In this document: positions 1-64,000 of the stretch, in pieces
Position numbering within the stretch: position 1 is the stretch's first letter
Layout of the letters: each line of letters starts with the position of its first letter
Source: Mucilaginibacter paludis DSM 18603
GTDB taxonomy: Bacteria > Bacteroidota > Bacteroidia > Sphingobacteriales > Sphingobacteriaceae
DNA: 64,000 nucleotides
Assembly: GCF_000166195.2 (NCBI RefSeq)
Contig: NZ_CM001403.1
Coordinates: 1,798,001-1,862,000 of the forward strand
Direction: 5' to 3'
The notes under the pieces: generated by a model
What the model was told of the DNA's origin: nothing
What the model saw: the letters and a program-made list of their open reading frames with translations, nothing else
Databases searched by the model: none
Translations under genes and position numbers: made by a program

Positions 1-105
1 CACAAACTGTACACGGCACAATTGTACCATTACAGCCAGTGCAAATAGCATGATCAAGCCAAATGCAAGGTAAACCCTCAGCAATATGTTAGTCCGGATA
101 CTCAT
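1..105 (-). CDS. ftsI: Penicillin-binding protein FtsI, N-terminal end (partial)
   Basis: Only the first 35 codons lie in the window; the gene runs off the left edge. The readable start is MSIRTNILLRVYLAFGLIML, a short basic tail followed by one membrane helix, as in class B penicillin-binding proteins that make septal peptidoglycan. The ATG (105-103) overlaps the TGA of the upstream FtsL-like gene as ATGA, so translation is probably coupled. Identity rests mainly on gene order (mraZ, rsmH, ftsL-like, then ftsI), which is fixed in division/cell wall clusters. No catalytic motif is visible in the part present. Confidence 0.8.
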   Translation of the reverse strand, partial: MSIRTNILLRVYLAFGLIMLFALAVMVQLCRVQFV

Positions 106-509
106 TTGCTATCGTCTTCAATAGTTAGTTTTTGTGGTGGCTCAACAGCTATTTTTATACCCAAAGTGTCCACTTTTTTTGCAACCTCTGTTAATGTACT
201 TTTATAAGCTAAATCGGATTTGGTTGACTTATAAGCCCAATTAAGCTCCTTTACTTCCTTTGTTAGTTTATCAATTTCGCGCAGGTTTTTTTCTGACAGA
301 TGCCTGTTGGCGATGTAAAGCATACCCAAAAAAGCCAGGTATATAATAAAAGGCAAGGCCTTTGTTGCCGAATCGGTCGATACGAATCCCTTGGTAAAAA
401 GCTGGGTAAAAAAGTTTTCAGAGAACTCCCTTGGGGCTTTCTCCTCAACAATTAATTCCCTTTCTGCTTCTTCCTCTTCCAGAATTTCTGCACGTAAACG
501 GTTCGTCAT
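102..509 (-). CDS. FtsL-like cell division protein
   Basis: A 135-residue protein with an acidic cytoplasmic N-terminus (about 1-45), one hydrophobic segment (about 48-68, ALPFIIYLAFLGMLYIA) and a periplasmic part with heptad-like Leu/Lys spacing (about 70-115) that suggests a coiled coil. This bitopic layout and its place between rsmH and ftsI match the FtsL-like division proteins of Bacteroidota, which are thought to act with FtsB/FtsQ in recruiting the septal synthase. Sequence conservation in this family is weak, so the call depends on topology and context. It overlaps rsmH by 4 bases (506-509) and ftsI by 3. Confidence 0.8.
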   Translation of the reverse strand: MTNRLRAEILEEEEAERELIVEEKAPREFSENFFTQLFTKGFVSTDSATKALPFIIYLAFLGMLYIANRHLSEKNLREIDKLTKEVKELNWAYKSTKSDLAYKSTLTEVAKKVDTLGIKIAVEPPQKLTIEDDSK

Positions 510-1408
510 TTTTTTACAGCTATCCTTAATTTAGCACTGCGTGCCCTGTTATTTAATTTAATCTCATCCTCTGTAGCGGTAATGGCCTTGCGGCTCACGG
601 CTTCAAAAGGTCGGTCATCATTACCATAAATATCTTTTTCCAGTTCGCCGCTAAATTTGCCCTTGGCAATAAAGCTCTTCACCAGCCTGTCTTCCAACGA
701 GTGGTAGGACATGACTACCAACCGGCCACCTGGAGCCAATACCTCAACCGTTTGTTTTAAAAACTCCTGCAAGGCTTCCAGCTCCTGGTTAACCTCAATC
801 CGCAAGGCCTGGAAAACCTGGGCCAGGTATTTATTCTCTTTCCCCCGCGGAATTAAAGTTGCAATGGCACCTTTTAAATCGGCAATGGTATTGATCGGCG
901 AGTTTAAGCGCGCAGTTACTATGGTACGGGCCAGCGTTTTAGCATTCTGAATTTCGCCGTACATCCCAAAAATGCGATGCAGATCAGCCTCGGCGTAGGT
1001 ATTTACAATATCCTTAGCCGTTTGTGTTGCCGATTGATCCATCCTCATATCCAAATCCGCATCAAAACGGGTTGAAAAACCGCGTTCAGCTTTATCAAAC
1101 TGATGCGAGGAAACACCCAGATCTGCCAGTATACCATCCACAGGGATCGCCCCATGTAAACGGCAGAAGTTTTTGAGATAACGGAAGTTCTGATCAACAA
1201 AAACAAAACGCTCATCATCTATAGCATTGGCCTGGGCATCAACATCCTGATCAAAGGCTATCAGTTTACCCTGCGGACCCAAATGCTTCAATATCTCGCG
1301 CGAGTGGCCACCGCCACCAAAGGTTACATCTACATAAGTACCTTCAGGGTTAATATTAAGCCCCTCAATACACTCCGCCAGCATCACCGGGTTATGGTAA
1401 TTACTCAT
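506..1408 (-). CDS. rsmH: 16S rRNA (cytosine1402-N4)-methyltransferase RsmH
   Basis: A 300-residue SAM-dependent methyltransferase that modifies C1402 in the P-site region of 16S rRNA. Seen directly: the N-terminal HNPVMLAECIEGL signature, the SAM-binding loop DVTFGGGGHSREIL, the ADLGVSSHQFD block, and the C-terminal VMSYHSLEDRLVKSF segment. Length is normal for the family. It overlaps mraZ by 8 bases and the FtsL-like gene by 4, so the four genes form one transcription unit. Expression is probably set by the MraZ operator upstream of mraZ. Confidence 0.97.
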   Translation of the reverse strand: MSNYHNPVMLAECIEGLNINPEGTYVDVTFGGGGHSREILKHLGPQGKLIAFDQDVDAQANAIDDERFVFVDQNFRYLKNFCRLHGAIPVDGILADLGVSSHQFDKAERGFSTRFDADLDMRMDQSATQTAKDIVNTYAEADLHRIFGMYGEIQNAKTLARTIVTARLNSPINTIADLKGAIATLIPRGKENKYLAQVFQALRIEVNQELEALQEFLKQTVEVLAPGGRLVVMSYHSLEDRLVKSFIAKGKFSGELEKDIYGNDDRPFEAVSRKAITATEDEIKLNNRARSAKLRIAVKK

Positions 1409-1865
1409 TTGCTGCCCTCCCTAAATTACCCATCACTTCTTCTGCCAGGTTAGCAAAGTTTTCCGGTTCGTTATCCATTTGCGAATCATAAGCATCCTTG
1501 GCCCAAACCTCAATTTTATTAAACTGGCATGATAGTACTACATCGGTACCTATACCGGCATAGTCTGTCAAAGCTTTGGGCAATAACACCCGGTTAGCAG
1601 CGTCGAGCGTCAGTTCTGAGGCGCCGCGGGTAAAATATCTGATAAACTCGCGTGTCTTTTTTTCGTACTGGTTAAGTTTTGCAAGGTCTTCTACTATCTT
1701 ATCCCACTCCTTCCGGGTATAAATTACCAGGTGTTTCTCGAAGCCCCGATTGATCACAAGACCCTCTCTTTCAGCTTCAGGAAGCTGTTTTTTGAGGCCA
1801 ACGGGAATCATCATCCTCCCTTTGGTATCCAGTTTACAATCAAATTCTCCTAAAAAATGGGACAT
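1401..1865 (-). CDS. mraZ: Transcriptional regulator MraZ
   Basis: A 154-residue protein with two SpoVT/AbrB-like halves: residues about 5-60 include EFDCKLDTKGRMMIPVGLKK, and about 80-130 include ASELTLDAANRVLLPKAL. Both carry the repeated D-x-x-x-R-hydrophobic-hydrophobic-P pattern of MraZ. In other bacteria MraZ forms a ring-shaped oligomer and represses its own division/cell wall operon by binding short direct repeats. Such repeats (spacing 10 bp) lie 46-75 bases upstream. It is the first gene of the minus-strand cluster. Confidence 0.97.
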   Translation of the reverse strand: MSHFLGEFDCKLDTKGRMMIPVGLKKQLPEAEREGLVINRGFEKHLVIYTRKEWDKIVEDLAKLNQYEKKTREFIRYFTRGASELTLDAANRVLLPKALTDYAGIGTDVVLSCQFNKIEVWAKDAYDSQMDNEPENFANLAEEVMGNLGRAANE

Positions 1866-2383
1866 AGATACACTTATGCAAAATTTGTTATGTAAAAGTA
1901 GTTACAATTTCCACTTTTTACCACTTTCCCCCACTAAAAGTTTTCAACAAAGCTTTTGCGCATTTGTGTTACCACTTTACCAAATTATTGGGTAGTTTTT
2001 TTGTAGAAAACGGGAGATGTGCAGAAAGCAATTTGGAAGACAAGTACCAATTTTGGACCGAATCAGGATGATTATGGCTGTCAGAATGACGCAAGAAAGC
2101 CAGAATTAATGATTAGAATAATTTACTCACCAACCACCGTTTAGTAAAAACGTAAAAATGAAGCAAAGAATAGAGGTGTCACCCAGGTAGATCAAACTGG
2201 ATGTGAATAAAAACGACGAAAATTACAAAGGGGAAGCTTTGTATTTAGTTGAGCGGGATTTAAAACATTCAATGATGGCAGAAGTATATTACTCTCTGTC
2301 AATAAAATAGACAACCATTTAATATATCAACTCATATCCCCACAAAAAGCTTCCATATCTGCAAAATTGGAGATTCCCAAGCA
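1866..2383. other. Intergenic region with a possible decayed small ORF
   Basis: The first 110 bases are the mraZ control region. The rest has no confident gene. At 2158-2310 on the plus strand an ATG-initiated frame of 50 codons is interrupted by a single TAG at codon 11. The part after the stop has gene-like composition (for example DENYKGEALYLVERDLKHS). I do not recognise it; it may be a relic or chance. Confidence 0.4.
1911..1940 (-). promoter_or_regulatory. MraZ operator: three 10-bp-spaced GTGG repeats
   Basis: On the plus strand CCAC occurs at 1911, 1921 and 1931, exactly 10 bp apart; on the minus strand this reads as AGTGG repeats, two of them AAAGTGG, leading into mraZ. MraZ operators in other phyla are also short G-rich direct repeats on one helix face (TGGGN repeats in E. 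coli, AAAGTG-type repeats in mollicutes). A fourth CCAC at 1972 is out of phase. The call is by pattern and position, not by a binding test. Confidence 0.75.
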
Positions 2384-4270
2384 TCACATTACCCGCACCT
2401 TCAAAAAGCTTGGATGAAGTTTTGATGTATAAATCCGCTGTGTTGCCTTTTTAAAATCGGCTTCATTGGCCTTCATGATATTGACAAACGTTTGCGGATT
2501 ACGATCAATCAACGGAAACCAGGTACTCTGTACCTGCACCATGATCCGATGGCCTTTTTTAAAGGTGTGCAATACATCCTGTAGCTCAAAGTTAACGGGT
2601 GTTACCTTGCCGGGAACAAAGGGCTCCGGTTTGCTGAAGCTATTACGGTATTTACCGCGAATGGGCTCACTGCGTACCATTTGCTGGTATCCACCCATCT
2701 TTATATCCTTGCCTGTCCATTTGGTATTGGCGGCGGTATCGGGATAAACATCGAGCACTTTAACTACAAAGTCGGCATCGGTGCCCGTGGTTGATACTTT
2801 TAAATTTGCCCAGATGTTGCCCGCTATGGTGACATCCTGATCAAGCACATCGCTTTGATAACTTAATACATCCTTACGGGATGATAAGAAACGCTGATCG
2901 GCAGTCATGTATTCGCGTTGCATATCCATGGTTTGGTTCCGGTCCTGCACAAACGGAACCGGGTTAGCCGGATCGGATATATATTCGTCATAACTATCTT
3001 TAGCAACCGATGGCGCACTGAAGGAAAGCTTGCCACCCGGCAAAAAATACAATTGCTTTTCACGTGCCTGCACGGGTGGCCAGGTTTGGTAGGTTTTCCA
3101 TTGGTTAATACCGGTTTCAAAAACGTTAACCGGCGGTAAAGCAAGTTCAGTGCCTTTTAAATAATGGCTAAAAAATTGAAACTCGATGTTTTCGCGATAG
3201 TAGGGGCCTGTTGCCTGGCCAAAATCTACGTCACCTAAATGATCGCCATCGCCACGCGCCCAGCCACCGTGTACCCAGGGGCCCATGGCAAAGTAAACTG
3301 GTGTTTTAGGATTATTTTTTGCCAGGGTTTTATACGTGTTGATGGCCCCGTACAAATCCTCCGCATCGTACCATCCACCGGTAACCAATACGGCTGTTTT
3401 AATATCGTGTAAACGAGGCAATACATTACGATCTTCCCAATGCTTGTCGTAATCCGGATGATCCAGCATCTCGTTCCATAACCTGATGGTATCTTTATAA
3501 TATTTATCGTTAGTGTTTTTGATGGGCCCCATCTTCATAAAAAAATCATAGCCATCTTCAGTGCCCGGGTCAAAATGCCCACCCGGGCGTTGCGTAGGCT
3601 TATCATCCTGCCGGTTGGTAAAAAACGGGTAAAAGCCAAAATTGGCCACCAGGAAAAACGCACCATTGTGCCAGCCGTCGTCGCGCCATAAATCGGCAAT
3701 GGGGGCTTGCGGCGAGGCGGCTACCAATGCCGGGTGCCTGCTCAGTAAAGCGGTTGTGGTATAAAAACCGGGATAGGATATTCCCCAAACGCCAACCTTG
3801 CCATTATTATTGGGTATGTTTTTAAGCAGCCAATCAATGGTATCGTAGGTATCGGTACCTTCATCTACATCCTTATTGGTTTTATGCACTTCCAACTCGG
3901 GAGTCATCTCTTCATAAATACCCTCGCTCATCCATCGGCCGCGCACATCCTGGTAAACAAAAATATAGCCGTCGTGTGTAAAATGGGATGATGGCCCCAG
4001 GCTTGGCCGGTATTTATCAGTGCCATAAGGTGCTACGCTGTAGCAGGTACGGTCCATCATGAAGGGGTACTTCCGGGATTCGTCTTTGGGTACATATACC
4101 GAGGTGAACAGCTTTTTACCGTCTCGCATCGGCACCTGGTACTCAAACTTCTGATAGTTATCCTTAATGTATTGCGCATCGGGAGCTTGCTGACCCAATA
4201 CGCAGCTCGTTTTGACTAAACAAAGAATGATGAGGATATATCTGCTGATGGGATGAACGTTGCTGATCAA
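2384..4270 (-). CDS. CocE/NonD-family hydrolase (peptidase S15), secreted
   Basis: A 628-residue alpha/beta hydrolase. The serine nucleophile is in GISYPG (S165); the acid is probably in GGWYDAEDLYGA and the histidine in GPWVHGGW. YQDVRGRWMSEG is the usual oxyanion-side block. The C-terminal third (about 430-628) is the beta-rich X-Pro dipeptidyl-peptidase C-terminal domain. Family members hydrolyse X-Pro peptides, acyl esters or glutaryl groups; the substrate cannot be read here. Residues 1-27 look like a signal peptide ending at VLGQ, implying periplasmic or surface location. The only start that retains it is TTG at 4270; the next in-frame ATG is near residue 49. That TTG overlaps the stop of a toxin remnant. 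Confidence 0.88.
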   Translation of the reverse strand: MISNVHPISRYILIILCLVKTSCVLGQQAPDAQYIKDNYQKFEYQVPMRDGKKLFTSVYVPKDESRKYPFMMDRTCYSVAPYGTDKYRPSLGPSSHFTHDGYIFVYQDVRGRWMSEGIYEEMTPELEVHKTNKDVDEGTDTYDTIDWLLKNIPNNNGKVGVWGISYPGFYTTTALLSRHPALVAASPQAPIADLWRDDGWHNGAFFLVANFGFYPFFTNRQDDKPTQRPGGHFDPGTEDGYDFFMKMGPIKNTNDKYYKDTIRLWNEMLDHPDYDKHWEDRNVLPRLHDIKTAVLVTGGWYDAEDLYGAINTYKTLAKNNPKTPVYFAMGPWVHGGWARGDGDHLGDVDFGQATGPYYRENIEFQFFSHYLKGTELALPPVNVFETGINQWKTYQTWPPVQAREKQLYFLPGGKLSFSAPSVAKDSYDEYISDPANPVPFVQDRNQTMDMQREYMTADQRFLSSRKDVLSYQSDVLDQDVTIAGNIWANLKVSTTGTDADFVVKVLDVYPDTAANTKWTGKDIKMGGYQQMVRSEPIRGKYRNSFSKPEPFVPGKVTPVNFELQDVLHTFKKGHRIMVQVQSTWFPLIDRNPQTFVNIMKANEADFKKATQRIYTSKLHPSFLKVRVM

Positions 4271-4391
4271 TATTGATAAAGTTTGAGGTTGTTTATGAAT
4301 TTATAATCGCGGGTATTGTAAGTGTATAGCTAAAGGTCGGCGTATATGGTAGTAGCCGCAATTAAGGCATCGGGAATGCAGGTATCACAAA
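4267..4391 (-). pseudogene. C-terminal remnant of a PIN-domain (VapC-like) toxin
   Basis: Just after the antitoxin gene, the minus strand in one frame reads VICDTCIPDALIAATTIYADL, stop, then LYTYNTRDYKFINNLKLYQY, stop. PDALIAAT and YTYNTRDYKFI are the C-terminal hallmarks of PIN-domain ribonucleases (the late acidic residue and the N-x-x-D/H-F-x-x-I segment). The first two thirds of a PIN domain are missing and a TAG breaks the remainder, so no active toxin can be made. It most likely arose by deletion within an antitoxin-toxin pair. Its final TGA overlaps the TTG start of the downstream hydrolase. Confidence 0.7.
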
Positions 4392-4628
4392 TTACTTTTT
4401 CCTGGTCCACGCTTCTTTTCTAAGTTTAGCCGCGTCGATATTGTTGTTCGAAAATATTTCTTTAAGATCAGATATATCAATTGAACTATCTCCGGGTATA
4501 AGAGATACCCCATTAATAGTTGATATACTTTCTTTGTCCTTCAAGATATCAAAATCAAGATATTTAGCCAGGCTCTTTAAAATCTTTAAAGTTTCGGGCT
4601 TTTTATAATTGATGGTTACCTGTGGCAT
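4392..4628 (-). CDS. Orphan antitoxin of a VapBC-type pair
   Basis: A 78-residue protein starting MPQVTINYKKPETLKILKSL and ending in a basic tail (KLRKEAWTRKK). The small size, the N-terminal beta strand with helices, and the polar C-terminal end that normally threads into a PIN toxin fit an antitoxin. The strongest support is the PIN remnant that begins at its stop codon. With the toxin destroyed, it may persist as a neutral relic or protect against related toxins. The family is not securely recognised from sequence alone. Confidence 0.6.
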   Translation of the reverse strand: MPQVTINYKKPETLKILKSLAKYLDFDILKDKESISTINGVSLIPGDSSIDISDLKEIFSNNNIDAAKLRKEAWTRKK

Positions 4629-4974
4629 AACTTACTTTTTGATTGTTAAAGTTAATAAATATCAGCGTTAATAAAAAGGTAATTACTTTCACTCCCGAGG
4701 GTACACGATTTTGGTTTGAGAGTTTGTCTCGTGATGAACACACCTCTCCGCCCCTCTCGAGAGGGAAATCACACGGGCCCTGGCTTTGGATTACGGGACA
4801 TAAGTTTGGTTTGGGGATACGGAGAGGAGTCAGTTTGTCGGGTGATGAAACACATCTCTCCACCTCTCAACAGATGAATTGCACAGGTACTATGCTTTTT
4901 CATGATAAAAACACAAAAAAAGCTTGTAACAATTCACCTTCTTCTCCATCAAAATATCATCAAAACTTAAAGCT
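4629..4974. other. Intergenic region upstream of lepB with repeats
   Basis: This 346-bp stretch holds an imperfect 37-38-bp direct repeat and a 14-bp palindrome (described separately). An open frame crosses it on each strand, but both consist of repeat sequence and show no protein-like pattern. No clear -7 box was found ahead of lepB. Confidence 0.5.
4721..4868. repeat. Imperfect direct repeat with palindrome
   Basis: Copy one at 4721-4758 starts AGTTTGTCTCGTGATGAA and copy two at 4832-4868 starts AGTTTGTCGGGTGATGAA; both end in a C/T-rich stretch finishing CCTCTC. They differ at only a few positions and by one base in length. After the first copy sits the perfect palindrome CCCTCTCGAGAGGG (4752-4765). 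The arrangement looks like two fragments of a dispersed noncoding repeat; whether it recurs elsewhere in the genome cannot be seen. Confidence 0.6.
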
Positions 4975-6084
4975 ATGCAATGGAAGTTCAACTTTAAAAA
5001 GCAACCAGGGACCAGCAAACCCAAAAAATCAAAAACGCGCGAATGGCTGGATGCCGTAATGTTCGCTGCTGTTGCGGCTACACTTATACGGGGATTGCTA
5101 TTTTCGGCATACGCAATTCCTTCCGGTTCTATGGAGAGCAGTTTACTAACGGGCGATTACCTGTTCGTCAGCAAGATTAATTACGGGCCGCGCATGCCTT
5201 TTACGCCTGTAGCTGTTCCATTCCTGGAATCAACCATCACGCAGTATAATATCAAAACCTACTGGGATGGTATTAAGTTGCCCTATTTTCGTTTACCGGG
5301 TTTAAGCGAAATTAAGAAAGGCGACATTGTGGTATTTAATAAGCCAGAGGAGGCTGATCCATCCTACAACCGCCCTGTTGACGCGCGTACCAACCTAATT
5401 AAGCGTTGCCAGGCCACACCCGGCGATGTATTGACCATTGTAAACACCCAGGTGTACATTAACGGCAAGGCTGCACCCAATGCGGAAAAGGCCCAAACAT
5501 CGTATCAGGTCGTTACCGATGGCATGGCCATGAATGAGTTGATATTTAAGCAACTGCACATTGAAGTACTGCGCCAAAGCGATATGAATAACTACGAAAT
5601 GATTATCCCTAACGAAAGTGTGTCTGTTTTAAAATCGTACAGTAATATTAAAAGCGTTACGCCGGTTGTTGAAGCCGCAGGTATTTACGATGCTTCGGTA
5701 TTTCCGCACAATGAAAAGTTTAAATGGAATATGGATAATTTGGGCCCGCTTACTTTGCCTAAAAGAGGCATGACGATAGCGCTTAACGACTCAACCATGA
5801 TTTTATATCGCAGGGCGATTGAACTATATGAAAACAACAAGGTAGCCGTAAACGGGAAAGATATCATGATCAACGGAAAGAAGGCTGATACCTATACCTT
5901 TAAAATGAACTATTACTGGATGATGGGCGATAACCGCCATAACTCGCTCGATTCGCGCTTTTGGGGATATGTTCCGGAAGACCACGTGGTTGGCAAGGCA
6001 ATGATCACCTGGATGAGTATCGATTCGGCAGGAACCTTCCTGGACAAGGTGCGTTGGAACAGGATTTTGAAACCGATAAAATAA
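4975..6084 (+). CDS. lepB: Signal peptidase I
   Basis: A 369-residue S26-family membrane protease that removes signal peptides from exported proteins. One N-terminal membrane segment lies at about residues 24-42. The nucleophile is S52 in IPSGSMESSL and the general base is K143 in NLIKRCQATPGD. The C-terminal box MMGDNRHNSLDSRFWGYVP follows at about 322-340. The long insert between the lysine and the last box is common in Bacteroidota LepB. It converges on pgk with a shared hairpin between them. Confidence 0.96.
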   Translation: MQWKFNFKKQPGTSKPKKSKTREWLDAVMFAAVAATLIRGLLFSAYAIPSGSMESSLLTGDYLFVSKINYGPRMPFTPVAVPFLESTITQYNIKTYWDGIKLPYFRLPGLSEIKKGDIVVFNKPEEADPSYNRPVDARTNLIKRCQATPGDVLTIVNTQVYINGKAAPNAEKAQTSYQVVTDGMAMNELIFKQLHIEVLRQSDMNNYEMIIPNESVSVLKSYSNIKSVTPVVEAAGIYDASVFPHNEKFKWNMDNLGPLTLPKRGMTIALNDSTMILYRRAIELYENNKVAVNGKDIMINGKKADTYTFKMNYYWMMGDNRHNSLDSRFWGYVPEDHVVGKAMITWMSIDSAGTFLDKVRWNRILKPIK

Positions 6085-6106
6085 CAATAGCTGGTGCTTA
6101 TAAAAA

Positions 6107-6141
6107 AGCCGGGAGATAAAGCTTAAGCTTATCTTCCGGCT
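6107..6141. terminator. Hairpin between convergent lepB and pgk
   Basis: AGCCGGGAGATAA and ATCTTCCGGCT pair across a short centre rich in AGCTT (itself palindromic). It is preceded by an A-run on the plus strand, which reads as a T-run on the minus strand, so it suits termination of pgk best and probably stops lepB transcripts as well. Confidence 0.65.
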
Positions 6142-6174
6142 CCTGATTTAGTAAAACCCTGCTATTTGTGGGGT

Positions 6175-7365
6175 TTATTCGTTGATGGCTTTAACGCCTG
6201 GCAATTCTTTACCTTCCATATATTCCAGCAAGGCACCACCGCCGGTTGATACATAACTTACATCATCAGTCAGGTTAAATTTGGCAACCGCAGCTGCAGA
6301 GTCACCACCACCGATTAAGGAGAAGGCACCGTTTTCGGTAGCTTTTACAACTGCCTCGGCAATGGCTTTGGTTCCTTTTTCAAATTTCTCCATTTCAAAA
6401 ACACCCATCGGGCCGTTCCATAAAATGGTTTTTGATTCCTCAACTACCTTGCTGAAGGCGGCTATCGACTCAGGGCCGATATCTAAGCCCATCCAGCCAT
6501 CCTTGATGTTATTGTTTTGAGCAGCTTCGGTATTAGCATCGTTCGAGAAATTATCGGCAATAACAGAGTCGGTTGGCAATAACAAGTTAACGCCTTTATC
6601 TTTGGCTTTTTGCACCAGGCTGTTAGCCAGGTCAAGCTTATCAGCCTCAACCAATGATTTACCTATATTACCACCTTGTGCCTTGGCAAAGGTATAAGCC
6701 ATGCCGCCGCCGATAATCAGGTTATCAACCTTATCCAGCAATTTTTCTATCAGTTCAATTTTATCGGATACTTTAGCACCACCCATAATGGCTGTAAAAG
6801 GTTTTACTGCTCCGTTCAATACCTTTTCGGCATTAGCCAGCTCGCCGGCCATCAGGTAACCAAAATATTTGGCATCCGGAAAAAACTGCGCTATTACAGC
6901 TGTTGAGGCATGCGCACGATGCGCGGTACCAAAAGCATCGTTTACATAAATATCGCCAAGCTTTGATAATTTTTCAGCAAAATCCTTGTCGCCTTTTTCT
7001 TCTTCTTTATAAAAGCGAAGGTTTTCTAACAGTAAAACTTCGCCTGGTTTTAAATCCTTAGCTTTTTGCAAAGCATCAGCGCCAATGCAATCGTCGGCAA
7101 ATTCCACCTGCTGGCCAAGCAGATCCGACAGATGCGGTACCAGGTGTTTTAATGAATATTTATTGGTAGGCCCGTCTTTAGGGCGCCCCAGGTGCGACAT
7201 CAGTATCACCGAACCGCCGTCTTTCAATATCTTTTCAATCGTAGGCAAAGCCGCTGTCATGCGGTTATCATCTGTTATATTAAAACTATCATCCAACGGT
7301 ACGTTGAAATCAACCCTGATTAAGGCACGTTTACCTGAAAATTTGATTAAATCAATTGTTTTCAT
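6175..7365 (-). CDS. pgk: Phosphoglycerate kinase
   Basis: A 396-residue glycolytic enzyme that transfers the phosphate of 1,3-bisphosphoglycerate to ADP. Key blocks are visible: the N-terminal [18 protein letters not shown], the hinge-side [10 protein letters not shown], and the C-terminal nucleotide site GGGDSAAAV with [10 protein letters not shown]. The reading frame is open 50 codons further upstream, but [20 protein letters not shown] is the normal family start and gives the standard length, so 7365 is chosen. It stands alone, flanked by lepB (convergent) and a divergent lipoprotein gene. Confidence 0.97.
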
Positions 7366-7520
7366 AATTTTTAAAAGTGAAAATGTAATGCTGCCAAATT
7401 CCGAAATAATTACTATATACAGAAAGTATATCCCAATTATTATTACGATTACGAATATTTTAACCATAGGGCCTAAATGGCATCCATATTGCAATATCAA
7501 ACGAGAAACAGGCACAATTA

Positions 7521-8120
7521 ATGAAAATTTTTCTATATTTAGCTATCATCCTCTTTACATTAGCAAGCTGTAAAAAGCTTTATACAGTTCAGGTATTAAA
7601 CACAGATTCAAGGCAAGGGATAAGCAGCTTAGCTACATCAAGCAATGTTATTAATTTTGACATTCAAAGCCAGGTTGTAAAAACAAAATTGGTTAACAAT
7701 ACACTTACACTCACTTATAATGAGGCCATTACCTTGCTATTAAGGTCGGATAGTTTGCAGCGGGCGTGGTCGGTTAGATTTGATGAAGATTTTAACGCCA
7801 CTGAGTTACGCAAATTCGATTATTATGCTGTTAACAAAGATGGAAGCACCACCACTAATTACAGGGAGAGCAATTTGAACAATCTGGCTATCAAATCAAA
7901 AACAGATACCCTGATCAGTAACATATCTATGACTAAAATATCGTTTACCAGAACGTTGGTATTTACTAAAACCTATACCGGGGGTACCGATGCTACCAAT
8001 GAATATCAATATTTACTAAGTGCTAAAGACACAATAGGCTTTTCGGCTTATTATGTTTTCAGTAGCGGTAACTCAGCGGCCTATTCGGATAAAACGAATT
8101 TAACTTATATAGCCGAGTAA
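7521..8120 (+). CDS. Hypothetical lipoprotein
   Basis: A 199-residue protein with a short lipoprotein signal peptide: [19 protein letters not shown], with the lipobox cysteine at residue 17. The mature part is rich in Ser, Thr and Asn and in alternating beta-strand-like patterns ([29 protein letters not shown]). No enzymatic motif is seen and no family is recognised. It is a single gene divergent from pgk. Outer-membrane or periplasmic anchoring is inferred from the lipobox. Confidence 0.75.
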
Positions 8121-8172
8121 ATTATTCCCCAATATGGGTAATTAAGCACACCCCACCAAGCTTTGATAATTA

Positions 8173-8607
8173 CTATTGAATTTTTAAATACAGCACATAA
8201 TGAGGGCCGATACCGGCGATCTCAAACTGATCAGAAATAATTTCGAACCCGGTATTCTGGTAAAATTTCAAGGCTTTTAATCGGGCATTACACCAAATGT
8301 AATTGGCTTTTTGCCCACGCAGGTAAACGATAGCGAAATTAAGCAATTGGTTGCCTATACTTTTACCGCGATGGCTCTCTAACGTAGCCATACCACGCAA
8401 TTGATAGGCTTTACCTTGATAAGCCGCGTAAATTTGTTGATGAAAGGAGGCCACGCACACCAATTCATCCTGATCAAAATAGCCGAGGTGAAACGCACCT
8501 GCAACTTCATCCGAAGGGAAACGGCATTCTTCGGGCCGTAACCTGCCTTCACGTAACACCAGGTTACGTATATCCAGCACATCATCGGCACTAATAAATT
8601 TGATCAT
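8173..8607 (-). CDS. GNAT-family N-acetyltransferase
   Basis: A 144-residue protein with the acetyl-CoA binding motif of GNAT enzymes: QLRGMATLESHRGKSIGNQL (motif A, R/Q-x-x-G-x-G/A variant) near residues 69-88, followed by IWCNARLKALKFYQNTGFE (motif B) about 105-123. Substrate unknown. It overlaps the upstream GAPDH gene by 4 bases (8604-8607), so the two are co-transcribed; that link may be incidental or may point to a metabolic role. Confidence 0.88.
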   Translation of the reverse strand: MIKFISADDVLDIRNLVLREGRLRPEECRFPSDEVAGAFHLGYFDQDELVCVASFHQQIYAAYQGKAYQLRGMATLESHRGKSIGNQLLNFAIVYLRGQKANYIWCNARLKALKFYQNTGFEIISDQFEIAGIGPHYVLYLKIQ

Positions 8608-9602
8608 GATAGTAAACGTATTTTTTCAACTAAATCGGATAAACGGCTGGAGTATCCCATCTCGTTATCATACCAACCCACTACTTTTACCAGGCCGCCC
8701 ACTACTGATGTTAATTGAGCATCAAATATACAGCTATGCGGATTATCCAGAATATCAACAGAAACTATAGGGTCTTCGGTATATTCCAGTACCTCTTTCA
8801 TCCCGTTTTGCGACGCTTTTTTAAATGCTTCGTTAATTTGCCGTACGGTAGGAGTTTGCTTTAAACTGCAGGTAAAATCGGTTAACGATCCGTTTAATAC
8901 CGGCACCCTGATGCCGGCCCCACCCAAACGGCCAAGCAAATGCGGAAATATATTGGTAATGGCCTTTGCAGCCCCGGTTGATGTTGGAATAATTGACGCC
9001 GATGCAGCCCTGGCACGTCGTAAGTCCTTATGCGGAGCATCGTGCAGGTTCTGATCGCCGGTCATGGAGTGTACCGTGGTGATATAGCCATCGATAATAC
9101 CCCAGTTATCATCGAGCACTTTTACCATGGTAGCCACATTGTTTGTTGTACAGGAAGCGTTAGAGAGGATGGGAGAATGCAGATCCATATCACCATCGTT
9201 TACTCCTAAAACTACCGATGGCACATCTTTACTTGTGGAAGGTGCCGAAATAATTACCTGCTTTGCCCCGGCTGCAAGATGTTGTGATGCGCCTTCGCGC
9301 GATACAAATTTGCCGGTAGACTCAATAACAAGATCAATATTAAGCGATTTCCAAGGCAATTGCAACGGATCCTTTTCGGCAAAAACCCGGATAGGCTTGC
9401 CATTGATAATCAGATTTTCAGCATCAAAGCTAACCTCGCCGCCTTTAAACCCCCTGTGAACAGAATCATACTTAAACAAATGCGCAAGCGTGGCGGTATC
9501 TGTTAAATCGTTAATGGCTACAACGTCTACATTGGTATTTTGCAATATCAATCTTAAAAATACGCGGCCAATTCTGCCGAAACCATTGATAGCTATCTTC
9601 AT
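8604..9602 (-). CDS. gap: Glyceraldehyde-3-phosphate dehydrogenase
   Basis: A 332-residue type I GAPDH. The Rossmann start is AINGFGRIGRVFLRL, with N-D after the second strand (AINDLTD), typical of NAD preference. The catalytic cysteine is in SNASCTTNN and its histidine partner in TTVHSMTGDQNLHD; the C-terminal WYDNEMGYSSR block completes the site. It reversibly converts glyceraldehyde 3-phosphate to 1,3-bisphosphoglycerate. A -7 box (TAACTTTG, minus strand, 9626-9633) lies 24 bases upstream. It may be one of several paralogues; direction of flux cannot be inferred. Confidence 0.95.
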   Translation of the reverse strand: MKIAINGFGRIGRVFLRLILQNTNVDVVAINDLTDTATLAHLFKYDSVHRGFKGGEVSFDAENLIINGKPIRVFAEKDPLQLPWKSLNIDLVIESTGKFVSREGASQHLAAGAKQVIISAPSTSKDVPSVVLGVNDGDMDLHSPILSNASCTTNNVATMVKVLDDNWGIIDGYITTVHSMTGDQNLHDAPHKDLRRARAASASIIPTSTGAAKAITNIFPHLLGRLGGAGIRVPVLNGSLTDFTCSLKQTPTVRQINEAFKKASQNGMKEVLEYTEDPIVSVDILDNPHSCIFDAQLTSVVGGLVKVVGWYDNEMGYSSRLSDLVEKIRLLS

Positions 9603-9625
9603 TTACAATAATCATTCAAGGGGGG

Positions 9626-9633
9626 CAAAGTTA
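9626..9633 (-). promoter_or_regulatory. Bacteroidota -7 promoter box for gap
   Basis: The minus strand reads TAACTTTG, a full match to TAnnTTTG, ending 23 bases before the ATG. A good -33 TTG at the expected spacing was not found, so strength is uncertain. Confidence 0.45.
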
Positions 9634-9669
9634 TAAAGAACAATGATAAGATGTGTAAACGTTATGCAA

Positions 9670-10203
9670 TCAAACGTCGCCTCCTTTCTCAAAAGTGATA
9701 TCAGCGCTAAGCCATGAGCCTCTCGATCTAAAATCCATCACATTGGCAGCGTTATGCAAAAAAGGTACTTCGTAATTTTCAAAATTATGCGGAACATCCT
9801 CGTCTATACATTCGCCATCATTCCACACTTTAAATTTGTATTCATACGCCGCTTTCTTTTCTCTTCGCCTTTCGCTATCAATGGTATGAGTGTGGGTACA
9901 GTAAGCTAAAACGTTATTATTCAGTTCGGCCTGCCAGGCCATCCAATACACGCCGGGCTCGCTATCCAGGCCGCTATCCTTAGCGTAATTGTAAATTTTA
10001 ATGATCACGTTAAAGCCAAATCCCTTAGGCAAAACGTCGGGAATTTGTTGCAAATAGTGTAGAAGATCGTTCCCGTTTTGAATAGACGACGAACTCAGTT
10101 CGGGGCGGATCATGGCTACGTTAATAAAATGTGTTAAAAAATTACGGGTTGCCTTTAGCTTATCCGCTAAAAGCGAGCGCTCTTTTTTTGTTACCTGGTG
10201 CAT
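9670..10203 (-). CDS. Hypothetical protein
   Basis: A 177-residue soluble protein with no signal peptide or membrane segment. The N-terminal part (1-60) is helical and charged; the middle has WMAWQAELNNNVLAYCTHTH, a conserved-looking Trp/His/Cys cluster; the end is acidic with aromatic residues. I do not recognise the family. It is transcribed alone, divergent from the acyltransferase gene at 10470. Normal base composition and codon use argue for a real gene. Confidence 0.7.
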   Translation of the reverse strand: MHQVTKKERSLLADKLKATRNFLTHFINVAMIRPELSSSSIQNGNDLLHYLQQIPDVLPKGFGFNVIIKIYNYAKDSGLDSEPGVYWMAWQAELNNNVLAYCTHTHTIDSERRREKKAAYEYKFKVWNDGECIDEDVPHNFENYEVPFLHNAANVMDFRSRGSWLSADITFEKGGDV

Positions 10204-10469
10204 AATAATCTATTTTTCCTGAAGGCAAAATTGACGAGAAATTAATAAAAACCGTAATTATATTGCCCGGGAAGCATAAATATTTAAATGGCTGCATTTT
10301 TAAGTAGCCCAATTTATTTAGCCAAAGGCTTTTGTTGAAACCGAAGTGTAAAGCTCAAAACGTATATTTAAAGCAAAATTGAATATTTAGCAAAAAACAG
10401 GTACCTAAACGGCACTTCAATTGCAAGCCGACTAATAATTTAGCTACCATAAAACACACCGGGAGAGTA

Positions 10470-11552
10470 ATGTCTGTAAATACCAATCAAATAAAACGAA
10501 ACAACTCTATAGACTATTTAAGAGGCTTGGCGGCATGTGGCATTGTGTGTTACCATATGTATCTATTTAATTTTGGCGAAGCGGATTCATCATCCATCCT
10601 GGCAAAGGTAAAAATATATGGTGTTGCCATATTTTATGTTATCAGCGGGCTAACATTGAGTATTGTTTACCTTGGCAAACTTGAGTTTACCAAATCGAGT
10701 ATCGGCGAATTTTATTTTAAAAGGGCTGTAAGGGTTATACCTTTGTTATGGCTGGCCACTATTCTGCAAATCCTGATAGAATCAAACCGGGGATGGCCGC
10801 CCGTTAAAAAACTACTTAGCAACGTTACAGTATTTTATGGATCTTTTAAACCCAGCACTTTTATTGTTGGCGGGGCATGGTCTATCGGTAACGAAATACT
10901 TTTTTATCTTTTATTCCCCCTCCTGGTATGGCTCATTGTTAAAAACGTCAGGTTTTTTTACGTGGCTATCCTTTTTATTTCGTTACCGTTTTTTTACTAT
11001 ACGTTTAAAGGGCTCAACCCAACCGAAACACTTGGTCATCAATGGGATAAATATGCAAACTCGTTTGATCAGTTTATATTTTTCGCTATCGGCATCCTGT
11101 TCGGCACCTTTGCCCCCAAACTTGTAAAATTAAAGAGCTACCTCCCCTTATTTATTATTGCATTTGTGCTGCTATTTGCTTATTTCCCCGTAAGCGGCGA
11201 ACCTATCCACCTGGTGGTTGGTTACACACGTATTGTACTAAGCTTGCTCACCATTATAGTATGCTACCTGTTTTACAATTGCGATTTTGGATTTTTACCC
11301 GGATTTATGAAGGCGATATTGAATTTTCTGGCCGAATGCAGCTACTCGATCTATCTGCTGCACCAGGTAATTTTTGCGGCGCTGTTAAGGTTTGTACATA
11401 CCACTGCACCCGTATTGATATTATTAACCGTGAGCCTTACCTTGGTATTAAGCTATATCAGCTATAACTATTTCGAACTGTATTTTATGAATTGGGGCAA
11501 ACGTTATGTGCAAAATAAACGCGCGGAGAAAACATTGCTGCCCGTTTCGTAA
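10470..11552 (+). CDS. Membrane acyltransferase 3 family protein
   Basis: A 360-residue integral membrane protein with about ten hydrophobic segments. The N-terminus has the family signature NSIDYLRGLAACGIVCYHMY (residues about 11-30), where the His and the preceding Arg are the conserved pair of acyltransferase-3 enzymes (OafA/ExoZ-like). Such proteins O-acetylate or O-succinylate surface glycans. It is followed 42 bases later by a glycoside-hydrolase-like lipoprotein, so the two may act on the same polysaccharide. Confidence 0.9.
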   Translation: MSVNTNQIKRNNSIDYLRGLAACGIVCYHMYLFNFGEADSSSILAKVKIYGVAIFYVISGLTLSIVYLGKLEFTKSSIGEFYFKRAVRVIPLLWLATILQILIESNRGWPPVKKLLSNVTVFYGSFKPSTFIVGGAWSIGNEILFYLLFPLLVWLIVKNVRFFYVAILFISLPFFYYTFKGLNPTETLGHQWDKYANSFDQFIFFAIGILFGTFAPKLVKLKSYLPLFIIAFVLLFAYFPVSGEPIHLVVGYTRIVLSLLTIIVCYLFYNCDFGFLPGFMKAILNFLAECSYSIYLLHQVIFAALLRFVHTTAPVLILLTVSLTLVLSYISYNYFELYFMNWGKRYVQNKRAEKTLLPVS

Positions 11553-11594
11553 TTTGTAATTTAATTAAGCCTGCAGTTATTGATATCTACTTAA

Positions 11595-13205
11595 ATGAAG
11601 AAATTTTTATCAGTCCTTTTATTTATAGTTTTAGCTGGTGCTGCTATAAAAACCTTAACTGGTTGTATCTCATCACCCAGTCATACTACTGTTGATCAAG
11701 CGGGCAAGTACCCTGTAAAACCCAATGCCATCAAAAATATGTTTGGCATTAACTGTTACGAATGGAACTTTTTGAATAATCCATTTAACATCAACGATGT
11801 AAGCCATATTTACGACCCCAAAATGGATGTGATTAAAAGCTTTACAGGTGTACGGCATTATATGGACTGGAGTAAAATAGAGGCTACACAGGGGAATTAT
11901 ACTTTTAACCCGACGCACGACGGCGGCTGGAACTTTGACGCTATTTATGAAGGGTGTAAAAAAAACGGGATTGAGGTTCTGGTATGCCTTAAAACCTGCC
12001 CGCAATGGCTGGTAAACACCTATCCGCCCGGCGAGCGCGATAACGAAAACGTTCCGGCTCCATATAGCCTTAGCCACTCGGATCCGGCATCGTACATTTT
12101 ACAGGCCAAAGCAGGTTTCCAGTTTGCGGCAAGGTACGGCTACAATAAAAAGGTAGACCCCGCTTTGGTTAAAGTGGACAGCAAACCACGCTGGACCGGC
12201 GACCAGGTAAATCAACCCCAAATTGGCATGGGCCTGGTTAAATATATTGAGTGTGATAACGAACGCGATAAATGGTGGAAGGGTAAAAGGGCGCAACAAA
12301 ACGGAAGCGAATACGCAGCCAACCTATCGGCTTTTTACGACGGTGATAAAGGTAAATTAGGCAAAGGTGTGGGTGTAAAAAATGCCGACCCCAATATGCA
12401 GGTGGTGATGACAGGCCTGGCATCAGCCAACGTTCAGTTTGTGAAAGATATGGTTGAGTGGTGCAAAAAAAACCGGGGTTATAAACCTGATGGCAGCATC
12501 GATCTTTGTTTTGATGTGATTAACTATCACTTTGCCCCTAACGACCATAAGGAACATGCAAATGGCCAGGCCACCCGGGGCATAGCGCCTGAATTAAGCG
12601 AAGCCGGCGAAACAGCCGATGGTTTTGTTAGCCTATCTAATAGCCTGAAACAACACCCACCGGTGTGGATAACCGAAACCTGTTACGACATTAACCCCGG
12701 CAGTCCGCAAAGGGCCATAGCTATAGGCAACGAAAGAACAGCTGTTGAAACACAAGGCGACTGGCTGTTGCGCGCGGCGTTGTTATACAACCGCCACGGC
12801 ATTAAGAGGGCTTTTTATTATCAATTATTTGATGACAACGGCAGCGCTGTTCAATACAGTACTTCAGGATTGGCTGATGGTAAAACCCTGGAGCGCCGCC
12901 CCGCTGCCGACTATGCTTTACAAGTTACTAAACTGATGGGCAACTATGAATATAAAGCCACCATTAGCCAGGATCCTTTAGTGGATGTATACCAATTGGG
13001 CGATAAAAAAATGTTTGTGTTGATGATACCTGACGAAAAAGGAAGAACCGGCCATTTTATGCTCGATTTAGGCAAGGCTAAAACAGCTCTGGTTCATAAC
13101 CTGCAAATAGGTAAGAGTACAATGGGATCAACCCCGGAAGCAACCACAAACGGCAAATTTGATATGTATGTTACCGAAACGCCGATATTTGTGGAGGTAC
13201 AGTAG
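11595..13205 (+). CDS. Glycoside-hydrolase-like lipoprotein (clan GH-A fold)
   Basis: A 536-residue exported protein with a lipobox (TLTGC, Cys at about residue 24). The body has the landmarks of a TIM-barrel glycosidase: VRHYMDWSKIE, VLVCLKTCPQW, then YIECDNERDKWW, where N-E fits the acid/base pair of clan GH-A, and PPVWITETCYD, where the Glu fits the nucleophile. The last 100 residues look like a small beta domain. GH39- or GH5-like assignment is possible but not decided; substrate unknown. It follows an acyltransferase gene in the same direction. Confidence 0.75.
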   Translation: MKKFLSVLLFIVLAGAAIKTLTGCISSPSHTTVDQAGKYPVKPNAIKNMFGINCYEWNFLNNPFNINDVSHIYDPKMDVIKSFTGVRHYMDWSKIEATQGNYTFNPTHDGGWNFDAIYEGCKKNGIEVLVCLKTCPQWLVNTYPPGERDNENVPAPYSLSHSDPASYILQAKAGFQFAARYGYNKKVDPALVKVDSKPRWTGDQVNQPQIGMGLVKYIECDNERDKWWKGKRAQQNGSEYAANLSAFYDGDKGKLGKGVGVKNADPNMQVVMTGLASANVQFVKDMVEWCKKNRGYKPDGSIDLCFDVINYHFAPNDHKEHANGQATRGIAPELSEAGETADGFVSLSNSLKQHPPVWITETCYDINPGSPQRAIAIGNERTAVETQGDWLLRAALLYNRHGIKRAFYYQLFDDNGSAVQYSTSGLADGKTLERRPAADYALQVTKLMGNYEYKATISQDPLVDVYQLGDKKMFVLMIPDEKGRTGHFMLDLGKAKTALVHNLQIGKSTMGSTPEATTNGKFDMYVTETPIFVEVQ

Positions 13206-13308
13206 TTTGAGAGTAATACGGCTATCAAAATCACATCACATCCATTACCTAAAGAAATAACAATCTGTAAATCCTCCGTAATTTAGTAACACGATAACCA
13301 CTAACTCC

Positions 13309-13449
13309 TTATCCCTTCTTCCTTGCGGGATTAGATTTCATGGTAAAGTTAGCCTTAGAACTAACCGGACCGCCCTTGCCTGTGTTATTCTGCACTTCGC
13401 CTTTTTGAGCGGCTTTTAAAAAAGGGCTTTTTTTTGATGCTTTTGCCAT
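13309..13449 (-). CDS. Small basic protein, 46 residues
   Basis: ATG at 13449 to TAA at 13309 encodes a very basic, Lys/Asn/Ser/Gly-rich protein starting MAKASKKSPFLKAAQKGEVQ and ending NPARKKG. It has no hydrophobic core, so it is probably disordered or nucleic-acid binding. Short proteins of this style (Lys-rich start, TMKxNPARKK-like end) occur in Sphingobacteriaceae as far as I recall, which supports a real gene. The coding strand has normal codon use and no competing frame. Function unknown. Confidence 0.65.
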   Translation of the reverse strand: MAKASKKSPFLKAAQKGEVQNNTGKGGPVSSKANFTMKSNPARKKG

Positions 13450-13550
13450 GGGTATCTATTTTGAATATGATAAAGTTAACAAATACTTTGGAGTTTTTCT
13501 CCGCCTGATTTAAAACGAATGTAACTTAAGCATTATTGTAAATAAATAAA

Positions 13551-13579
13551 ATGCCAATGTACATTTTGCACATTGGCAT
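13551..13579. terminator. Perfect inverted repeat, candidate terminator
   Basis: ATGCCAATGT and ACATTGGCAT form a 10-bp stem around a 9-base loop. It sits between the end of the synthetase gene and the 46-residue gene, both on the minus strand, about 125 bases after the synthetase stop. The minus-strand side is followed by TTTATTTATTT, which suits intrinsic termination. Confidence 0.55.
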
Positions 13580-13650
13580 ATCACCTTATCGAATTTTATT
13601 CATTCAGCCTCTTATACGAAGGTGCACATTAGCCCCCCATTAATTCTGAA

Positions 13651-13703
13651 CATCTTCAAATTTACTCATCCGCACATTTGCAGACTTACTCATTTGCAGA
13701 TTG
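13651..13703. repeat. Short degenerate tandem repeat after the synthetase gene
   Basis: On the minus strand the segment reads TCTGCAAATGAGTAAG, then TCTGCAAATGTGCGGATGAG, then a weaker AAATTTGAAGATG copy. The core TCTGCAAATG occurs twice at 16-base spacing. It begins directly after the synthetase stop codon. Function is unknown. Confidence 0.4.
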
Positions 13704-13704
13704 G

Positions 13705-16700
13705 TTAAGCCGGTTTTACAGGGCTCCCAATCCAATCTGTGGAAGGCGAAAGTGTCTCGCCTTTCATTACTAACGATAAGGCATCAATATTACAATCGCT
13801 GGCAATATCGCTATCGTATAAAATAATTGAGCGTACGCCTATGCTGCTGCGCGATCCTATTTTAACCGGGCCTATCTTCATTACCCTGTCTTCAAACAAG
13901 TGGGTTTGGGGTCCGCAATCGTCGTTTAAAGCAACATCATCACCGAGGGTTATCATATCGTGCTCGGTAAAATCGGTTGTGTTAAGCCATGCTCTTTTTC
14001 CAATTTTTACACCCATTAAGCGCAAAAAGAAGGGAAGTAAAGGAGTGCCCTTTAAAAACTCTAACAGAAACGGAACCGCCAGCGCTTCGTATGTTGATGT
14101 TATGGCTTCGCTGCGCCAAACCAGCCAGGTCCACATAGGCTTTTGGCGTGCAGTATATTTACCTATAAAAACCCACTTCAAAATCAAGGTGAGTAAAAAT
14201 GCCGGTATACCCATGTAACACAAGTAATAAACCGGGAAAAGCACAACTATCTTCCATAAAGGCTCGTCAACCACCAAATCGTGAGCATAGGCTATAAATA
14301 ATACCGTAAAGCAAATAATGGCGCTTTCGGGCAGTATAATGCGGATAAATTCCACGGTGCCGCGGGCAAGCCTCCTCCGTTTTTTAGGATGGGTAGTCAA
14401 TTCACTTGGATAAGGATTACTCTCCTGCCTTCGTGGCATAGCTATAGCCGGCGATCCAAACCAATCCCGGGCAGTTTCGTCTGCCAGTTGCTGCGCACTT
14501 GGCGGGGTAGATAAAACACCTACCAGCATATTGCCGGGCAACTCGTACCCTTGCGGGATAAGCGCACTATTGCCCACAAAGCTACTGCTATTGATAATCG
14601 TTTTTTCCAATATCAATTGCTGCCCGCGCACATCGGCTTCGCCCAGTGTAACAGCATCGGCTATAAAGGCTTCGTCGCCAATTTCCAGTAGCGGGTGTGT
14701 AACACTGCTGGCGGTGGATACCTCTGTGTTCTTCCCTATTTTAGCACCCAGCAATCTAAAAAAGGTGGATACATACACACTGGCAAAAATTGGATGCAAT
14801 ACAATTAGGCATAACGACATCAACTGATCTGCCATCCATTTGCGTACATAAAACAGGCTGTAGATGGGGTACTTGCCCGGCTTTATATCGTGTTGCAAAA
14901 TCCGGGTTAGGAGTATGGTTTCAGCGGCAAATAATACGATGTATACCGCTGCAAACACGGGCACTAACCACAAATAGGTAAAATCATAATCGGGCGCGGC
15001 ATTATCCAGTTTATTAACCGCTATAATAGTTGGTATAAGCGGCAATAAAATAATGAAAGGGAAAGCAAATACCACAAGCATAAAGATAAATGCGTACTTA
15101 CGGCGGGTTGAGGCTGATACAGGCAATGGTTGAGGCAGATCGGCTATATCCTTCTTTTCCTTGAACTGAGCCGGGCTGCCATGCCATACTTCGCCCGGCT
15201 TAATGGTTTTACCGGCAGGCAGGTGGCTCAAATCCTGTAATTCGCTCCACTCCTCCATAACGGCACCGCCTGATATAACCGCACTGCTGCCGATATAGGC
15301 ATGATCGCCGATGTGGATTGATCTAAGCTTTAGCATGCCATCTTCTACAAAAGCGTTATTCAGCACTACTTGCGAGCTGATGCTTACATCGCTGCCTATC
15401 GTCACCAAATCTTCGGCGCCAATAGTTAAGGAGCTCAATTGCGCATCAGCCGCCACAGTTACCCCCAGCAGTCGCAAAAATTTAGGATATAGCGGCGTAC
15501 CATTTAAAAACTGTACCGGCACCAGGCGTTGCATGGTTTTAACAAACCACCAGCGGAAGTAATAACTTCCCCACAAGGGATAATCACCTTCTTTCATTTT
15601 GCCCAGCATTAACCACTTGCTTGCAATGGTTAACGCGGTAAACAACGGCGGAATAATGCAGAACAGGCCAATAGCCATTAAAACGGCATAACCGATATTA
15701 CCTGTTTCCTGTTCTACATAATAATACCCGAGGTAGGGGGCAAATATCTCTACCGAGAACAAGCCGTAAATAATACCTAATGAGATGGTTTGGGCCACGC
15801 CGCATAAAAAATGCTTCAAGGCCGACGCCTGGTGATACGTACGTTCCTTTTTCTCTGTTTTAACTTCCGTTTCCCAGGTTTCAACCAATTTACTTAATGG
15901 GCGGTGCAGATAAATATCCTTTAACGATGCCTGCGGCAATGCCGCGTCTCGCCTTAAACGGGAAACCAGGGCGGCGGCTAATAAAGAGTGCCCACCCAGA
16001 TCGGTAAAAAAGTCCATCGACAGGTCGATGGTTTTATTAGGGAAAATTTTGTTTAGTATGGCCAGAAAGCGGTCTCTCACAGGAGCATTCAGATCAAGCG
16101 TTTCCACCAGTCCATCCGCCAGTTGGGCGGTTAAAATATCCGGAACCGGCAATGCTTTGCGGTTAATTTTACCACTTGGCATACGCGGCATCTCGGGCAG
16201 GGCCATAATAGTGCCGGGCACCATGTACGATGGCAGTACTTTAGCCAACTCCGAACGAAGCAGGCTTTCCTCGATACAGGTATTATCCTCCGTTACCACA
16301 TATCCTACCAGCTGGTCCTGATCATTACTATCCTTTTTAACCGCCACTGCGGCGGATATAACGCCAGCCAGGCCGTTCAGCTTAACTTCAATTTCGCCTA
16401 ATTCGATGCGAAAGCCCCGTAGTTTAATCTGATCATCAAAACGCCCCTGTATATCAATAGTGCTATCCTCGTTAATAATAGCAGCGTCACCGGTTCGGTA
16501 TATCCTGTCGCCCGGCAAATCAACTAAAGCGGCAGGTTTGGCTATAAATTTCTCCTGGGTAAGTTGCGGCAATTTGACATATCCCTTTGATAAACCCGGG
16601 CCGCTTATCACCAGTTCACCACGTTCCCCGCGTGGTAAAGGGTTTAACTGCTCATCAACCACAGCCAGGTTATAGTTAGGCAAAGGATCGCCGATGGTAA

Positions 16701-17643
16701 TCAAATCGCCAAACTTTAGCGCAGCAAATGTGGCGCTAACCGTGGTTTCGGTAGGGCCGTAGCTATTAAAAAACTTCCGGTTTGGTTTGGCCCACCGGGC
16801 GAGTACCTGCGGTGTGCAGGCCTCACCCCCGGCGTTTATCAAACGCAACTCGGGGTTATTATCTTCCATTACGGCCAGCAAACTCGGCACGGCATGTAAA
16901 ATAGTTATCTTCTGATCGCGTAATACATCACCAAGCTCATCAATTGCTTTTGATGTGGTATTATCTGCCACCCAAATGGTAGCCCCGGCAAAGTAGCTTA
17001 CCCAGGTTTCCTCGCACCACATATCAAAAGATACCGAAAAGCCCTGGTAAACCTTATCGGTAGGCTCAATATGCAATACAGTTTGCTCGGCACGCACCAA
17101 TTGGCATATTTGCCGGTGCCCTATGGGGATACCCTTGGGCTTACCGGTACTTCCGGATGTGTATAATACATACGCGCAGTCATCGGGCTGCGGCCCCTCG
17201 GGCAATTTAAATATTTCGTTAAGGGCTGGCCTGGCGGCAATGGTCAATATGGGACACTCCACATTAAGGGGCTCCATACTAAAGCAAGCATCCGCTCCTA
17301 CCTCAAACAAAACGGTTTCTACGCGCTCTGCAGGCATATCCCGGTCTATAGGCACGTAGGCTGCCCCCGCTTTAATAATCCCTAAAATGGCTACGTGAAG
17401 CTCGAGCCCACGTTTCCACCATATGCCTATGTTATTGCCACGTTTGATGCCCTGGTTTGCTAATTGTACAGCAACAGCATCACTCCAGTGGTTAAGTTCT
17501 GCGTAGGTTAATGTTTGATTTTCAAAGATCAATGCGGTTTTATCCGCAAACTTCTGCGCCGATTCTCTGAATAAAACAGCAAGTGTTTCTTCTTTGATTA
17601 AATCTGGACGCTCAGCACCTTTGACGATACTAATAGTGCTCAT
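13705..17643 (-). CDS. Pls/PosA-family nonribosomal peptide synthetase
   Basis: A 1312-residue protein: adenylation domain (about 1-505), carrier domain (about 515-590), then a long C-terminal part with several membrane segments alternating with three left-handed-beta-helix-like soluble units (ITLGDDVALND, ITIGAEDLVTIGS, GDEAFIADAV). Adenylation motifs seen are YTSGSTGKPKGIP, NSYGPTETTVSAT, YRTGDAAIIN and PSGKINRKALP; the phosphopantetheine serine is S553 in DLGGHSLL. There is no condensation or thioesterase domain. This layout matches epsilon-poly-lysine synthetase (Pls) and PosA-like enzymes, where the C-terminal membrane part links amino acids into a chain. The activated amino acid cannot be read by eye. 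No phosphopantetheinyl transferase lies nearby. Confidence 0.9.
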   Translation of the reverse strand: MSTISIVKGAERPDLIKEETLAVLFRESAQKFADKTALIFENQTLTYAELNHWSDAVAVQLANQGIKRGNNIGIWWKRGLELHVAILGIIKAGAAYVPIDRDMPAERVETVLFEVGADACFSMEPLNVECPILTIAARPALNEIFKLPEGPQPDDCAYVLYTSGSTGKPKGIPIGHRQICQLVRAEQTVLHIEPTDKVYQGFSVSFDMWCEETWVSYFAGATIWVADNTTSKAIDELGDVLRDQKITILHAVPSLLAVMEDNNPELRLINAGGEACTPQVLARWAKPNRKFFNSYGPTETTVSATFAALKFGDLITIGDPLPNYNLAVVDEQLNPLPRGERGELVISGPGLSKGYVKLPQLTQEKFIAKPAALVDLPGDRIYRTGDAAIINEDSTIDIQGRFDDQIKLRGFRIELGEIEVKLNGLAGVISAAVAVKKDSNDQDQLVGYVVTEDNTCIEESLLRSELAKVLPSYMVPGTIMALPEMPRMPSGKINRKALPVPDILTAQLADGLVETLDLNAPVRDRFLAILNKIFPNKTIDLSMDFFTDLGGHSLLAAALVSRLRRDAALPQASLKDIYLHRPLSKLVETWETEVKTEKKERTYHQASALKHFLCGVAQTISLGIIYGLFSVEIFAPYLGYYYVEQETGNIGYAVLMAIGLFCIIPPLFTALTIASKWLMLGKMKEGDYPLWGSYYFRWWFVKTMQRLVPVQFLNGTPLYPKFLRLLGVTVAADAQLSSLTIGAEDLVTIGSDVSISSQVVLNNAFVEDGMLKLRSIHIGDHAYIGSSAVISGGAVMEEWSELQDLSHLPAGKTIKPGEVWHGSPAQFKEKKDIADLPQPLPVSASTRRKYAFIFMLVVFAFPFIILLPLIPTIIAVNKLDNAAPDYDFTYLWLVPVFAAVYIVLFAAETILLTRILQHDIKPGKYPIYSLFYVRKWMADQLMSLCLIVLHPIFASVYVSTFFRLLGAKIGKNTEVSTASSVTHPLLEIGDEAFIADAVTLGEADVRGQQLILEKTIINSSSFVGNSALIPQGYELPGNMLVGVLSTPPSAQQLADETARDWFGSPAIAMPRRQESNPYPSELTTHPKKRRRLARGTVEFIRIILPESAIICFTVLFIAYAHDLVVDEPLWKIVVLFPVYYLCYMGIPAFLLTLILKWVFIGKYTARQKPMWTWLVWRSEAITSTYEALAVPFLLEFLKGTPLLPFFLRLMGVKIGKRAWLNTTDFTEHDMITLGDDVALNDDCGPQTHLFEDRVMKIGPVKIGSRSSIGVRSIILYDSDIASDCNIDALSLVMKGETLSPSTDWIGSPVKPA

Positions 17644-17993
17644 GTTATTTTATAATTCCGCTGTTATTATGGTTTGTATAGTACCCTGGCGGATACACTT
17701 TTTGACATGCAATTATAGCTATAGTTTACTTATGTTATGTATCATCATTGTTAATAATTAGTTAACCGCTGCATTGTCCCTGTTTGCCGATGTCAACAAA
17801 CAATTGTAACAAATGTTCGCACTGCAATTTTATTAAAATGCAATTCCTTACATCATACCTGTAAAAAATGCTTTGCCACGGGTATTGTTGGTTGCTTGCG
17901 TTATTTTTCCAAAACATCACACCTTATAATATACAGACGGGGAGTTGAGCTTACCATTACAACGAGTAAAGCCCTGCCGCCTATCGAGTTAAT
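17644..17993. other. Intergenic region, no gene seen
   Basis: This 350-bp AT-rich stretch separates two minus-strand genes and presumably carries the promoter of the synthetase gene at its left side. I see no ORF with protein-like content, no strong hairpin and no convincing TAnnTTTG box. Confidence 0.5.
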
Positions 17994-20612
17994 TTAACTG
18001 AGGTATACCTTAAATGTGGTACCAACATTAACCTCGCTACTAACATCAATTTTACCACCCATGGCCTCAACCTGGTTTTTCGTAATAAACAAGCCTATCC
18101 CCTTTGAATCCGCATTATCATGAAACGTGCGATACATGCCAAATAATTTATCCCCATTTTTTTCCAAATCAATACCCAGTCCATTATCGCTTATCTCTAA
18201 AACAACATGCGTTCCTTCGCGATAGGCTTTAATTTCTATGACCGCTTTGCGTTGAGGGTGTTTGTATTTAATACCATTAGATAAAAAGTTAAACAAGATG
18301 CTCTCAATATAAGCCGGATTATAGTCGATTTCTAACAGCGGAGAAACACGGTTGTTAAGTTCGACATTTTTATGACCCTGATTAACGGCCAACACATCGC
18401 GCGTTTTTTCTATATAATTAAACAAATTAATTTTCCTGCGCTGATGGTTAATGCTGGTTTGTATAGATACTACATCGTTTAAATGCATAATGGTTTCGCT
18501 AAGCTGTAGTGATACCTTTTTAAGATGTTGAAGCAATTCGTTTTGCTCCGACTCGTTTTCGGCATCAAATATCAAATTAACCAGCATTTCAAAATTACCG
18601 GAGTGGGTACGCAGGTTATGTGATATGATATAAGCGAAATTGATTAGCCTGTTGTTTTGTTCTGATACTAAGTCAAAAGTTTCCCGTAATTGCTGTTCTT
18701 TTACTTTCTGTTCGGTAACATCGGTAATATAGCCATGCCATATTACGCTACTATCGCTTAACAACTCCGGGCGCGCCATACCTTTAATCCAACGGACACC
18801 TTTTGAGGGCGTGTTGATGCGGGCCTCGTGCTCCCATTTAGTTAGATGATGAAATGATTGCGCAATCGATTCCATTAACTCTTTCCGATCTTCGGGAAGC
18901 AATTGCTCAAAAACCACCCAACCATCGCTTTTAGCCGCTTCCAGATCAATCTCAAATAAGTCGGCCATGCCTTTACTTGAAAATGGAAAACAAGAATGTC
19001 CATCCGGAAAAAACCTGAACTGATAAATGCCCCCGGGTACCTCATTGGATAATTTGGTAAACAATGCGTCCCTTTCTACCAGCGCCTCTTCGGCCTTTTT
19101 ACGCTCATTAACATTCCGCATGCTGCCCTCAAACCCCTCAACTGCGCCATCTGCATTTCGTATAACCTGAGCATTGATTGAGATATGCATGGGCTTATCA
19201 GAAGTTTTTAAAAGGGCGTTAAAATCAGTAACCCTGCCATGGATCATTACCCCGGCAAGCAACTCCACATAATCGTCGTGATGCTGGTAAAAATCGCCTA
19301 CCGAGCGGCCAACAACTTCCTCTCTTTTATAGCCCGAATATTTTTCAATTGAGGGGCTAACCTCGGTAATAATACCTCTAAAATCGGTTTGATAAAAAAC
19401 GTCCTGCACGTTTTCAAAAATTTTACGGTATTTCGCTTCACTGTCTTTTAAAGCCAGCTCTGTATACTTGCGCTCGGTAATATCTATTATTTGCGACACA
19501 AAATAAAGTGGCTTTCCAACCATATCCTTTACCAGCGATACATTAAGCAGGGCCCAAACGGTATCTCCTGACTTATGAAAATATCTTTTCTCCAGATGGT
19601 AACTCTCAATCTCGTCTGCCAATAACAGGTTAAGCAACTCCAGATCCCGGTCAACATCATCCGGGTGGGTTATCTCCTGGAATGTTTTCAACACCAATTC
19701 ATCCGGGGTATAACCCAGTAATTCGCTAATATTTTTATTCACCTTTAGCCACTTGCCGGTTAACGATACCAGCGCCATGCCGATAGGCGAGTATTCAAAT
19801 GCGCCCCTGAAACGATCTTCGCTTATTTGTAGCTCCTCCTTTATTTTAACCTGGTTATCAATATTTTGAAGTATACCATATACCCTTTCACATCTGCCGT
19901 TCCTGAAATCAGGATAACCGATGGCTCGTGTCCATACATCTTTGCCTTTAGCGGTAGTTACCTTTAATTCCACATCATAGGGTACGCCATTAGTTATAGC
20001 ATTGCGCAAGGCGTTCACTAACTTGAGATTGGTTGCCTCTCCATTGAAGAATGCAAATCCGTCATCTGGCTGCAGGTTAAACTGGGGTTCAAAATCATCA
20101 GACACCTCAAATATTTCTCTTACCCCTTTTGACCAGGTAAGCTTTTTGTTAATCAGATTTAACTCCCAGCTGCCAATACCGGCCATACGGCTGGTTTCGT
20201 GAAGCAAGTTTTGAGTTTGCACTAATTCAAGTTCGGCAAGCTTTTGTTTTGTAATGTCAATATTACTCCCAACCATCCTTACCGGACGACCCTTCTCATC
20301 CCAATCTGTTACACGCCCGGCATATTTCACCCACACCGTCGAACCATTTTTATGTATATACCTCGCTTCGCCCTGATAGGCCTGTTTACCAAGGCTATCA
20401 ATATGGGCATTTAAATTATCTAAGATAGCTTGCTTGTCTTCCGGATGTACAATTTGTTGCCATACCAGGGCTGAATTGCCGAGTTCGTGCGGCTCATATC
20501 CAAACATTATTTTGTACGCATCACTCAAATAACCGGTATCGTTCTGAATATCATGATCCCAAAACCCCACTTCAGCGTCATCGAGAATGAATTTATTAAT
20601 ATCGTTATCCAT
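17994..20612 (-). CDS. Cytoplasmic histidine kinase with five PAS domains
   Basis: An 872-residue sensor without membrane segments. Five PAS/PAC units follow each other (about 1-130, 130-262, 263-392, 393-515, 516-640), most ending in a PAC tail such as GSNIDITKQK or VSQIIDITERK. The kinase core starts with the H-box IISHNLRTHSG (H665), then an N-box (ILFNFLSNGIKYKHP), a G1 box (EISDNGLGID) and a G2-like box (DSKGIGLFITKNQ). It is divergent from a single-domain response regulator that opens the exopolysaccharide operon, so this regulator is its likely phosphoryl acceptor (inference). The signal sensed by the PAS array is unknown. Confidence 0.93.
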   Translation of the reverse strand: MDNDINKFILDDAEVGFWDHDIQNDTGYLSDAYKIMFGYEPHELGNSALVWQQIVHPEDKQAILDNLNAHIDSLGKQAYQGEARYIHKNGSTVWVKYAGRVTDWDEKGRPVRMVGSNIDITKQKLAELELVQTQNLLHETSRMAGIGSWELNLINKKLTWSKGVREIFEVSDDFEPQFNLQPDDGFAFFNGEATNLKLVNALRNAITNGVPYDVELKVTTAKGKDVWTRAIGYPDFRNGRCERVYGILQNIDNQVKIKEELQISEDRFRGAFEYSPIGMALVSLTGKWLKVNKNISELLGYTPDELVLKTFQEITHPDDVDRDLELLNLLLADEIESYHLEKRYFHKSGDTVWALLNVSLVKDMVGKPLYFVSQIIDITERKYTELALKDSEAKYRKIFENVQDVFYQTDFRGIITEVSPSIEKYSGYKREEVVGRSVGDFYQHHDDYVELLAGVMIHGRVTDFNALLKTSDKPMHISINAQVIRNADGAVEGFEGSMRNVNERKKAEEALVERDALFTKLSNEVPGGIYQFRFFPDGHSCFPFSSKGMADLFEIDLEAAKSDGWVVFEQLLPEDRKELMESIAQSFHHLTKWEHEARINTPSKGVRWIKGMARPELLSDSSVIWHGYITDVTEQKVKEQQLRETFDLVSEQNNRLINFAYIISHNLRTHSGNFEMLVNLIFDAENESEQNELLQHLKKVSLQLSETIMHLNDVVSIQTSINHQRRKINLFNYIEKTRDVLAVNQGHKNVELNNRVSPLLEIDYNPAYIESILFNFLSNGIKYKHPQRKAVIEIKAYREGTHVVLEISDNGLGIDLEKNGDKLFGMYRTFHDNADSKGIGLFITKNQVEAMGGKIDVSSEVNVGTTFKVYLS

Positions 20613-21129
20613 ATAAATGGGATGCGTTTAACGGTAAAAGTTCAGTTAATTAGGCACTTTAAATTTAGTATTTTTCATCAACTAAAATCCGGCCGAACTA
20701 TAATAAATAGATGTAACCCATTTTAATATTTATCGTACAATGACTTTTATTTAATTAAATCGAAGAAGAAAATTGGGTTTGGCAAGTTTAAGATCAAATT
20801 ATAGGAAATTACCAAAACATGGAACATTAATAAACTCCACACTTTGAGCAAGTAAATGCACAATTTTTATCATATGGGGACGATGAATACTTCCACAGCT
20901 AATAATATCGAGGAAATATTTGTTCCTTATTGTTAAAATTTGACGTTTTCAATTAAATTAAGTAAGCTTGTTACTTTGGTACAAAGTATGCCATATAAAC
21001 ATTGGTTAAACAGTTTTAATTAACTATGTTTAATTGATTTTTATTGGGGTGCTTCTTGATGGTGATATCGATAAGAATCCATTGCTTTAATAATATATGG
21101 CACACATTATTTAAAAACTTCGAAATTGA
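20613..21129. promoter_or_regulatory. Divergent control region of kinase and exopolysaccharide operon
   Basis: A 517-bp noncoding region between the divergent kinase and response-regulator genes. It contains the 17-bp palindrome TACTTTG-GTA-CAAAGTA at 20972-20988, about 140 bases before the operon's first ATG. The left arm also resembles a -7 box (TTACTTTG), but no TTG is at proper distance. The length suggests a long untranslated leader or several binding sites. Confidence 0.5.
20972..20988. promoter_or_regulatory. Palindrome, candidate operator of the exopolysaccharide operon
   Basis: Perfect 7-bp arms TACTTTG and CAAAGTA around GTA. Symmetry and position suggest binding by a dimeric regulator; the neighbouring response regulator has no DNA-binding domain, so the binder would be encoded elsewhere. 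Confidence 0.4.
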
Positions 21130-21522
21130 ATGAAAACACAAATACTTATTGTTGATGATGATTTGAGTATTTTAAAGCTTTTAAACTTTATTTTATCGAA
21201 AGATTACGACTTAGTTGTGAAGAACAGCGGTTTAGAAGCTTTAAGCTGGCTGGAAGAGGGAAACGATCCAGGGCTGGTTATATCAGATTTGCAGATGCCT
21301 TATATTGATGGTCTTACTTTTGTTCGTAATTTAAAAATAAGTGGTTTTTATAAAGACACACCCATTATTGTACTATCGGGCGCTGATAACCTGAACGAAT
21401 TGGTTGCAGAAATGCCTTTTACAATAAATGCGCACCTGAAAAAGCCATTTAACCCAGCCGCTTTAAAAACAGCCATAACACAGGTATTAAATATATATGA
21501 CTCCACAGAATACACCAACTAA
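21130..21522 (+). CDS. Single-domain response regulator
   Basis: A 130-residue CheY-like receiver with no output domain. The acidic pocket is VDDD near the N-terminus, the phosphorylated Asp is D53 in ISDLQMPYIDG, the Thr/Ser position is in VLSGAD, and the conserved Lys is K105 in LKKPF. It is the first gene of the exopolysaccharide operon and overlaps the next gene by 26 bases, implying coupled translation. Its likely kinase is the divergent five-PAS protein. With no DNA-binding domain, it probably acts by protein contact, perhaps on the receiver-like domain of the next gene product. Confidence 0.95.
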   Translation: MKTQILIVDDDLSILKLLNFILSKDYDLVVKNSGLEALSWLEEGNDPGLVISDLQMPYIDGLTFVRNLKISGFYKDTPIIVLSGADNLNELVAEMPFTINAHLKKPFNPAALKTAITQVLNIYDSTEYTN

Positions 21523-22591
21523 TTGGGAAAATTCTAATCAGGCGCAAAATAAAGTTGCCTATGTTAGCTCAACTGCCGAGGACAGGCTGGTTGACCAACT
21601 ACGTCAGCATTTTTTTATTAAGCACCTGGTTACCTACAGCGCCTTTGAAGACTACTTGGCAGAGCAGTCCATATTAACGCTCCCCGATATTTTATTAATG
21701 GAGATAGATGAGGACGAATATTGTTTTACCCTGGTTGAAAAGATCAAAAAAAATCCGATGCTCCACGGCTTGTTGATTGTACTACTTGCCAAAACTCCAA
21801 ACAAACACTGGAAAGCAAAGGCGATGAAACTCAAGGTAAATGATTTATATACCTACCCGCTGCCCGTTGATTATTTGCGCGAACGTCTGAATTTTTTAAT
21901 TAAATTTAAACTGATCAGGCCCAAGCTGTCCGAATTGCTAAACCAGGTTGATGTTGAATATAAGATGCCGTTGAGCAAACGTTTGTTTGATATTGTATCA
22001 TCGGGCATAGCTCTTATTTTAGCATCGCCTATTATGCTATTGGTTGCCATTATGGTTAAACTGGAATCAAAAGGCCCCATCATCTACAAAAGCAAACGTG
22101 TAGGAACGGGGTATCTGGTATTTGATTTTTACAAATTCAGATCCATGCGCACCGATGCCGATCAAACCCTGGCCCAGCTATCAAGCCTTAACCAGTACAG
22201 CGCCGAAGAGGAAGGAAGTACCAAAGCTGCCTTTGTCAAAATAAAGAACGACCCACGCGTTACTAAGGTTGGTAATTTTATACGTAACACCAGTCTTGAC
22301 GAGCTTCCCCAATTATTCAATATTTTAAAAGGTGATATGTCGTTAGTTGGAAACCGCCCGTTGCCTTTATACGAAGCAGAGATGCTGACATCCAACGAAT
22401 GGTCAATGCGTTTTCTGGGTCCTGCCGGACTAACCGGCTTGTGGCAGGTAAGTAAACGCGGAAAAGAAGACATGTCTGAGCGGGAAAGGAAAAAATTAGA
22501 CAACTTTTATGCTCAAAATTATTCTTTCTGGCTCGACTTAAAGATTCTTTTAGGAACATTTCCGGCATTGTTCCAAAAAGAAAAAGTTTAA
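21497..22591 (+). CDS. Priming sugar-phosphate transferase with N-terminal pseudo-receiver
   Basis: A 364-residue protein. Residues about 18-140 have the size and strand-helix rhythm of a receiver domain, but the phospho-Asp position reads LLMEID (E69) and the usual Lys-Pro is TYPLP, so it cannot be phosphorylated normally. Residues about 160-364 are a bacterial sugar transferase (WcaJ/ExoY/WbaP C-terminal type): one membrane segment ([20 protein letters not shown]), [29 protein letters not shown] and [11 protein letters not shown]. It should transfer a sugar phosphate to undecaprenyl phosphate and start repeat-unit synthesis. Fusion and position after a receiver gene suggest activity control by signalling. 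Confidence 0.9.
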
Positions 22592-22599
22592 TTTGCTAC

Positions 22600-23316
22600 A
22601 TGAAAAGGAATTTCATTTTTACAATAGGTGTCATTCTGTTCTTACTTCCTGCTGCACAAGGTTTTGCGCAGGAGAGTATCATGAACGACATTTCTTATCC
22701 ATTTTTACAAAAGTTAATTGCAGCTGCTAAAGAATATTATCCACAAATAAAGATAAAGCAAGAGCAGGTTAATGCGGCCAAAATAAACTACAATGGTTCA
22801 AAATCGGCATGGTTTGATGGTTTATCACTTTCGTACGTTTACAGTCCTAAAAACACATTAAGCTTAACCTCTACAAGTACCACTACCAGCGGCTCCGGCA
22901 CAAGCAACCCGAGCCTTTTTTCAGGTTACCAGGTTTCGGTTAGCGTAAACGTAGGAAGTTTTATTAAAAACCCCTTTAATACTAAAGTGGCCAAAGCAAA
23001 CTATAACATTGCATTGCTTGAGCAGCAAGCTTTTAACGGCAATATTGAAACGGAAGTTACTAAACTCTACCTAACCTATATACAACAAATAGCATCGTTG
23101 AGGTTACGAACCAAAACCGCGCAGGACATAGGCTCATTGCTTGAGCAAAGCAGACGCGATTTTGAGAAAGGAGATGAGACAATAGAAAATTACACCAAGG
23201 CTACAACTTCGTTCTCTGATATTAATCAACTAAAAATTGATGCCGAGGTTGCCGTTTTAAATGCCAAGGTAGCGCTTGAAGAGATTATAGGAAAAAAATT
23301 AGAAGAAGTAAAATAA
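22600..23316 (+). CDS. Short TolC-like outer-membrane/periplasmic protein
   Basis: A 238-residue exported protein with a signal peptide ending near GFAQ (residue 24). The helical part LQKLIAAAKEYYPQIKIKQE and later ALLEQQAFNGNIETEVTKLYL, with a central beta-like Ser/Thr/Gly-rich section (FSGYQVSVSVNVG), fits one half of a TolC protomer; usual TolC proteins are about twice as long. It ends directly before the Wzc-like gene (TAA then ATG). No frameshift is seen around it, so it is a naturally short form. A role in polysaccharide export with its neighbour is inferred from context. Confidence 0.7.
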   Translation: MKRNFIFTIGVILFLLPAAQGFAQESIMNDISYPFLQKLIAAAKEYYPQIKIKQEQVNAAKINYNGSKSAWFDGLSLSYVYSPKNTLSLTSTSTTTSGSGTSNPSLFSGYQVSVSVNVGSFIKNPFNTKVAKANYNIALLEQQAFNGNIETEVTKLYLTYIQQIASLRLRTKTAQDIGSLLEQSRRDFEKGDETIENYTKATTSFSDINQLKIDAEVAVLNAKVALEEIIGKKLEEVK

Positions 23317-25461
23317 ATGGAAGCATCTGATTTTTTTAAACTGTTAAAACGCTACCGAATTGTGATGATGGTCATTCCACTGATCACCATCATGGTAACC
23401 TATTACTTCGTTCGTAATTTACCCGATAGCTATGTTTCGCAAACGCAGATAGCAACCGGAATAGTTGACCAATCGCAAAAACTCCCCGAAGACCAAACGG
23501 CGCAGGAGTCGCAAATATTCATGGAATTTGCCAACGTAATTGCAACTATCAAGTTGAACACGATAGTAAACCAGGTATCTTACCAACTTATTCTGCACGA
23601 CCTGACCAGCGATTTACCCTTTCGCAAGCCCAGCAAATTATTTAGGGATTTAAATGCCAATGCCCGGGCGCATGCTATCGAGGTTTACACCAAAATGTAC
23701 AATACCCATGGTGCTTTGATGTTGTGGGACAAGGACCAAAACGGATTAAATTCCCTGATAAACTCCATGCGTTATGATGCAGGCTCTATACAAGCAAAAT
23801 TGGGAATTTACCGATGGGAGAACAGCGACTTTATTCATGTGGATTTTGAGTCAGAAAATCCACAGCTTTCGGCCTTTGTGTTAAATACACTGGCCAAAGA
23901 ATTTATAAGCTATCATACCGATACCGAAAAGGGTAATCAATTAAAGTCAATTCATGCCCTGGATAGCTTGCTTCAAAAAAAGAAACTCTCCATTGATAAA
24001 AAAACCGATTCGTTAAAACGCTATAAAATCAAGAATCACATTTTAAATATCAAGGACCAGGCATCAAGCCTGTACGCTCAGATATCTGACTTTGAGGGGC
24101 GTAAGCAACAAGCCGAAAAAGACATCGCCGCCAACGACGGGGCCATCAAAAGCATCGATAGTAAATTTAAAACATCTGGAAAAAGAGGTGGGTATTTTGA
24201 AAATGTTTCGAGCAAAATAAACACTAAGATTGCGGCCGACAAGGATATTTTAAAATCGTACACAGATGCCTGGATCAAGAGCAACTATAATAATTATTAC
24301 AAATTAAAGATAGACTCGGTACAAAACATACTGACAAACGAAATCAATCAGTCGGCCGATCAATCAGGCGATAGCCCACTCTCAACAAAAAGCAGCTTGA
24401 GAGCACAAAAGCTAAACCTCGAAGTAACTTACGACCTTGCAAAATTCAGTTTGAATACGCTTGAAAAGGAGATTGGCCGGTTAAAAGGTGAGCTTGACCA
24501 ATTGGTGCCCCACGAGGCCGTAATCCAATCGATGGAAAGTAGCATCGACATAGATAGTAAAGAATATCTTGATTTGCTGGCTAAATATAACCAGGCATCC
24601 GTGCTGTCAAACTTTTCTGTAAAGTTACGGCAGGTTGATCTGGCTATGCCCGGCGGGCCCCAAAGCTCCAAAAAAATGATACTCACCATTGCCGCCGGTG
24701 TAATTAGCGAGGTATTTTGCCTGCTTGTGCTATTTGTTTTATTTTACCTTGATAGTACAATTAAACACCCACGCACATTGGCCAGCGTATCGGGCCTTCC
24801 TGTTTTAGGATACCTCAACGTAATTACGGGATCAATTCTTGATTTGAGGAAATTATGGGATACCGATAACAAGAACAAGATGCAGCAGTTTAAAGACCAG
24901 TTGCGATCCATCCGGTTTGAAATTGATCAGGAACTAAACGATCATAAATTATTAGCAATAACAAGTTTGGGTGAAGGCGAAGGAAAAACGCTTTTAGCTG
25001 TAAGCCTGGCTTACTCCTACTCCATTATCAATAAAAAAGTATTGCTAATTGACGGCAATTTTAGTAACCCAAGTATCAGCACAACGATAAAACCACAGTT
25101 GTTTATTGAAGAGTATTTTAAAGAAAGCCCGGATAATAACCAGGCCATTACTAACGACGTGCATGTGATAGGAAACCGGGGGAACGATATTACGCTGTTG
25201 GAGATTGATGGCGAAAAAGCTATTGAACAGAAGTTTATTGAGCTAAAGGCCCTGTACGATATCATTATTGTAGAAGTTCAGGATATGAGCAAGATGAATA
25301 AGGCCAAAGAGTGGCTGCTATTTGCTGATAAAACCATTGTTGTATTTGAGGCTAACCAAAGCATGAATGAAACCAAAAATGCCGCGATTAAATATTTTAA
25401 AACCCTCGGGCCAAAATTTGGAGGCTGGATATTTAACAGAGTACCGTTAGACGACAAGTAG
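23317..25461 (+). CDS. Wzc-like polysaccharide co-polymerase with degenerate kinase domain
   Basis: A 714-residue inner-membrane protein: TM1 at about 15-33, a long periplasmic Wzz/coiled-coil part to about 445, TM2 at about 447-475, and a cytoplasmic BY-kinase-like domain from about 520. The P-loop is SLGEGEGKTLL (K557). The Walker A' block is LLIDGNF (D579) without the usual Asp-x-Arg, and the Walker B position reads IIIVEVQ (E653) rather than a hydrophobic-Asp motif. No C-terminal tyrosine cluster exists. Wzc proteins set chain length and connect synthesis to export; here nucleotide binding may remain while kinase activity looks doubtful. Confidence 0.88.
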   Translation: MEASDFFKLLKRYRIVMMVIPLITIMVTYYFVRNLPDSYVSQTQIATGIVDQSQKLPEDQTAQESQIFMEFANVIATIKLNTIVNQVSYQLILHDLTSDLPFRKPSKLFRDLNANARAHAIEVYTKMYNTHGALMLWDKDQNGLNSLINSMRYDAGSIQAKLGIYRWENSDFIHVDFESENPQLSAFVLNTLAKEFISYHTDTEKGNQLKSIHALDSLLQKKKLSIDKKTDSLKRYKIKNHILNIKDQASSLYAQISDFEGRKQQAEKDIAANDGAIKSIDSKFKTSGKRGGYFENVSSKINTKIAADKDILKSYTDAWIKSNYNNYYKLKIDSVQNILTNEINQSADQSGDSPLSTKSSLRAQKLNLEVTYDLAKFSLNTLEKEIGRLKGELDQLVPHEAVIQSMESSIDIDSKEYLDLLAKYNQASVLSNFSVKLRQVDLAMPGGPQSSKKMILTIAAGVISEVFCLLVLFVLFYLDSTIKHPRTLASVSGLPVLGYLNVITGSILDLRKLWDTDNKNKMQQFKDQLRSIRFEIDQELNDHKLLAITSLGEGEGKTLLAVSLAYSYSIINKKVLLIDGNFSNPSISTTIKPQLFIEEYFKESPDNNQAITNDVHVIGNRGNDITLLEIDGEKAIEQKFIELKALYDIIIVEVQDMSKMNKAKEWLLFADKTIVVFEANQSMNETKNAAIKYFKTLGPKFGGWIFNRVPLDDK

Positions 25462-25492
25462 AACGCGTAGTAAACCTTTTTAATTTAAACCA

Positions 25493-26701
25493 ATGAACCG
25501 CCAACCTTTTATAGCTATTATATGGATCATCATTCAGGTTATAATAGGCTTTAACCTGGTGTTCCCGCTTATTTTGTTTCTGTTTTACAGTATAGTAAAA
25601 ACCAAACAGGATAAAGTTAATGTGGTACAAGGTGCGGCAGAACGGGATTATGCTATTATTGTAACTGCTTACGAGCAAACGCATACACTGCCTGCTGTTG
25701 TTAAATCATTATTGTTATTGAACTACAGCAACTATACTATTTATATTGTGGCCGATAAATGCGATATAAGTAAGCTTGACTTTGCCGACCCAAGGGTTAT
25801 TTTACTACGACCCGAAGAAACCCTGGCCAGCAATACGCGCTCGCATTTTTATGCCATCAATCGTTTTATCCGCCCGCACGAATGCTTAACCATTATAGAC
25901 AGCGATAATTTGGTTGAACCCGATTATTTAAACCAACTGAATATTTGGTTTGATAAAGGCTTTAAGGCTGTGCAAGGTATACGTGAAGCTAAAAACTTAG
26001 ATACCACCTTTGCATGCCTTGATGCAGCCCGGGATATTTACTATCATTTTTATGATGGAAAGGTGCTTTTTGGTGCTGGCTCATCAGCTACGTTGGCCGG
26101 ATCGGGCATGGCGTTTACCACATCCCTTTACAAGGAATGCCTGGAACATTTGGACATAACCGGGGCGGGCTTTGACAAAGTTTTGCAGGCAGCTATTGTT
26201 GACCGTAACGAGCGTATTGCTTTTACCATGGACGCTGTTGTTTATGATGAGAAAACTTCCCGCTCAGACCAATTGGTTAGTCAACGTTCCCGATGGATCA
26301 ATACCTGGTTTAAGTACTTTAAATTTGGATTTAAAATATTGGGTAACGGAATAATCAGGTTCAGTTTAAACCAGGTTTTATTCGGGATGGTATTAGTGCG
26401 CCCGCCATTATTTATGTTTTTAATCCTGTCGGTACTGTTTACATTGATTAACCTGGTTACCGGCCAGTTTTTAATAACCGCCATATGGGTGCTAAGTTTG
26501 TTTATTTTTGTTGGCGGCTTCCTTTTAGCTCTCGCCAAATCACATACCGACAAAAAAATCTACCAATCGCTGGTTAATATTCCTAAATTTATGTTTTTGC
26601 AGGTGTTATCGTTGTTTAAAATATTCGGTTCGTTAAAAAACAACGTGGCAACCAAGCATTATGTTGATACTCATATTGACGATTTAAACCAACAGAAATG
26701 A
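25493..26701 (+). CDS. Membrane glycosyltransferase, family 2
   Basis: A 402-residue protein with one N-terminal membrane helix (about 6-32), a GT-A catalytic domain, and two or three C-terminal helices (about 285-360). Catalytic features are VTAYEQTHTLPAVVKSLL at the start, TIIDSDNLVEPDYL (DxD) near residue 140, and the acceptor-side SQRSRW motif (Q/RxxRW) near 262. This resembles processive or inner-membrane GT2 enzymes of the cellulose/hyaluronan synthase type. It is part of the exopolysaccharide operon and overlaps the small membrane peptide gene as ATGA. Confidence 0.9.
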   Translation: MNRQPFIAIIWIIIQVIIGFNLVFPLILFLFYSIVKTKQDKVNVVQGAAERDYAIIVTAYEQTHTLPAVVKSLLLLNYSNYTIYIVADKCDISKLDFADPRVILLRPEETLASNTRSHFYAINRFIRPHECLTIIDSDNLVEPDYLNQLNIWFDKGFKAVQGIREAKNLDTTFACLDAARDIYYHFYDGKVLFGAGSSATLAGSGMAFTTSLYKECLEHLDITGAGFDKVLQAAIVDRNERIAFTMDAVVYDEKTSRSDQLVSQRSRWINTWFKYFKFGFKILGNGIIRFSLNQVLFGMVLVRPPLFMFLILSVLFTLINLVTGQFLITAIWVLSLFIFVGGFLLALAKSHTDKKIYQSLVNIPKFMFLQVLSLFKIFGSLKNNVATKHYVDTHIDDLNQQK

Positions 26702-26835
26702 GAATTGACCCTATTATAAAAGTAAAAGAAGACCCTTTTAAAGACTTAACCAGCACTCAAAAAAAAGGACGAAAAGTTGCCGTTGTGCTTGCTTTTGTGG
26801 CCGTGTTTGTATGGTTCTTTAAAATAGTATTTTAA
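26698..26835 (+). CDS. 45-residue single-pass membrane peptide
   Basis: The ATG overlaps the glycosyltransferase stop as ATGA, and the TAA ends one base before the ATG of the next gene, so it fills the gap exactly. The product has a charged N-terminal half (IKVKEDPFKDLTSTQKKGRK) and a hydrophobic C-terminal helix (VAVVLAFVAVFVWFFKIVF). This looks like a translationally coupled accessory subunit of the glycosyltransferase or the polymerase. No family recognised. Confidence 0.75.
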   Translation: MRIDPIIKVKEDPFKDLTSTQKKGRKVAVVLAFVAVFVWFFKIVF

Positions 26836-26836
26836 C

Positions 26837-28342
26837 ATGCACCATGATGCCGGCTATATAGAACCGCCTAAAGGCAACACGGCCCAAACACGTAAGGGTG
26901 GCGTTTGGAAGGATATTCTGCGGAATAAATTTTCAAAACCGTCTGTTATTGCCTTTTTGTTGATCACGTCGCTGTTCATTTCATTCAGCGTCGTTAAAGG
27001 CGGCGTAGCCATGGGTATCCTGTTTATCGTTGCATTGTTGGGCATTGTTATTGTTTGCGGTGTAATTGTATATCCCAAATTTGGTATCGCAACGCTTTTC
27101 ATTTCGGCCTACTTGTTATTTATTCCGGCAAAAATGAATATCAATTTTCCGCTGGGAACACTTTTGGATCTACTGGAATACTTGTTAATCATCGGCTTCT
27201 TCTTGAAGCAGAAAATAGAACCTAATTGGAAGGTATTTAACGATCGACTGTCGATGCTCATCCTGATTTGGATACTTTACAATTTTTCTGAAATTGCAAA
27301 CCCTTCTTCTGTTTCTGTTTTAGCCTGGATATATACCATACGCAGCACAGCCATCATCATACTAACGTATTTTATTTTTGTTTATCAGATCCGCGATGTG
27401 GCATTTATCAGGCTGATGTTTAAAATATGGCTTTTTTTAGCCTTGATTGCCGCGCTTGATACCTTTCACCAGGAATTTTTTGGTTTTTTTGAGTTTGAAA
27501 AAAATTGGCTTTATTCTGACTCCAACCGTGTGGAATTACTTTTTCAGGATGGCCACATGCGCAAGTTTTCCATATTTGCCGATCCGGTTTCTTTCGCTTA
27601 CAACATGGTGGCAGCAAGCTGTTTGTGTATAGCTTTAATATTTGGCCCAATAAAAACCTATAAAAAATGGATTTTAGGCGCCATGGCATCATTTTTTATG
27701 TTCACTATGCTGTACTCGGGTACCAGGGGCGCCTTCCCTTTATTGCCGGCAGCTTTAATCTTGTTTGCAGTTTTAAATTACAATAAAAAGGTGTTGATAT
27801 TTGCCATTATAGGCGGAATATTTTTTGCCATTCTCATTTTTATCCCTACCTCCAACGGCACAATCCGGAGGTTTCAAACCGCATTCCGACCTAATGATGA
27901 CCCCTCATTCAGGGCCCGCAAAAACAACCAGGCACGTATCAAGCCTTTTATCCGTACACACCCTTTAGGAGGGGGTTTGGGAGCAACAGGAGCATGGGGC
28001 CAGCGCTTTGCTCCAGGCTCAATGCTTGCCAACTTTCCGCCCGATAGTGGGTATGTGCGTGTGGCGGTAGAGCTGGGCACCATCGGTATCATTATACTTT
28101 GTACCTTAGTTTTTGTAGCCATACGAACGGGCATTAACAGCTATTACCTAATTAAAGACCCTGAACTTAAAACCTATTGCCTGGCCATGACGCTGGTTAT
28201 ATTTATATACAATATTGGTAATTATCCGCAGGAAGCTATCGCGCAATTCCCATCGAACATCATTTTCTTTTTTGCCATAGCTTTAATCAATATTACTACC
28301 CGGCTGGATCGTGAAAAAAATCTTTTAACTGCTCCAAAATGA
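26837..28342 (+). CDS. O-antigen polymerase/ligase-like membrane protein (Wzy/WaaL type)
   Basis: A 501-residue protein with about twelve hydrophobic segments and one large extracytoplasmic loop before the last helices (about 340-410). The loop holds HPLGGGLGATGAWGQRF and PPDSGYVRVAVELGTIG, the position-specific G/P-rich pattern with conserved Arg and Gly of O-antigen ligase domain proteins. It should polymerise repeat units on the periplasmic side or attach the glycan to an acceptor; sequence alone cannot separate these. It overlaps the next gene by 4 bases. Confidence 0.88.
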   Translation: MHHDAGYIEPPKGNTAQTRKGGVWKDILRNKFSKPSVIAFLLITSLFISFSVVKGGVAMGILFIVALLGIVIVCGVIVYPKFGIATLFISAYLLFIPAKMNINFPLGTLLDLLEYLLIIGFFLKQKIEPNWKVFNDRLSMLILIWILYNFSEIANPSSVSVLAWIYTIRSTAIIILTYFIFVYQIRDVAFIRLMFKIWLFLALIAALDTFHQEFFGFFEFEKNWLYSDSNRVELLFQDGHMRKFSIFADPVSFAYNMVAASCLCIALIFGPIKTYKKWILGAMASFFMFTMLYSGTRGAFPLLPAALILFAVLNYNKKVLIFAIIGGIFFAILIFIPTSNGTIRRFQTAFRPNDDPSFRARKNNQARIKPFIRTHPLGGGLGATGAWGQRFAPGSMLANFPPDSGYVRVAVELGTIGIIILCTLVFVAIRTGINSYYLIKDPELKTYCLAMTLVIFIYNIGNYPQEAIAQFPSNIIFFFAIALINITTRLDREKNLLTAPK

Positions 28343-29541
28343 AGGATACGCTAATTTCAGGCAGAGATATTATTGTGGTTGGCCAGCAGGCCTGGGATAC
28401 AGAAATTGGAAGCAATTGTAAAAATATTGCAGCGGAGTTTAGTAAACATAATCGCGTGTTATATGTAAATTCTCCGTTAGATCTTAAAACACTTTTAACC
28501 AATAAAGAAGATCCTAAAATTCAAAAACGCTTAGCCGTAATTCAGCAAAAGCAAAACGGACTTGAACAGGTTGCCCCCAATTTATGGAGTTACTACCCTG
28601 ATAAAACTATAGCATCCATTAACTGGATGCCATTCACCGCGATTTTTAATTTTTTTAACCGCATCAATAACAAGCGCTTTGCTAACTCCATAAAAAAAGC
28701 TATCCACGAATTAGGTTTTAAAAATTATATCTTATTCAACGATTCGGATATGTTTAGAAGCTTTTACCTTAAAGACTTTTTAGCACCCGATGTAAGCATT
28801 TATTACTCTCGCGATTATTTGCTCGGTGTTGATTACTGGAAAAAACATGGGGCTACACTCGAGCCAAAATTAATAGCCAAAAGCGATTTATGCATGGCCA
28901 ACTCAACTTACCTGGCCGATTATTGCTCACACTACAATCCTAAATCATACTACGTTGGCCAGGGTTGTGATCTGAGCTTATTTAACAACGTGGATGGTTT
29001 TGCCATACCCGATGATATTAAGCTGATTAGAAACCCGATAATTGGCTATGTAGGTGCATTGCAAAGCAGCCGCCTCGACATGGATATTTTAGAATATATC
29101 GCTATAAAACGACCAGATTGGAGCGTTGTATTGGTGGGGCCCGAGGACAACGAATTTAAAGCGAGTAAACTGCACGGCATTGGTAATATTCACTTTCTGG
29201 GATCAAAAGATTCATCCTTACTGCCAGCATATATTAACATGTTCAACGTATCTATTAACCCGCAATTAGTTAATCAAATTACGATAGGCAACTATCCCCG
29301 TAAAATTGATGAATACCTGGCTATGGGCAAACCTGTTGTAGCCACCACCACCAGGGCTATGGATATTTTTATCGATCATGTTTACCTGGGGAAAGATAAA
29401 GAAGAATATGTTAGCCTGATTCAAAAAGCCTTGGATGAAGATGATGCCCACCTGCAAAATAAACGCAAGCAATTTGCTGCATCACACACCTGGGAAAACA
29501 ACGTTGCCGAAATTTACCGTGCCATTAACACCTTTAAATAA
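28339..29541 (+). CDS. Glycosyltransferase, GT-B (family 4-like)
   Basis: A 400-residue soluble enzyme. The N-terminal Rossmann half has DIIVVGQQAWDTEIGSNCKN, a start typical of sugar transferases found in Bacteroidota capsule loci; the second half has IGYVGALQSSRLD, VVLVGPEDNEF and NPQLVNQITIGNYPRKIDEY, followed by LAMGKPVVATTT, the donor-binding E-x7-E region equivalent. It transfers one sugar from a nucleotide donor to the growing lipid-linked unit. Donor and linkage unknown. ATGA overlap with the upstream polymerase gene. Confidence 0.88.
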   Translation: MKDTLISGRDIIVVGQQAWDTEIGSNCKNIAAEFSKHNRVLYVNSPLDLKTLLTNKEDPKIQKRLAVIQQKQNGLEQVAPNLWSYYPDKTIASINWMPFTAIFNFFNRINNKRFANSIKKAIHELGFKNYILFNDSDMFRSFYLKDFLAPDVSIYYSRDYLLGVDYWKKHGATLEPKLIAKSDLCMANSTYLADYCSHYNPKSYYVGQGCDLSLFNNVDGFAIPDDIKLIRNPIIGYVGALQSSRLDMDILEYIAIKRPDWSVVLVGPEDNEFKASKLHGIGNIHFLGSKDSSLLPAYINMFNVSINPQLVNQITIGNYPRKIDEYLAMGKPVVATTTRAMDIFIDHVYLGKDKEEYVSLIQKALDEDDAHLQNKRKQFAASHTWENNVAEIYRAINTFK

Positions 29542-29547
29542 GCTGCT

Positions 29548-30162
29548 ATGTCTGTAACCGAAAAAATAAAATCGAACCCGCTATTTAAAAAAATAGCTTT
29601 GTGGTTACTTATCCCTCCCGGTCAGCATAAACCTCGCTTATGGGTTAAAATGTTTATCAATCCATTTAAACACAAAAGAGGTAAAAAGTCTCTCATCAGG
29701 CACCGAACCCGACTGGATGTATTTCCGTATAACCGGTTTGAGTTAGGCGAAAAATCAGTTATTGAAGATTTTTCGACTATCAATAATGGTGTTGGCGATG
29801 TGTTGATAGGCGATAGAACGATTATAGGCATCAGCAATGTAATTATAGGCCCTGTTACTATTGGCAACGATGTTATGTTTGCCCAAAACATCATTGTATC
29901 CGGTTTAAACCATGGGTACGAAGATGTTACCCTGCCGCCAAGCATCCAAAAAGTAAACACATCCCCAATTATTATTGGCGATAATGTATGGATAGGCGGC
30001 AACAGTGTGATAACAGCAGGCGTAACGTTAGGTAAGCATGTAGTTATTGGCGGCGGCAGCGTGGTTACCAAAAACATACCCGACTATTCGGTAGCCGTGG
30101 GCAATCCCGCTAAAGTTGTTAAAAAATATAATTTTTCATCAAATACCTGGGACCGAGTTTAG
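29548..30162 (+). CDS. Hexapeptide-repeat acyltransferase
   Basis: A 204-residue left-handed beta-helix protein. Hexapeptide turns run from about residue 70 to 185 (IGDRTIIGISNVIIGPVTIG; IGDNVWIGGNSVITAGVTLG), and the catalytic His is probably in SGLNHGYEDV. The C-terminal SVAVGNPAKVVKKY is the usual end of WbbJ/maltose-acetyltransferase-like enzymes. It likely O-acetylates a sugar of the exopolysaccharide. Seven bases separate it from the upstream glycosyltransferase. Confidence 0.9.
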   Translation: MSVTEKIKSNPLFKKIALWLLIPPGQHKPRLWVKMFINPFKHKRGKKSLIRHRTRLDVFPYNRFELGEKSVIEDFSTINNGVGDVLIGDRTIIGISNVIIGPVTIGNDVMFAQNIIVSGLNHGYEDVTLPPSIQKVNTSPIIIGDNVWIGGNSVITAGVTLGKHVVIGGGSVVTKNIPDYSVAVGNPAKVVKKYNFSSNTWDRV

Positions 30163-30199
30163 CTTTTGTTTAATTAGATAACCCTGTTAATTTTTAAAT

Positions 30200-31084
30200 A
30201 TGTTTTCATTCAGCGTTCCAAAGTGGCTAAATAAGCACCTGTTTACTGGTAAAAATTTTGCTGATCTTTCTGAGGCCGAATTAGCCGACCTAAAAAAAAG
30301 ACTGAGCAGATTTAAAGATGATCAGCCCGATGTATCGGTGGTTATCCCCGCCTGGAACGAGGAGAACAACATCTTCCACGCGCTCTCTTCGCTCGCTTCA
30401 GCCGAAACTGACTTGAAAGTGGAGATTGTTGTAATTAATAATAATTCGACCGACCGCACCCAACAGGTATTGGACGAACTTGGCGTACGCAGCTATTTTG
30501 AAATTAAGCAAGGCATAGCGCATGCGCGCCAGTGTGGCCTTGAAATGGCTAAAGGGAAATATCATTTATGTGCCGATTCGGATACATTTTATCCGCCTAA
30601 ATGGATTGATATTATGGTGAAACCCATGATGAAAGATCCTGGCATAACGGGCGTATATGGTCGTTACGCCTTTATCCCACCCGAAGGCCAGGGCCGTCTT
30701 GGCTTGTGGCTGTATGAGCGATTTACCGGGATTATGGTGCAGATTAGAAAAAGAAACCGCGAGTACATGAATACGTTAGGGTTTACGATGGGCTTTGTTA
30801 CCGAAATTGGCAGAACAACCGGTGGATTTAAAGTTGGAAAAGAACGTAAATTTGATAATGCAGCAGGCAGCGAATACTTTACTGAAGAATCTGAGGATGG
30901 CACGATGGCTCTAAACCTGAAAAAGAAAGGCAGATTAAAGCTTGTACGCGATGAAAGAGCCCGCGTTTTCACCTCGCCAAGGCGCTTACTATTAGATGGC
31001 GGCGTCTGGGCGGCGTTTACTAACCGGTTTAAAAGAAATACCGGCGGCATGGCCGAATACATCACCGGCAAAAGTAAAAGCTAA
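30200..31084 (+). CDS. Glycosyltransferase family 2
   Basis: A 294-residue GT-A enzyme. The donor-binding start is DVSVVIPAWNEENNIFHALS with VVINNNSTDRT, and the metal-binding motif is CADSDTFYPPKW. EESEDGTMALNLKKKGR near 230 fits the catalytic acid region. No clear membrane helix is present, so it is cytoplasmic or membrane-associated. It belongs to the exopolysaccharide operon; sugar specificity unknown. Confidence 0.9.
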   Translation: MFSFSVPKWLNKHLFTGKNFADLSEAELADLKKRLSRFKDDQPDVSVVIPAWNEENNIFHALSSLASAETDLKVEIVVINNNSTDRTQQVLDELGVRSYFEIKQGIAHARQCGLEMAKGKYHLCADSDTFYPPKWIDIMVKPMMKDPGITGVYGRYAFIPPEGQGRLGLWLYERFTGIMVQIRKRNREYMNTLGFTMGFVTEIGRTTGGFKVGKERKFDNAAGSEYFTEESEDGTMALNLKKKGRLKLVRDERARVFTSPRRLLLDGGVWAAFTNRFKRNTGGMAEYITGKSKS

Positions 31085-31152
31085 AAACCAGCACATTTAC
31101 GCGCCAGTCCCTTTTATTGATACTGATTAAACCACTGTAATAAAACCTGAAG

Positions 31153-31995
31153 ATGAAGATTGCCCATTTGATATTGGCGCACAATAATCCTGCTCAATTA
31201 GCCAGGTTAGTTAACAGGCTGAATCATCCTGATGCGGATATCTATATTCATCTGGACTTGAAGGCGGCGATTGAACCTTTTTTAGCTATTGTTAAGTTAC
31301 CGCAGGTTCACTTCATCAAAAAAAGACAAAAAGTATACTGGGGGTCGTACAGCATAGTCCAAGCAACGCTTAATAGCTTCCAAGAGATACTGGCTAATAA
31401 AAAAGGCTATCAATATATCAATCTGTTAAGCGGAAACGACTACCCCATTAAAAGCGTAGCGCAAATACACCAGTTTTTTGACGACCGCCCCGACTATATT
31501 TTTATGGAATACCTTACCGAAGATTCGGAATGGTGGCAAAGCAACAAAACAAGGGTTACTCAATATCACCTTACGGATTTTAATTTTCCAGGATATTATC
31601 TCTTACAAACCTTTTTGAATAAAATTTTGCCGAATAGAAAAGCGCCAAACGCGTTAACCTATGCCGGCCGCTCGCAATGGCTAACCCTCAGTACAGACAG
31701 CGCCCAATACGTAATTGATTATCTGCATAAACACACTGGGGTAGCCCGTTTTTTCAGGCTCACATGGGCTCCAGACGAAATTGCGATTCAAACTATTTTA
31801 TATAACTCGCCATTTAAAGATCAAATAATTAATTGCAATTACAGGTATACCGATTGGTCGGAAAATAAGGCCAGCCCTAAAACCCTGACCATGGATGATG
31901 CGCCGAAACTGTTAAATTCCGATTGTTTGTATGCCCGGAAATTTGATATGGATAGCCAACCAGAAATCATGGATTACCTGGATAACAAACTTTAA
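31153..31995 (+). CDS. Core-2/I-branching-type glycosyltransferase (GT14-like)
   Basis: A 280-residue protein starting MKIAHLILAHNNPAQLARLV, with IYIHLDLKA and the central YINLLSGNDYPIKS block, then SQWLTLSTDSAQYVIDYL and the late WAPDEIAIQTIL segment. These are the hallmarks of bacterial homologues of the beta-1,6-N-acetylglucosaminyltransferase family. In animals these add branch GlcNAc or xylose; the bacterial versions occur in capsule loci and could add a branch sugar here. Position in the operon supports that. Confidence 0.88.
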   Translation: MKIAHLILAHNNPAQLARLVNRLNHPDADIYIHLDLKAAIEPFLAIVKLPQVHFIKKRQKVYWGSYSIVQATLNSFQEILANKKGYQYINLLSGNDYPIKSVAQIHQFFDDRPDYIFMEYLTEDSEWWQSNKTRVTQYHLTDFNFPGYYLLQTFLNKILPNRKAPNALTYAGRSQWLTLSTDSAQYVIDYLHKHTGVARFFRLTWAPDEIAIQTILYNSPFKDQIINCNYRYTDWSENKASPKTLTMDDAPKLLNSDCLYARKFDMDSQPEIMDYLDNKL

Positions 31996-32066
31996 TATAA
32001 CCCTTTAGTGATTAATTTCAAAAAACTTAACTTCAACAAATCCTCCTTTAGCCTATAATTGAATAC

Positions 32067-32978
32067 ATGAAAAAAATTTCGGTAATTACTGTAAACTTTA
32101 ACCAGCCCTTAGTTACCGAGGCTTTACTGGCCTCCATTGCTAAAACTAATACCTATACCAATCTGGAAATTATTGTAGTAGACAATGGCAGTAAAACCAA
32201 CGAGATAAGCCGCTGGAAAAGTAGTTATCCCGATGTTACCTATATCCGGTCGGAGGCCAATCTGGGTTTTGCCGGCGGTAATAATTTAGGCGTTAAAGCG
32301 GCCACCGGCGATTACTTTTTTTTAGTGAATAATGATACCGAGTTTACCGAAGGTTTGGTACAAACCCTGGTTGATGCATTGGATAAAAACCCGGAAATAG
32401 GTATAATTTCACCTAAAATTAAGTATTTCCAATTTCCGGATACTTTACAATACATAGGCTTTACACCGATGGATTATTATACCTGTCGCAATAAATGCCT
32501 GGGCCAGTTTGAAAAAGACAATGGACAGTATGATCATATCACCGCACCAACAGGATTTTGCCACGGGGCAGCCATGATGCTGCGAAAAGAGGCCGTTGAA
32601 AAAGCTGGCCCGATGACCGAAAATTTCTTTTTATACTACGAGGAGATGGACTGGAACGAACATATTAAGCGTGCCGGGTACCAGGCCTGGGTTTGTACCG
32701 ATGCCCTAATTTATCATAAAGAATCGGTATCTGTAGGTCAGGGGAGCTCGCTGAAAGAATATTTTATGAACCGCAACCGCATCCTGTTTATTCGCAGAAA
32801 TGCGCCCTTACACAAAGCTATTGTATTTTACGCCTATTTTATGTTGCTGGTAGTACCCCGTAACGTATTAAACTACATAAAACAAAAAAATTACAATTTC
32901 ATCTCCATGCTTTTTAAAGCCATCTGGTGGAATATCACACAATCAAAAAACAGCAAAAAGTTAGGGTATCCTATTTAA
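32067..32978 (+). CDS. Glycosyltransferase family 2 (rhamnosyltransferase-like)
   Basis: A 303-residue GT-A enzyme with ISVITVNFNQPLVTEALLAS, IIVVDNGSKTNE, NLGFAGGNNLGVKAATGDY and the metal site FLVNNDTEF. FLYYEEMDWNEHIKRAGYQ is the acidic acceptor-side motif. This set is typical of WcaA/RfbF-like rhamnosyltransferases, though donor specificity is not proven. Part of the exopolysaccharide operon, 10 bases before the last gene. Confidence 0.9.
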   Translation: MKKISVITVNFNQPLVTEALLASIAKTNTYTNLEIIVVDNGSKTNEISRWKSSYPDVTYIRSEANLGFAGGNNLGVKAATGDYFFLVNNDTEFTEGLVQTLVDALDKNPEIGIISPKIKYFQFPDTLQYIGFTPMDYYTCRNKCLGQFEKDNGQYDHITAPTGFCHGAAMMLRKEAVEKAGPMTENFFLYYEEMDWNEHIKRAGYQAWVCTDALIYHKESVSVGQGSSLKEYFMNRNRILFIRRNAPLHKAIVFYAYFMLLVVPRNVLNYIKQKNYNFISMLFKAIWWNITQSKNSKKLGYPI

Positions 32979-32988
32979 ACACATTCAC

Positions 32989-34161
32989 ATGGAAATAATT
33001 TTGTGGCTTAGCCTTTTTATAGTTGTTTATACTTTTGTAGGATATGGTATATTGCTGTACGTTATTATCCGGATTAAGCGGATGGTAAAGGGCAAACCGC
33101 GGGAGATGCAGGTTAACACCGCCCTGTTGCCTACCTGTACCCTGGTAGTTGCGGCTTATAATGAAGAGCATTTTATGCCTGAGAAGATCATCAATACGTT
33201 GCAATTAAAATACCCCGAAGGCAAACTGAAATTCTTGTTCATTACCGATGGTTCCGATGATCGTACACCGGATATAATCAGCGCATATCCGCAGATCGAA
33301 TTAATGCACACCCCCGAACGCAGCGGGAAAATAATGGCTATCCATCGTGCCATGAAAAACGTAAATACAGATATTACCGTTTTTACAGATGCCAATACTT
33401 TTTTAAATGAGGATGCCATCATCAATATCTGCCGGCACTATGCCGACCAAACTGTTGGTGCCGTAGCCGGCGAAAAACGGGTACAGGTTGATAAAAATGC
33501 CGATGCAAGCGCCGCCGGCGAAGGCTTTTATTGGAAATATGAGTCGGCACTAAAAAAATGGGATTCTGAATTATATTCGGTAGTTGGCGCAGCCGGAGAG
33601 CTATTCAGCGTACGCACCGCGTTATACAAGCCTGTATTTGACGATACTATACTTGACGATTTTATGATATCCATGCTTATAGCTAAACAAGGCTACCGCA
33701 TTGTTTACGAGCCTGCCGCTTATGCAACAGAAACATCATCAGCCAACGTATCCGAAGAGCTGAAAAGAAAAGTACGTATTGCGGCTGGGGGTATTCAATC
33801 CATTTTGCGTTTAAAAGAGTTTTTAAATCCATTTAACTTCCCGCTGCTATCATTTCAATACATTAGCCACCGGGTACTGCGCTGGACGGTTACTCCTTTC
33901 CTGCTTATCCTTTCATTTATTTTAAATATCGCCTTAGCAGCACAAGGAATTGTTTTTTACCAGCTTTTATTAGTAGCGCAAATTTTATTTTACGTAATGG
34001 CGATATTAGGATGGATATTAGAGAAACGTGAACTCAGAGTAAAGGTGCTGTTTATCCCCTATTACTTTTGTATCATGAATTATGCTGTTTTAGCAGGTAT
34101 CATCCGGTATTTCAAAAAAACACAAAGCGCCGCCTGGGAACGGGCTGCCCGTAAACAATAA
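32989..34161 (+). CDS. Membrane glycosyltransferase family 2, last gene of the operon
   Basis: A 390-residue protein with one N-terminal helix (about 2-22) and three C-terminal helices (about 300-375) around a GT-A domain. Seen: CTLVVAAYNEEHFMPEKI, FITDGSDDRTPDII, the DxD equivalent VFTDANTFLNEDA, GAAGELFSVR and LDDFMISMLIAKQGYR. The layout resembles the earlier membrane GT2 of the cluster and other synthase-type enzymes that also move product. A hairpin follows the stop at 34188, consistent with the operon ending here. Confidence 0.9.
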   Translation: MEIILWLSLFIVVYTFVGYGILLYVIIRIKRMVKGKPREMQVNTALLPTCTLVVAAYNEEHFMPEKIINTLQLKYPEGKLKFLFITDGSDDRTPDIISAYPQIELMHTPERSGKIMAIHRAMKNVNTDITVFTDANTFLNEDAIINICRHYADQTVGAVAGEKRVQVDKNADASAAGEGFYWKYESALKKWDSELYSVVGAAGELFSVRTALYKPVFDDTILDDFMISMLIAKQGYRIVYEPAAYATETSSANVSEELKRKVRIAAGGIQSILRLKEFLNPFNFPLLSFQYISHRVLRWTVTPFLLILSFILNIALAAQGIVFYQLLLVAQILFYVMAILGWILEKRELRVKVLFIPYYFCIMNYAVLAGIIRYFKKTQSAAWERAARKQ

Positions 34162-34187
34162 AACTTTGTTATTTCTCAGAAACACAT

Positions 34188-34209
34188 AGTTATCTGCGGG
34201 CAGATAACT
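34188..34209 (+). terminator. Hairpin at the end of the exopolysaccharide operon
   Basis: AGTTATCTGC and GCAGATAACT are perfect complements around GG, followed by GTTTATCTT. It lies 27 bases after the last operon stop. The T-tract is weak, so it may be an intrinsic terminator or a stabilising 3' hairpin. Confidence 0.5.
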
Positions 34210-34233
34210 GTTTATCTTACTACAGACACCATT

Positions 34234-34270
34234 TACCAAAGGCCATTTATAGTGAAGATGGCTTTTGGTA
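34234..34270 (-). terminator. Hairpin directly after the Rpn nuclease stop
   Basis: TACCAAAGGCCAT pairs with ATGGCTTTTGGTA with one mismatch across an 11-base loop. It touches the stop codon of the minus-strand Rpn gene. No clear T-run follows. Confidence 0.4.
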
Positions 34271-35137
34271 TTATAGCTTTTCTACTATCTCAATAGAAAG
34301 CTTGGTAAATTTAGCTATCTGTGTATTGGGGATACCTTCTTTTTTCATTTCAATGGCAACATCATATTTCCCTTTTTCAATACCTTTTTCAATACCTCTT
34401 TCCTCTGCCAACTCTGCTGCAAAAGCTATCGAGTTTTCATAGTCCCACTTGGCTTTTAAACTTGAATCGTACATTGCTTTCTCCTCCTTCGTCAGATTAC
34501 TTAATTCGGCTATCTTGAATACCTGCTGAAAAATCCGCTTGTTTAATACTGCGGGAATCTTCTCCAGGTGGCTCATATTTTTCAGTAAATAGAACCAACG
34601 GTCAAGATCGGTTTCCAGTTCTTTTTCTGTTTTAACAAAATTAGGTAATTCTAAAAACTTATAACCCAATTTATTGTAAAATATTTCGTGCGTATCGGTA
34701 TTAGTGAGGGCTACGTTATGCAAATAACGATCTGGGTTGCCGTTATTAAATTTGAATTCCAGTATGGCTATCAGGTATAGTTCATCCAATTGGATATTCC
34801 AGTGGCTTTCGCCTTTTGGCAACTGCTCGTTGATGAGGCGCGAGGTATAAAATACGGCCCTGTCTTTAAAGTTCCGCTGTTCGGCCTTTTGCATCTCGAT
34901 GATAAATTTCTCGCCGTTTTTGCCGGTGCAATGCAGGTCGAAAAATACTTTCTTGATTTTATCGGTATCGCCCGCATATTCGGTGGGGCTGTAAGTTAAA
35001 TCTGCAATCTCCTTCTGGCCCAGGAACAGTTGGTTTAAAAAATCGATCAATATATCTTTATGGGGCTCGCTTCCAAACAATCGCTTAAAGCCAAAATCGC
35101 TCAGAGGATCTATAAAACGGCCAATTTTCTGTTGCAT
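34271..35137 (-). CDS. Rpn-family recombination-promoting nuclease / putative transposase
   Basis: A 288-residue protein of the Rpn/PD-(D/E)XK transposase-like family. The family start DPLSDFGFKRLFG (about 8-20) is clear, and the nuclease core is FDLHCTGKNGEKFIIEMQKA (D..., IEMQ) around residues 65-85. The C-terminus has repeated Glu-Lys-Gly units (GIEKGIEKGK), also usual. Related proteins cleave DNA and raise RecA-independent recombination; some act in phage defence. It stands alone beside the exopolysaccharide locus, and no inverted repeats flank it. Confidence 0.92.
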   Translation of the reverse strand: MQQKIGRFIDPLSDFGFKRLFGSEPHKDILIDFLNQLFLGQKEIADLTYSPTEYAGDTDKIKKVFFDLHCTGKNGEKFIIEMQKAEQRNFKDRAVFYTSRLINEQLPKGESHWNIQLDELYLIAILEFKFNNGNPDRYLHNVALTNTDTHEIFYNKLGYKFLELPNFVKTEKELETDLDRWFYLLKNMSHLEKIPAVLNKRIFQQVFKIAELSNLTKEEKAMYDSSLKAKWDYENSIAFAAELAEERGIEKGIEKGKYDVAIEMKKEGIPNTQIAKFTKLSIEIVEKL

Positions 35138-35223
35138 ATATTTTATAAATTAAAAGTCTAAACAGACAATCCAACGGGTTCAAACTCTTATAAGGCTTCC
35201 TCCGGTGTCCAAATTAACAAATG

Positions 35224-36574
35224 CTACTGTTTCAGTGGTTTATTTTCCCTAAACCCGCTGAAAACAACCAAGGCTAACAGGCATAGTACAAACCCGCACA
35301 ATCCGTTTAGCCGGAGCCCGTAATCATTTCCCGGGTCTTTACCGTAAATAGTTAAAAATGCAAACAAGGCTATGCCCAACGTTTGCCCCATTTTCACAAA
35401 AAGATACTTAACCGCAAAAAACATCCCCTCCCTGTTTTCGCCGGTTTTTTGGGCATCAAGCTGAGCAATTTCGGCCAATATCGCGTTGGGCAATATCCCG
35501 AGCGCAGCCAGTGGAAACGAAGCACAGATTACCAGGGTATAAATTTGAACCTCTGGAGATAGGGGCACCGTACCCAAAAAGTAGATGGCTACAAAAATCA
35601 AACTCAACAATAAAAACGAAAACAGCACTAAAGGCTTTTTACCAAAACGGGCCGATAAATAATTAACTAACGGGTAAAACATCACCGATACCAAAACCAT
35701 AATGCCCATTAACAAACCACCTAACGATTCGGGCAGGCCAAGCAGCACGCTGATAAAAAATAACAAGCCGCTGGATATGATACTCAAAGCCATGTAATAC
35801 GAAAAATCGGAGATGAGATAGTATTTAAAATTACGGTTACTAAAAGTACGCCTGATAGCAGGCCACAATGGTAAATGAGATGGCTTGCTATTAGAATATT
35901 TCTTCTCGTCGATTGTAAAAACAGGGATCATCATCACCAAACCCGCAAATATGCTTAAGCCCCAAAATGGTATATTGAAGTGATGTTGTACGATTTACAA
36001 TATGAAGATAACGTTGGATCAGATCGGCAAAATTATTAACCAAAGCCGAGAAAATGATTCCCAAAACAAAACCGATTTGCTGAAACGAAGATAGTTTAAC
36101 CTTATCGGCGGCAGTCTGGGTCATTTCGGGTAGCAAGGCATTGTATGGTATAATATAAGTTGTTGCCGAAACAAAAAAGCCGATCAAGGTAAACACCAGC
36201 CAAAATGCATTGTCTGTACTCTCCCGCTTAACTACCGGGTAAAAGGTAAGGCAGCAAAACAATACAGCCGGAAAGATGGCCCGCTTCATAAACGGAATAC
36301 GGCGTCCTCGCGGATTTTCGCTTTTGTCGCTCAAAGAGGCAATAAAAGGATCGTAAAAAGCATCGAATAACCTGCCCGATGCCGCTATTACTGACATGAT
36401 GTTCAATACTCCAAATACCAGCAATTGGGGTACTAAAGGAACCAAACCTGAATTTGATGGCGGCAGGTAAAAAAAAGGGAGCATCACAATAATTATATTG
36501 GTCATGATACTCCATCCCATCATACCGGCAGCATAGGCAAGCTGTTTTCTGAAAGGCAACTTCGGTACGGACAT
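35224..36574 (-). pseudogene. GPH/MFS-type sugar:cation symporter, frameshifted
   Basis: Two overlapping frames together encode one transporter of about 450 residues. The first starts MSVPKLPFRKQLAYAAGMMG and carries about six membrane helices including RLFDAFYDPFIASLSDKSEN, the conserved MelB/GPH loop; the second resumes at GLVMMIPVFTIDEKKYSNSK and carries the other six. The shift is at the minus-strand run ATTTTGGGGC (35960-35967): removing one T restores TIWGLSIFAGLVMMI in a single frame. It may be a real inactivation, a phase-variable run or a sequencing error. Starts further upstream (36658) are open, but 36574 gives the typical N-terminus. Confidence 0.8.
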
Positions 36575-36730
36575 ACTGCAATATGCAATTTTTAACGTGA
36601 TTTTAAATAATTGATCTTGCTTTTTGACACGAATAAGAACAATATAACAAATTAACACCTTAAATTTACAGCGAATATGAAGTAATTACATCATGTTAAT
36701 GGTGTTTTATTGTTGCCGCACGAAATAAAT

Positions 36731-37255
36731 ATGACGACGATTGAAAAAGCCACATTGTTGGATGTAAACGAGATAAATATTTTGGTTAACAAAGCATACC
36801 GTGGCGAATCGTCAAAAAAGGGATGGACAACCGAAGCAGACCTGTTAGATGGTTTACGAATAGATGAAGATACTTTAGCAGCGTATATAAACGACGAAGA
36901 TGCTGCTGTTTTAAAACACAGCAATGGTGAACGTATAACGGGTTGTATTTACTTAAAGGTGAATAAAAACAAACTTTATATTTGTATGCTTACCGTTGAG
37001 CCAGAGCTTCAAAACACAGGGATTGGTAACATATTGTTGAAAGAGGCCGATAAATATGCCGACAAAGTAAAATGTGATACCCTTTGGATGACGGTAATAT
37101 CTGCCCGGAAAGAACTTATTGAATACTATGAGCGCAAAGGGTTTAAACTAACCGGAGAAATTAGGCCATTCCCGGAAAACCCGACGTTTGGAATAAAAAA
37201 GAAGCCTATTGAGTTAATCGTAATGGAAAAACACAAGGAACTAACAGGCCAATAA
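36731..37255 (+). CDS. GNAT-family N-acetyltransferase
   Basis: A 174-residue enzyme from the ATG start MTTIEKATLLDVNEINILVN. The acetyl-CoA site is MLTVEPELQNTGIGNILLKE (Q-N-T-G-I-G, motif A), followed by IEYYERKGFKLTGE (motif B). A TTG seven codons upstream is possible but less likely. Substrate unknown; single gene divergent from the broken transporter. Confidence 0.9.
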   Translation: MTTIEKATLLDVNEINILVNKAYRGESSKKGWTTEADLLDGLRIDEDTLAAYINDEDAAVLKHSNGERITGCIYLKVNKNKLYICMLTVEPELQNTGIGNILLKEADKYADKVKCDTLWMTVISARKELIEYYERKGFKLTGEIRPFPENPTFGIKKKPIELIVMEKHKELTGQ

Positions 37256-37362
37256 TACAACATCATATAATTAATAACTAACTTAGGTGCAGCGGAATAA
37301 AACAACATGCCCATTTTTTTGTAAGATATTAACAACATTAAATAAAAATATTAGATAGATCA

Positions 37363-38166
37363 ATGTCCGCCCCAAACAGTACCGCAATAGCAAAAACAGG
37401 ATTTTCATTTAAAAGGTGGTTAACAGGCATTTTTATTGATCTGTACAATGTTTATAAATTTGTGCTCCGCTTTTTTAAGGAGGTATTTTTTCCGCCTTAC
37501 GAGTTTAAAGAGATATTAAAGCAATGCTATGATGTTGGGGTTAAATCACTGTTGCTCATATCGGTAACGGGGTTTATTGTGGGTGTAATTTTCACTAAGC
37601 AGTCCAGGCCTTCCCTATCCGAGTTCGGCGCAACTTCATGGCTTCCTTCGCTGGTATCTATCGCTATTTTACGGGCGCTGGCTTCGTTGGTAACAGCACT
37701 TATAGCTGCGGGTAAAGTAGGGTCGAGCATTGGTGCCGAGCTGGGATCTATGCGGGTTACCGAACAAATTGATGCCATGGAAGTATCCGGAACCAAGCCT
37801 TTTAAATACTTGGTTTGTACGCGCGTATTAGCCACCACCATTACTATCCCTTTGTTGGCCAGTTATACTGCTTTTATCGCCTTGTTGGGTGGGTATTTAA
37901 ATGTGAGTCAAAATGAAGGTACCAGCTATACTACCTTTATGGAGCAGGTGTTTGAGCCCTTAACATTTATTGATTTTTGGTCTACCCTGGCTAAATCAAT
38001 CATGTTTGGTTTCACCATAGGTATTGTAGGCTGCTACCAGGGCTATAACTCATCCCGCGGAACAGAGGGAGTAGGTAAAGCTGCTAATGCCGCAGTAGTA
38101 ACCGCCATGTTCCTGGTGTTTATCGAAGAAGTAATTATTGTTCAAATTTTCGGTTGGTTTCGTTAA
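37363..38166 (+). CDS. MlaE-like ABC transporter permease
   Basis: A 267-residue permease with five to six membrane helices. The family core is visible: TALIAAGKVGSSIGAELGSM and RVTEQIDAMEVSGTKPFKYL, the conserved MlaE/YrbE cytoplasmic loop region. With the next two genes (ATPase, MCE protein) it forms a complete MCE transport system that moves phospholipids between membranes, keeping outer-membrane asymmetry in other bacteria. Gene order E-F-D is standard. Confidence 0.93.
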   Translation: MSAPNSTAIAKTGFSFKRWLTGIFIDLYNVYKFVLRFFKEVFFPPYEFKEILKQCYDVGVKSLLLISVTGFIVGVIFTKQSRPSLSEFGATSWLPSLVSIAILRALASLVTALIAAGKVGSSIGAELGSMRVTEQIDAMEVSGTKPFKYLVCTRVLATTITIPLLASYTAFIALLGGYLNVSQNEGTSYTTFMEQVFEPLTFIDFWSTLAKSIMFGFTIGIVGCYQGYNSSRGTEGVGKAANAAVVTAMFLVFIEEVIIVQIFGWFR

Positions 38167-38173
38167 TAAAATT

Positions 38174-38947
38174 ATGGAAAAAGCGAAAGCAGCTATAGAC
38201 CGTAAAAACGCGGTTATCAGTATCAGGGGATTAAAAAAATCATTTGAAGCCAATGAGGTGCTGCGGGGGATTGACCTTGACCTCTATCAGGGAGAAAATT
38301 TGGTAGTACTTGGCCGTTCGGGCACAGGCAAATCCGTTTTAATCAAAATTATTTCGGGCTTGCTAAAACCTGACGAAGGCGAAGTAAAAGTGTTTGGACA
38401 GGAACTGACGCATATTACTGAGAAAGAGCTACAGGAATTAAGGATCAGGATAGGATTTTCATTCCAGAACAGTGCCTTATATGATAGCATGACGGTGCGT
38501 AAAAACCTGGAATTCCCTTTGGTAAGAAACAGAAAAAAACTATCCCGCAAGGAAATTGATACCGCCATTGAAACTACGCTTGATGCCGTAGGGTTGTTAA
38601 AAGCCATCAACCAAATGCCATCAGAACTTTCAGGCGGGCAGCGTAAGCGGATAGGCATAGCGCGTACCTTGATACTGAACCCAGAAATTATGTTGTATGA
38701 TGAGCCTACTGCAGGTCTTGATCCGCTTACCTGTATCGAAATCAATAACCTGATTAACGAGGTACAGGAGAGATATCATACATCTTCTATCATTATTACA
38801 CATGATTTAACCTGTGCTAAAATGACGGGCGACCGGGTTGCCATGCTACTTGACGGAAAGTTTGAGCGCGAAGGCAGCTTTGATGAAGTTTTTAATACTG
38901 ACGACGAGAGGGTAAAACCCTTTTTTGACTATAATTTTATTAAATAA
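38174..38947 (+). CDS. MlaF-like ABC transporter ATPase
   Basis: A 257-residue ATPase from the ATG at 38174 (an alternative start 12 codons upstream lies inside the permease end). Walker A is GRSGTGKSVL, the signature is LSGGQRKRIGIA, Walker B is IMLYDEPTAGLD, and the switch His is in IITHDL. Sequence style (SFQNSALYDSMTV after the Q-loop) is characteristic of MlaF/Ttg2A rather than of other ABC importers. It powers the adjacent permease. Confidence 0.93.
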   Translation: MEKAKAAIDRKNAVISIRGLKKSFEANEVLRGIDLDLYQGENLVVLGRSGTGKSVLIKIISGLLKPDEGEVKVFGQELTHITEKELQELRIRIGFSFQNSALYDSMTVRKNLEFPLVRNRKKLSRKEIDTAIETTLDAVGLLKAINQMPSELSGGQRKRIGIARTLILNPEIMLYDEPTAGLDPLTCIEINNLINEVQERYHTSSIIITHDLTCAKMTGDRVAMLLDGKFEREGSFDEVFNTDDERVKPFFDYNFIK

Positions 38948-38949
38948 AC

Positions 38950-39930
38950 ATGGAAAAAGAAGAAAACAAACGGGCCATCATAGTAGGGGTATTTGTATTC
39001 CTGGGTCTGCTCATCTTTGTATTAGCGATATTTACACTGGGCGGCCAGCAAAAAACCTTTGTGAAAAACATCCACCTTAGTGCTGTATTTAACGATGTAG
39101 CGGGACTAAAAAAGGGAAATAACGTTTGGTTTTCGGGCGTTAAGGTAGGCACTATCAGCAGTATCCGTTTTACGGGACTATCACAGGTTGATGTAAAAAT
39201 GGATATCGACCAAAGTGTACAAAGCTTTATCCACCGCAACGCCGGTGTGCGGATAAGCTCGGACGGATTGATAGGCAACAAAATTATCGTAATTGATGGC
39301 GGGAGCCCGAATGCGCCTATGGTAGAAGACGGCAATATGTTACAAGCCGAAAATATGCTGAGCACAGACGATATCATGAAAACGTTGCAAAAAAACAACG
39401 AGAACCTATTAGCTATCACCACCGATTTTAAAAAACTGAGCAGCCAGATAGTTCAGGGTAAAGGTTTGGTAGGATCGTTAATGACCGATACGGCGCTGTC
39501 GATGAAATTCAGACAGATTGTAACCAATTTACAAACCACAACCGAAAACACAGCTAAAATGGCTAACGGTTTAAACCATTTTTCGGATAAATTAAATACC
39601 AAGGGCGGGCTGGTAGATAACCTGGCAACCGACACTACGGTTTTTAATCATTTAAAAGCATCTGTAGCTCAATTACAAAAAGCCACTGCTAACGCCAGCG
39701 CCATCACCGAAAACCTTACACGGGCAAGCAATAAATTAAATACTACCGATAACGTTTTGGGTGTTTTATTGAACGATCCTAAACAAGCAGAACAGATGAA
39801 AAGCACGTTGAATTATCTGAACGAAAGTTCTATTAAATTAAACGATGACCTGGAAGCTGCTCAACACAATTTTTTATTAAAAGGTTTTTTTAAGAACAGG
39901 GCAAAAGAACAAGCCAAGCAGAATAAATAA
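38950..39930 (+). CDS. MlaD-like MCE-family lipid-binding protein
   Basis: A 326-residue protein with one N-terminal anchor (about 8-30) and an MCE domain (about 38-118; SAVFNDVAGLKKGNNVWFSG and ISSDGLIGNKIIVI). The rest is a long helical tail rich in Asn, Thr and Lys (about 130-310), as in MCE proteins whose helices form a hydrophobic channel. It lies 2 bases after the ATPase gene. Substrate-binding subunit of the lipid transporter. Confidence 0.93.
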   Translation: MEKEENKRAIIVGVFVFLGLLIFVLAIFTLGGQQKTFVKNIHLSAVFNDVAGLKKGNNVWFSGVKVGTISSIRFTGLSQVDVKMDIDQSVQSFIHRNAGVRISSDGLIGNKIIVIDGGSPNAPMVEDGNMLQAENMLSTDDIMKTLQKNNENLLAITTDFKKLSSQIVQGKGLVGSLMTDTALSMKFRQIVTNLQTTTENTAKMANGLNHFSDKLNTKGGLVDNLATDTTVFNHLKASVAQLQKATANASAITENLTRASNKLNTTDNVLGVLLNDPKQAEQMKSTLNYLNESSIKLNDDLEAAQHNFLLKGFFKNRAKEQAKQNK

Positions 39931-39965
39931 AAAGAGGCAGGAAACCAAAAAAAACCAATCTGTAC

Positions 39966-41285
39966 CTACAGCTGTACCGGAAAAAACAAATTAAAAGCGC
40001 TTCCCTTACCCAGTTCGGAGTTAACCTCTATCCTGATGTTGTGGAAATCGGCAATGGATTTTACGATGGGTAAACCAAGGCCAAAACTTTCTTGCTGCAG
40101 GGATTGCTTAAACTTTTTAAACCTGTTAAATATATAGGGCAATTGCTCTGCCGATATACCGATGCCGGTATCGATGATTTGAATAACCAGTGAGCCATCT
40201 TGTAAAAAGCCCCTGATCTCTATCGTACCCGACTGCTTATTATATTTAATAGCGTTATTGATGAGGTTGAAAAACAGATTGAATAACAGAAATTTATTGA
40301 CGTTGCTCAAGGCAATTTCTCCAGGAATTTCAATATCAAGTGTGATGTCTTTCTCTTCGAGCCGGATGGAAATCTCATCGTAAATCTCTTGTAAAAGCTC
40401 TCCGATAAGAACGGTATCATCCTTAATAAATTGCTCATTTTCAATTTGCGAAATGAGGAGCAGTGTTTTAGTGATGCTTTTTAGCCGGTTAAGTATTTTC
40501 TGCATTTCCAGCAGCCGTACTTTTACCTCATCAACAATATCCTCACGGCTAAACATGTTCTCAATTTTAGATTGTAAAATTGAAATCGGCGTCATCAATT
40601 CGTGCGAAGCATTTGAGATAAATTCACGTTCTTTTTGAAAAGTACTTTCGATGGTTTCAATCATCTGGTGAATGCTTTTGTCCAGGTACTGAAAATCTGA
40701 TGTACTGGTTTTCACCTCCTGGTATGAGCCGAAATTAGGGAATTTATGGGCGATGAGTTTGGTTTTGATAATCCTGTCTAACGGCCCTAATATGTAGTTA
40801 GAGAAAAAGAAATCGGCCAGTATGGTAAGCAATATCATGCCGAGCAATACCTGTAAGGCAATACTTTGCAGCGGGCCGCTGGTTTCGTCAAGCGTATTTA
40901 CGCTTTTACCAATCTCAAGCAGGTAATTTTGAGCCCCTACTTTAAAAGTGTGACTTAAAATGCGATATTCAATGGTATCCCGTTCAACTTTGCGTTTTTC
41001 ATTCTTTATCGTGTCCAGAAAGTAGTTGGCGTCGGCCTCGTCTAAACTAATGTATTCTTCCTTTAGCGGCAGGTACATGCCGTAGCTCTCGCCATTTTGA
41101 ATGTACGCCCCAATTCCCTGCTCTTTAACAATCTGTAATAATTTATTTTCCTGTTTACGCAGGCGCTCGTCGGTGTAACTGTGATTGATATTTTTAATCA
41201 GCATGGGCAGCAAAAGCACAAACAGCAACACTATTACCAATTTAGAAATGGTATTAAACAGCGTAAGTTTGGTTTGCAGCTTCAA
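39966..41285 (-). CDS. Sensor histidine kinase (OmpR-partner type)
   Basis: A membrane kinase of about 439 residues with TM1 (SKLVIVLLFVLLLPMLI) and TM2 (ALQVLLGMILLTILADFFF), a periplasmic sensor between them, a HAMP-like stretch, the H-box FISNASHELMTPIS, an N-box (LFFNLINNAIKYNKQ), DTGIGISAEQLPYIF and GLGLPIVKSI. The frame is open to a GTG at 41324, overlapping the regulator; the TTG at 41285 (reading MKLQTKLTLFNTISK) gives the more usual N-terminus and no overlap. Cognate to the adjacent regulator; signal unknown. Confidence 0.92.
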   Translation of the reverse strand: MKLQTKLTLFNTISKLVIVLLFVLLLPMLIKNINHSYTDERLRKQENKLLQIVKEQGIGAYIQNGESYGMYLPLKEEYISLDEADANYFLDTIKNEKRKVERDTIEYRILSHTFKVGAQNYLLEIGKSVNTLDETSGPLQSIALQVLLGMILLTILADFFFSNYILGPLDRIIKTKLIAHKFPNFGSYQEVKTSTSDFQYLDKSIHQMIETIESTFQKEREFISNASHELMTPISILQSKIENMFSREDIVDEVKVRLLEMQKILNRLKSITKTLLLISQIENEQFIKDDTVLIGELLQEIYDEISIRLEEKDITLDIEIPGEIALSNVNKFLLFNLFFNLINNAIKYNKQSGTIEIRGFLQDGSLVIQIIDTGIGISAEQLPYIFNRFKKFKQSLQQESFGLGLPIVKSIADFHNIRIEVNSELGKGSAFNLFFPVQL

Positions 41286-41295
41286 TAGTAAAATG

Positions 41296-41973
41296 CTAAA
41301 CTTTAATTTTATAGCCCAAACCACGCACGGTTTCCAACCAATCGGGCTGTGCGTAGGCGCTTAGCTTTTTTCGGATATTTTTGATGTGCACATCAATATA
41401 ATTCGAATCGTAATCATCATTTACCACACTTCCCCAAATATGCTCGCTCAATTGCGGCCGTGTTAAAGTACGATTTTTGTGCAGAATCAGGTAGGCTATA
41501 AGGTCATACTCCTTTTTGGTAATGGAGGTAACCATATTGCCATTATGGCTAATGCTTCTATCGTTCATATCAATTAAAAATTCGCCCAAAGTTAGTGTGG
41601 TATGTTTAAGGCCAAATTTTCGGCGGGTAATAGCCTGCATTCGGCTTTGCAGTTCAAGCATAGAGAACGGTTTGGGCAAATAATCATCAGCACCCAAATC
41701 AAGGCCTTTTATCCGGTCATATACCTCAGCGCGGGCCGTTAATATTAAACAGGCAGCCTCCGCATTGTAGGTTTTGGCCTCCTTTAGTAAGTCAAGCCCA
41801 TCATAATCCGGAAGGCCGAGATCTATCAATATAAAATCGTACAGATTAATTGCTATTTTCTCGGAGGCCGACTTGCCGTCGTAGCAAATTTCGCATACGT
41901 AATTACAATTAACCAGAAATATTTCCAGCTCGCGGGCAAGTGATTTTTCGTCTTCAACAATCAATACATTCAT
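41296..41973 (-). CDS. OmpR-family response regulator
   Basis: A 225-residue regulator: receiver domain (about 1-115; VEDEKSL, phospho-Asp in ILIDLGLPDYDG, LILTARAE, KPF) and winged-helix output domain (about 125-225; LTKKEYDLIAYL-like SITKKEYDLIAYLI, YIDVHIKNIRKKL, VRGLGYKI). It pairs with the kinase gene just downstream. The barrel-like protein gene 7 bases upstream is on the same strand, so the regulator is probably co-transcribed with it. Confidence 0.95.
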   Translation of the reverse strand: MNVLIVEDEKSLARELEIFLVNCNYVCEICYDGKSASEKIAINLYDFILIDLGLPDYDGLDLLKEAKTYNAEAACLILTARAEVYDRIKGLDLGADDYLPKPFSMLELQSRMQAITRRKFGLKHTTLTLGEFLIDMNDRSISHNGNMVTSITKKEYDLIAYLILHKNRTLTRPQLSEHIWGSVVNDDYDSNYIDVHIKNIRKKLSAYAQPDWLETVRGLGYKIKV

Positions 41974-41980
41974 AAACTAA

Positions 41981-42883
41981 TCAATAAAAAACGTAATAGA
42001 AGGTTAAATTAAAAAACGATTGATTTTTTGTAGCTAATAAACCCTGCACGTTTACCGGTATGGAGTATTTGTACGAAGCCTCAATTGTATAATGGGGTCT
42101 GTTATAAGCCAACGGTATTTTAATATTATAGTTTAAAACATTGAAGTTCCGGTTTGCTTTACGGTAATCGTCCTCGTTAGGTGGTGGTGGCGGCGTGGGG
42201 GAATTGTTATGTGAGGGATCTATGTCTTTAAAGAAATCATGGTCACTGGAAAAACGCTGTACAAAGTTTTGAGTACCCAAAATCACATTAAATGCAGGTG
42301 TAAATGTCAAATAATCTTTATCATCAAAAACACTAAAGTTGCTTTCAAAATAATGCGAGTGACTGATGGTGACAAAAAAATCGTTGGTTTTACCAAAAAG
42401 ATAATCAAAGGTTACGCCCGACTTTAAGATTTTCCAATCAAAGGTGGTTTTTAAATTAAAATCATTTGAAGATGCCGATTTGATAATCTGCGCCTGGTTA
42501 TTAAAAATAAAGCGCGTGTAACTAAACGTGCCTTTAATGCTTTTTGAAAGTTTATAAGAGTAACCAACCCCCAGGTCAAACTCGTCAATAGTAGGCATCG
42601 AGCCTAATACCTTCCAGGCTGAACCATAAACAAAAACGCCCGATTTGGTATTGAAAATAACGTCGGTAGTTATAAACGGATATTTAATTTTATTGGTACG
42701 GCCAAAAAAGCTGGCATCGCTACCATATGTTATCCCAGCCGAAACTGATTGCTTTTTTACAGCAATCGTATCAGAATCTGCCTTAAAAGCAAGCACGTCC
42801 ATTTTAAAGCAACGAGCATATCCGGTAAACGTGGTTACAGAAGTTAACGTTATCAAAAAAAGCAAAATGATAATATATCTCAT
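41981..42883 (-). CDS. Outer-membrane beta-barrel-like hypothetical protein
   Basis: A 300-residue exported protein (signal peptide MRYIIILLFLITLTSVTTFT, cut near residue 22). The mature part alternates aromatic and polar residues in many short strands (LGVGYSYKLSKSIKGTFSYT, FNLTFYYVFY), and ends with the aromatic residue typical for barrels. A Pro-rich stretch, SPTPPPPPNEDD, sits in a probable loop. It may be a target or sensor partner of the two-component system that follows it. No specific family recognised. Confidence 0.75.
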   Translation of the reverse strand: MRYIIILLFLITLTSVTTFTGYARCFKMDVLAFKADSDTIAVKKQSVSAGITYGSDASFFGRTNKIKYPFITTDVIFNTKSGVFVYGSAWKVLGSMPTIDEFDLGVGYSYKLSKSIKGTFSYTRFIFNNQAQIIKSASSNDFNLKTTFDWKILKSGVTFDYLFGKTNDFFVTISHSHYFESNFSVFDDKDYLTFTPAFNVILGTQNFVQRFSSDHDFFKDIDPSHNNSPTPPPPPNEDDYRKANRNFNVLNYNIKIPLAYNRPHYTIEASYKYSIPVNVQGLLATKNQSFFNLTFYYVFY

Positions 42884-42904
42884 CGGGTTATGTTATTCAG
42901 TTAT

Positions 42905-42912
42905 CAAACTTA
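42905..42912 (-). promoter_or_regulatory. -7 promoter box for the barrel-protein operon
   Basis: The minus strand reads TAAGTTTG, a full match to TAnnTTTG, 21 bases before the ATG at 42883 and just after the preceding gene's stop. No -33 check was decisive. Confidence 0.4.
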
Positions 42913-42913
42913 C

Positions 42914-43273
42914 TTAATTATTGTTTCTTCTTGGTATCTCAGGCGGACGCTCCAAACCTTCCGGCCGTCGCTGCCGTCTGACTTTGATTTTAATCTTATT
43001 GCCGAGTGTATCCGTTGGTGCCACAGTTCCCAGCTTTTCAGGCTTCGACTGTCTTTTGGCCTTTGCTATTTCTTTAATTTTCTTTTTGTCGTCTGCCTCC
43101 TGGTTGGGCTTTTTGGTCTTTGTCGTATCTACAGCATCATCAATCAGGTCTGCGGATATGTTAAAGCTTGTAATTTTTACAGGGAATGATGACAGTTTGT
43201 TGATGCCTTTTGCAAACGACAAACCACTGCTGGATATCATTACAAAAAACACATACACTAACCGTTTCATCAT
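42914..43273 (-). CDS. Small secreted hypothetical protein
   Basis: A 119-residue protein with a signal peptide (MMKRLVYVFFVMISSSGLSF, cut near AKG). The mature part is highly charged: Lys/Gln/Asp in the middle and a basic, Arg/Pro-rich end (KVRRQRRPEGLERPPEIPRR). No fold is evident and no family recognised. It lies 30 bases upstream of the barrel gene on the same strand. Confidence 0.6.
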   Translation of the reverse strand: MMKRLVYVFFVMISSSGLSFAKGINKLSSFPVKITSFNISADLIDDAVDTTKTKKPNQEADDKKKIKEIAKAKRQSKPEKLGTVAPTDTLGNKIKIKVRRQRRPEGLERPPEIPRRNNN

Positions 43274-43321
43274 AATAAAAGAGAAAGACTTTAAAATTAT
43301 TTAAATTAATTAATAAAAAAA

Positions 43322-43347
43322 TAGCACCTCAGGTTAGTGGAGTGCTA
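43322..43347 (-). terminator. Intrinsic terminator after apbE-like gene
   Basis: On the minus strand TAGCACTC pairs with GAGGTGCTA (one bulge), followed by TTTTTTATTAATT. This is the direction of the ApbE-like gene, whose stop lies 137 bases before, so that gene and the 119-residue gene are probably separate units. Confidence 0.55.
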
Positions 43348-43483
43348 AATTAACTATAAATGAGATATTACGGTAATTAAGCCCCCATGGCATCAAGTTA
43401 TTATCAAATTTTGCGGTTTTTCACTTTAGACTTTTACCCGGTAATGTGCTATAGAATGCGATTGGCGATAGGCTCTAAATTAC

Positions 43484-44443
43484 TCAACACATCATCATAT
43501 TTATACTTTTTGACGTGTAAACCTTTTTACGGTCGTTAACAATAACACACACCAACTGATTTAAGCGATTAAACAGATTCAGACTCAGCTTAACACCCAA
43601 CACCATAACCGGAGCTGCCATAGCAGCGGCAAGTTCGGCACTGGGGCTTAAAACACTTATGCTATTGATACGGCGCAGCGGGAGACCTGTTTTGGGGTTT
43701 ACCATGTGCACGTACTTTTTACCGTCAATAACCGAATAGTTTTTGTGATCTGCAGATGTCGAGATCGCCATATTGCTGATGTTCAGGTCAGAAAAAACAT
43801 CCAGCTTTTGACCGGGATTGGCAGCGGCTATCGTCCAGGGATTGTTATCAGGCTGCCTGCCCCATGTAATCAGGTCGCCAAATGCATTGACTATGCCGCT
43901 GCTAACACCCTGTATTTGCAATACGTATTTGGCTCTGTCGGTAGCGTATCCCTTGGCTATACTATTCAAGTCAATACGCATGCCTTTTTCTTTTAAAAAA
44001 ACAGTATGCTTTTTAATATCCAATATTACATTACGATAGTTAATTAAACGCACCGCCTGCTTAGCCGTTTCGGTATCAGGCAGGGTTTTCATGTTGATAT
44101 TTTTATCCCAGATGCTATGGTCAATTGAATTATAGGTGATATCAAACGCGCCTTGGGTAAGCTCGGATATTTTAAGAGAACGGTTCACCAGGTTAAATAA
44201 TTCCTGATCAACCTTAACGGGCTGTATACCCGCGTTCCGGTTAATTAAGCTGATCTGGCTGCCTTCGTCTGTTGATGATAACAAGGCCATCACCCTATTT
44301 ATCTCAGTAACTGCACCGGCAATTTTATCTTCGGCCCATTGTTCATCTTTAGCAACTACACTGATCTCAAAAAAATTGTCCAGCAGGCGCACCTGGCGCC
44401 TGTGAACACTTAAGAAAGGGGAAAGGGTATTTATGTTTAACAT
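43484..44443 (-). CDS. ApbE-like FAD:protein FMN transferase homologue, probably degenerate
   Basis: A 319-residue ApbE-family protein. Recognisable blocks are INRVMALLSSTDEGSQISLI, GAFDITYNS, MRIDLNSIAKGYATDRA and HMVNPKTGLPLRR. ApbE attaches FMN to Thr/Ser of redox proteins and needs Mg2+. The usual C-terminal block A-D-A-x-A-T, whose Asp and Thr bind the metal, reads LAAAMAAP (A273 and A277 in their places). There is also no signal peptide or lipobox, unlike most ApbE. So activity is doubtful, although the frame is intact and composition normal. Confidence 0.85.
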   Translation of the reverse strand: MLNINTLSPFLSVHRRQVRLLDNFFEISVVAKDEQWAEDKIAGAVTEINRVMALLSSTDEGSQISLINRNAGIQPVKVDQELFNLVNRSLKISELTQGAFDITYNSIDHSIWDKNINMKTLPDTETAKQAVRLINYRNVILDIKKHTVFLKEKGMRIDLNSIAKGYATDRAKYVLQIQGVSSGIVNAFGDLITWGRQPDNNPWTIAAANPGQKLDVFSDLNISNMAISTSADHKNYSVIDGKKYVHMVNPKTGLPLRRINSISVLSPSAELAAAMAAPVMVLGVKLSLNLFNRLNQLVCVIVNDRKKVYTSKSINMMMC

Positions 44444-44769
44444 TTTAAATTCTCAAGGTATCAAGGTTTATAATTTTCAGCTCGCATTTGAAGCAAACTT
44501 TACGAAAGTAGCGAGCCATTATGAAAATGAGATGAAGTGATACGCTTATCATAATGACAAACGCGGCTGTATCATAAGTCAGGATCAAAAACCGACTTTA
44601 GAGTTAAATTTTAATGGCCTTGGTTTTGCAAAAAGCTCAATTAAAAAGGGCAATTCTCAATTTAAGAATTGCCCTTTTTGATTAGTGATTAATTCTTTTC
44701 AGAATTTTATTTGGTAGCCATTGGCCAAAATTGACCTGCGATGTAGCCTCTTTTAACTAACGTATCAAA
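44444..44769. other. Intergenic region with terminator, no gene
   Basis: This 326-bp stretch holds the terminator of the PepSY-like gene and the presumed promoter of the ApbE-like gene. The spaced pair TGATAC/GTATCA (around 44538-44575) is the only other symmetry noticed. No ORF with protein-like content. Confidence 0.5.
44643..44679 (-). terminator. Strong intrinsic terminator after the PepSY-like gene
   Basis: AAAAAGGGCAATTCT and AGAATTGCCCTTTTT form a perfect 15-bp stem with a 7-base loop and T-runs on either strand. It lies 91 bases after the minus-strand PepSY-like gene. Confidence 0.85.
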
Positions 44770-45696
44770 TTATCTGATCACGATATTTTTAACAAATTTT
44801 CCTGTGGCATCAAATTCTACTGCGTGCCTTGTGCCGTTCACGTTTATAAATACATCATAAGCCAATACCGTAGTACCAGAACGTTCGGCGAAGGCTTTGT
44901 CGAACACATAACCCGGAAATGTTGCGGTTAAATAGGTGGTAATAGCCGGAAGCAAGGCACTCTGAGCAACGGCAACATGGTTGTTAGGGTGCGGATAGAT
45001 TTGTATGCGCTTAATTAAAGTGCCACTCGCGGTGAGCGCTGTTGCGAATAACCCTTTATTGGCACTGATAACTACGTAGCTCCCATCCAGATTAACAGCA
45101 GCATGTAGCAGCGTATCTGTTGGATAATTGGTGGTAAAATAAGCCTTAACAGCTGAAGGAAGAGCGGAGATTGCAACAGTGTCCAGATGCTTGCCATCAC
45201 GATCACCAAAACGGCCTCCTTCGTGCCATCCCTGCCCACCAAGGTCACGGCCTTCGCATTGCTCATATACCAAAACAAAGTTGCCGCTGGCATCAAATTT
45301 TAAGCCAACAGGTTTGCCGTTAAACAATATCACCACGGCGTAACTATCTGTTACCCCGGCAGAGGTGCTGATTTTGAATGCTTTTAAAAAAGTGTATCCC
45401 GAATAGTTGGCTGTTAAGTAAGTACCAATTGCCGCAGGTAAACTGGCAAAAGTTACCGAATCCTTAGTTAAGCCTGTAGTGTAGGCGTGAACAATATAAA
45501 TCGCATCGGTAGCCACGGTTCCGGTAGAAGCGGTAGATGCAGCAACCAGGATAGCCCCATTTGCAACAACAAGTTGACTTGTGCTTGTGGTTTTATCAGT
45601 ACTGCTTGCCACGCCTGATTTTTGGCAGGATGAAAATGCAGTTAAAGCCAAAAGCCCAGCTAACAATAAACAATTGAGTTTTGTAAGTTTTTTCAT
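44770..45696 (-). CDS. Lipoprotein with three PepSY-like repeats
   Basis: A 308-residue lipoprotein (lipobox TAFSSC, Cys at about residue 25). After a Ser/Thr-rich linker come three similar units of about 85 residues, each with the pattern SLPAAIGTYLTANYSGYTFL, then a strand pair ending in K-FDASGNF. This is the PepSY-like (DUF2874/BLIP-like) periplasmic fold of Bacteroidota. Function is unknown; such genes often sit near two-component systems and ApbE genes, as here. Strong terminator downstream. Confidence 0.85.
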   Translation of the reverse strand: MKKLTKLNCLLLAGLLALTAFSSCQKSGVASSTDKTTSTSQLVVANGAILVAASTASTGTVATDAIYIVHAYTTGLTKDSVTFASLPAAIGTYLTANYSGYTFLKAFKISTSAGVTDSYAVVILFNGKPVGLKFDASGNFVLVYEQCEGRDLGGQGWHEGGRFGDRDGKHLDTVAISALPSAVKAYFTTNYPTDTLLHAAVNLDGSYVVISANKGLFATALTASGTLIKRIQIYPHPNNHVAVAQSALLPAITTYLTATFPGYVFDKAFAERSGTTVLAYDVFINVNGTRHAVEFDATGKFVKNIVIR

Positions 45697-45904
45697 GATG
45701 TTTAAGAATTTAATTGACAGTTAATCAGGTTAAAAAGGTTTATAATTACAATATAAAATTAAGCTCGAAAGATGAAATCAAAATGAAATTTGAGATGAAA
45801 ATAATTACTGTCGGCAAATTCCCCTGTAGTAGGATTTCGGTTTATAATGTTACTTTTAAAAAAATTTGATTAAAAGCTTAAATGGCTGCCACCAACGCAA
45901 TACT

Positions 45905-46948
45905 ATGTCGTTCAGTAAACCGCAAAATTTAGATTGGATCAATAATTTGAGGCTGATAGCTTTATTTGCTGTTGTAGTGTTACATACAACATCGCCCGTG
46001 CTTGAACTTTATAATAAAGGCCCGTTAACATTATGGCTCGTTGGCGATTTTTACAACAGCCTGGTACGTTTTGCTGTTCCGGTTTTTGTGATGATCAGCG
46101 GGGCGCTTTTGCTTCACCGTGAATACGAGTTAGGGAGCTTTTTAAAAAAACGCCTGGTCAGGATCGTCATTCCTTTTCTATTCTGGAGCCTGATCTACAT
46201 CGGCTACGAATTTTATAACGAAGATTTAGTTTATAACGGCGACACATGGGTAACCACCCGACAGGTTTTACATCTGCTTAAAATTGGCAGCTCATACCAC
46301 CTATGGTATGTTTACATGCTGATAGGCCTCTACCTGTTTGTGCCGGTTATCAGCAAATTTGTACGCAATGCCACAGAACATGAGATCCGTTATTTCTTAA
46401 TTGTTTGGTTGCTGGTTATGGTATTAAGCCAGCCCTATATGCTCAGGTTTAAACCACAAATTGATGTACGCTATTTTGAGGGCTTTATTGGCTACCTGGT
46501 ATTGGGCCATTACCTGGCCTTTATGCCTTTACCACGTAAGCGTTTAGCCTGGTGGTGTATTTTATTTTTTGCTTGCCTGGCAATAATCAGTATAGGTACT
46601 TATATGCTTTTCAGGCATTACAACGGCATTAGTACTTTACTTTATGAGCCATTAAGCCCATCAATCCTATTGATATCAGTAAGTGTGTTTATGATAGCCC
46701 GTATATATCAGCCTGAAGCGGCGCCGTTTTTAATAAGAATACGCAACTTTGCCGGCAAATACAACTATGGTATTTATTTAAGCCATGCCCTGGTGCTCAC
46801 TTTACTGAGCGATATGGCAGATATCAATTATAAGCTTTTCAATCCTGTTTTCAGCATCCCATTAGTAGCACTGGTATGCTTCGTGTTATCCTTACTGTTG
46901 GTATTCATTGTTAACAAAATCCCGTTGGGGAAATATATTTCGGGATAA
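45905..46948 (+). CDS. Membrane acyltransferase 3 family protein
   Basis: A 347-residue membrane protein from the ATG at 45905 (a TTG 13 codons upstream is open but adds a polar tail). About ten helices; the signature LDWINNLRLIALFAVVVLHT has the family's Arg and His. ISGALLLHREYELGSFLKKR and SHALVLTLLSD are further family blocks, resembling WecH/YiaH-like O-acetyltransferases. Target glycan unknown. It precedes a DinB-like gene by 12 bases. Confidence 0.9.
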   Translation: MSFSKPQNLDWINNLRLIALFAVVVLHTTSPVLELYNKGPLTLWLVGDFYNSLVRFAVPVFVMISGALLLHREYELGSFLKKRLVRIVIPFLFWSLIYIGYEFYNEDLVYNGDTWVTTRQVLHLLKIGSSYHLWYVYMLIGLYLFVPVISKFVRNATEHEIRYFLIVWLLVMVLSQPYMLRFKPQIDVRYFEGFIGYLVLGHYLAFMPLPRKRLAWWCILFFACLAIISIGTYMLFRHYNGISTLLYEPLSPSILLISVSVFMIARIYQPEAAPFLIRIRNFAGKYNYGIYLSHALVLTLLSDMADINYKLFNPVFSIPLVALVCFVLSLLLVFIVNKIPLGKYISG

Positions 46949-46960
46949 ACCTGTTATAAT

Positions 46961-47782
46961 ATGATTTTGACCGCGCCACTTTTTCCCATACTTGACCAAA
47001 AGCTGATTGAATTATTGAGATCGCTTACAGCGGATGAATGGAATAAAAAAACCATTGCCGGCACATGGACAGTTAAAGATGTTGCCTCGCATTTACTCGA
47101 CACGGCTATCCGGACCTTATCTATGGGCCGCGACCGGCACGTGTTGCTTCCGGACAGGGAAATCAATTCATACCAAAGCCTGGTTGGCTATCTAAATCAC
47201 CTTAATGCAGAATGGGTAGCGGCTACCCAAAGGCTAAGCCCTACCCTACTAACGGAATTGCTCGACATTACCGGCAAACAATATTCCGACTATATAGCCA
47301 CCTTGAATATGGATATTGATGCCCCAATTCCGGTGGCCTGGGCTGGCGAAACAGTATCTAAAAACTGGTTCCACATCGCCCGCGACTATACCGAAAGGTG
47401 GCACCACCAACAGCAGATAAGAGATGCCGTTAATAAACCGGGCATCATGACGGCCCAGCTATTTTACCCGGTTATGAATACCTTTATGCATGGCCTGCCC
47501 TATACCTATCGTAATATAACGGCCGAAAACAACACAATGATCAAAATCACCATCTGCACAGCCATCGGGGGCGATTGGTTCCTGAAACGGCAATCTGCCG
47601 GTTGGGAACTCGGTAAATCAACACCAGATGCTATCGCATCAGCATTGGTTATCCCACCGGATATAGCCTGGAAATTATTCACCAAAGGCCTTAAGCCAGA
47701 GGCTGCGTTACCCTATATTACCATAACAGGCGATAGAGCCCTGACCCTACCCGCCCTAAACCTTGTTGCGGTAATGGCTTAA
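46961..47782 (+). CDS. DinB/maleylpyruvate-isomerase-N-like protein
   Basis: A 273-residue protein. The four-helix metal-binding N-terminal domain is seen in LRSLTADEWNKKTIAGTWTV and VKDVASHLLDTAIR; the putative metal His residues are H in ASHLL and in RWHHQQQ (about residue 147). This is the pattern of mycothiol/bacillithiol-type DinB-like transferases and isomerases. Bacteroidota lack mycothiol, so a different thiol or substrate is expected. Probably co-transcribed with the preceding acyltransferase. Confidence 0.8.
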   Translation: MILTAPLFPILDQKLIELLRSLTADEWNKKTIAGTWTVKDVASHLLDTAIRTLSMGRDRHVLLPDREINSYQSLVGYLNHLNAEWVAATQRLSPTLLTELLDITGKQYSDYIATLNMDIDAPIPVAWAGETVSKNWFHIARDYTERWHHQQQIRDAVNKPGIMTAQLFYPVMNTFMHGLPYTYRNITAENNTMIKITICTAIGGDWFLKRQSAGWELGKSTPDAIASALVIPPDIAWKLFTKGLKPEAALPYITITGDRALTLPALNLVAVMA

Positions 47783-47785
47783 TAA

Positions 47786-49117
47786 CTATTTAGATGCGTT
47801 GCCAAGTTCAAAGCAGCCTAAATCGGGCGCCAAACCCTTGTAAGGGTAACCGATATCAATGCCTTTATCAACAAATTTGCTTTGTGGCTTTAATTTCATC
47901 AAACTAATATTGGGTAAGCTGCCATCTGCCTGTCGTGGCGCTGTTAGCTGGGTTTCGTCGAGGCTTAAAAAATCATCATCGGTGGCCTGCAGGTTCATAT
48001 CAAAATAGTTATGGCTCAAATCGCATCTGGCAGCATCCAGGTTTTGCACTTCTTTACCACCCTTGTAACCTAAATTATTCCGCATTTTATGATCATACCC
48101 CGGCACATCGGTTATATTATCTTTCAACCTGTTAAGCATGTTAAAGTTGATGCCATTCCGATAGGCGGTATTGTTAAACCAATCGCTCCCATTAATATGA
48201 TGGTTGGAATAAAAGCCGCTGGCTTTGTTGTGCACCGCTAAACAAAACCTTACGGTGGTGCGCGGTACCGGCACCGGAATTTCATCCGCAGGGCGTTTTC
48301 CGTATCCTCCGCCTTTAAAGCCATTGCCGTCGCCCGCGCTTTTAAAATCGGATGAAAAACCGTTATAAAAGGCCCAGCAGTTTTCAAACGTGGTAGACTC
48401 GTGAGAGTTGATCACGTCGTAACCGTCATCGCTGTTAAACCAAGCCCGGCAACCTCTAAAAATATTGCCTTTGCTGCCTTGCGATGGGTGGCAACCAAAG
48501 CCATCCGTATTACCGCCACGCCCGTTTTCCGAAAAATTATCAAAATTGCGGTAAGCATCACAATTCAAAACAAGGTTATTAGAGCCGGATAACAGGTAAA
48601 ACCCAATGGCCATTCCGTCGTGCATACTCAGCATCTCGTAAATATTATCGCTACCATGGTTTTCAAAACATTCCGATTGTGTATGGTTTTTAATGGTTAC
48701 CTGCACACCGATAACCTCGAGCCCTTTAATATGGATAAAGGAGCCATAAACGTTAAAGGCTATTACCCGGTAGTTAGCAGGCTTAACATCAGCATAATCA
48801 AAAACAGGCTTTTCATCCTGATATGCCCAGTAGTTAATCCGCTTGCCGGGCAGCCCGCTTTTATCAAGGTAAGTAACGCTGGCAAACAATCGCTCCTTTT
48901 TTGCAATCCGGGTTTCGCTCATGCGGTAAATGCCACCGCGGATATATACCGTATCGCCGGGGCTAACCATTTCCTGCGCCTTTTGAATGGTAGCAAAGGG
49001 TTTGCCAATGCTACCTGTATTGGCGTTATCTCCGTTAACAGCTACGTAATAAACCGATGCCAATACCGGCGAAAACGGTGACAAAAAAAGCAACGCAAAC
49101 AGTTTAATGTTTTTCAT
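47786..49117 (-). CDS. Secreted right-handed beta-helix protein, pectate-lyase-L-like
   Basis: A 443-residue exported protein (signal peptide ending near VLASV). The start YYVAVNGDNANTGSIGKPFA and ATIQKAQEMVSPGDTVYIRG is the classic entry of PL9/PelL-like parallel beta-helices; coils follow with Asn ladders (NLVLNCDAYRNFD, GCRAWFNSDDGYDVINSHES, KSAGDGNGFKGGGYG). The last part (about 370-443) fits the DUF4990-type end. Likely substrate is a uronic-acid polysaccharide, not proven. It converges on the DinB-like gene with 3 bases between. Confidence 0.85.
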   Translation of the reverse strand: MKNIKLFALLFLSPFSPVLASVYYVAVNGDNANTGSIGKPFATIQKAQEMVSPGDTVYIRGGIYRMSETRIAKKERLFASVTYLDKSGLPGKRINYWAYQDEKPVFDYADVKPANYRVIAFNVYGSFIHIKGLEVIGVQVTIKNHTQSECFENHGSDNIYEMLSMHDGMAIGFYLLSGSNNLVLNCDAYRNFDNFSENGRGGNTDGFGCHPSQGSKGNIFRGCRAWFNSDDGYDVINSHESTTFENCWAFYNGFSSDFKSAGDGNGFKGGGYGKRPADEIPVPVPRTTVRFCLAVHNKASGFYSNHHINGSDWFNNTAYRNGINFNMLNRLKDNITDVPGYDHKMRNNLGYKGGKEVQNLDAARCDLSHNYFDMNLQATDDDFLSLDETQLTAPRQADGSLPNISLMKLKPQSKFVDKGIDIGYPYKGLAPDLGCFELGNASK

Positions 49118-49316
49118 GGAATAGTGTTGAACAAAATAAGTCGATTAACTGGTTCAAGTAAATATCATGCATACCATTTAATTCGGCATCCTGCATCATC
49201 CTGTTCATTAACAACCAGAAATTTTGGCGATTTATATGCCGAGGTAACAAAACGTTGTATAATTATATGCAATCGCTTGCAATTTCTTTATAAATTTAGA
49301 CCATTAAATTATAAAG

Positions 49317-50264
49317 ATGAAAATCAAAAAAGGGGTGATTACTGCAGCAGCCCGCGGACAAAGATTGTACCCGGTTGCAGATACTATTCAAAAGGCGATG
49401 TTGCCGGTTATTGATATTGACGGCTTACATAAACCGGTGATACAAATTATTGCCGAAGAAGCTTTTGCCAGCGGAATAGAAGAGCTGTGCATTATTTGCG
49501 CCCCGGGCGATGGTGAAAAATATGTTAACGCCTTTAAATCACTGCGTGATAACCTGATCGGCTCTTACCAGGGTATTGATTGGGCGGATAAACAAGCCGC
49601 AGCCATAGACCACCTATTAAGCCATGTGCAGTTTATTGAGCAAAAAGAACCCCTGGGCTATGGCCATGCGGTTTATTGCGCCAAAGAATTTGTAAATGAT
49701 GAGCCCTTTTTATTATTGCTGGGCGATTACCTATACATCTCTAACTTGCAACAAAAACGTTGCACCACTCAACTGATAGAATTGGCTTCGCAAGAGAACT
49801 GCTCTGTATCAGCTGTTAACCCCACCATTGAGCACCAGATCAATCGCTACGGAACCCTTACAGGCAAACAGGTATCCAACAGCAGCGGGGTATATGAAAT
49901 AGAAAAGATTATCGAGAAACCATCATTAAGTTTAGCCGAGCTGGAGCTTTTAACGCCGGGCCTTAGGGTGGGCTACTATTTATGCTTTTTTGGGATGCAC
50001 GTTTTCACACCGGCTATTTTTGACATTTTGCAAAAACAAATGGAAGAAGAAAACAATTATTTGCTTACTCCAGCCTTGCAGGAACTGGCATTAACCGATA
50101 AGTATCTGGCACTTGAGGTAAAGGGTAAGCGTTATGACCTGAGTCGTAAAAATGGAATTTTAAGAGCGCAGATTGCTTTAGGTTTGGCAGGCGATGCACA
50201 CGACGAAACCTTAAATACGTTAGTAGAAGCTTTGGCCGAAGCCAACCAGCATCAATTTAATTAA
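49317..50264 (+). CDS. Sugar nucleotidyltransferase (GalU-like)
   Basis: A 315-residue enzyme of the nucleotidyltransferase family. The N-terminus KKGVITAAARGQRLYPVADT is a variant of the G-x-G-T-R nucleotide loop (here ARGQRL), followed by KAMLPVIDIDG. FLLLLGDYLYIS holds the metal-binding Asp and IEKIIEKPS the conserved Lys. It resembles UTP-glucose-1-phosphate uridylyltransferase; the altered loop makes the exact nucleotide uncertain. It sits 49 bases before a kinase-pyrophosphorylase fusion, suggesting a shared sugar-activation route. Confidence 0.85.
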   Translation: MKIKKGVITAAARGQRLYPVADTIQKAMLPVIDIDGLHKPVIQIIAEEAFASGIEELCIICAPGDGEKYVNAFKSLRDNLIGSYQGIDWADKQAAAIDHLLSHVQFIEQKEPLGYGHAVYCAKEFVNDEPFLLLLGDYLYISNLQQKRCTTQLIELASQENCSVSAVNPTIEHQINRYGTLTGKQVSNSSGVYEIEKIIEKPSLSLAELELLTPGLRVGYYLCFFGMHVFTPAIFDILQKQMEEENNYLLTPALQELALTDKYLALEVKGKRYDLSRKNGILRAQIALGLAGDAHDETLNTLVEALAEANQHQFN

Positions 50265-50313
50265 GATCCTCTTATTAATTCCACATTCCTAAAAACCCGA
50301 AAGAAAAGGCTGC

Positions 50314-53300
50314 ATGAACCCATTTATAGAAACAATCACATCTACCGACCCCGATAAACGTAACCGTTCATTTTATCAGATCGGCAGTCAATTTAGCGGT
50401 AAAGATCTGCTGAAGGCACTGCTTGAGCTGGAACAGTTCCGCAAATCAACGCCTAATTTATATGATAAGGTAAGGGCCATTTTGTTTTTGTACGCGGGAT
50501 TCAGGTTTTTCTTGTTAAAGTCTGCCGATACACCTCCCACCGGTAAAATTCCTTATCACGGTTTTGAAGACCTGCTGGCACGACGGTTTGAACATGCTAT
50601 TGGCGTGTTTTTAAAAGATTTAGAACAAAAAGGCCCGAGCGCTACACTTTATAGCGCGCTGGCCGAAGCCTACCATAACCTCTCGTTCCAGATTTTGGCG
50701 GCACAGGTGCGTAAAAGTGTTCGGTCGAGCAAAGGCAACCAGTGGATGTTCCGTGTGGGGCACCAGGACGAGCACCCCATACAGATCCATAGCGAACTTT
50801 TGAAGTTGAAAGAGGGATCGATGTTCTATCCTGTTTTACACGAAAATACATCCGTGCGCATGGACCTGACGCATAGCGGATGGTCGGATATATTTTTTCT
50901 GGGGATGGATTATCCCGAGGGTGCCCGTGTTGTTAATTTATCGATAGATCTGGGTGTGTTTGGGCGTGATAAGGATATCCGCCCCCCGCTCCATAGCTAT
51001 CTTAGGGTAATTACCGAACCGGTTATCCGGGTGACAAGCATCGACCTGGACACTACCAAAGATATTCAAGACCTGGCCGACCTGTTCAACTTCGGGAACG
51101 ATTACCTCAGCTTAATCAAAGCCGGTATTATCGCCTCTGGCTTTATCCCGCCGTCGTTCGAAGGCACCAATCAATCTTTACCCGAAATATTGGCCCGCAT
51201 TATAGCACCGGGGATGGGTATTGAACTGGTTACCCGCGTAAATGATATCCCTAAAGGCTCACGTTTTGCGGTATCAACCAATTTGCTCGGCTCTATCATC
51301 AGCCTGTTAATGCGGGCCACCCGCCAAACGCAAAGCCTGGAAGGCGGCCTGCTTGAAAGCGAAAGGCGACTGGTAGCATCGCGCGCTATTCTGGGCGAAT
51401 GGATAGGCGGCTCTGGCGGCGGTTGGCAGGATTCGGGCGGCGTATGGCCAGGTATCAAATCTATCCAGGGTACGTTCGCGCAGGCAGGCGATCCGGAATT
51501 CGGCATCAGTAAAGGCACCTTGCTACCGCGCCACCATATTTTAACAGGCGACGAGGTTGGCCCCGAGATGGAAGAAAAGATTATGAACTCGCTGGTGCTG
51601 ATGCATGGCGGCATGGCATCAAACGTAGGCCCGATACTGGAAATGGTGACGGAAAAATATTTGCTGCGCGGCGAAAACGAATGGCAGGCCCGGCAGCAAA
51701 CCAACCAAATTTTTGATAACATATTGGCCGCCATAAAAGATGGCGACATCCAAAAGTTAGCTACCAATACAGAAAATAATTTTAACGGCCCCATCAAAAC
51801 CATTATCCCCTGGGCCACAACGTATTTTACCGAGCAGATCATCGCGAAAGCAAAAAAAGAATTTGGCGAAAATTATTATGGCTTTTTGATGCTGGGCGGT
51901 ATGTCTGGCGGTGGTATGGGCATGTTTGTTAACCCGGATAACTTCCAGGAATATAAGGGTGCCGTACTGGATATTTTGCAAAACACCAAAAATGAGCTGT
52001 CGGCCTCACTGCCGTTTGCTATGCAGCCGGTAGTTTACAACTGGAGCATTAATAAAAAAGGTACCTGGGGAACACTGTTAACAGGCAGCGAAGCGTTAAT
52101 GCCCGAGCAATATTATGCGATACACGTATCTGAACTGGTGCGGAAAGATCCGGCGACGATAGCATATATCCGCCGGGCGGAGATTGACCAGTTTACCACC
52201 TACTGCGAAAAGAATAACCTGGCCTACCCCCTGCTGCGTACCATCATCAGCAATTTGTTTAAGGTTTCCGACCCTTCATCACAAAATAACCGTGGTGCCG
52301 AGGATATCAAGGCAGCCAATATTAAAAAAGAAAACGGCTTTGACCATATTCAGCACGAGGAGATCCGCGAGCAATTGCAAAAAGGACAAATCAGTTTATT
52401 ACATAACCGGCTACCAGTAGAAACATCTATTGAAGATGTTTTGGAAGATGATGTGATTGATTACGAATACCTGGATCCATGCATCGAAACTGGTGAAATA
52501 GCGATAAGGAATGGCCAGGTAGCCGTAATGAGCCTGGCTGCAGGTGTTGGCAGCCGCTGGACCAAAGGCGCCGGGGTAATTAAGGCGCTTAACCCCTTTG
52601 TTGTGCTGGATGGTACCCACAGAAGCTTTTTAGAGATCCACATTGCTAAAACCCGCAAAGTGGCCTGGAACTACCAGGCCGAAATACCACATATTGTAGC
52701 TACCAGCTATTTAACGCACGAAGCTATCCGTAAAAAACTGCAACAAACCGACAATTACGGCTATACCGGTGAGGTATTGCTATCGGAAGGGCGTTCCATA
52801 GGTCAGCGCTATGTGCCTACCGAGCGCGACCTGCGTTTTATGTGGGAAGAAATGCCGCAGGAACTGCTGGACGACAATAAACAGAAAGTACGCGACTCGG
52901 TTCGGGCGAGCATGATTAACTGGGCAAAAGCCAAGGGCGAAGGCACCGACTATGTAGACAACATTGCCGCACAACGTTTTTCGCCGTTAGGGCATTGGTA
53001 CGAGGTTTCAAACCTGTTACGTAACGGAACATTGGCCCAGCTACTCAAAACCAACCCTCAGGTTGAAACTTTGATGTTGCATAATATTGATACCCTTGGC
53101 GCAGATGTTGACCCTGCAGCCCTGGGTTACCACCTGGAAGCCGGCAACGTACTTACCTTTGAGGTGATACCGCGGCGCATTGAAGATCAGGGTGGCGGCC
53201 TGGCGCGTGTTAACGGCCATGTACGCCTGATGGAAGGCCTTGCCCAGCCACGCGAAGAAGATGAGCTGAATTTAAGCTACTACAACTCCATGACCACCTG

Positions 53301-53649
53301 GATACAGATAGACCCGCTGCTGAAACTGTTTGGCCTAACGCGGGAGGACCTGCAACAAGGTGACGAGGCCGCCTTAGCCAAGGCTGTACGCAGCATGGCC
53401 CAACGAATACCAACCTATGTAACCATAAAGGATGTAAAATACCGCTGGGGCCATGGGCAGGAAGATATTTACCCGGTTGCGCAAATAGAAAAGCTTTGGA
53501 GCGATATGTCGTCGTTAACCAACATCAAATGCGGTTATATTGTAGTGCCGCGTTTTAGAGGACAGCAGATGAAAGATCCTGCCCAGTTGGATTCGTGGGT
53601 TACCGATGGCGGCAAGGATTACGTAGCGGAGCTATGCGTGTTTGATTAA
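50314..53649 (+). CDS. GHMP sugar kinase fused to UDP-sugar pyrophosphorylase-like domain
   Basis: A 1111-residue cytoplasmic protein. Residues 1-180 are an unassigned helical region. From about 180 to 600 is a fucokinase-like GHMP kinase: VRMDLTHSGWSDIFFLGMDY, the phosphate loop IPKGSRFAVST (313-323; normally GSGLGTSS), SGGGWQDSGG (367-376) and GGMSGGGMGMF. From about 720 to 1111 is a UDPGP-type pyrophosphorylase with the loop SLAAGVGSRWTKG (740-752). Kinase then pyrophosphorylase is the reverse of the Bacteroides Fkp order. It should phosphorylate a free sugar at C1 and then nucleotide-activate it; sugar and nucleotide unknown. The Arg in the GHMP loop is unusual. Confidence 0.82.
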   Translation: MNPFIETITSTDPDKRNRSFYQIGSQFSGKDLLKALLELEQFRKSTPNLYDKVRAILFLYAGFRFFLLKSADTPPTGKIPYHGFEDLLARRFEHAIGVFLKDLEQKGPSATLYSALAEAYHNLSFQILAAQVRKSVRSSKGNQWMFRVGHQDEHPIQIHSELLKLKEGSMFYPVLHENTSVRMDLTHSGWSDIFFLGMDYPEGARVVNLSIDLGVFGRDKDIRPPLHSYLRVITEPVIRVTSIDLDTTKDIQDLADLFNFGNDYLSLIKAGIIASGFIPPSFEGTNQSLPEILARIIAPGMGIELVTRVNDIPKGSRFAVSTNLLGSIISLLMRATRQTQSLEGGLLESERRLVASRAILGEWIGGSGGGWQDSGGVWPGIKSIQGTFAQAGDPEFGISKGTLLPRHHILTGDEVGPEMEEKIMNSLVLMHGGMASNVGPILEMVTEKYLLRGENEWQARQQTNQIFDNILAAIKDGDIQKLATNTENNFNGPIKTIIPWATTYFTEQIIAKAKKEFGENYYGFLMLGGMSGGGMGMFVNPDNFQEYKGAVLDILQNTKNELSASLPFAMQPVVYNWSINKKGTWGTLLTGSEALMPEQYYAIHVSELVRKDPATIAYIRRAEIDQFTTYCEKNNLAYPLLRTIISNLFKVSDPSSQNNRGAEDIKAANIKKENGFDHIQHEEIREQLQKGQISLLHNRLPVETSIEDVLEDDVIDYEYLDPCIETGEIAIRNGQVAVMSLAAGVGSRWTKGAGVIKALNPFVVLDGTHRSFLEIHIAKTRKVAWNYQAEIPHIVATSYLTHEAIRKKLQQTDNYGYTGEVLLSEGRSIGQRYVPTERDLRFMWEEMPQELLDDNKQKVRDSVRASMINWAKAKGEGTDYVDNIAAQRFSPLGHWYEVSNLLRNGTLAQLLKTNPQVETLMLHNIDTLGADVDPAALGYHLEAGNVLTFEVIPRRIEDQGGGLARVNGHVRLMEGLAQPREEDELNLSYYNSMTTWIQIDPLLKLFGLTREDLQQGDEAALAKAVRSMAQRIPTYVTIKDVKYRWGHGQEDIYPVAQIEKLWSDMSSLTNIKCGYIVVPRFRGQQMKDPAQLDSWVTDGGKDYVAELCVFD

Positions 53650-53836
53650 GCCATTAACAGCAAAACCGTGCGTATTTGGTATAGAGGCCGATTCCATTTC
53701 CCTGCTAAATTTGGCGAGACAGGCCAATGGAACAAGCTGCTGCCAGTTTTGAGGTTATTGCAGGTATACTAATGGGTGAATTTGAATTTGCCAAGGCTTT
53801 AACAACAACGGCCCAGGCCTTAGTTTGAGCGTTGTT

Positions 53837-55303
53837 TTACATGAGCAATTTTTCGGCTGTCAGGTCTTTAGTTACCTTAACAAATCCAATTACTTCGCTC
53901 TTGCTATTGTGTATCGAGGTGATCACTACCGATCCCCAGAACTTGCTGCCGTCCATTTTTAACCGCCAACCTTCATGATGGGCTCTGCCCTGTAACCTTG
54001 CCTGTTCCAGGAGTAGTTCGGGCAATTTCTGCTGCCGGTCCTCTTCGGGATAAAAAACTGTGAAATTTTTCCCAATAATGGCTTCAGCCGGGTAGCCTTT
54101 AATTTTTTGTGCTCCCTTATTCCATTTCTCAATATTGCCGCTCGCATCAAGCAGGATAATTGCATAATCCTCTATTTCCTCTATCATATTTTTAAGGCGC
54201 TCTTCGGCTACATCAAGCGAGAGCTGTGTTTCTTTAATATCAGAAAGATCTCGTGTAACTTTTGTAAAACCAATCACATCTCCCGAATCATTATGAATTG
54301 CCGTAACAACCACTCTCGCCCAGAATTCTGAACCATCCTTACGCACGCGATAGCCCTCCGAGCGGCAAGCTCCATCTTTACATGCTATTGTTTTTGCCGG
54401 TAGCCCGTCCAACCGATCTTTATGGGAATAAAATACATTAAAATTCTTCCCTATGATTTCGGTAGCGGTATAACCTTTAATTTTTTCTGCCCCTTTATTC
54501 CAATTCTCAATAATACCGTCCTTGTCCAGCAAAATAATCGCATAATCTTCTACCTCGTCTAACATCTTGTTGAACCGGATTAAGCGAATATCTTTTTCGG
54601 CAGTAGACTCGGTGATGATCGCCCTTACCTCTTCATCTAATTGTTCTGCCGCAATACCTATCATATCAATCCATTTTTCATCCGGCTTCACTATACCCTC
54701 TTTTACTAAGTTAACTAAGCCCATAACAGATGATAATGGCTGCCGTATTTGATGCGACTGCATATATGCAATTTTCCTGAGGGCATCATTCTTTGCATTT
54801 ATTTCCTCAATTTGTGAAAAAAGTTGCCCACGATTAAACTCCAGCTCCATCAAGTAAATAACCTGCCTGGACAGGGCAGTCAAAGCTTTTTGCTGTAGAT
54901 TGGTTAAATTATTGGGCTTAAAATCAAATAAACACAGGGTCCCAATTTTGTGTCCGTTACTTAAAATAAGCGGTGCACCGGCGTAAAAACGCACCTTCGG
55001 AAACACATGAACCAAGGAATTTTGATCAAATCTTTCATCCGCAGTGGCATCAGGTATAATTAACAATTCATCTTGCTGTATCCCGTATTGGCAAAACGAG
55101 CTTGCTCTATCGGCTTCGCCTGTTTCAAAGCCAGTTGCCATTTTTATCCAATTGGTTTCATTATCCAGCAAAGTAATTAACGATATAGGTTTATCGCAAA
55201 GCTGCGACGCCAGATCAGTAATATCCTGGTATTCTCTGGACTTGTAAAAATCAAAATCAAGAAATTTATGAACTTCTTTTAAGCGGATAATTTCGTCATG
55301 CAT
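53837..55303 (-). CDS. GAF-HisKA-PAS-PAS signalling protein without ATPase domain
   Basis: A 488-residue soluble protein. A GAF domain (about 20-160; FCQYGIQQDELLIIPDATAD) is followed by a HisKA-like helix pair with a histidine in MQSHQIRQPLSSVMG (H184), then two PAS/PAC units (about 245-365 and 370-485). The PAS units are close copies (EDYAIILLD, WNKGAxKIKGY, IIGKNF, FWxxVVxTxIHN), indicating recent internal duplication. No HATPase domain follows, and the order is unlike normal kinases, so it cannot autophosphorylate alone. It may act as a phosphotransfer or heterodimer partner. Confidence 0.85.
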   Translation of the reverse strand: MHDEIIRLKEVHKFLDFDFYKSREYQDITDLASQLCDKPISLITLLDNETNWIKMATGFETGEADRASSFCQYGIQQDELLIIPDATADERFDQNSLVHVFPKVRFYAGAPLILSNGHKIGTLCLFDFKPNNLTNLQQKALTALSRQVIYLMELEFNRGQLFSQIEEINAKNDALRKIAYMQSHQIRQPLSSVMGLVNLVKEGIVKPDEKWIDMIGIAAEQLDEEVRAIITESTAEKDIRLIRFNKMLDEVEDYAIILLDKDGIIENWNKGAEKIKGYTATEIIGKNFNVFYSHKDRLDGLPAKTIACKDGACRSEGYRVRKDGSEFWARVVVTAIHNDSGDVIGFTKVTRDLSDIKETQLSLDVAEERLKNMIEEIEDYAIILLDASGNIEKWNKGAQKIKGYPAEAIIGKNFTVFYPEEDRQQKLPELLLEQARLQGRAHHEGWRLKMDGSKFWGSVVITSIHNSKSEVIGFVKVTKDLTAEKLLM

Positions 55304-55489
55304 TTTTAATATTTAGGATTTAATCGATTCAAAATCAAAGGCAAATCTATTGAGCGTCTATACAAAAAAACTGCCAAAACGCTGCCGGTTTAATACCCTT
55401 GCAATTCAAGTTTAAATCTAAATCAACACAACCCGGTGTTTATTTCATCATCAGAAAAACATTTATTGGTCCTCGCCACCCTGTGGCTG

Positions 55490-57109
55490 CTACTGATGGA
55501 AGTTAATTTTCAGCTTAATCTCTTTACCCGGATTATCTTGATCATTAACCCATTTTGAGCCATTCTTCAGGATATTAATGGCCCGTTGGTTAGCATCATC
55601 TGTTAAACCCTTAATTACCCTAACGTTAGTAATATTGCCACTGGCATCAATAATAAAACCCAGTTTAACTTTGCCCGCTTTAGCTACGGGCGCCACGGTT
55701 TGTGCTTTTAGATATTGCTTGTAGGCATCCCAACCGATGGCCGGCCGGGCATCTTCCGGCAGTACATCCTCCGGTTTACGCTGGGTACCGTAGCCAACAA
55801 CGACAACCTCACTAAGGGCATGCATTGCCGGATCCAACGCAATTTTTAAATCGTCCTTATCTTTAACCTTAACATATTGATTTTCATACCCTATAAAGGC
55901 AATGTTCAATATGTCTTTTGGAGCTGCCGTAATTTTAAAATTGCCATCAACATCGGTTGTGGTACTTACTGATTTGCCTGCTACTGCTATTGTTACTCCG
56001 GGTAAGGGCTGGCCATCGTGTTTATCAACCACCCTTCCTGTAATCACAAGCGGTATTTTTGCTTCCTTTAATCTTTTATTGGAAATATTCACACCCGCTA
56101 CCCGCCCCGCTAATGCCTGGGTAATGGAGGTATCCGGCTTATTAAAATTTACAGGGTTTATAGTAGTAGCGGCACTGGCTGTTATTATAGTCTTCTTTTG
56201 GGATCGATAGCCTATAATATTCACATCGTTTGAGGCCAATAAACCTTTTTTTGTTTCAATTAAAATTACGCCATTGGCAGCCCTTGAACCATACAAAGCT
56301 GTGGCCGAAGCATCTTTCAAAACGTTAATGCTTTTGATATCGTCAGGTTTGATAGAACTCATTTTAAGGCTATCTACCATGATGCCATCAACAACATAGA
56401 GAGGTTCCTTCCCCCGTATTGTTCCTACTCCCCTCACCACCATTTTAGACAAAGGGTCGTCTCCCTTCCTTTTTAACTTAGCTTGTGCATTACCAAAAAC
56501 TAAATTAGGCTGTGCCTTTCCATAATAACCAAACCTTTCAACGTCCTTGTCCTTTTCGGCACCCGTATCTTTATGAATAGCTACTGATAACAATGCAACA
56601 GTATCTGCTTTGATGGATTGATCTGAAATTGTAGCCGACGGAATAGTAGATTTAGCATGCCTTTGGCTTAATTTAGCCAACTGGTTAGCATTGAGTGATG
56701 GCCCGGCGGGTTTAACAACAGGCAAAGGTAGATCTGCCCTTACTTTATCAGGCTGTTTTTTAACGGGTTGATGATTTAAAACGACAGTTTGTCCGGGCCG
56801 TTCACGCATCAGCCACCAGCCGCCGATAGTTAGGGCGATTAGTAACGAGGCAGCAATAGGCAATAACTTCCACAACGGGATGGTCCGCTTTTTATCCTGT
56901 TGTGTCCGCTCTTCAATTAAACGGTTAATAGCGTCCAGGTGTGGCTGATGATCCTCCTTGCTTTCAGCCTCCATTTCCATCCCCCGGATCACATCCATCA
57001 AAAACGGATCATTGTGCGCCTGCCGCTCCAAATCGTACATAGCACGGGCATCAAGCTCCCCGTTGAGGTACTTCCGTATTAGCGCTATGTCGGTTTTTTT
57101 AGTGCTCAC
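55490..57109 (-). CDS. Mosaic anti-sigma-like protein with SusC plug, CarboxypepD and TonB C-terminal segments
   Basis: A 539-residue protein. Residues 1-75 resemble an anti-sigma N-terminus (LIRKYLNGELDARAMYDLER), with one membrane helix at about 79-101. Then comes a SusC plug-like segment (about 236-295; PLYVVDGIMV, INVLKDASATALYGSRAANG), next a carboxypeptidase-regulatory domain (about 350-435; DGQPLPGVTIAVAG) ending in the SusC motif VVVGYGTQRK (436-445), and finally a TonB C-terminal-like domain (about 475-539). In SusC receptors the regulatory domain precedes the plug, so the order is permuted here. It overlaps the sigma factor gene by 11 bases. Confidence 0.82.
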   Translation of the reverse strand: MSTKKTDIALIRKYLNGELDARAMYDLERQAHNDPFLMDVIRGMEMEAESKEDHQPHLDAINRLIEERTQQDKKRTIPLWKLLPIAASLLIALTIGGWWLMRERPGQTVVLNHQPVKKQPDKVRADLPLPVVKPAGPSLNANQLAKLSQRHAKSTIPSATISDQSIKADTVALLSVAIHKDTGAEKDKDVERFGYYGKAQPNLVFGNAQAKLKRKGDDPLSKMVVRGVGTIRGKEPLYVVDGIMVDSLKMSSIKPDDIKSINVLKDASATALYGSRAANGVILIETKKGLLASNDVNIIGYRSQKKTIITASAATTINPVNFNKPDTSITQALAGRVAGVNISNKRLKEAKIPLVITGRVVDKHDGQPLPGVTIAVAGKSVSTTTDVDGNFKITAAPKDILNIAFIGYENQYVKVKDKDDLKIALDPAMHALSEVVVVGYGTQRKPEDVLPEDARPAIGWDAYKQYLKAQTVAPVAKAGKVKLGFIIDASGNITNVRVIKGLTDDANQRAINILKNGSKWVNDQDNPGKEIKLKINFHQ

Positions 57110-57671
57110 CGTTTTTCTCCATGCAAATTTTCAAATTCCTCTTCCCGTTCTGGATATAGCTTTTAACATCGTTTAAACTGTAGCCGGTTATCTCGGTTAT
57201 TTCTTTATAACACTTTTCGTTCAAAAAAAACAGATCGATACTTTGCTTTTGCGCCACAGGCAGTTTTTCCATACAAAGTTCCATAACGGTTAACCGCTTT
57301 TCTTTATTCTCTACATCCTGATGCAAATCTACCGGCAATTCCATAAATTCATCTATAGTGGTATATTCCATCTTCTTGGCCAACCGCAACTGCATCAAAC
57401 AATGGTTGCGGCTCAACACATAAAGCCAGCTGCCAAATTGCTTAATTTCTCGCTTGTTAACCTTAACAATCAATTCTTCAAAAATCTGCATCACGGCATC
57501 TTTGCTCTGTTCAGCATCTTGCAGGTACCGGTAGCAAACATAGTATACCATAGATGAATAGCCCTGAAACAAGTTGCCAAGCACAGCCAGATCGCCGCTT
57601 TTGCGGTAGCGCTTCAGCAGCGTCTCGTCATTAGCCGGATCCGACTTCTTGGAGTTGTTAAACAGGTTCAT
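57099..57671 (-). CDS. ECF-type RNA polymerase sigma factor
   Basis: A 190-residue sigma-70-family protein. Region 2 is seen as GYSSMVYYVCYRYLQDAEQSKDAVMQIFEELI with the usual region 2.2 acid/aromatic pattern, and region 4 as KLPVAQKQSIDLFFLNEKCY then ITGYSLNDVKSYIQNGKRNL. It overlaps the mosaic membrane protein, its likely anti-sigma partner. Such pairs in Bacteroidota usually control SusCD genes, but no SusCD pair is present here. Confidence 0.93.
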   Translation of the reverse strand: MNLFNNSKKSDPANDETLLKRYRKSGDLAVLGNLFQGYSSMVYYVCYRYLQDAEQSKDAVMQIFEELIVKVNKREIKQFGSWLYVLSRNHCLMQLRLAKKMEYTTIDEFMELPVDLHQDVENKEKRLTVMELCMEKLPVAQKQSIDLFFLNEKCYKEITEITGYSLNDVKSYIQNGKRNLKICMEKNGEH

Positions 57672-57940
57672 TTGTCGGCATCAAATTAATTTTTTTTTAT
57701 GGCTTATGGAAATTTTATGAAGATGCCTGGCAAACGCATTAAAAATGTAAGAGGAGGCACCTTACGGAGCCCAAACAAAGTTAAATTGCCAGTGTTTGCA
57801 TAAATTATCGGTGAGGACACCGCCTCCAGCTGAGTAAAACAAATATTAGTGAATAACGAACAAAGCCCTTCCCGCAGCTACTAAGCGGGCCGATGTCGTA
57901 AATTAAGAATACTGATCATAGAACTAAAAACACAAGTACC

Positions 57941-58184
57941 GTCGCTATTCGAAGCCTCCGACTTCGAATGCTTATGTTTGTAGTCTCCGACTACAGGCTA
58001 ATGCCAGTCAATGTTACTACCACCGGAGACAGCCAACATCAATAATCGTTTCCTTTTACACATAAGTTAGATGCACTTGAAGACATTTATTCAACAAAAT
58101 GAATAGTGATACAACAAAGCTTTTTTACTGTAGTCGGAGACTACTGACATAGTCGTTCGGAGTCAGAGACTCCGAACAGCGAGG
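57941..58184. repeat. Paired-hairpin repeat, copy 1 (244 bp)
   Basis: The unit opens with two short palindromes (around CGAAGCCTCCGACTTCG and GTAGTCTCCGACTAC) and closes with two more (GTAGTCGGAGACTAC and GTTCGGAGTC-AGA-GACTCCGAAC). The second and third are exact reverse complements of each other, each with a 3-base loop (TCC or GGA). About 130 bp of non-symmetric sequence lie between. No ORF spans it. This layout recalls REP/BIME-type elements moved by Y1-type (RAYT) transposases; no such transposase is in the window. Confidence 0.8.
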
Positions 58185-58215
58185 AGTACTGGGGGAGATT
58201 ATGCACTGCATCAAC

Positions 58216-58459
58216 GTCGCTATTCGAAGTCTCCGACTTCGAATGCCTATGCTTGTAGTCTCCGACTACAGGCTAATGCCAGTCAATGTTACTACCACCG
58301 TAGACAGCCAACATCAATAATCGTTTCCTTTTATACATAAGTTAGATGCACTTGAAGACACTTATTCAACAAAATGAATAGTGATACAACAAAGCTTTTT
58401 TACTGTAGTCGGAGACTACTGACATAGTCGTTCGGAGTCAGAGACTCCGAACAGCGAGG
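58216..58459. repeat. Paired-hairpin repeat, copy 2 (244 bp)
   Basis: A second copy in the same orientation with the same length and only a handful of substitutions, separated from copy 1 by 31 unrelated bases. In this copy the first palindrome is perfect (ATTCGAAGTC-TCC-GACTTCGAAT), whereas copy 1 has one stem mismatch. Change that spares hairpin stems and length suggests selection or recent duplication. Confidence 0.8.
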
Positions 58460-58816
58460 GCGAAGAAAAGACGGATTAGCAGTACAATAAATTTCACTTA
58501 GGCCTGAATACCTAACTGCCTGGATAAAAAGCCTCTCTGTAAAGTATTCTAAAAATCAGTCAAATATTAAATGGACGTGAGCAAACCGTAGGACGTTGAT
58601 TCTCAATAGCGGCTAAAATGGGCCGGTTTGATCTTTAAATTAAGCTTGGCGTCAAATGCCCTTAACCTATATTCCCGGCTAAATATTTCTTTTGTAGAAA
58701 AACAAAGAAATAAAAGATTAAAAAATCAATCAATCAAATAATATAATCAAAAGTTAATAAATAAATTAACTAAAATGTAAAATATACGATATTATATAAC
58801 AAACAGAGTTTTTATT

Positions 58817-58824
58817 TATTTTTG
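58817..58824 (+). promoter_or_regulatory. Candidate -7 box before the secreted-protein gene
   Basis: TATTTTTG matches TAnnTTTG and ends 16 bases before the ATG at 58841. The surrounding sequence is almost pure A/T, so chance matches are likely, and no TTG lies at -33. Confidence 0.3.
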
Positions 58825-58840
58825 AATAAATAAAATAAAT

Positions 58841-59482
58841 ATGAAACAAAAATTATCCTTATTCATCGCTCTTACTTTGCTGTGTACTTTTAAAGTGTTT
58901 TCGCAAGGAAGTAAACAGATTTTCGAATCGCCAAAATTGAAAGAGTGTGTCAAAAATCATCATTTAGTAGCCATACTGCCCTTTGATGTAAAGATCAGTT
59001 ACAAAAAACCGCCTAAAGACTTCAGCGCCGAAGCCAACAGGGACCAGGAGTTAAAAACCGGAAAAAGCATCCAGTCAGGCCTTTACACCTATTTACTAAG
59101 AAAAGCAGATAAATATACCGTAACATTTCAAGACATAGATAAAACCAATATTATGCTTAAAAAACTTAAGCTAATTGACAGCCTGGACTCTCATACCAAA
59201 GACGATATCGCTAAGGCATTAGGAGTAGATGCGGTAATATTCGGCCGTTATGATGAGCAATCCACAAGAACACAGGCAGCGGCAATTGCAACAGCAGTAT
59301 TGTTTGGTTTTGGAGGAAAAACGGGTGACTCATCTTTCACCATGTCGATAGGAAATGGCGCCGATGGCGAATTATTATGGAGATATTATAAAAAGATGAA
59401 CGAAGGCATGTTCACCTCGTCAGAAGATGTGATGGAGCAGCAGATGAAAAAATTAGCCAGAAATTTCCCTTATTCAAAATAA
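58841..59482 (+). CDS. Secreted protein with CsgG-like pattern, function unknown
   Basis: A 213-residue exported protein (signal peptide MKQKLSLFIALTLLCTFKVFS). The mature part has the order seen in periplasmic/outer-membrane CsgG-like or GNA1162-like proteins: a strand VAILPFDVKISY, a helix that includes IQSGLYTYLLRK, then DDIAKALGVDAVIFGRYDE, and a late GELLWRYYKKMNEG. These proteins often judge or build outer-membrane complexes, but I cannot assign a role. Single gene; a hairpin follows. Confidence 0.72.
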   Translation: MKQKLSLFIALTLLCTFKVFSQGSKQIFESPKLKECVKNHHLVAILPFDVKISYKKPPKDFSAEANRDQELKTGKSIQSGLYTYLLRKADKYTVTFQDIDKTNIMLKKLKLIDSLDSHTKDDIAKALGVDAVIFGRYDEQSTRTQAAAIATAVLFGFGGKTGDSSFTMSIGNGADGELLWRYYKKMNEGMFTSSEDVMEQQMKKLARNFPYSK

Positions 59483-59489
59483 TAAAATG

Positions 59490-59521
59490 AAGCAGTTCCT
59501 TCCCAACGGTGGGAGCTGCTT
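59490..59521. terminator. Hairpin between convergent genes
   Basis: AAGCAGTTCC and GGAGCTGCTT (one G-T pair) enclose TTCCCA-ACGG-TGGG, which continues the stem. It lies 8 bases after the plus-strand gene and overlaps the last codon of the minus-strand gene. T-runs are weak. Confidence 0.5.
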
Positions 59522-60002
59522 ATCTATTCATCTCTTCTTTAATGGCTCTTTCCAACTCATTAACATGTTGCGAGCCTATAATATACACTAAACCATCACG
59601 GTCGGTTAAATGCACGGCGTCATTGCCGGAGGTAAAAAAGCGTATAGTCCCTTTTTTATGCAGGTTATAAACCGGGTTATTAAATAAATACCGGCTGTAA
59701 GTTCCCTTTTCAACTTTCACAATACTGTTCAGGTCTATCTTAACCAAACGAGTTGTCCATAAACCATCCAGGATGATGCTTTTGTTTTTTACGCTGGTGC
59801 GGAAATGAAGCAGAAAGCCCATGATAACCGATATGGATAAGATGCCGAAGCCTACCACAAGCAACAAATCGCTGTTACGCTCCCTGTCGCCGGTAAAAAA
59901 ATAGATGATAAAGCAAAAAATGGCCAATACAAGGCGTATGGTAATAGGTATCCATTCGCGCCCCAGGTATTGTTTCTCCATGAAAACAGGTTTGTCGCTC
60001 AT
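59520..60002 (-). CDS. Membrane protein with PH-like domain
   Basis: A 160-residue protein with two close membrane helices (about 20-37, ITIRLVLAIFCFIIYFF, and 46-66, LLLVVGFGILSISVIMGFLL) and a C-terminal domain of about 85 residues in a strand-rich PH-like pattern (ILDGLWTTRLVKIDLNSIVK, GTIRFFTSGND, HVNELERAIKEEM). Bacterial PH-like domains of this layout are common but uncharacterised. It overlaps tilS by 4 bases and is co-transcribed with it. Confidence 0.75.
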   Translation of the reverse strand: MSDKPVFMEKQYLGREWIPITIRLVLAIFCFIIYFFTGDRERNSDLLLVVGFGILSISVIMGFLLHFRTSVKNKSIILDGLWTTRLVKIDLNSIVKVEKGTYSRYLFNNPVYNLHKKGTIRFFTSGNDAVHLTDRDGLVYIIGSQHVNELERAIKEEMNR

Positions 60003-61336
60003 AAATTCAACTTGTACAGTTCGAAGATAATAACTTTTTCGGTGTGTTCACTTACTTTATATCGCTCATCGGGCCGGTGGCCTGCTATCCATATCACCTC
60101 GCCGTTTCCGTTAATCAATATAGGTATCTGGTCCTTTTGATGAAGGGGGATTTTTTCGTTCACAAAAAAATCGCTTAATTTTTTTTTGCCTTTCATCCCC
60201 ATAGGGCAAAAATAGTCTCCCTCCTGCCAGCTGCGTATGGTTAAAGGGAATATTAATTTGTCCGCATTTGCAGATAGCGCCATGGGGTTATCCCGTATAA
60301 TCAGCGGCGAATCGTCATGAAGCAGTGTTATTTTAAATTGGCTATAATACACTTCGTGATCATTTTGATGAATTAAAACCGGGCCGGGCCGCTCACGGCG
60401 TTTACTTAAAATCAGTTTATCCCTGTCGAGCAGTAGCACAAAACCCTGAGACTCAAAAACGCGGCCCGCATGTTTATCCAGCGAAGCCATCACATCTTCA
60501 ATAACCGGTTCGCTAAAACCATACGGATGGAGCAAACCATAGAGCAGCAAACGTTGTGGATATAAGCTTTTAACAGCGGAAATATGAAGATGTATCTCAT
60601 CCCCAACCTGCACCATCATTTGCTGCTTTAATTGCTCCAACTGGTGGTTAAGCAATAATTCCAACTCGCGGAACCGTTCCATATTACGGTCGAAGGTTTC
60701 TTCGAGCTTCGGGTTTAACTCTTTAAGCGGTGGGATTACCTGGTGCCGTATCTTATTGCGCGCGTATTTGGACGATGCATTGGAACTATCTTCCATAAAA
60801 TGCAAGCCATTTTGATCAACAATGGTGTCAATTTCGTCGCGGTTTAAAAAAAGCAAAGGCCTAACCAGGTAGCCGTTTTGGGGCAGGATGCCGTGCATAC
60901 CGGCAATACCAGTACCCCGTGTTAAATTGAGCAATATAGTTTCAACCGAATCGTTCTGGTGGTGTGCAACAGCAATATAGCTATAACCATGTTCATTGCG
61001 AATTTGCTCAAACCAGGTATAGCGCAAATCGCGGGCAGCCATTTGGGTTGAAATTCCGTTTTGCCGGGCATAAGTTTGTGTATCAAAACTAATGGTATGG
61101 AACGGCACGGTTAATGCATCAGCTAATTGACTGGTAAAAGCCTGCTCGGCTTGAGCTTCATCAATCCTTAGCTGAAAATTACAATGGGCTATGCCAAAAT
61201 TGAAGCCTGCCTGTTTGAGCAAATGTGCCAGTACAACCGAATCGCGGCCGCCGCTTACAGCAACAAGCAGACGGTCGTTTTGGGTAAAAAGTTGATTTTG
61301 CGCAATAAAATTTAAGAAACTTTGTACAGGCAGCAT
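59999..61336 (-). CDS. tilS: tRNA(Ile)-lysidine synthase
   Basis: A 445-residue enzyme that puts lysine on C34 of tRNA-Ile(CAU), changing its codon reading from AUG to AUA. The ATP pyrophosphatase loop is VAVSGGRDSVVLAHLL (SGGxDS), followed by the VAHHQNDSVETILLNLTRG and RPLLFLNRDEI family blocks; the C-terminal TilS domain (about 365-440) has GMKGKKKLSDFFVNEKIP. Length is normal. It is divergent from the OstA-like gene across 52 bases. Confidence 0.96.
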   Translation of the reverse strand: MLPVQSFLNFIAQNQLFTQNDRLLVAVSGGRDSVVLAHLLKQAGFNFGIAHCNFQLRIDEAQAEQAFTSQLADALTVPFHTISFDTQTYARQNGISTQMAARDLRYTWFEQIRNEHGYSYIAVAHHQNDSVETILLNLTRGTGIAGMHGILPQNGYLVRPLLFLNRDEIDTIVDQNGLHFMEDSSNASSKYARNKIRHQVIPPLKELNPKLEETFDRNMERFRELELLLNHQLEQLKQQMMVQVGDEIHLHISAVKSLYPQRLLLYGLLHPYGFSEPVIEDVMASLDKHAGRVFESQGFVLLLDRDKLILSKRRERPGPVLIHQNDHEVYYSQFKITLLHDDSPLIIRDNPMALSANADKLIFPLTIRSWQEGDYFCPMGMKGKKKLSDFFVNEKIPLHQKDQIPILINGNGEVIWIAGHRPDERYKVSEHTEKVIIFELYKLNL

Positions 61337-61388
61337 TCATCAAAATTATTTAATTTAATTACCTCAACCAAAAAACTAATTTTGCTTT
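61337..61388. promoter_or_regulatory. Back-to-back promoters of tilS and the OstA-like gene
   Basis: TAATTTTG occurs on the minus strand at 61341-61348 (4 bases before the tilS ATG) and on the plus strand at 61377-61384 (4 bases before the GTG of the OstA-like gene). Both match TAnnTTTG. A minus-strand TTG (61365-61367) sits 16 bases before the tilS box. Such spacing implies that transcripts start at or next to the start codon. Confidence 0.45.
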
Positions 61389-63767
61389 GTGAATAAATAT
61401 TTTTTGATCATCGTTTTATTGTGGATAACCGGTACAGCAGCCGCTCAGAAAAAGAGTTCGCCGCTGCATATTTTACGTTCGGAACGCGCCCATGGTTTGA
61501 AAAAAGACGGTGTAGATGTACTTATTACCTATAAGGCGGTTTTCCAGCAGGATAACGCCATACTCAGCTCGGATAGTGCCTATTTTTATCAAAAAGCCAA
61601 CGCCTTTGATGCCTTTGGCCATGTTTTAATTACGCAAGGCGATACTTTGCATATTTATGGCGATAAACTGAACTATAACGGCAATACTAAAGTTGCCATT
61701 ATGACGGATAACGTACGCATGGTTGATAAAGATGCCACCCTGACCACCAACTACCTCACCTATAGCACAGCCACCAAAATAGGCACCTACACGGGTGGCG
61801 GCAAACTGGTAAATAAAGAAAATACGCTGGTGAGTAAAAACGGCTGGTACTTTACCTCTAACCGTGATGCTTATTTTAGGTACGATGTTGTGTTGACAAC
61901 TACCGACGCTATTATCAAAACCGATACCCTGAAATATAATTCGGGCTCACGTATTGCTTATTTTTTAGGCCCAACCAATATTTACGGTAAAAAAGACAAA
62001 GATACCCTGTATACCGAAAATGGCACTTACAATACCCAAACCGAGCAGGCCTTTTTTGGAAAGAATAATATGTGGAAGCAAAAAACAAAGTCGCTCAAGG
62101 GCGACAGTTTATTTTACGACCGCCTAATTGGCTATGGAAAGGCCGTAAAACACGTTACGTTTTTTGACAGCGAACAAAAAATCATTATGAAGGGCGACTT
62201 GGGCGAACACTTTAAAATAGGCGAACGCACCCTGATGACCCAGCACCCCTACGTGGTTTTTATTACCGAAGAGAAAGTCGATTCCACTAAAAAAGATTCG
62301 GCAACGGTTAAACCAGTGCCGGCTACCAACAAAAAACCAACTTTCACCGCCCCGAAGAACTCGATGCCCATTGTGGACCCTGCACAGCTCAATGCCCAAC
62401 TTAAGACCATCAAAAATGTTGTCCCGCTTCCAATTTCAGATTCGCTTCAATCAAAAGCCATCAAAGCCGCTAAAACAATAAATCCTAAAACGGCAGCCGC
62501 TGTGATGGATTCTGTACAATCGAAACTAAACAAAAAGGATAAAAACAATAAACCCGCTGTGGCTAAGGCACTGGCTCCGATTACAAAGGACACCTCGCAC
62601 ATTAAGCGAGATTCCATCTTTATGACTGCCGATACCATTGAAACCCAGATATTAACCTATAAGGACCTCAAAGCGTTAAAAGAAGTGCGCAGGATAGCAG
62701 CCGAAAGGGCAAGAGATACTTCCATCAAAAACATACCGAGCATAGTATATAAAAAGCCGGTTAAACATTTAGATATTGTACCGTTAAGCATACCGCCCGA
62801 TACTACCGTATTCCATCGTAACTATTTTAAAAACGTAGTAGTAAAAAAAGACACAACGCAACTTAAACTGGCGGCAAAACCTGTTAAAAAGCCGGCAAGG
62901 GCGGCACCTAAAAATATTGTAGTGGGTATTGATTCGGTTAACCTGACGCAAACCGTTGACCTGAGTGATACGGCAAGGGTGCGCATTTTAACCGCTGCTC
63001 ATCATGCCAAGATCTTTAAGTCGGACTTGCAGGCCAAGGCCGATTCCATCTTTTTCAGCTATAGCGATTCGGTAGCCCGGATGTATGTACATCCGATGAT
63101 CTGGGTTCAGGGCTCGCAGTTATCGGCAGATACCATTAACCTGCAAATGAAACATAAGCAGTTGGATAACCTGGAGATGTATCCCTCGAGCTTTATCGTC
63201 AATATTGAAAAGGGCGATTCCACACACTTTAACCAGGTGGGCGGAAAAAAAATGCGGGGCTTTTTCAGGAACAGCAAACTTTACCGCATGTTTGTTTTTG
63301 CCAATGCTGAAACCATTTATTTTGCCCGCGACAGCTTAAAGGTAACCGAGATGCACCGTACCATTAGCAGTAAAATAAGCGTGGGCTTTAAAAACAACGA
63401 GCCGCTTGATATTAAATGGTTTGTTAAGCCCGATGCCCGTTATACGGCTATAGCCAAGGTAAAGGATGATGATAAGGTATTGAAAGGTTTTTTATGGAAA
63501 CCGCAGGACAGGCCGGTATCAAAGGAGTCGATCATCCCGTCGGAAAGCAATGTTCCGTCTAAAAAAACAAACGGAAAGAAAGTACCTGATAAAAAGGCAT
63601 CTGCAAAACCTGGAGCAATACCAACGGTAAAACCGGTGTTGAAAACAGGTAGCGATTCGTTAAAAGTAAAAACCGATACTTTGCAGAGGTTTAAACTAAA
63701 GGCCGATTCGATTAAAACTAAAAAGGACAGCGTCAAAATAAAGAAAGACACCGTAAAAATAAAATAA
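61389..63767 (+). CDS. OstA/LptA-like lipopolysaccharide transport protein
   Basis: A 792-residue exported protein from a GTG start (signal peptide to about residue 20, TGTAAAQKK). Residues about 30-290 are an OstA/LptA-type beta-jellyroll repeat region (ILSSDSAYFYQKANAFDAFG, LTTNYLTYSTATKIGTYTGG, YFLGPTNIYGKKDKDTLYTE). The middle is a Lys/Thr/Pro-rich linker (about 300-520), and a second jellyroll-like part follows (about 545-700). The tail is a low-complexity Lys/Asp/Thr/Ser run (KTKKDSVKIKKDTVKIK). It likely acts in the periplasm in moving lipopolysaccharide; Bacteroidota forms are longer than LptA of Proteobacteria. The GTG is the only start that keeps the signal peptide. Confidence 0.88.
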   Translation: MNKYFLIIVLLWITGTAAAQKKSSPLHILRSERAHGLKKDGVDVLITYKAVFQQDNAILSSDSAYFYQKANAFDAFGHVLITQGDTLHIYGDKLNYNGNTKVAIMTDNVRMVDKDATLTTNYLTYSTATKIGTYTGGGKLVNKENTLVSKNGWYFTSNRDAYFRYDVVLTTTDAIIKTDTLKYNSGSRIAYFLGPTNIYGKKDKDTLYTENGTYNTQTEQAFFGKNNMWKQKTKSLKGDSLFYDRLIGYGKAVKHVTFFDSEQKIIMKGDLGEHFKIGERTLMTQHPYVVFITEEKVDSTKKDSATVKPVPATNKKPTFTAPKNSMPIVDPAQLNAQLKTIKNVVPLPISDSLQSKAIKAAKTINPKTAAAVMDSVQSKLNKKDKNNKPAVAKALAPITKDTSHIKRDSIFMTADTIETQILTYKDLKALKEVRRIAAERARDTSIKNIPSIVYKKPVKHLDIVPLSIPPDTTVFHRNYFKNVVVKKDTTQLKLAAKPVKKPARAAPKNIVVGIDSVNLTQTVDLSDTARVRILTAAHHAKIFKSDLQAKADSIFFSYSDSVARMYVHPMIWVQGSQLSADTINLQMKHKQLDNLEMYPSSFIVNIEKGDSTHFNQVGGKKMRGFFRNSKLYRMFVFANAETIYFARDSLKVTEMHRTISSKISVGFKNNEPLDIKWFVKPDARYTAIAKVKDDDKVLKGFLWKPQDRPVSKESIIPSESNVPSKKTNGKKVPDKKASAKPGAIPTVKPVLKTGSDSLKVKTDTLQRFKLKADSIKTKKDSVKIKKDTVKIK

Positions 63768-63768
63768 C

Positions 63769-64000
63769 ATGAGCAAAGCTGCCAGCAATATTTTTCAGTT
63801 TGAAAACGAGATTGAATGGGAAGACCAGGGCAATGGCATACAACGCCAGGTGTTTGGTTACAACGATCAGATTATGTTGGTGAAGGCTAAGTTTGAAAAA
63901 GGCGCCATCGGCACCCTGCACCAGCACCCTCACACCCAGGTTACGTACGTAAGGGGCGGCGCTTTTGAAGCCACCATAGGTAGCGAGATCCGCGTGATTA
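63769..64000 (+). CDS. Cupin-domain protein (partial, cut by window end)
   Basis: The first 77 codons of a small protein starting MSKAASNIFQFENEIEWEDQ. The cupin motif 1 is visible: GTLHQHPHTQVTYVRGGAFE, with HxH and a following Glu as metal ligands. It starts one base after the OstA-like stop and is probably co-transcribed. Cupins of this size are often sugar-modifying or sensor proteins; no specific role can be assigned. Confidence 0.85.
   Translation, partial: MSKAASNIFQFENEIEWEDQGNGIQRQVFGYNDQIMLVKAKFEKGAIGTLHQHPHTQVTYVRGGAFEATIGSEIRVI

Follow-up and report, generated by a model that had tools for sequence, protein, structure and literature searches.

The window analysed here is a 64,000-nt stretch of the genome of Mucilaginibacter paludis DSM 18603 (contig NZ_CM001403.1, positions 1,798,001 to 1,862,000). 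On its minus strand an ECF sigma factor gene is followed by a gene for a 539-aa membrane protein, the end of the first overlapping the start of the second by 11 nt (Table 1), and both open reading frames lie where a first-pass annotation had put them. The sigma factor is a short protein with regions 2 and 4 (Sigma70_r2 31.6 bits, r4_2 30.1 bits, both above the Pfam cut-off) and matches TIGR02937 in NCBIfam (E 4.1e-19). Against TIGR02985, which we take to be the FecI-like Bacteroidetes sigma type, it scored 60 bits, below the curated cut-off of 126.4. As is typical of transmembrane ECF anti-sigma factors, the membrane-protein gene is coupled to the sigma gene and directly follows it. Upstream of the sigma gene, a long gap holds two 245-nt direct copies (57940-58459), 98% alike and with 55-58-nt inverted arms, which look like a dispersed repeat, judged from this one site.

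Table 1. Genes and protein segments of the sigma/anti-sigma locus, with positions in the window.
Feature	Position	Strand	Basis or remark
ECF sigma factor gene	57099..57671	(-)	190 aa; Sigma70_r2, r4_2 and TIGR02937 matches
Putative anti-sigma / receptor-mosaic gene	55490..57109	(-)	539 aa, GTG start
Residues 1-75, helical N-terminal domain, putative sigma-binding	56885..57109	(-)	Model and family conservation
Residues 82-102, single transmembrane helix	56804..56866	(-)	Model helix 83-102; hydrophobic stretch by eye
Residues 103-214, tether, mostly disordered	56468..56803	(-)	pLDDT mostly <50
Residues 215-291, SusC plug C-half (segment C)	56237..56467	(-)	Pfam Plug, SusC-derived model, beta-alpha-beta prediction
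Residues 293-345, first Ton-box-like motif and plug N-half (segment B)	56075..56233	(-)	SusC-derived model, column conservation
Residues 354-431, SusC NTE / CarbopepD_reg_2 (segment A)	55817..56050	(-)	Pfam and fold match
Residues 432-446, second Ton box LSEVVVVGYGTQRK	55772..55816	(-)	Conserved columns; position after NTE
Residues 456-539, TonB C-terminal domain	55493..55744	(-)	TonB_C match and fold match

Domain order of the 539-aa protein

From its N-terminus the protein consists of a helical domain, a transmembrane helix, a tether, the C-half of a SusC plug, a Ton box with the plug N-half, the SusC NTE (CarbopepD), a second Ton box (EVVVVGYGTQ) and a TonB C-terminal domain. Scores above the curated Pfam cut-offs were obtained for Plug (residues 215-281, profile positions 40-107 of 107, E 1.1e-12), CarbopepD_reg_2 (residues 356-437, E 1.3e-18) and, marginally, TonB_C (residues 477-536, E 2.1e-5, 25.3 bits vs a cut-off of 24.6), and the SusC signature TIGR04057 was found in NCBIfam (E 1.5e-18). 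With phmmer, solved SusC proteins align to both the NTE and the plug part, with the order of the two exchanged. Models of the NTE (A), the Ton box with the plug N-half (B) and the plug C-half (C) were built from eight SusC proteins of the M. paludis genome (8 of 20 fetched stretches). They read the SusC proteins themselves as A-B-C and the 539-aa protein as C (224-289, E 2e-29), B (294-344, E 2e-12; NIIGYRSQKK...QALAGRVAGV) and A (354-429), followed by the second Ton box. No rotation of A-B-C gives C-B-A, so a plain circular permutation is rejected. In SusC Bt1763 the NTE (Pfam 13715) precedes the Ton box DEVVVTG, according to the accessible part of PMC7782687, and the second Ton box stands in the same place after the NTE.

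Pfam, NCBIfam and the structure models thus agree with the first-pass description of one barrel-less polypeptide with a putative anti-sigma domain and plug, NTE and TonB-like parts. The plug had been placed ahead of the NTE; this holds for its C-half (215-281), but segment B lies between the two. Residues 1-75 matched no anti-sigma or other known-family profile in Pfam or NCBIfam at E up to 1; we use the anti-sigma label because of gene position and shape. These residues are strongly conserved across the family and form predicted helices at 8-15, 21-33, 35-48 and 55-71 in the full-length model, and a family profile of the N-terminus found no PDB sequence match. The protein probably holds back its partner sigma factor.

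In the full-length model, built on a 77-row alignment, confidence is high for the NTE and TonB domain, fair for the N-terminal helices and transmembrane helix, and poor for 138-327. As this model is uninformative for the plug region, residues 203-446 were also modelled, aligned with other plug pieces. Here the NTE is very confident, and residues 237-286, most of the plug C-half, are predicted as a beta-alpha-beta unit with strands at 237-240, 258-264 and 281-286 and a helix at 267-277 (block pLDDT 73-90), which speaks against the concern that the plug-like segment might prove unfolded. Residues 203-232 and segment B are weak in this model; segment B is poorly folded in both models. Foldseek matched the NTE to that of SusC 9hfj (target TM 0.92-0.93). 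SusC chain 8a9y (rank 39, E 2.3e-3, 52% identity over 62 columns) and H. pylori TonB-CTD 5lw8 (target TM 0.68, E 3.9e-3) were also matched, presumably via the plug part and the TonB domain, respectively, the Foldseek table giving no range for either.

The second Ton box is well conserved in its leading columns (L432 in 73, E434 in 72 and V435 in 71 of 77 rows), and its GY is kept in about half (44/77 and 40/77). It is unpaired with the TonB domain in the full-length model, with residues 436-445 at pLDDT <50; conservation despite predicted disorder is as expected of a working short motif. The first Ton box is looser (E295 in 54, Y301 in 56 and K306 in 54 of 77 rows).

Family members and their plug pieces

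Relatives were sampled by a search of 201 family-level genomes and by a genome scan. Used as the query of that scan, the single protein gave no match; with the family alignment, 310 of 524 candidate stretches proved to hold relatives, and the 80 best were kept. These 80 are mostly labelled Mucilaginibacter, with others from Pedobacter, Olivibacter, Parapedobacter and Chryseolinea, and the family proteins are about 380-540 aa long. A homologue of the M. paludis sigma factor lies directly upstream, with an overlap of 4-14 nt, in 80/80 of the kept loci. After three loci without a full open reading frame were dropped, 94 non-redundant members remained (80 + 28 less 14 duplicates). We found the family described nowhere in the literature searched, whose coverage mostly lay outside subscription journals. 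Phylum-wide, the N-terminal profile matches 35 of 395 genomes at 1e-5, and 30 of these loci were fetched, one being that of the window. Among them L160, L156 and L166 have no detected NTE, yet by eye their TonB domain is preceded by a motif like EVVV, EVIV or VVGYGTQ, and the shorter members L174, L175 and L178 have no TonB domain visible.

Segment C was detected in 8 of the 94 members and is therefore not needed for the family's job. It occurs as C-B-A in the M. paludis protein, L040 (M. galii) and L011, in the native plug order as B-C-A in L041, L042, L043 and L044, and as C-A in L072. The check suggested in the first-pass annotation, for the same domain order beside ECF sigma factors, thus found this kind of protein at all 80 kept loci and C-B-A in two relatives, but C-B-A is no hallmark of the family, given 86 members without detected plug C and four with the native order. 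A piece resembling, by eye, the plug of another receptor type is present in L012, L051, L056 and partly L054; against Pfam Plug, L012 gave E 0.038, under the cut-off. Two further members differ in other ways: L046 has two NTE copies (protein residues 196-419), and the anti-sigma frame of L070 (5001-6504) ends after 340 aa. The tblastn match of L070 continues to the end of the query, so in that metagenome assembly its gene is either broken or misread. A second sigma/anti-sigma pair of the family in the M. paludis genome (L199, 2358-5152) is without plug C and is divergent from a 275-aa TonB-type gene.

A tree was made from the sigma, N-terminal and TonB pieces with A, B and C left out (94 rows, 394 columns), by a quick method with SH-aLRT support only, no bootstrap and one long row. 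Branches starred on this tree part the M. paludis protein from L040 and L011, L044 and L072 are sisters, and the 'other plug type' label of L070 was given solely for its kinship with L051. The tree needs three changes for C-B-A and five for the presence of C, gain and loss not being distinguishable. As the M. paludis protein stands apart from the other two with C-B-A, there seems to be turnover of plug pieces in the family, and a single inherited origin of C-B-A is unsupported by this quick tree. Nor does similarity of the C pieces alone show common descent: between different anti-sigmas they are 41-66% alike, about the level of their best matches to SusC pieces (47-65%, eight SusCs). A decayed copy of B ahead of C (B'-C-B-A) was considered and rejected outside L040, where it is at most a hint from the sequence: the score with the B model was reached too often by shuffles, in 121 of 500 for the M. 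paludis protein, 445 for L011 and 289 for L072, compared with 25 for L040. The joint B-C model extends into B in L072 as well.

Proposed role of the pair and its alternatives

We tentatively propose, at somewhat below an even chance, that the ECF sigma factor is paired with a TonB-like tethered anti-sigma, in which the choice of Ton box by the TonB domain frees the sigma factor. The anatomy and the regulatory role of the pair we consider quite probable; competition between Ton boxes as the mechanism is the tentative part, which we would not expect to win an even bet. Residues 1-75 would hold the sigma factor at the membrane, and the tether would let the TonB domain reach the outer membrane. 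Three kinds of Ton box would compete for the groove of that domain: the protein's own two, acting in cis, one on a partner, and exposed boxes of TonB-dependent receptors, the partner being the divergently encoded VWA/YfbK protein described below. A switch in the box held would be relayed via the tether and would free the sigma factor by shape change or proteolysis. The NTE and plug pieces would mimic a receptor and so set affinity or specificity. In M. paludis the extra plug half would be carried by the anti-sigma itself, because no YfbK partner was found in its genome. The repeated remixing of the relatives suggests that the mosaic protein senses receptor-TonB contacts. In favour of this reading are the sigma homologue at 80/80 kept loci, a second Ton box conserved despite predicted disorder, the NTE and TonB fold matches, the receptor-like parts of the VWA/YfbK proteins and their likeness to their own anti-sigmas, the Bt1763 growth defect cited below, and the low dN relative to dS of plug C in two pairs. 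Against it are the unpaired Ton box in the full-length model, the N-terminus that matches no known anti-sigma family, the marginal TonB_C score, the rarity of plug C, the half-kept GY, the loci with no VWA match and the unevenness of the pairing scores.

The strongest rival, which we regard as somewhat unlikely, is that the plug and Ton-box pieces are tolerated receptor debris, a passive tether left by SusC recombination, and that the N-terminal, NTE and TonB domains alone matter. Donors abound, with at least 150 plug matches in the M. paludis genome (150 of 185 candidates scored), and the rarity and turnover of C, the poor folding of B and the DNA runs common to some neighbouring genes (see below) would all fit. 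Against this, plug C looks to be under constraint in two pairs of related anti-sigmas (dN 0.24 and dS 1.46 in L044/L072; dN 0.34 and dS 2.5 in L041/L043), with dN/dS of about 0.14-0.16 in both, values that are rough as dS is high; for the tether of L044/L072, dN was 0.28 and dS 0.90. Both Ton boxes also have conserved columns. The M. paludis segment C shows no sign of recent copying from one of that genome's SusC genes: its best-scoring DNA match there is 77% over 111 nt (a shorter one is 85% over 53 nt). Although thus not freshly copied, it has retained the plug core.

A second alternative, in our view unlikely, is that the anti-sigma senses a cognate VWA/YfbK protein by Ton-box/TonB-domain or like-with-like contact, with receptors uninvolved. 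Of the 80 kept loci, 50 have a divergent VWA/YfbK-type gene upstream of the sigma gene, 49 of them full-length and one (L071) a 90-aa fragment, and both of the two proteins run in Pfam matched YfbK_C, vWF_A, VWA and CarbopepD_reg_2. The full-length frames carry the NTE at their start in 49/49, the Ton-box/plug-N segment B in 40/49 and C in 3/49. Those with C are confined to L041, L043 and L072, whose anti-sigmas all carry C too, compared with 5/49 for C among the anti-sigmas that face a full-length partner.

The tether-B-C stretch of each anti-sigma was compared with the Ton-box-to-VWA stretch of its partner over 20000 shuffled pairings. Own pairs reached 3524 against a shuffle maximum of 2929 (49 loci), 2560 against a maximum of 2169 (37 dereplicated loci), and 1849 against 1732 in shuffles when C-bearers were excluded (33 loci). 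Weaker results stand beside these: the own partner ranked first in 8/37 (median rank 9) and outscored the nearest relative's partner in just 25/37 (p 0.047); for NTE against NTE the observed sum was reached by 14 of 20000 shuffles. Pair-specific segments are shared in L050, L054 and L058. At the DNA level 6/49 own pairs were above all 392 cross-locus controls, and in L058 an identical 45-nt run, counted by hand, is common to the anti-sigma and VWA genes. This DNA excess and the 45-nt run suggest direct exchange between the two genes in some loci. Against dependence on such a partner, the M. paludis genome has no YfbK_C match, yet keeps two sigma/anti-sigma pairs, and among the 131 matches listed there for a full YfbK-type query none passes residue 294 into the VWA core. 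No VWA match was found near 30 of the 80 loci, a few of which have short flanks.

Other neighbours were also seen. Proteins of about 830-845 aa with a plug-C piece near the C-terminus are encoded upstream of the pairs in L053 (195-2729) and L061 (181-2670). Downstream of the anti-sigma in L046, L047, L049 and others, two opposite-strand genes recur: among the 31 loci that lack a full VWA frame, one is present in 19 and the other in 16. In L046 they encode DUF4197 and a PHO4 phosphate transporter and are followed by a PhoU_div gene. Their recurrence is probably plain gene order. A link to anti-phage defence was rejected, as PADLOC gave no match for the anti-sigma, the sigma factor or one VWA partner.

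That the protein chiefly soaks up TonB or blocks Ton boxes, in line with the TonB jamming raised in the first-pass annotation, and that sigma control is secondary, is very unlikely: it does join a TonB domain and Ton boxes in one chain, but the overlap with the sigma gene at 80/80 kept loci points to regulation, and anti-sigma-type regulators are usually scarce proteins. An assembly or annotation artefact joining separate genes, the refutation foreseen in the first-pass annotation, is improbable in the extreme, because C-B-A in L040 and L011 (other assemblies), B-C-A in L041-L044 and C-A in L072 each occur in one open frame with the same ends.

If the TonB domain does read Ton boxes, Bacteroidota would have a means of sensing receptor/TonB occupancy without a dedicated STN receptor. 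A broader version of the Ton-box reading, which we think doubtful, is a barrel-less cell-surface signalling. Here the TonB-domain anti-sigma would read Ton boxes, and both it and its divergent VWA/YfbK partner would take up copies of receptor pieces (plug halves, perhaps also pieces from the plug of another receptor type) that rewrite its specificity, inter-gene exchange keeping the pair matched. The repeated remodelling, including stretches common to two neighbouring genes, makes specificity testable by swaps. New here is the divergent upstream VWA/YfbK gene with an NTE and often Ton-box/plug-N sequence. The accessible part of PMC7782687 calls the role of the SusC NTE unknown, and reports that removal or mutation of the SusC Bt1763 motif corresponding to the second Ton box led to a growth defect like that of SusD loss. 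The pairing of NTE and Ton box with a TonB domain in a regulator suggests a signalling module in its own right, and the mosaic regulator offers a small handle on the role of the NTE.

Comparison with known systems

The Dma anti-sigmas, as described in the available part of PMC13088901, are likewise from Bacteroidota and have an adjacent ECF sigma factor, an N-terminal sigma-binding domain, a transmembrane helix and a long disordered tether towards the outer membrane, a likeness of shape only. Dma ends in a beta-barrel (PMC13088901, same part), whereas the present family ends in NTE, Ton box and TonB C-terminal domain. By Pfam and the model, the 539-aa protein lacks a Dma-type C-terminal beta-barrel and has TonB_C instead.

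FecR-type anti-sigmas are membrane proteins next to ECF sigma factors, with a periplasmic part linked to TonB-dependent receptors, and the 539-aa protein is also a membrane anti-sigma candidate beside an ECF sigma factor. A FecR-like pair with a neighbouring SusC is not supported: in Pfam the protein matches neither FecR nor DUF4974 at E up to 1, and among the plug matches listed for the genome, with 150 of 185 candidates scored, no other one falls in the 64-kb window.

With the N-terminus of SusC/RagA receptors the protein shares NTE, Ton box and plug modules, by clear homology and by the NTE fold; unlike them it has a changed module order, no barrel and a transmembrane anchor, and its 236 bits against TIGR04056 in NCBIfam are under the 368-bit cut-off. 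It resembles TonB in its single N-terminal transmembrane helix, tether and C-terminal TonB domain, and differs in its N-terminal sigma-coupled domain, inserted receptor modules and weak TonB_C score. The transmembrane helix of ExbB/ExbD-coupled TonB has an SxxxH-type motif; in residues 82-102 no His is visible by eye. Elsewhere in the M. paludis genome, around 4016798 (L181), a plug-C-like stretch (E 1.3e-8) forms the end of an M56 (BlaR1-like) peptidase. This peptidase differs from the mosaic protein in having no NTE or Ton-box match with the A/B/C models and no TonB_C match listed, and shares with it a plug C-half on a non-receptor, signalling-type protein; plug halves are thus also carried by another protein of the signalling type.
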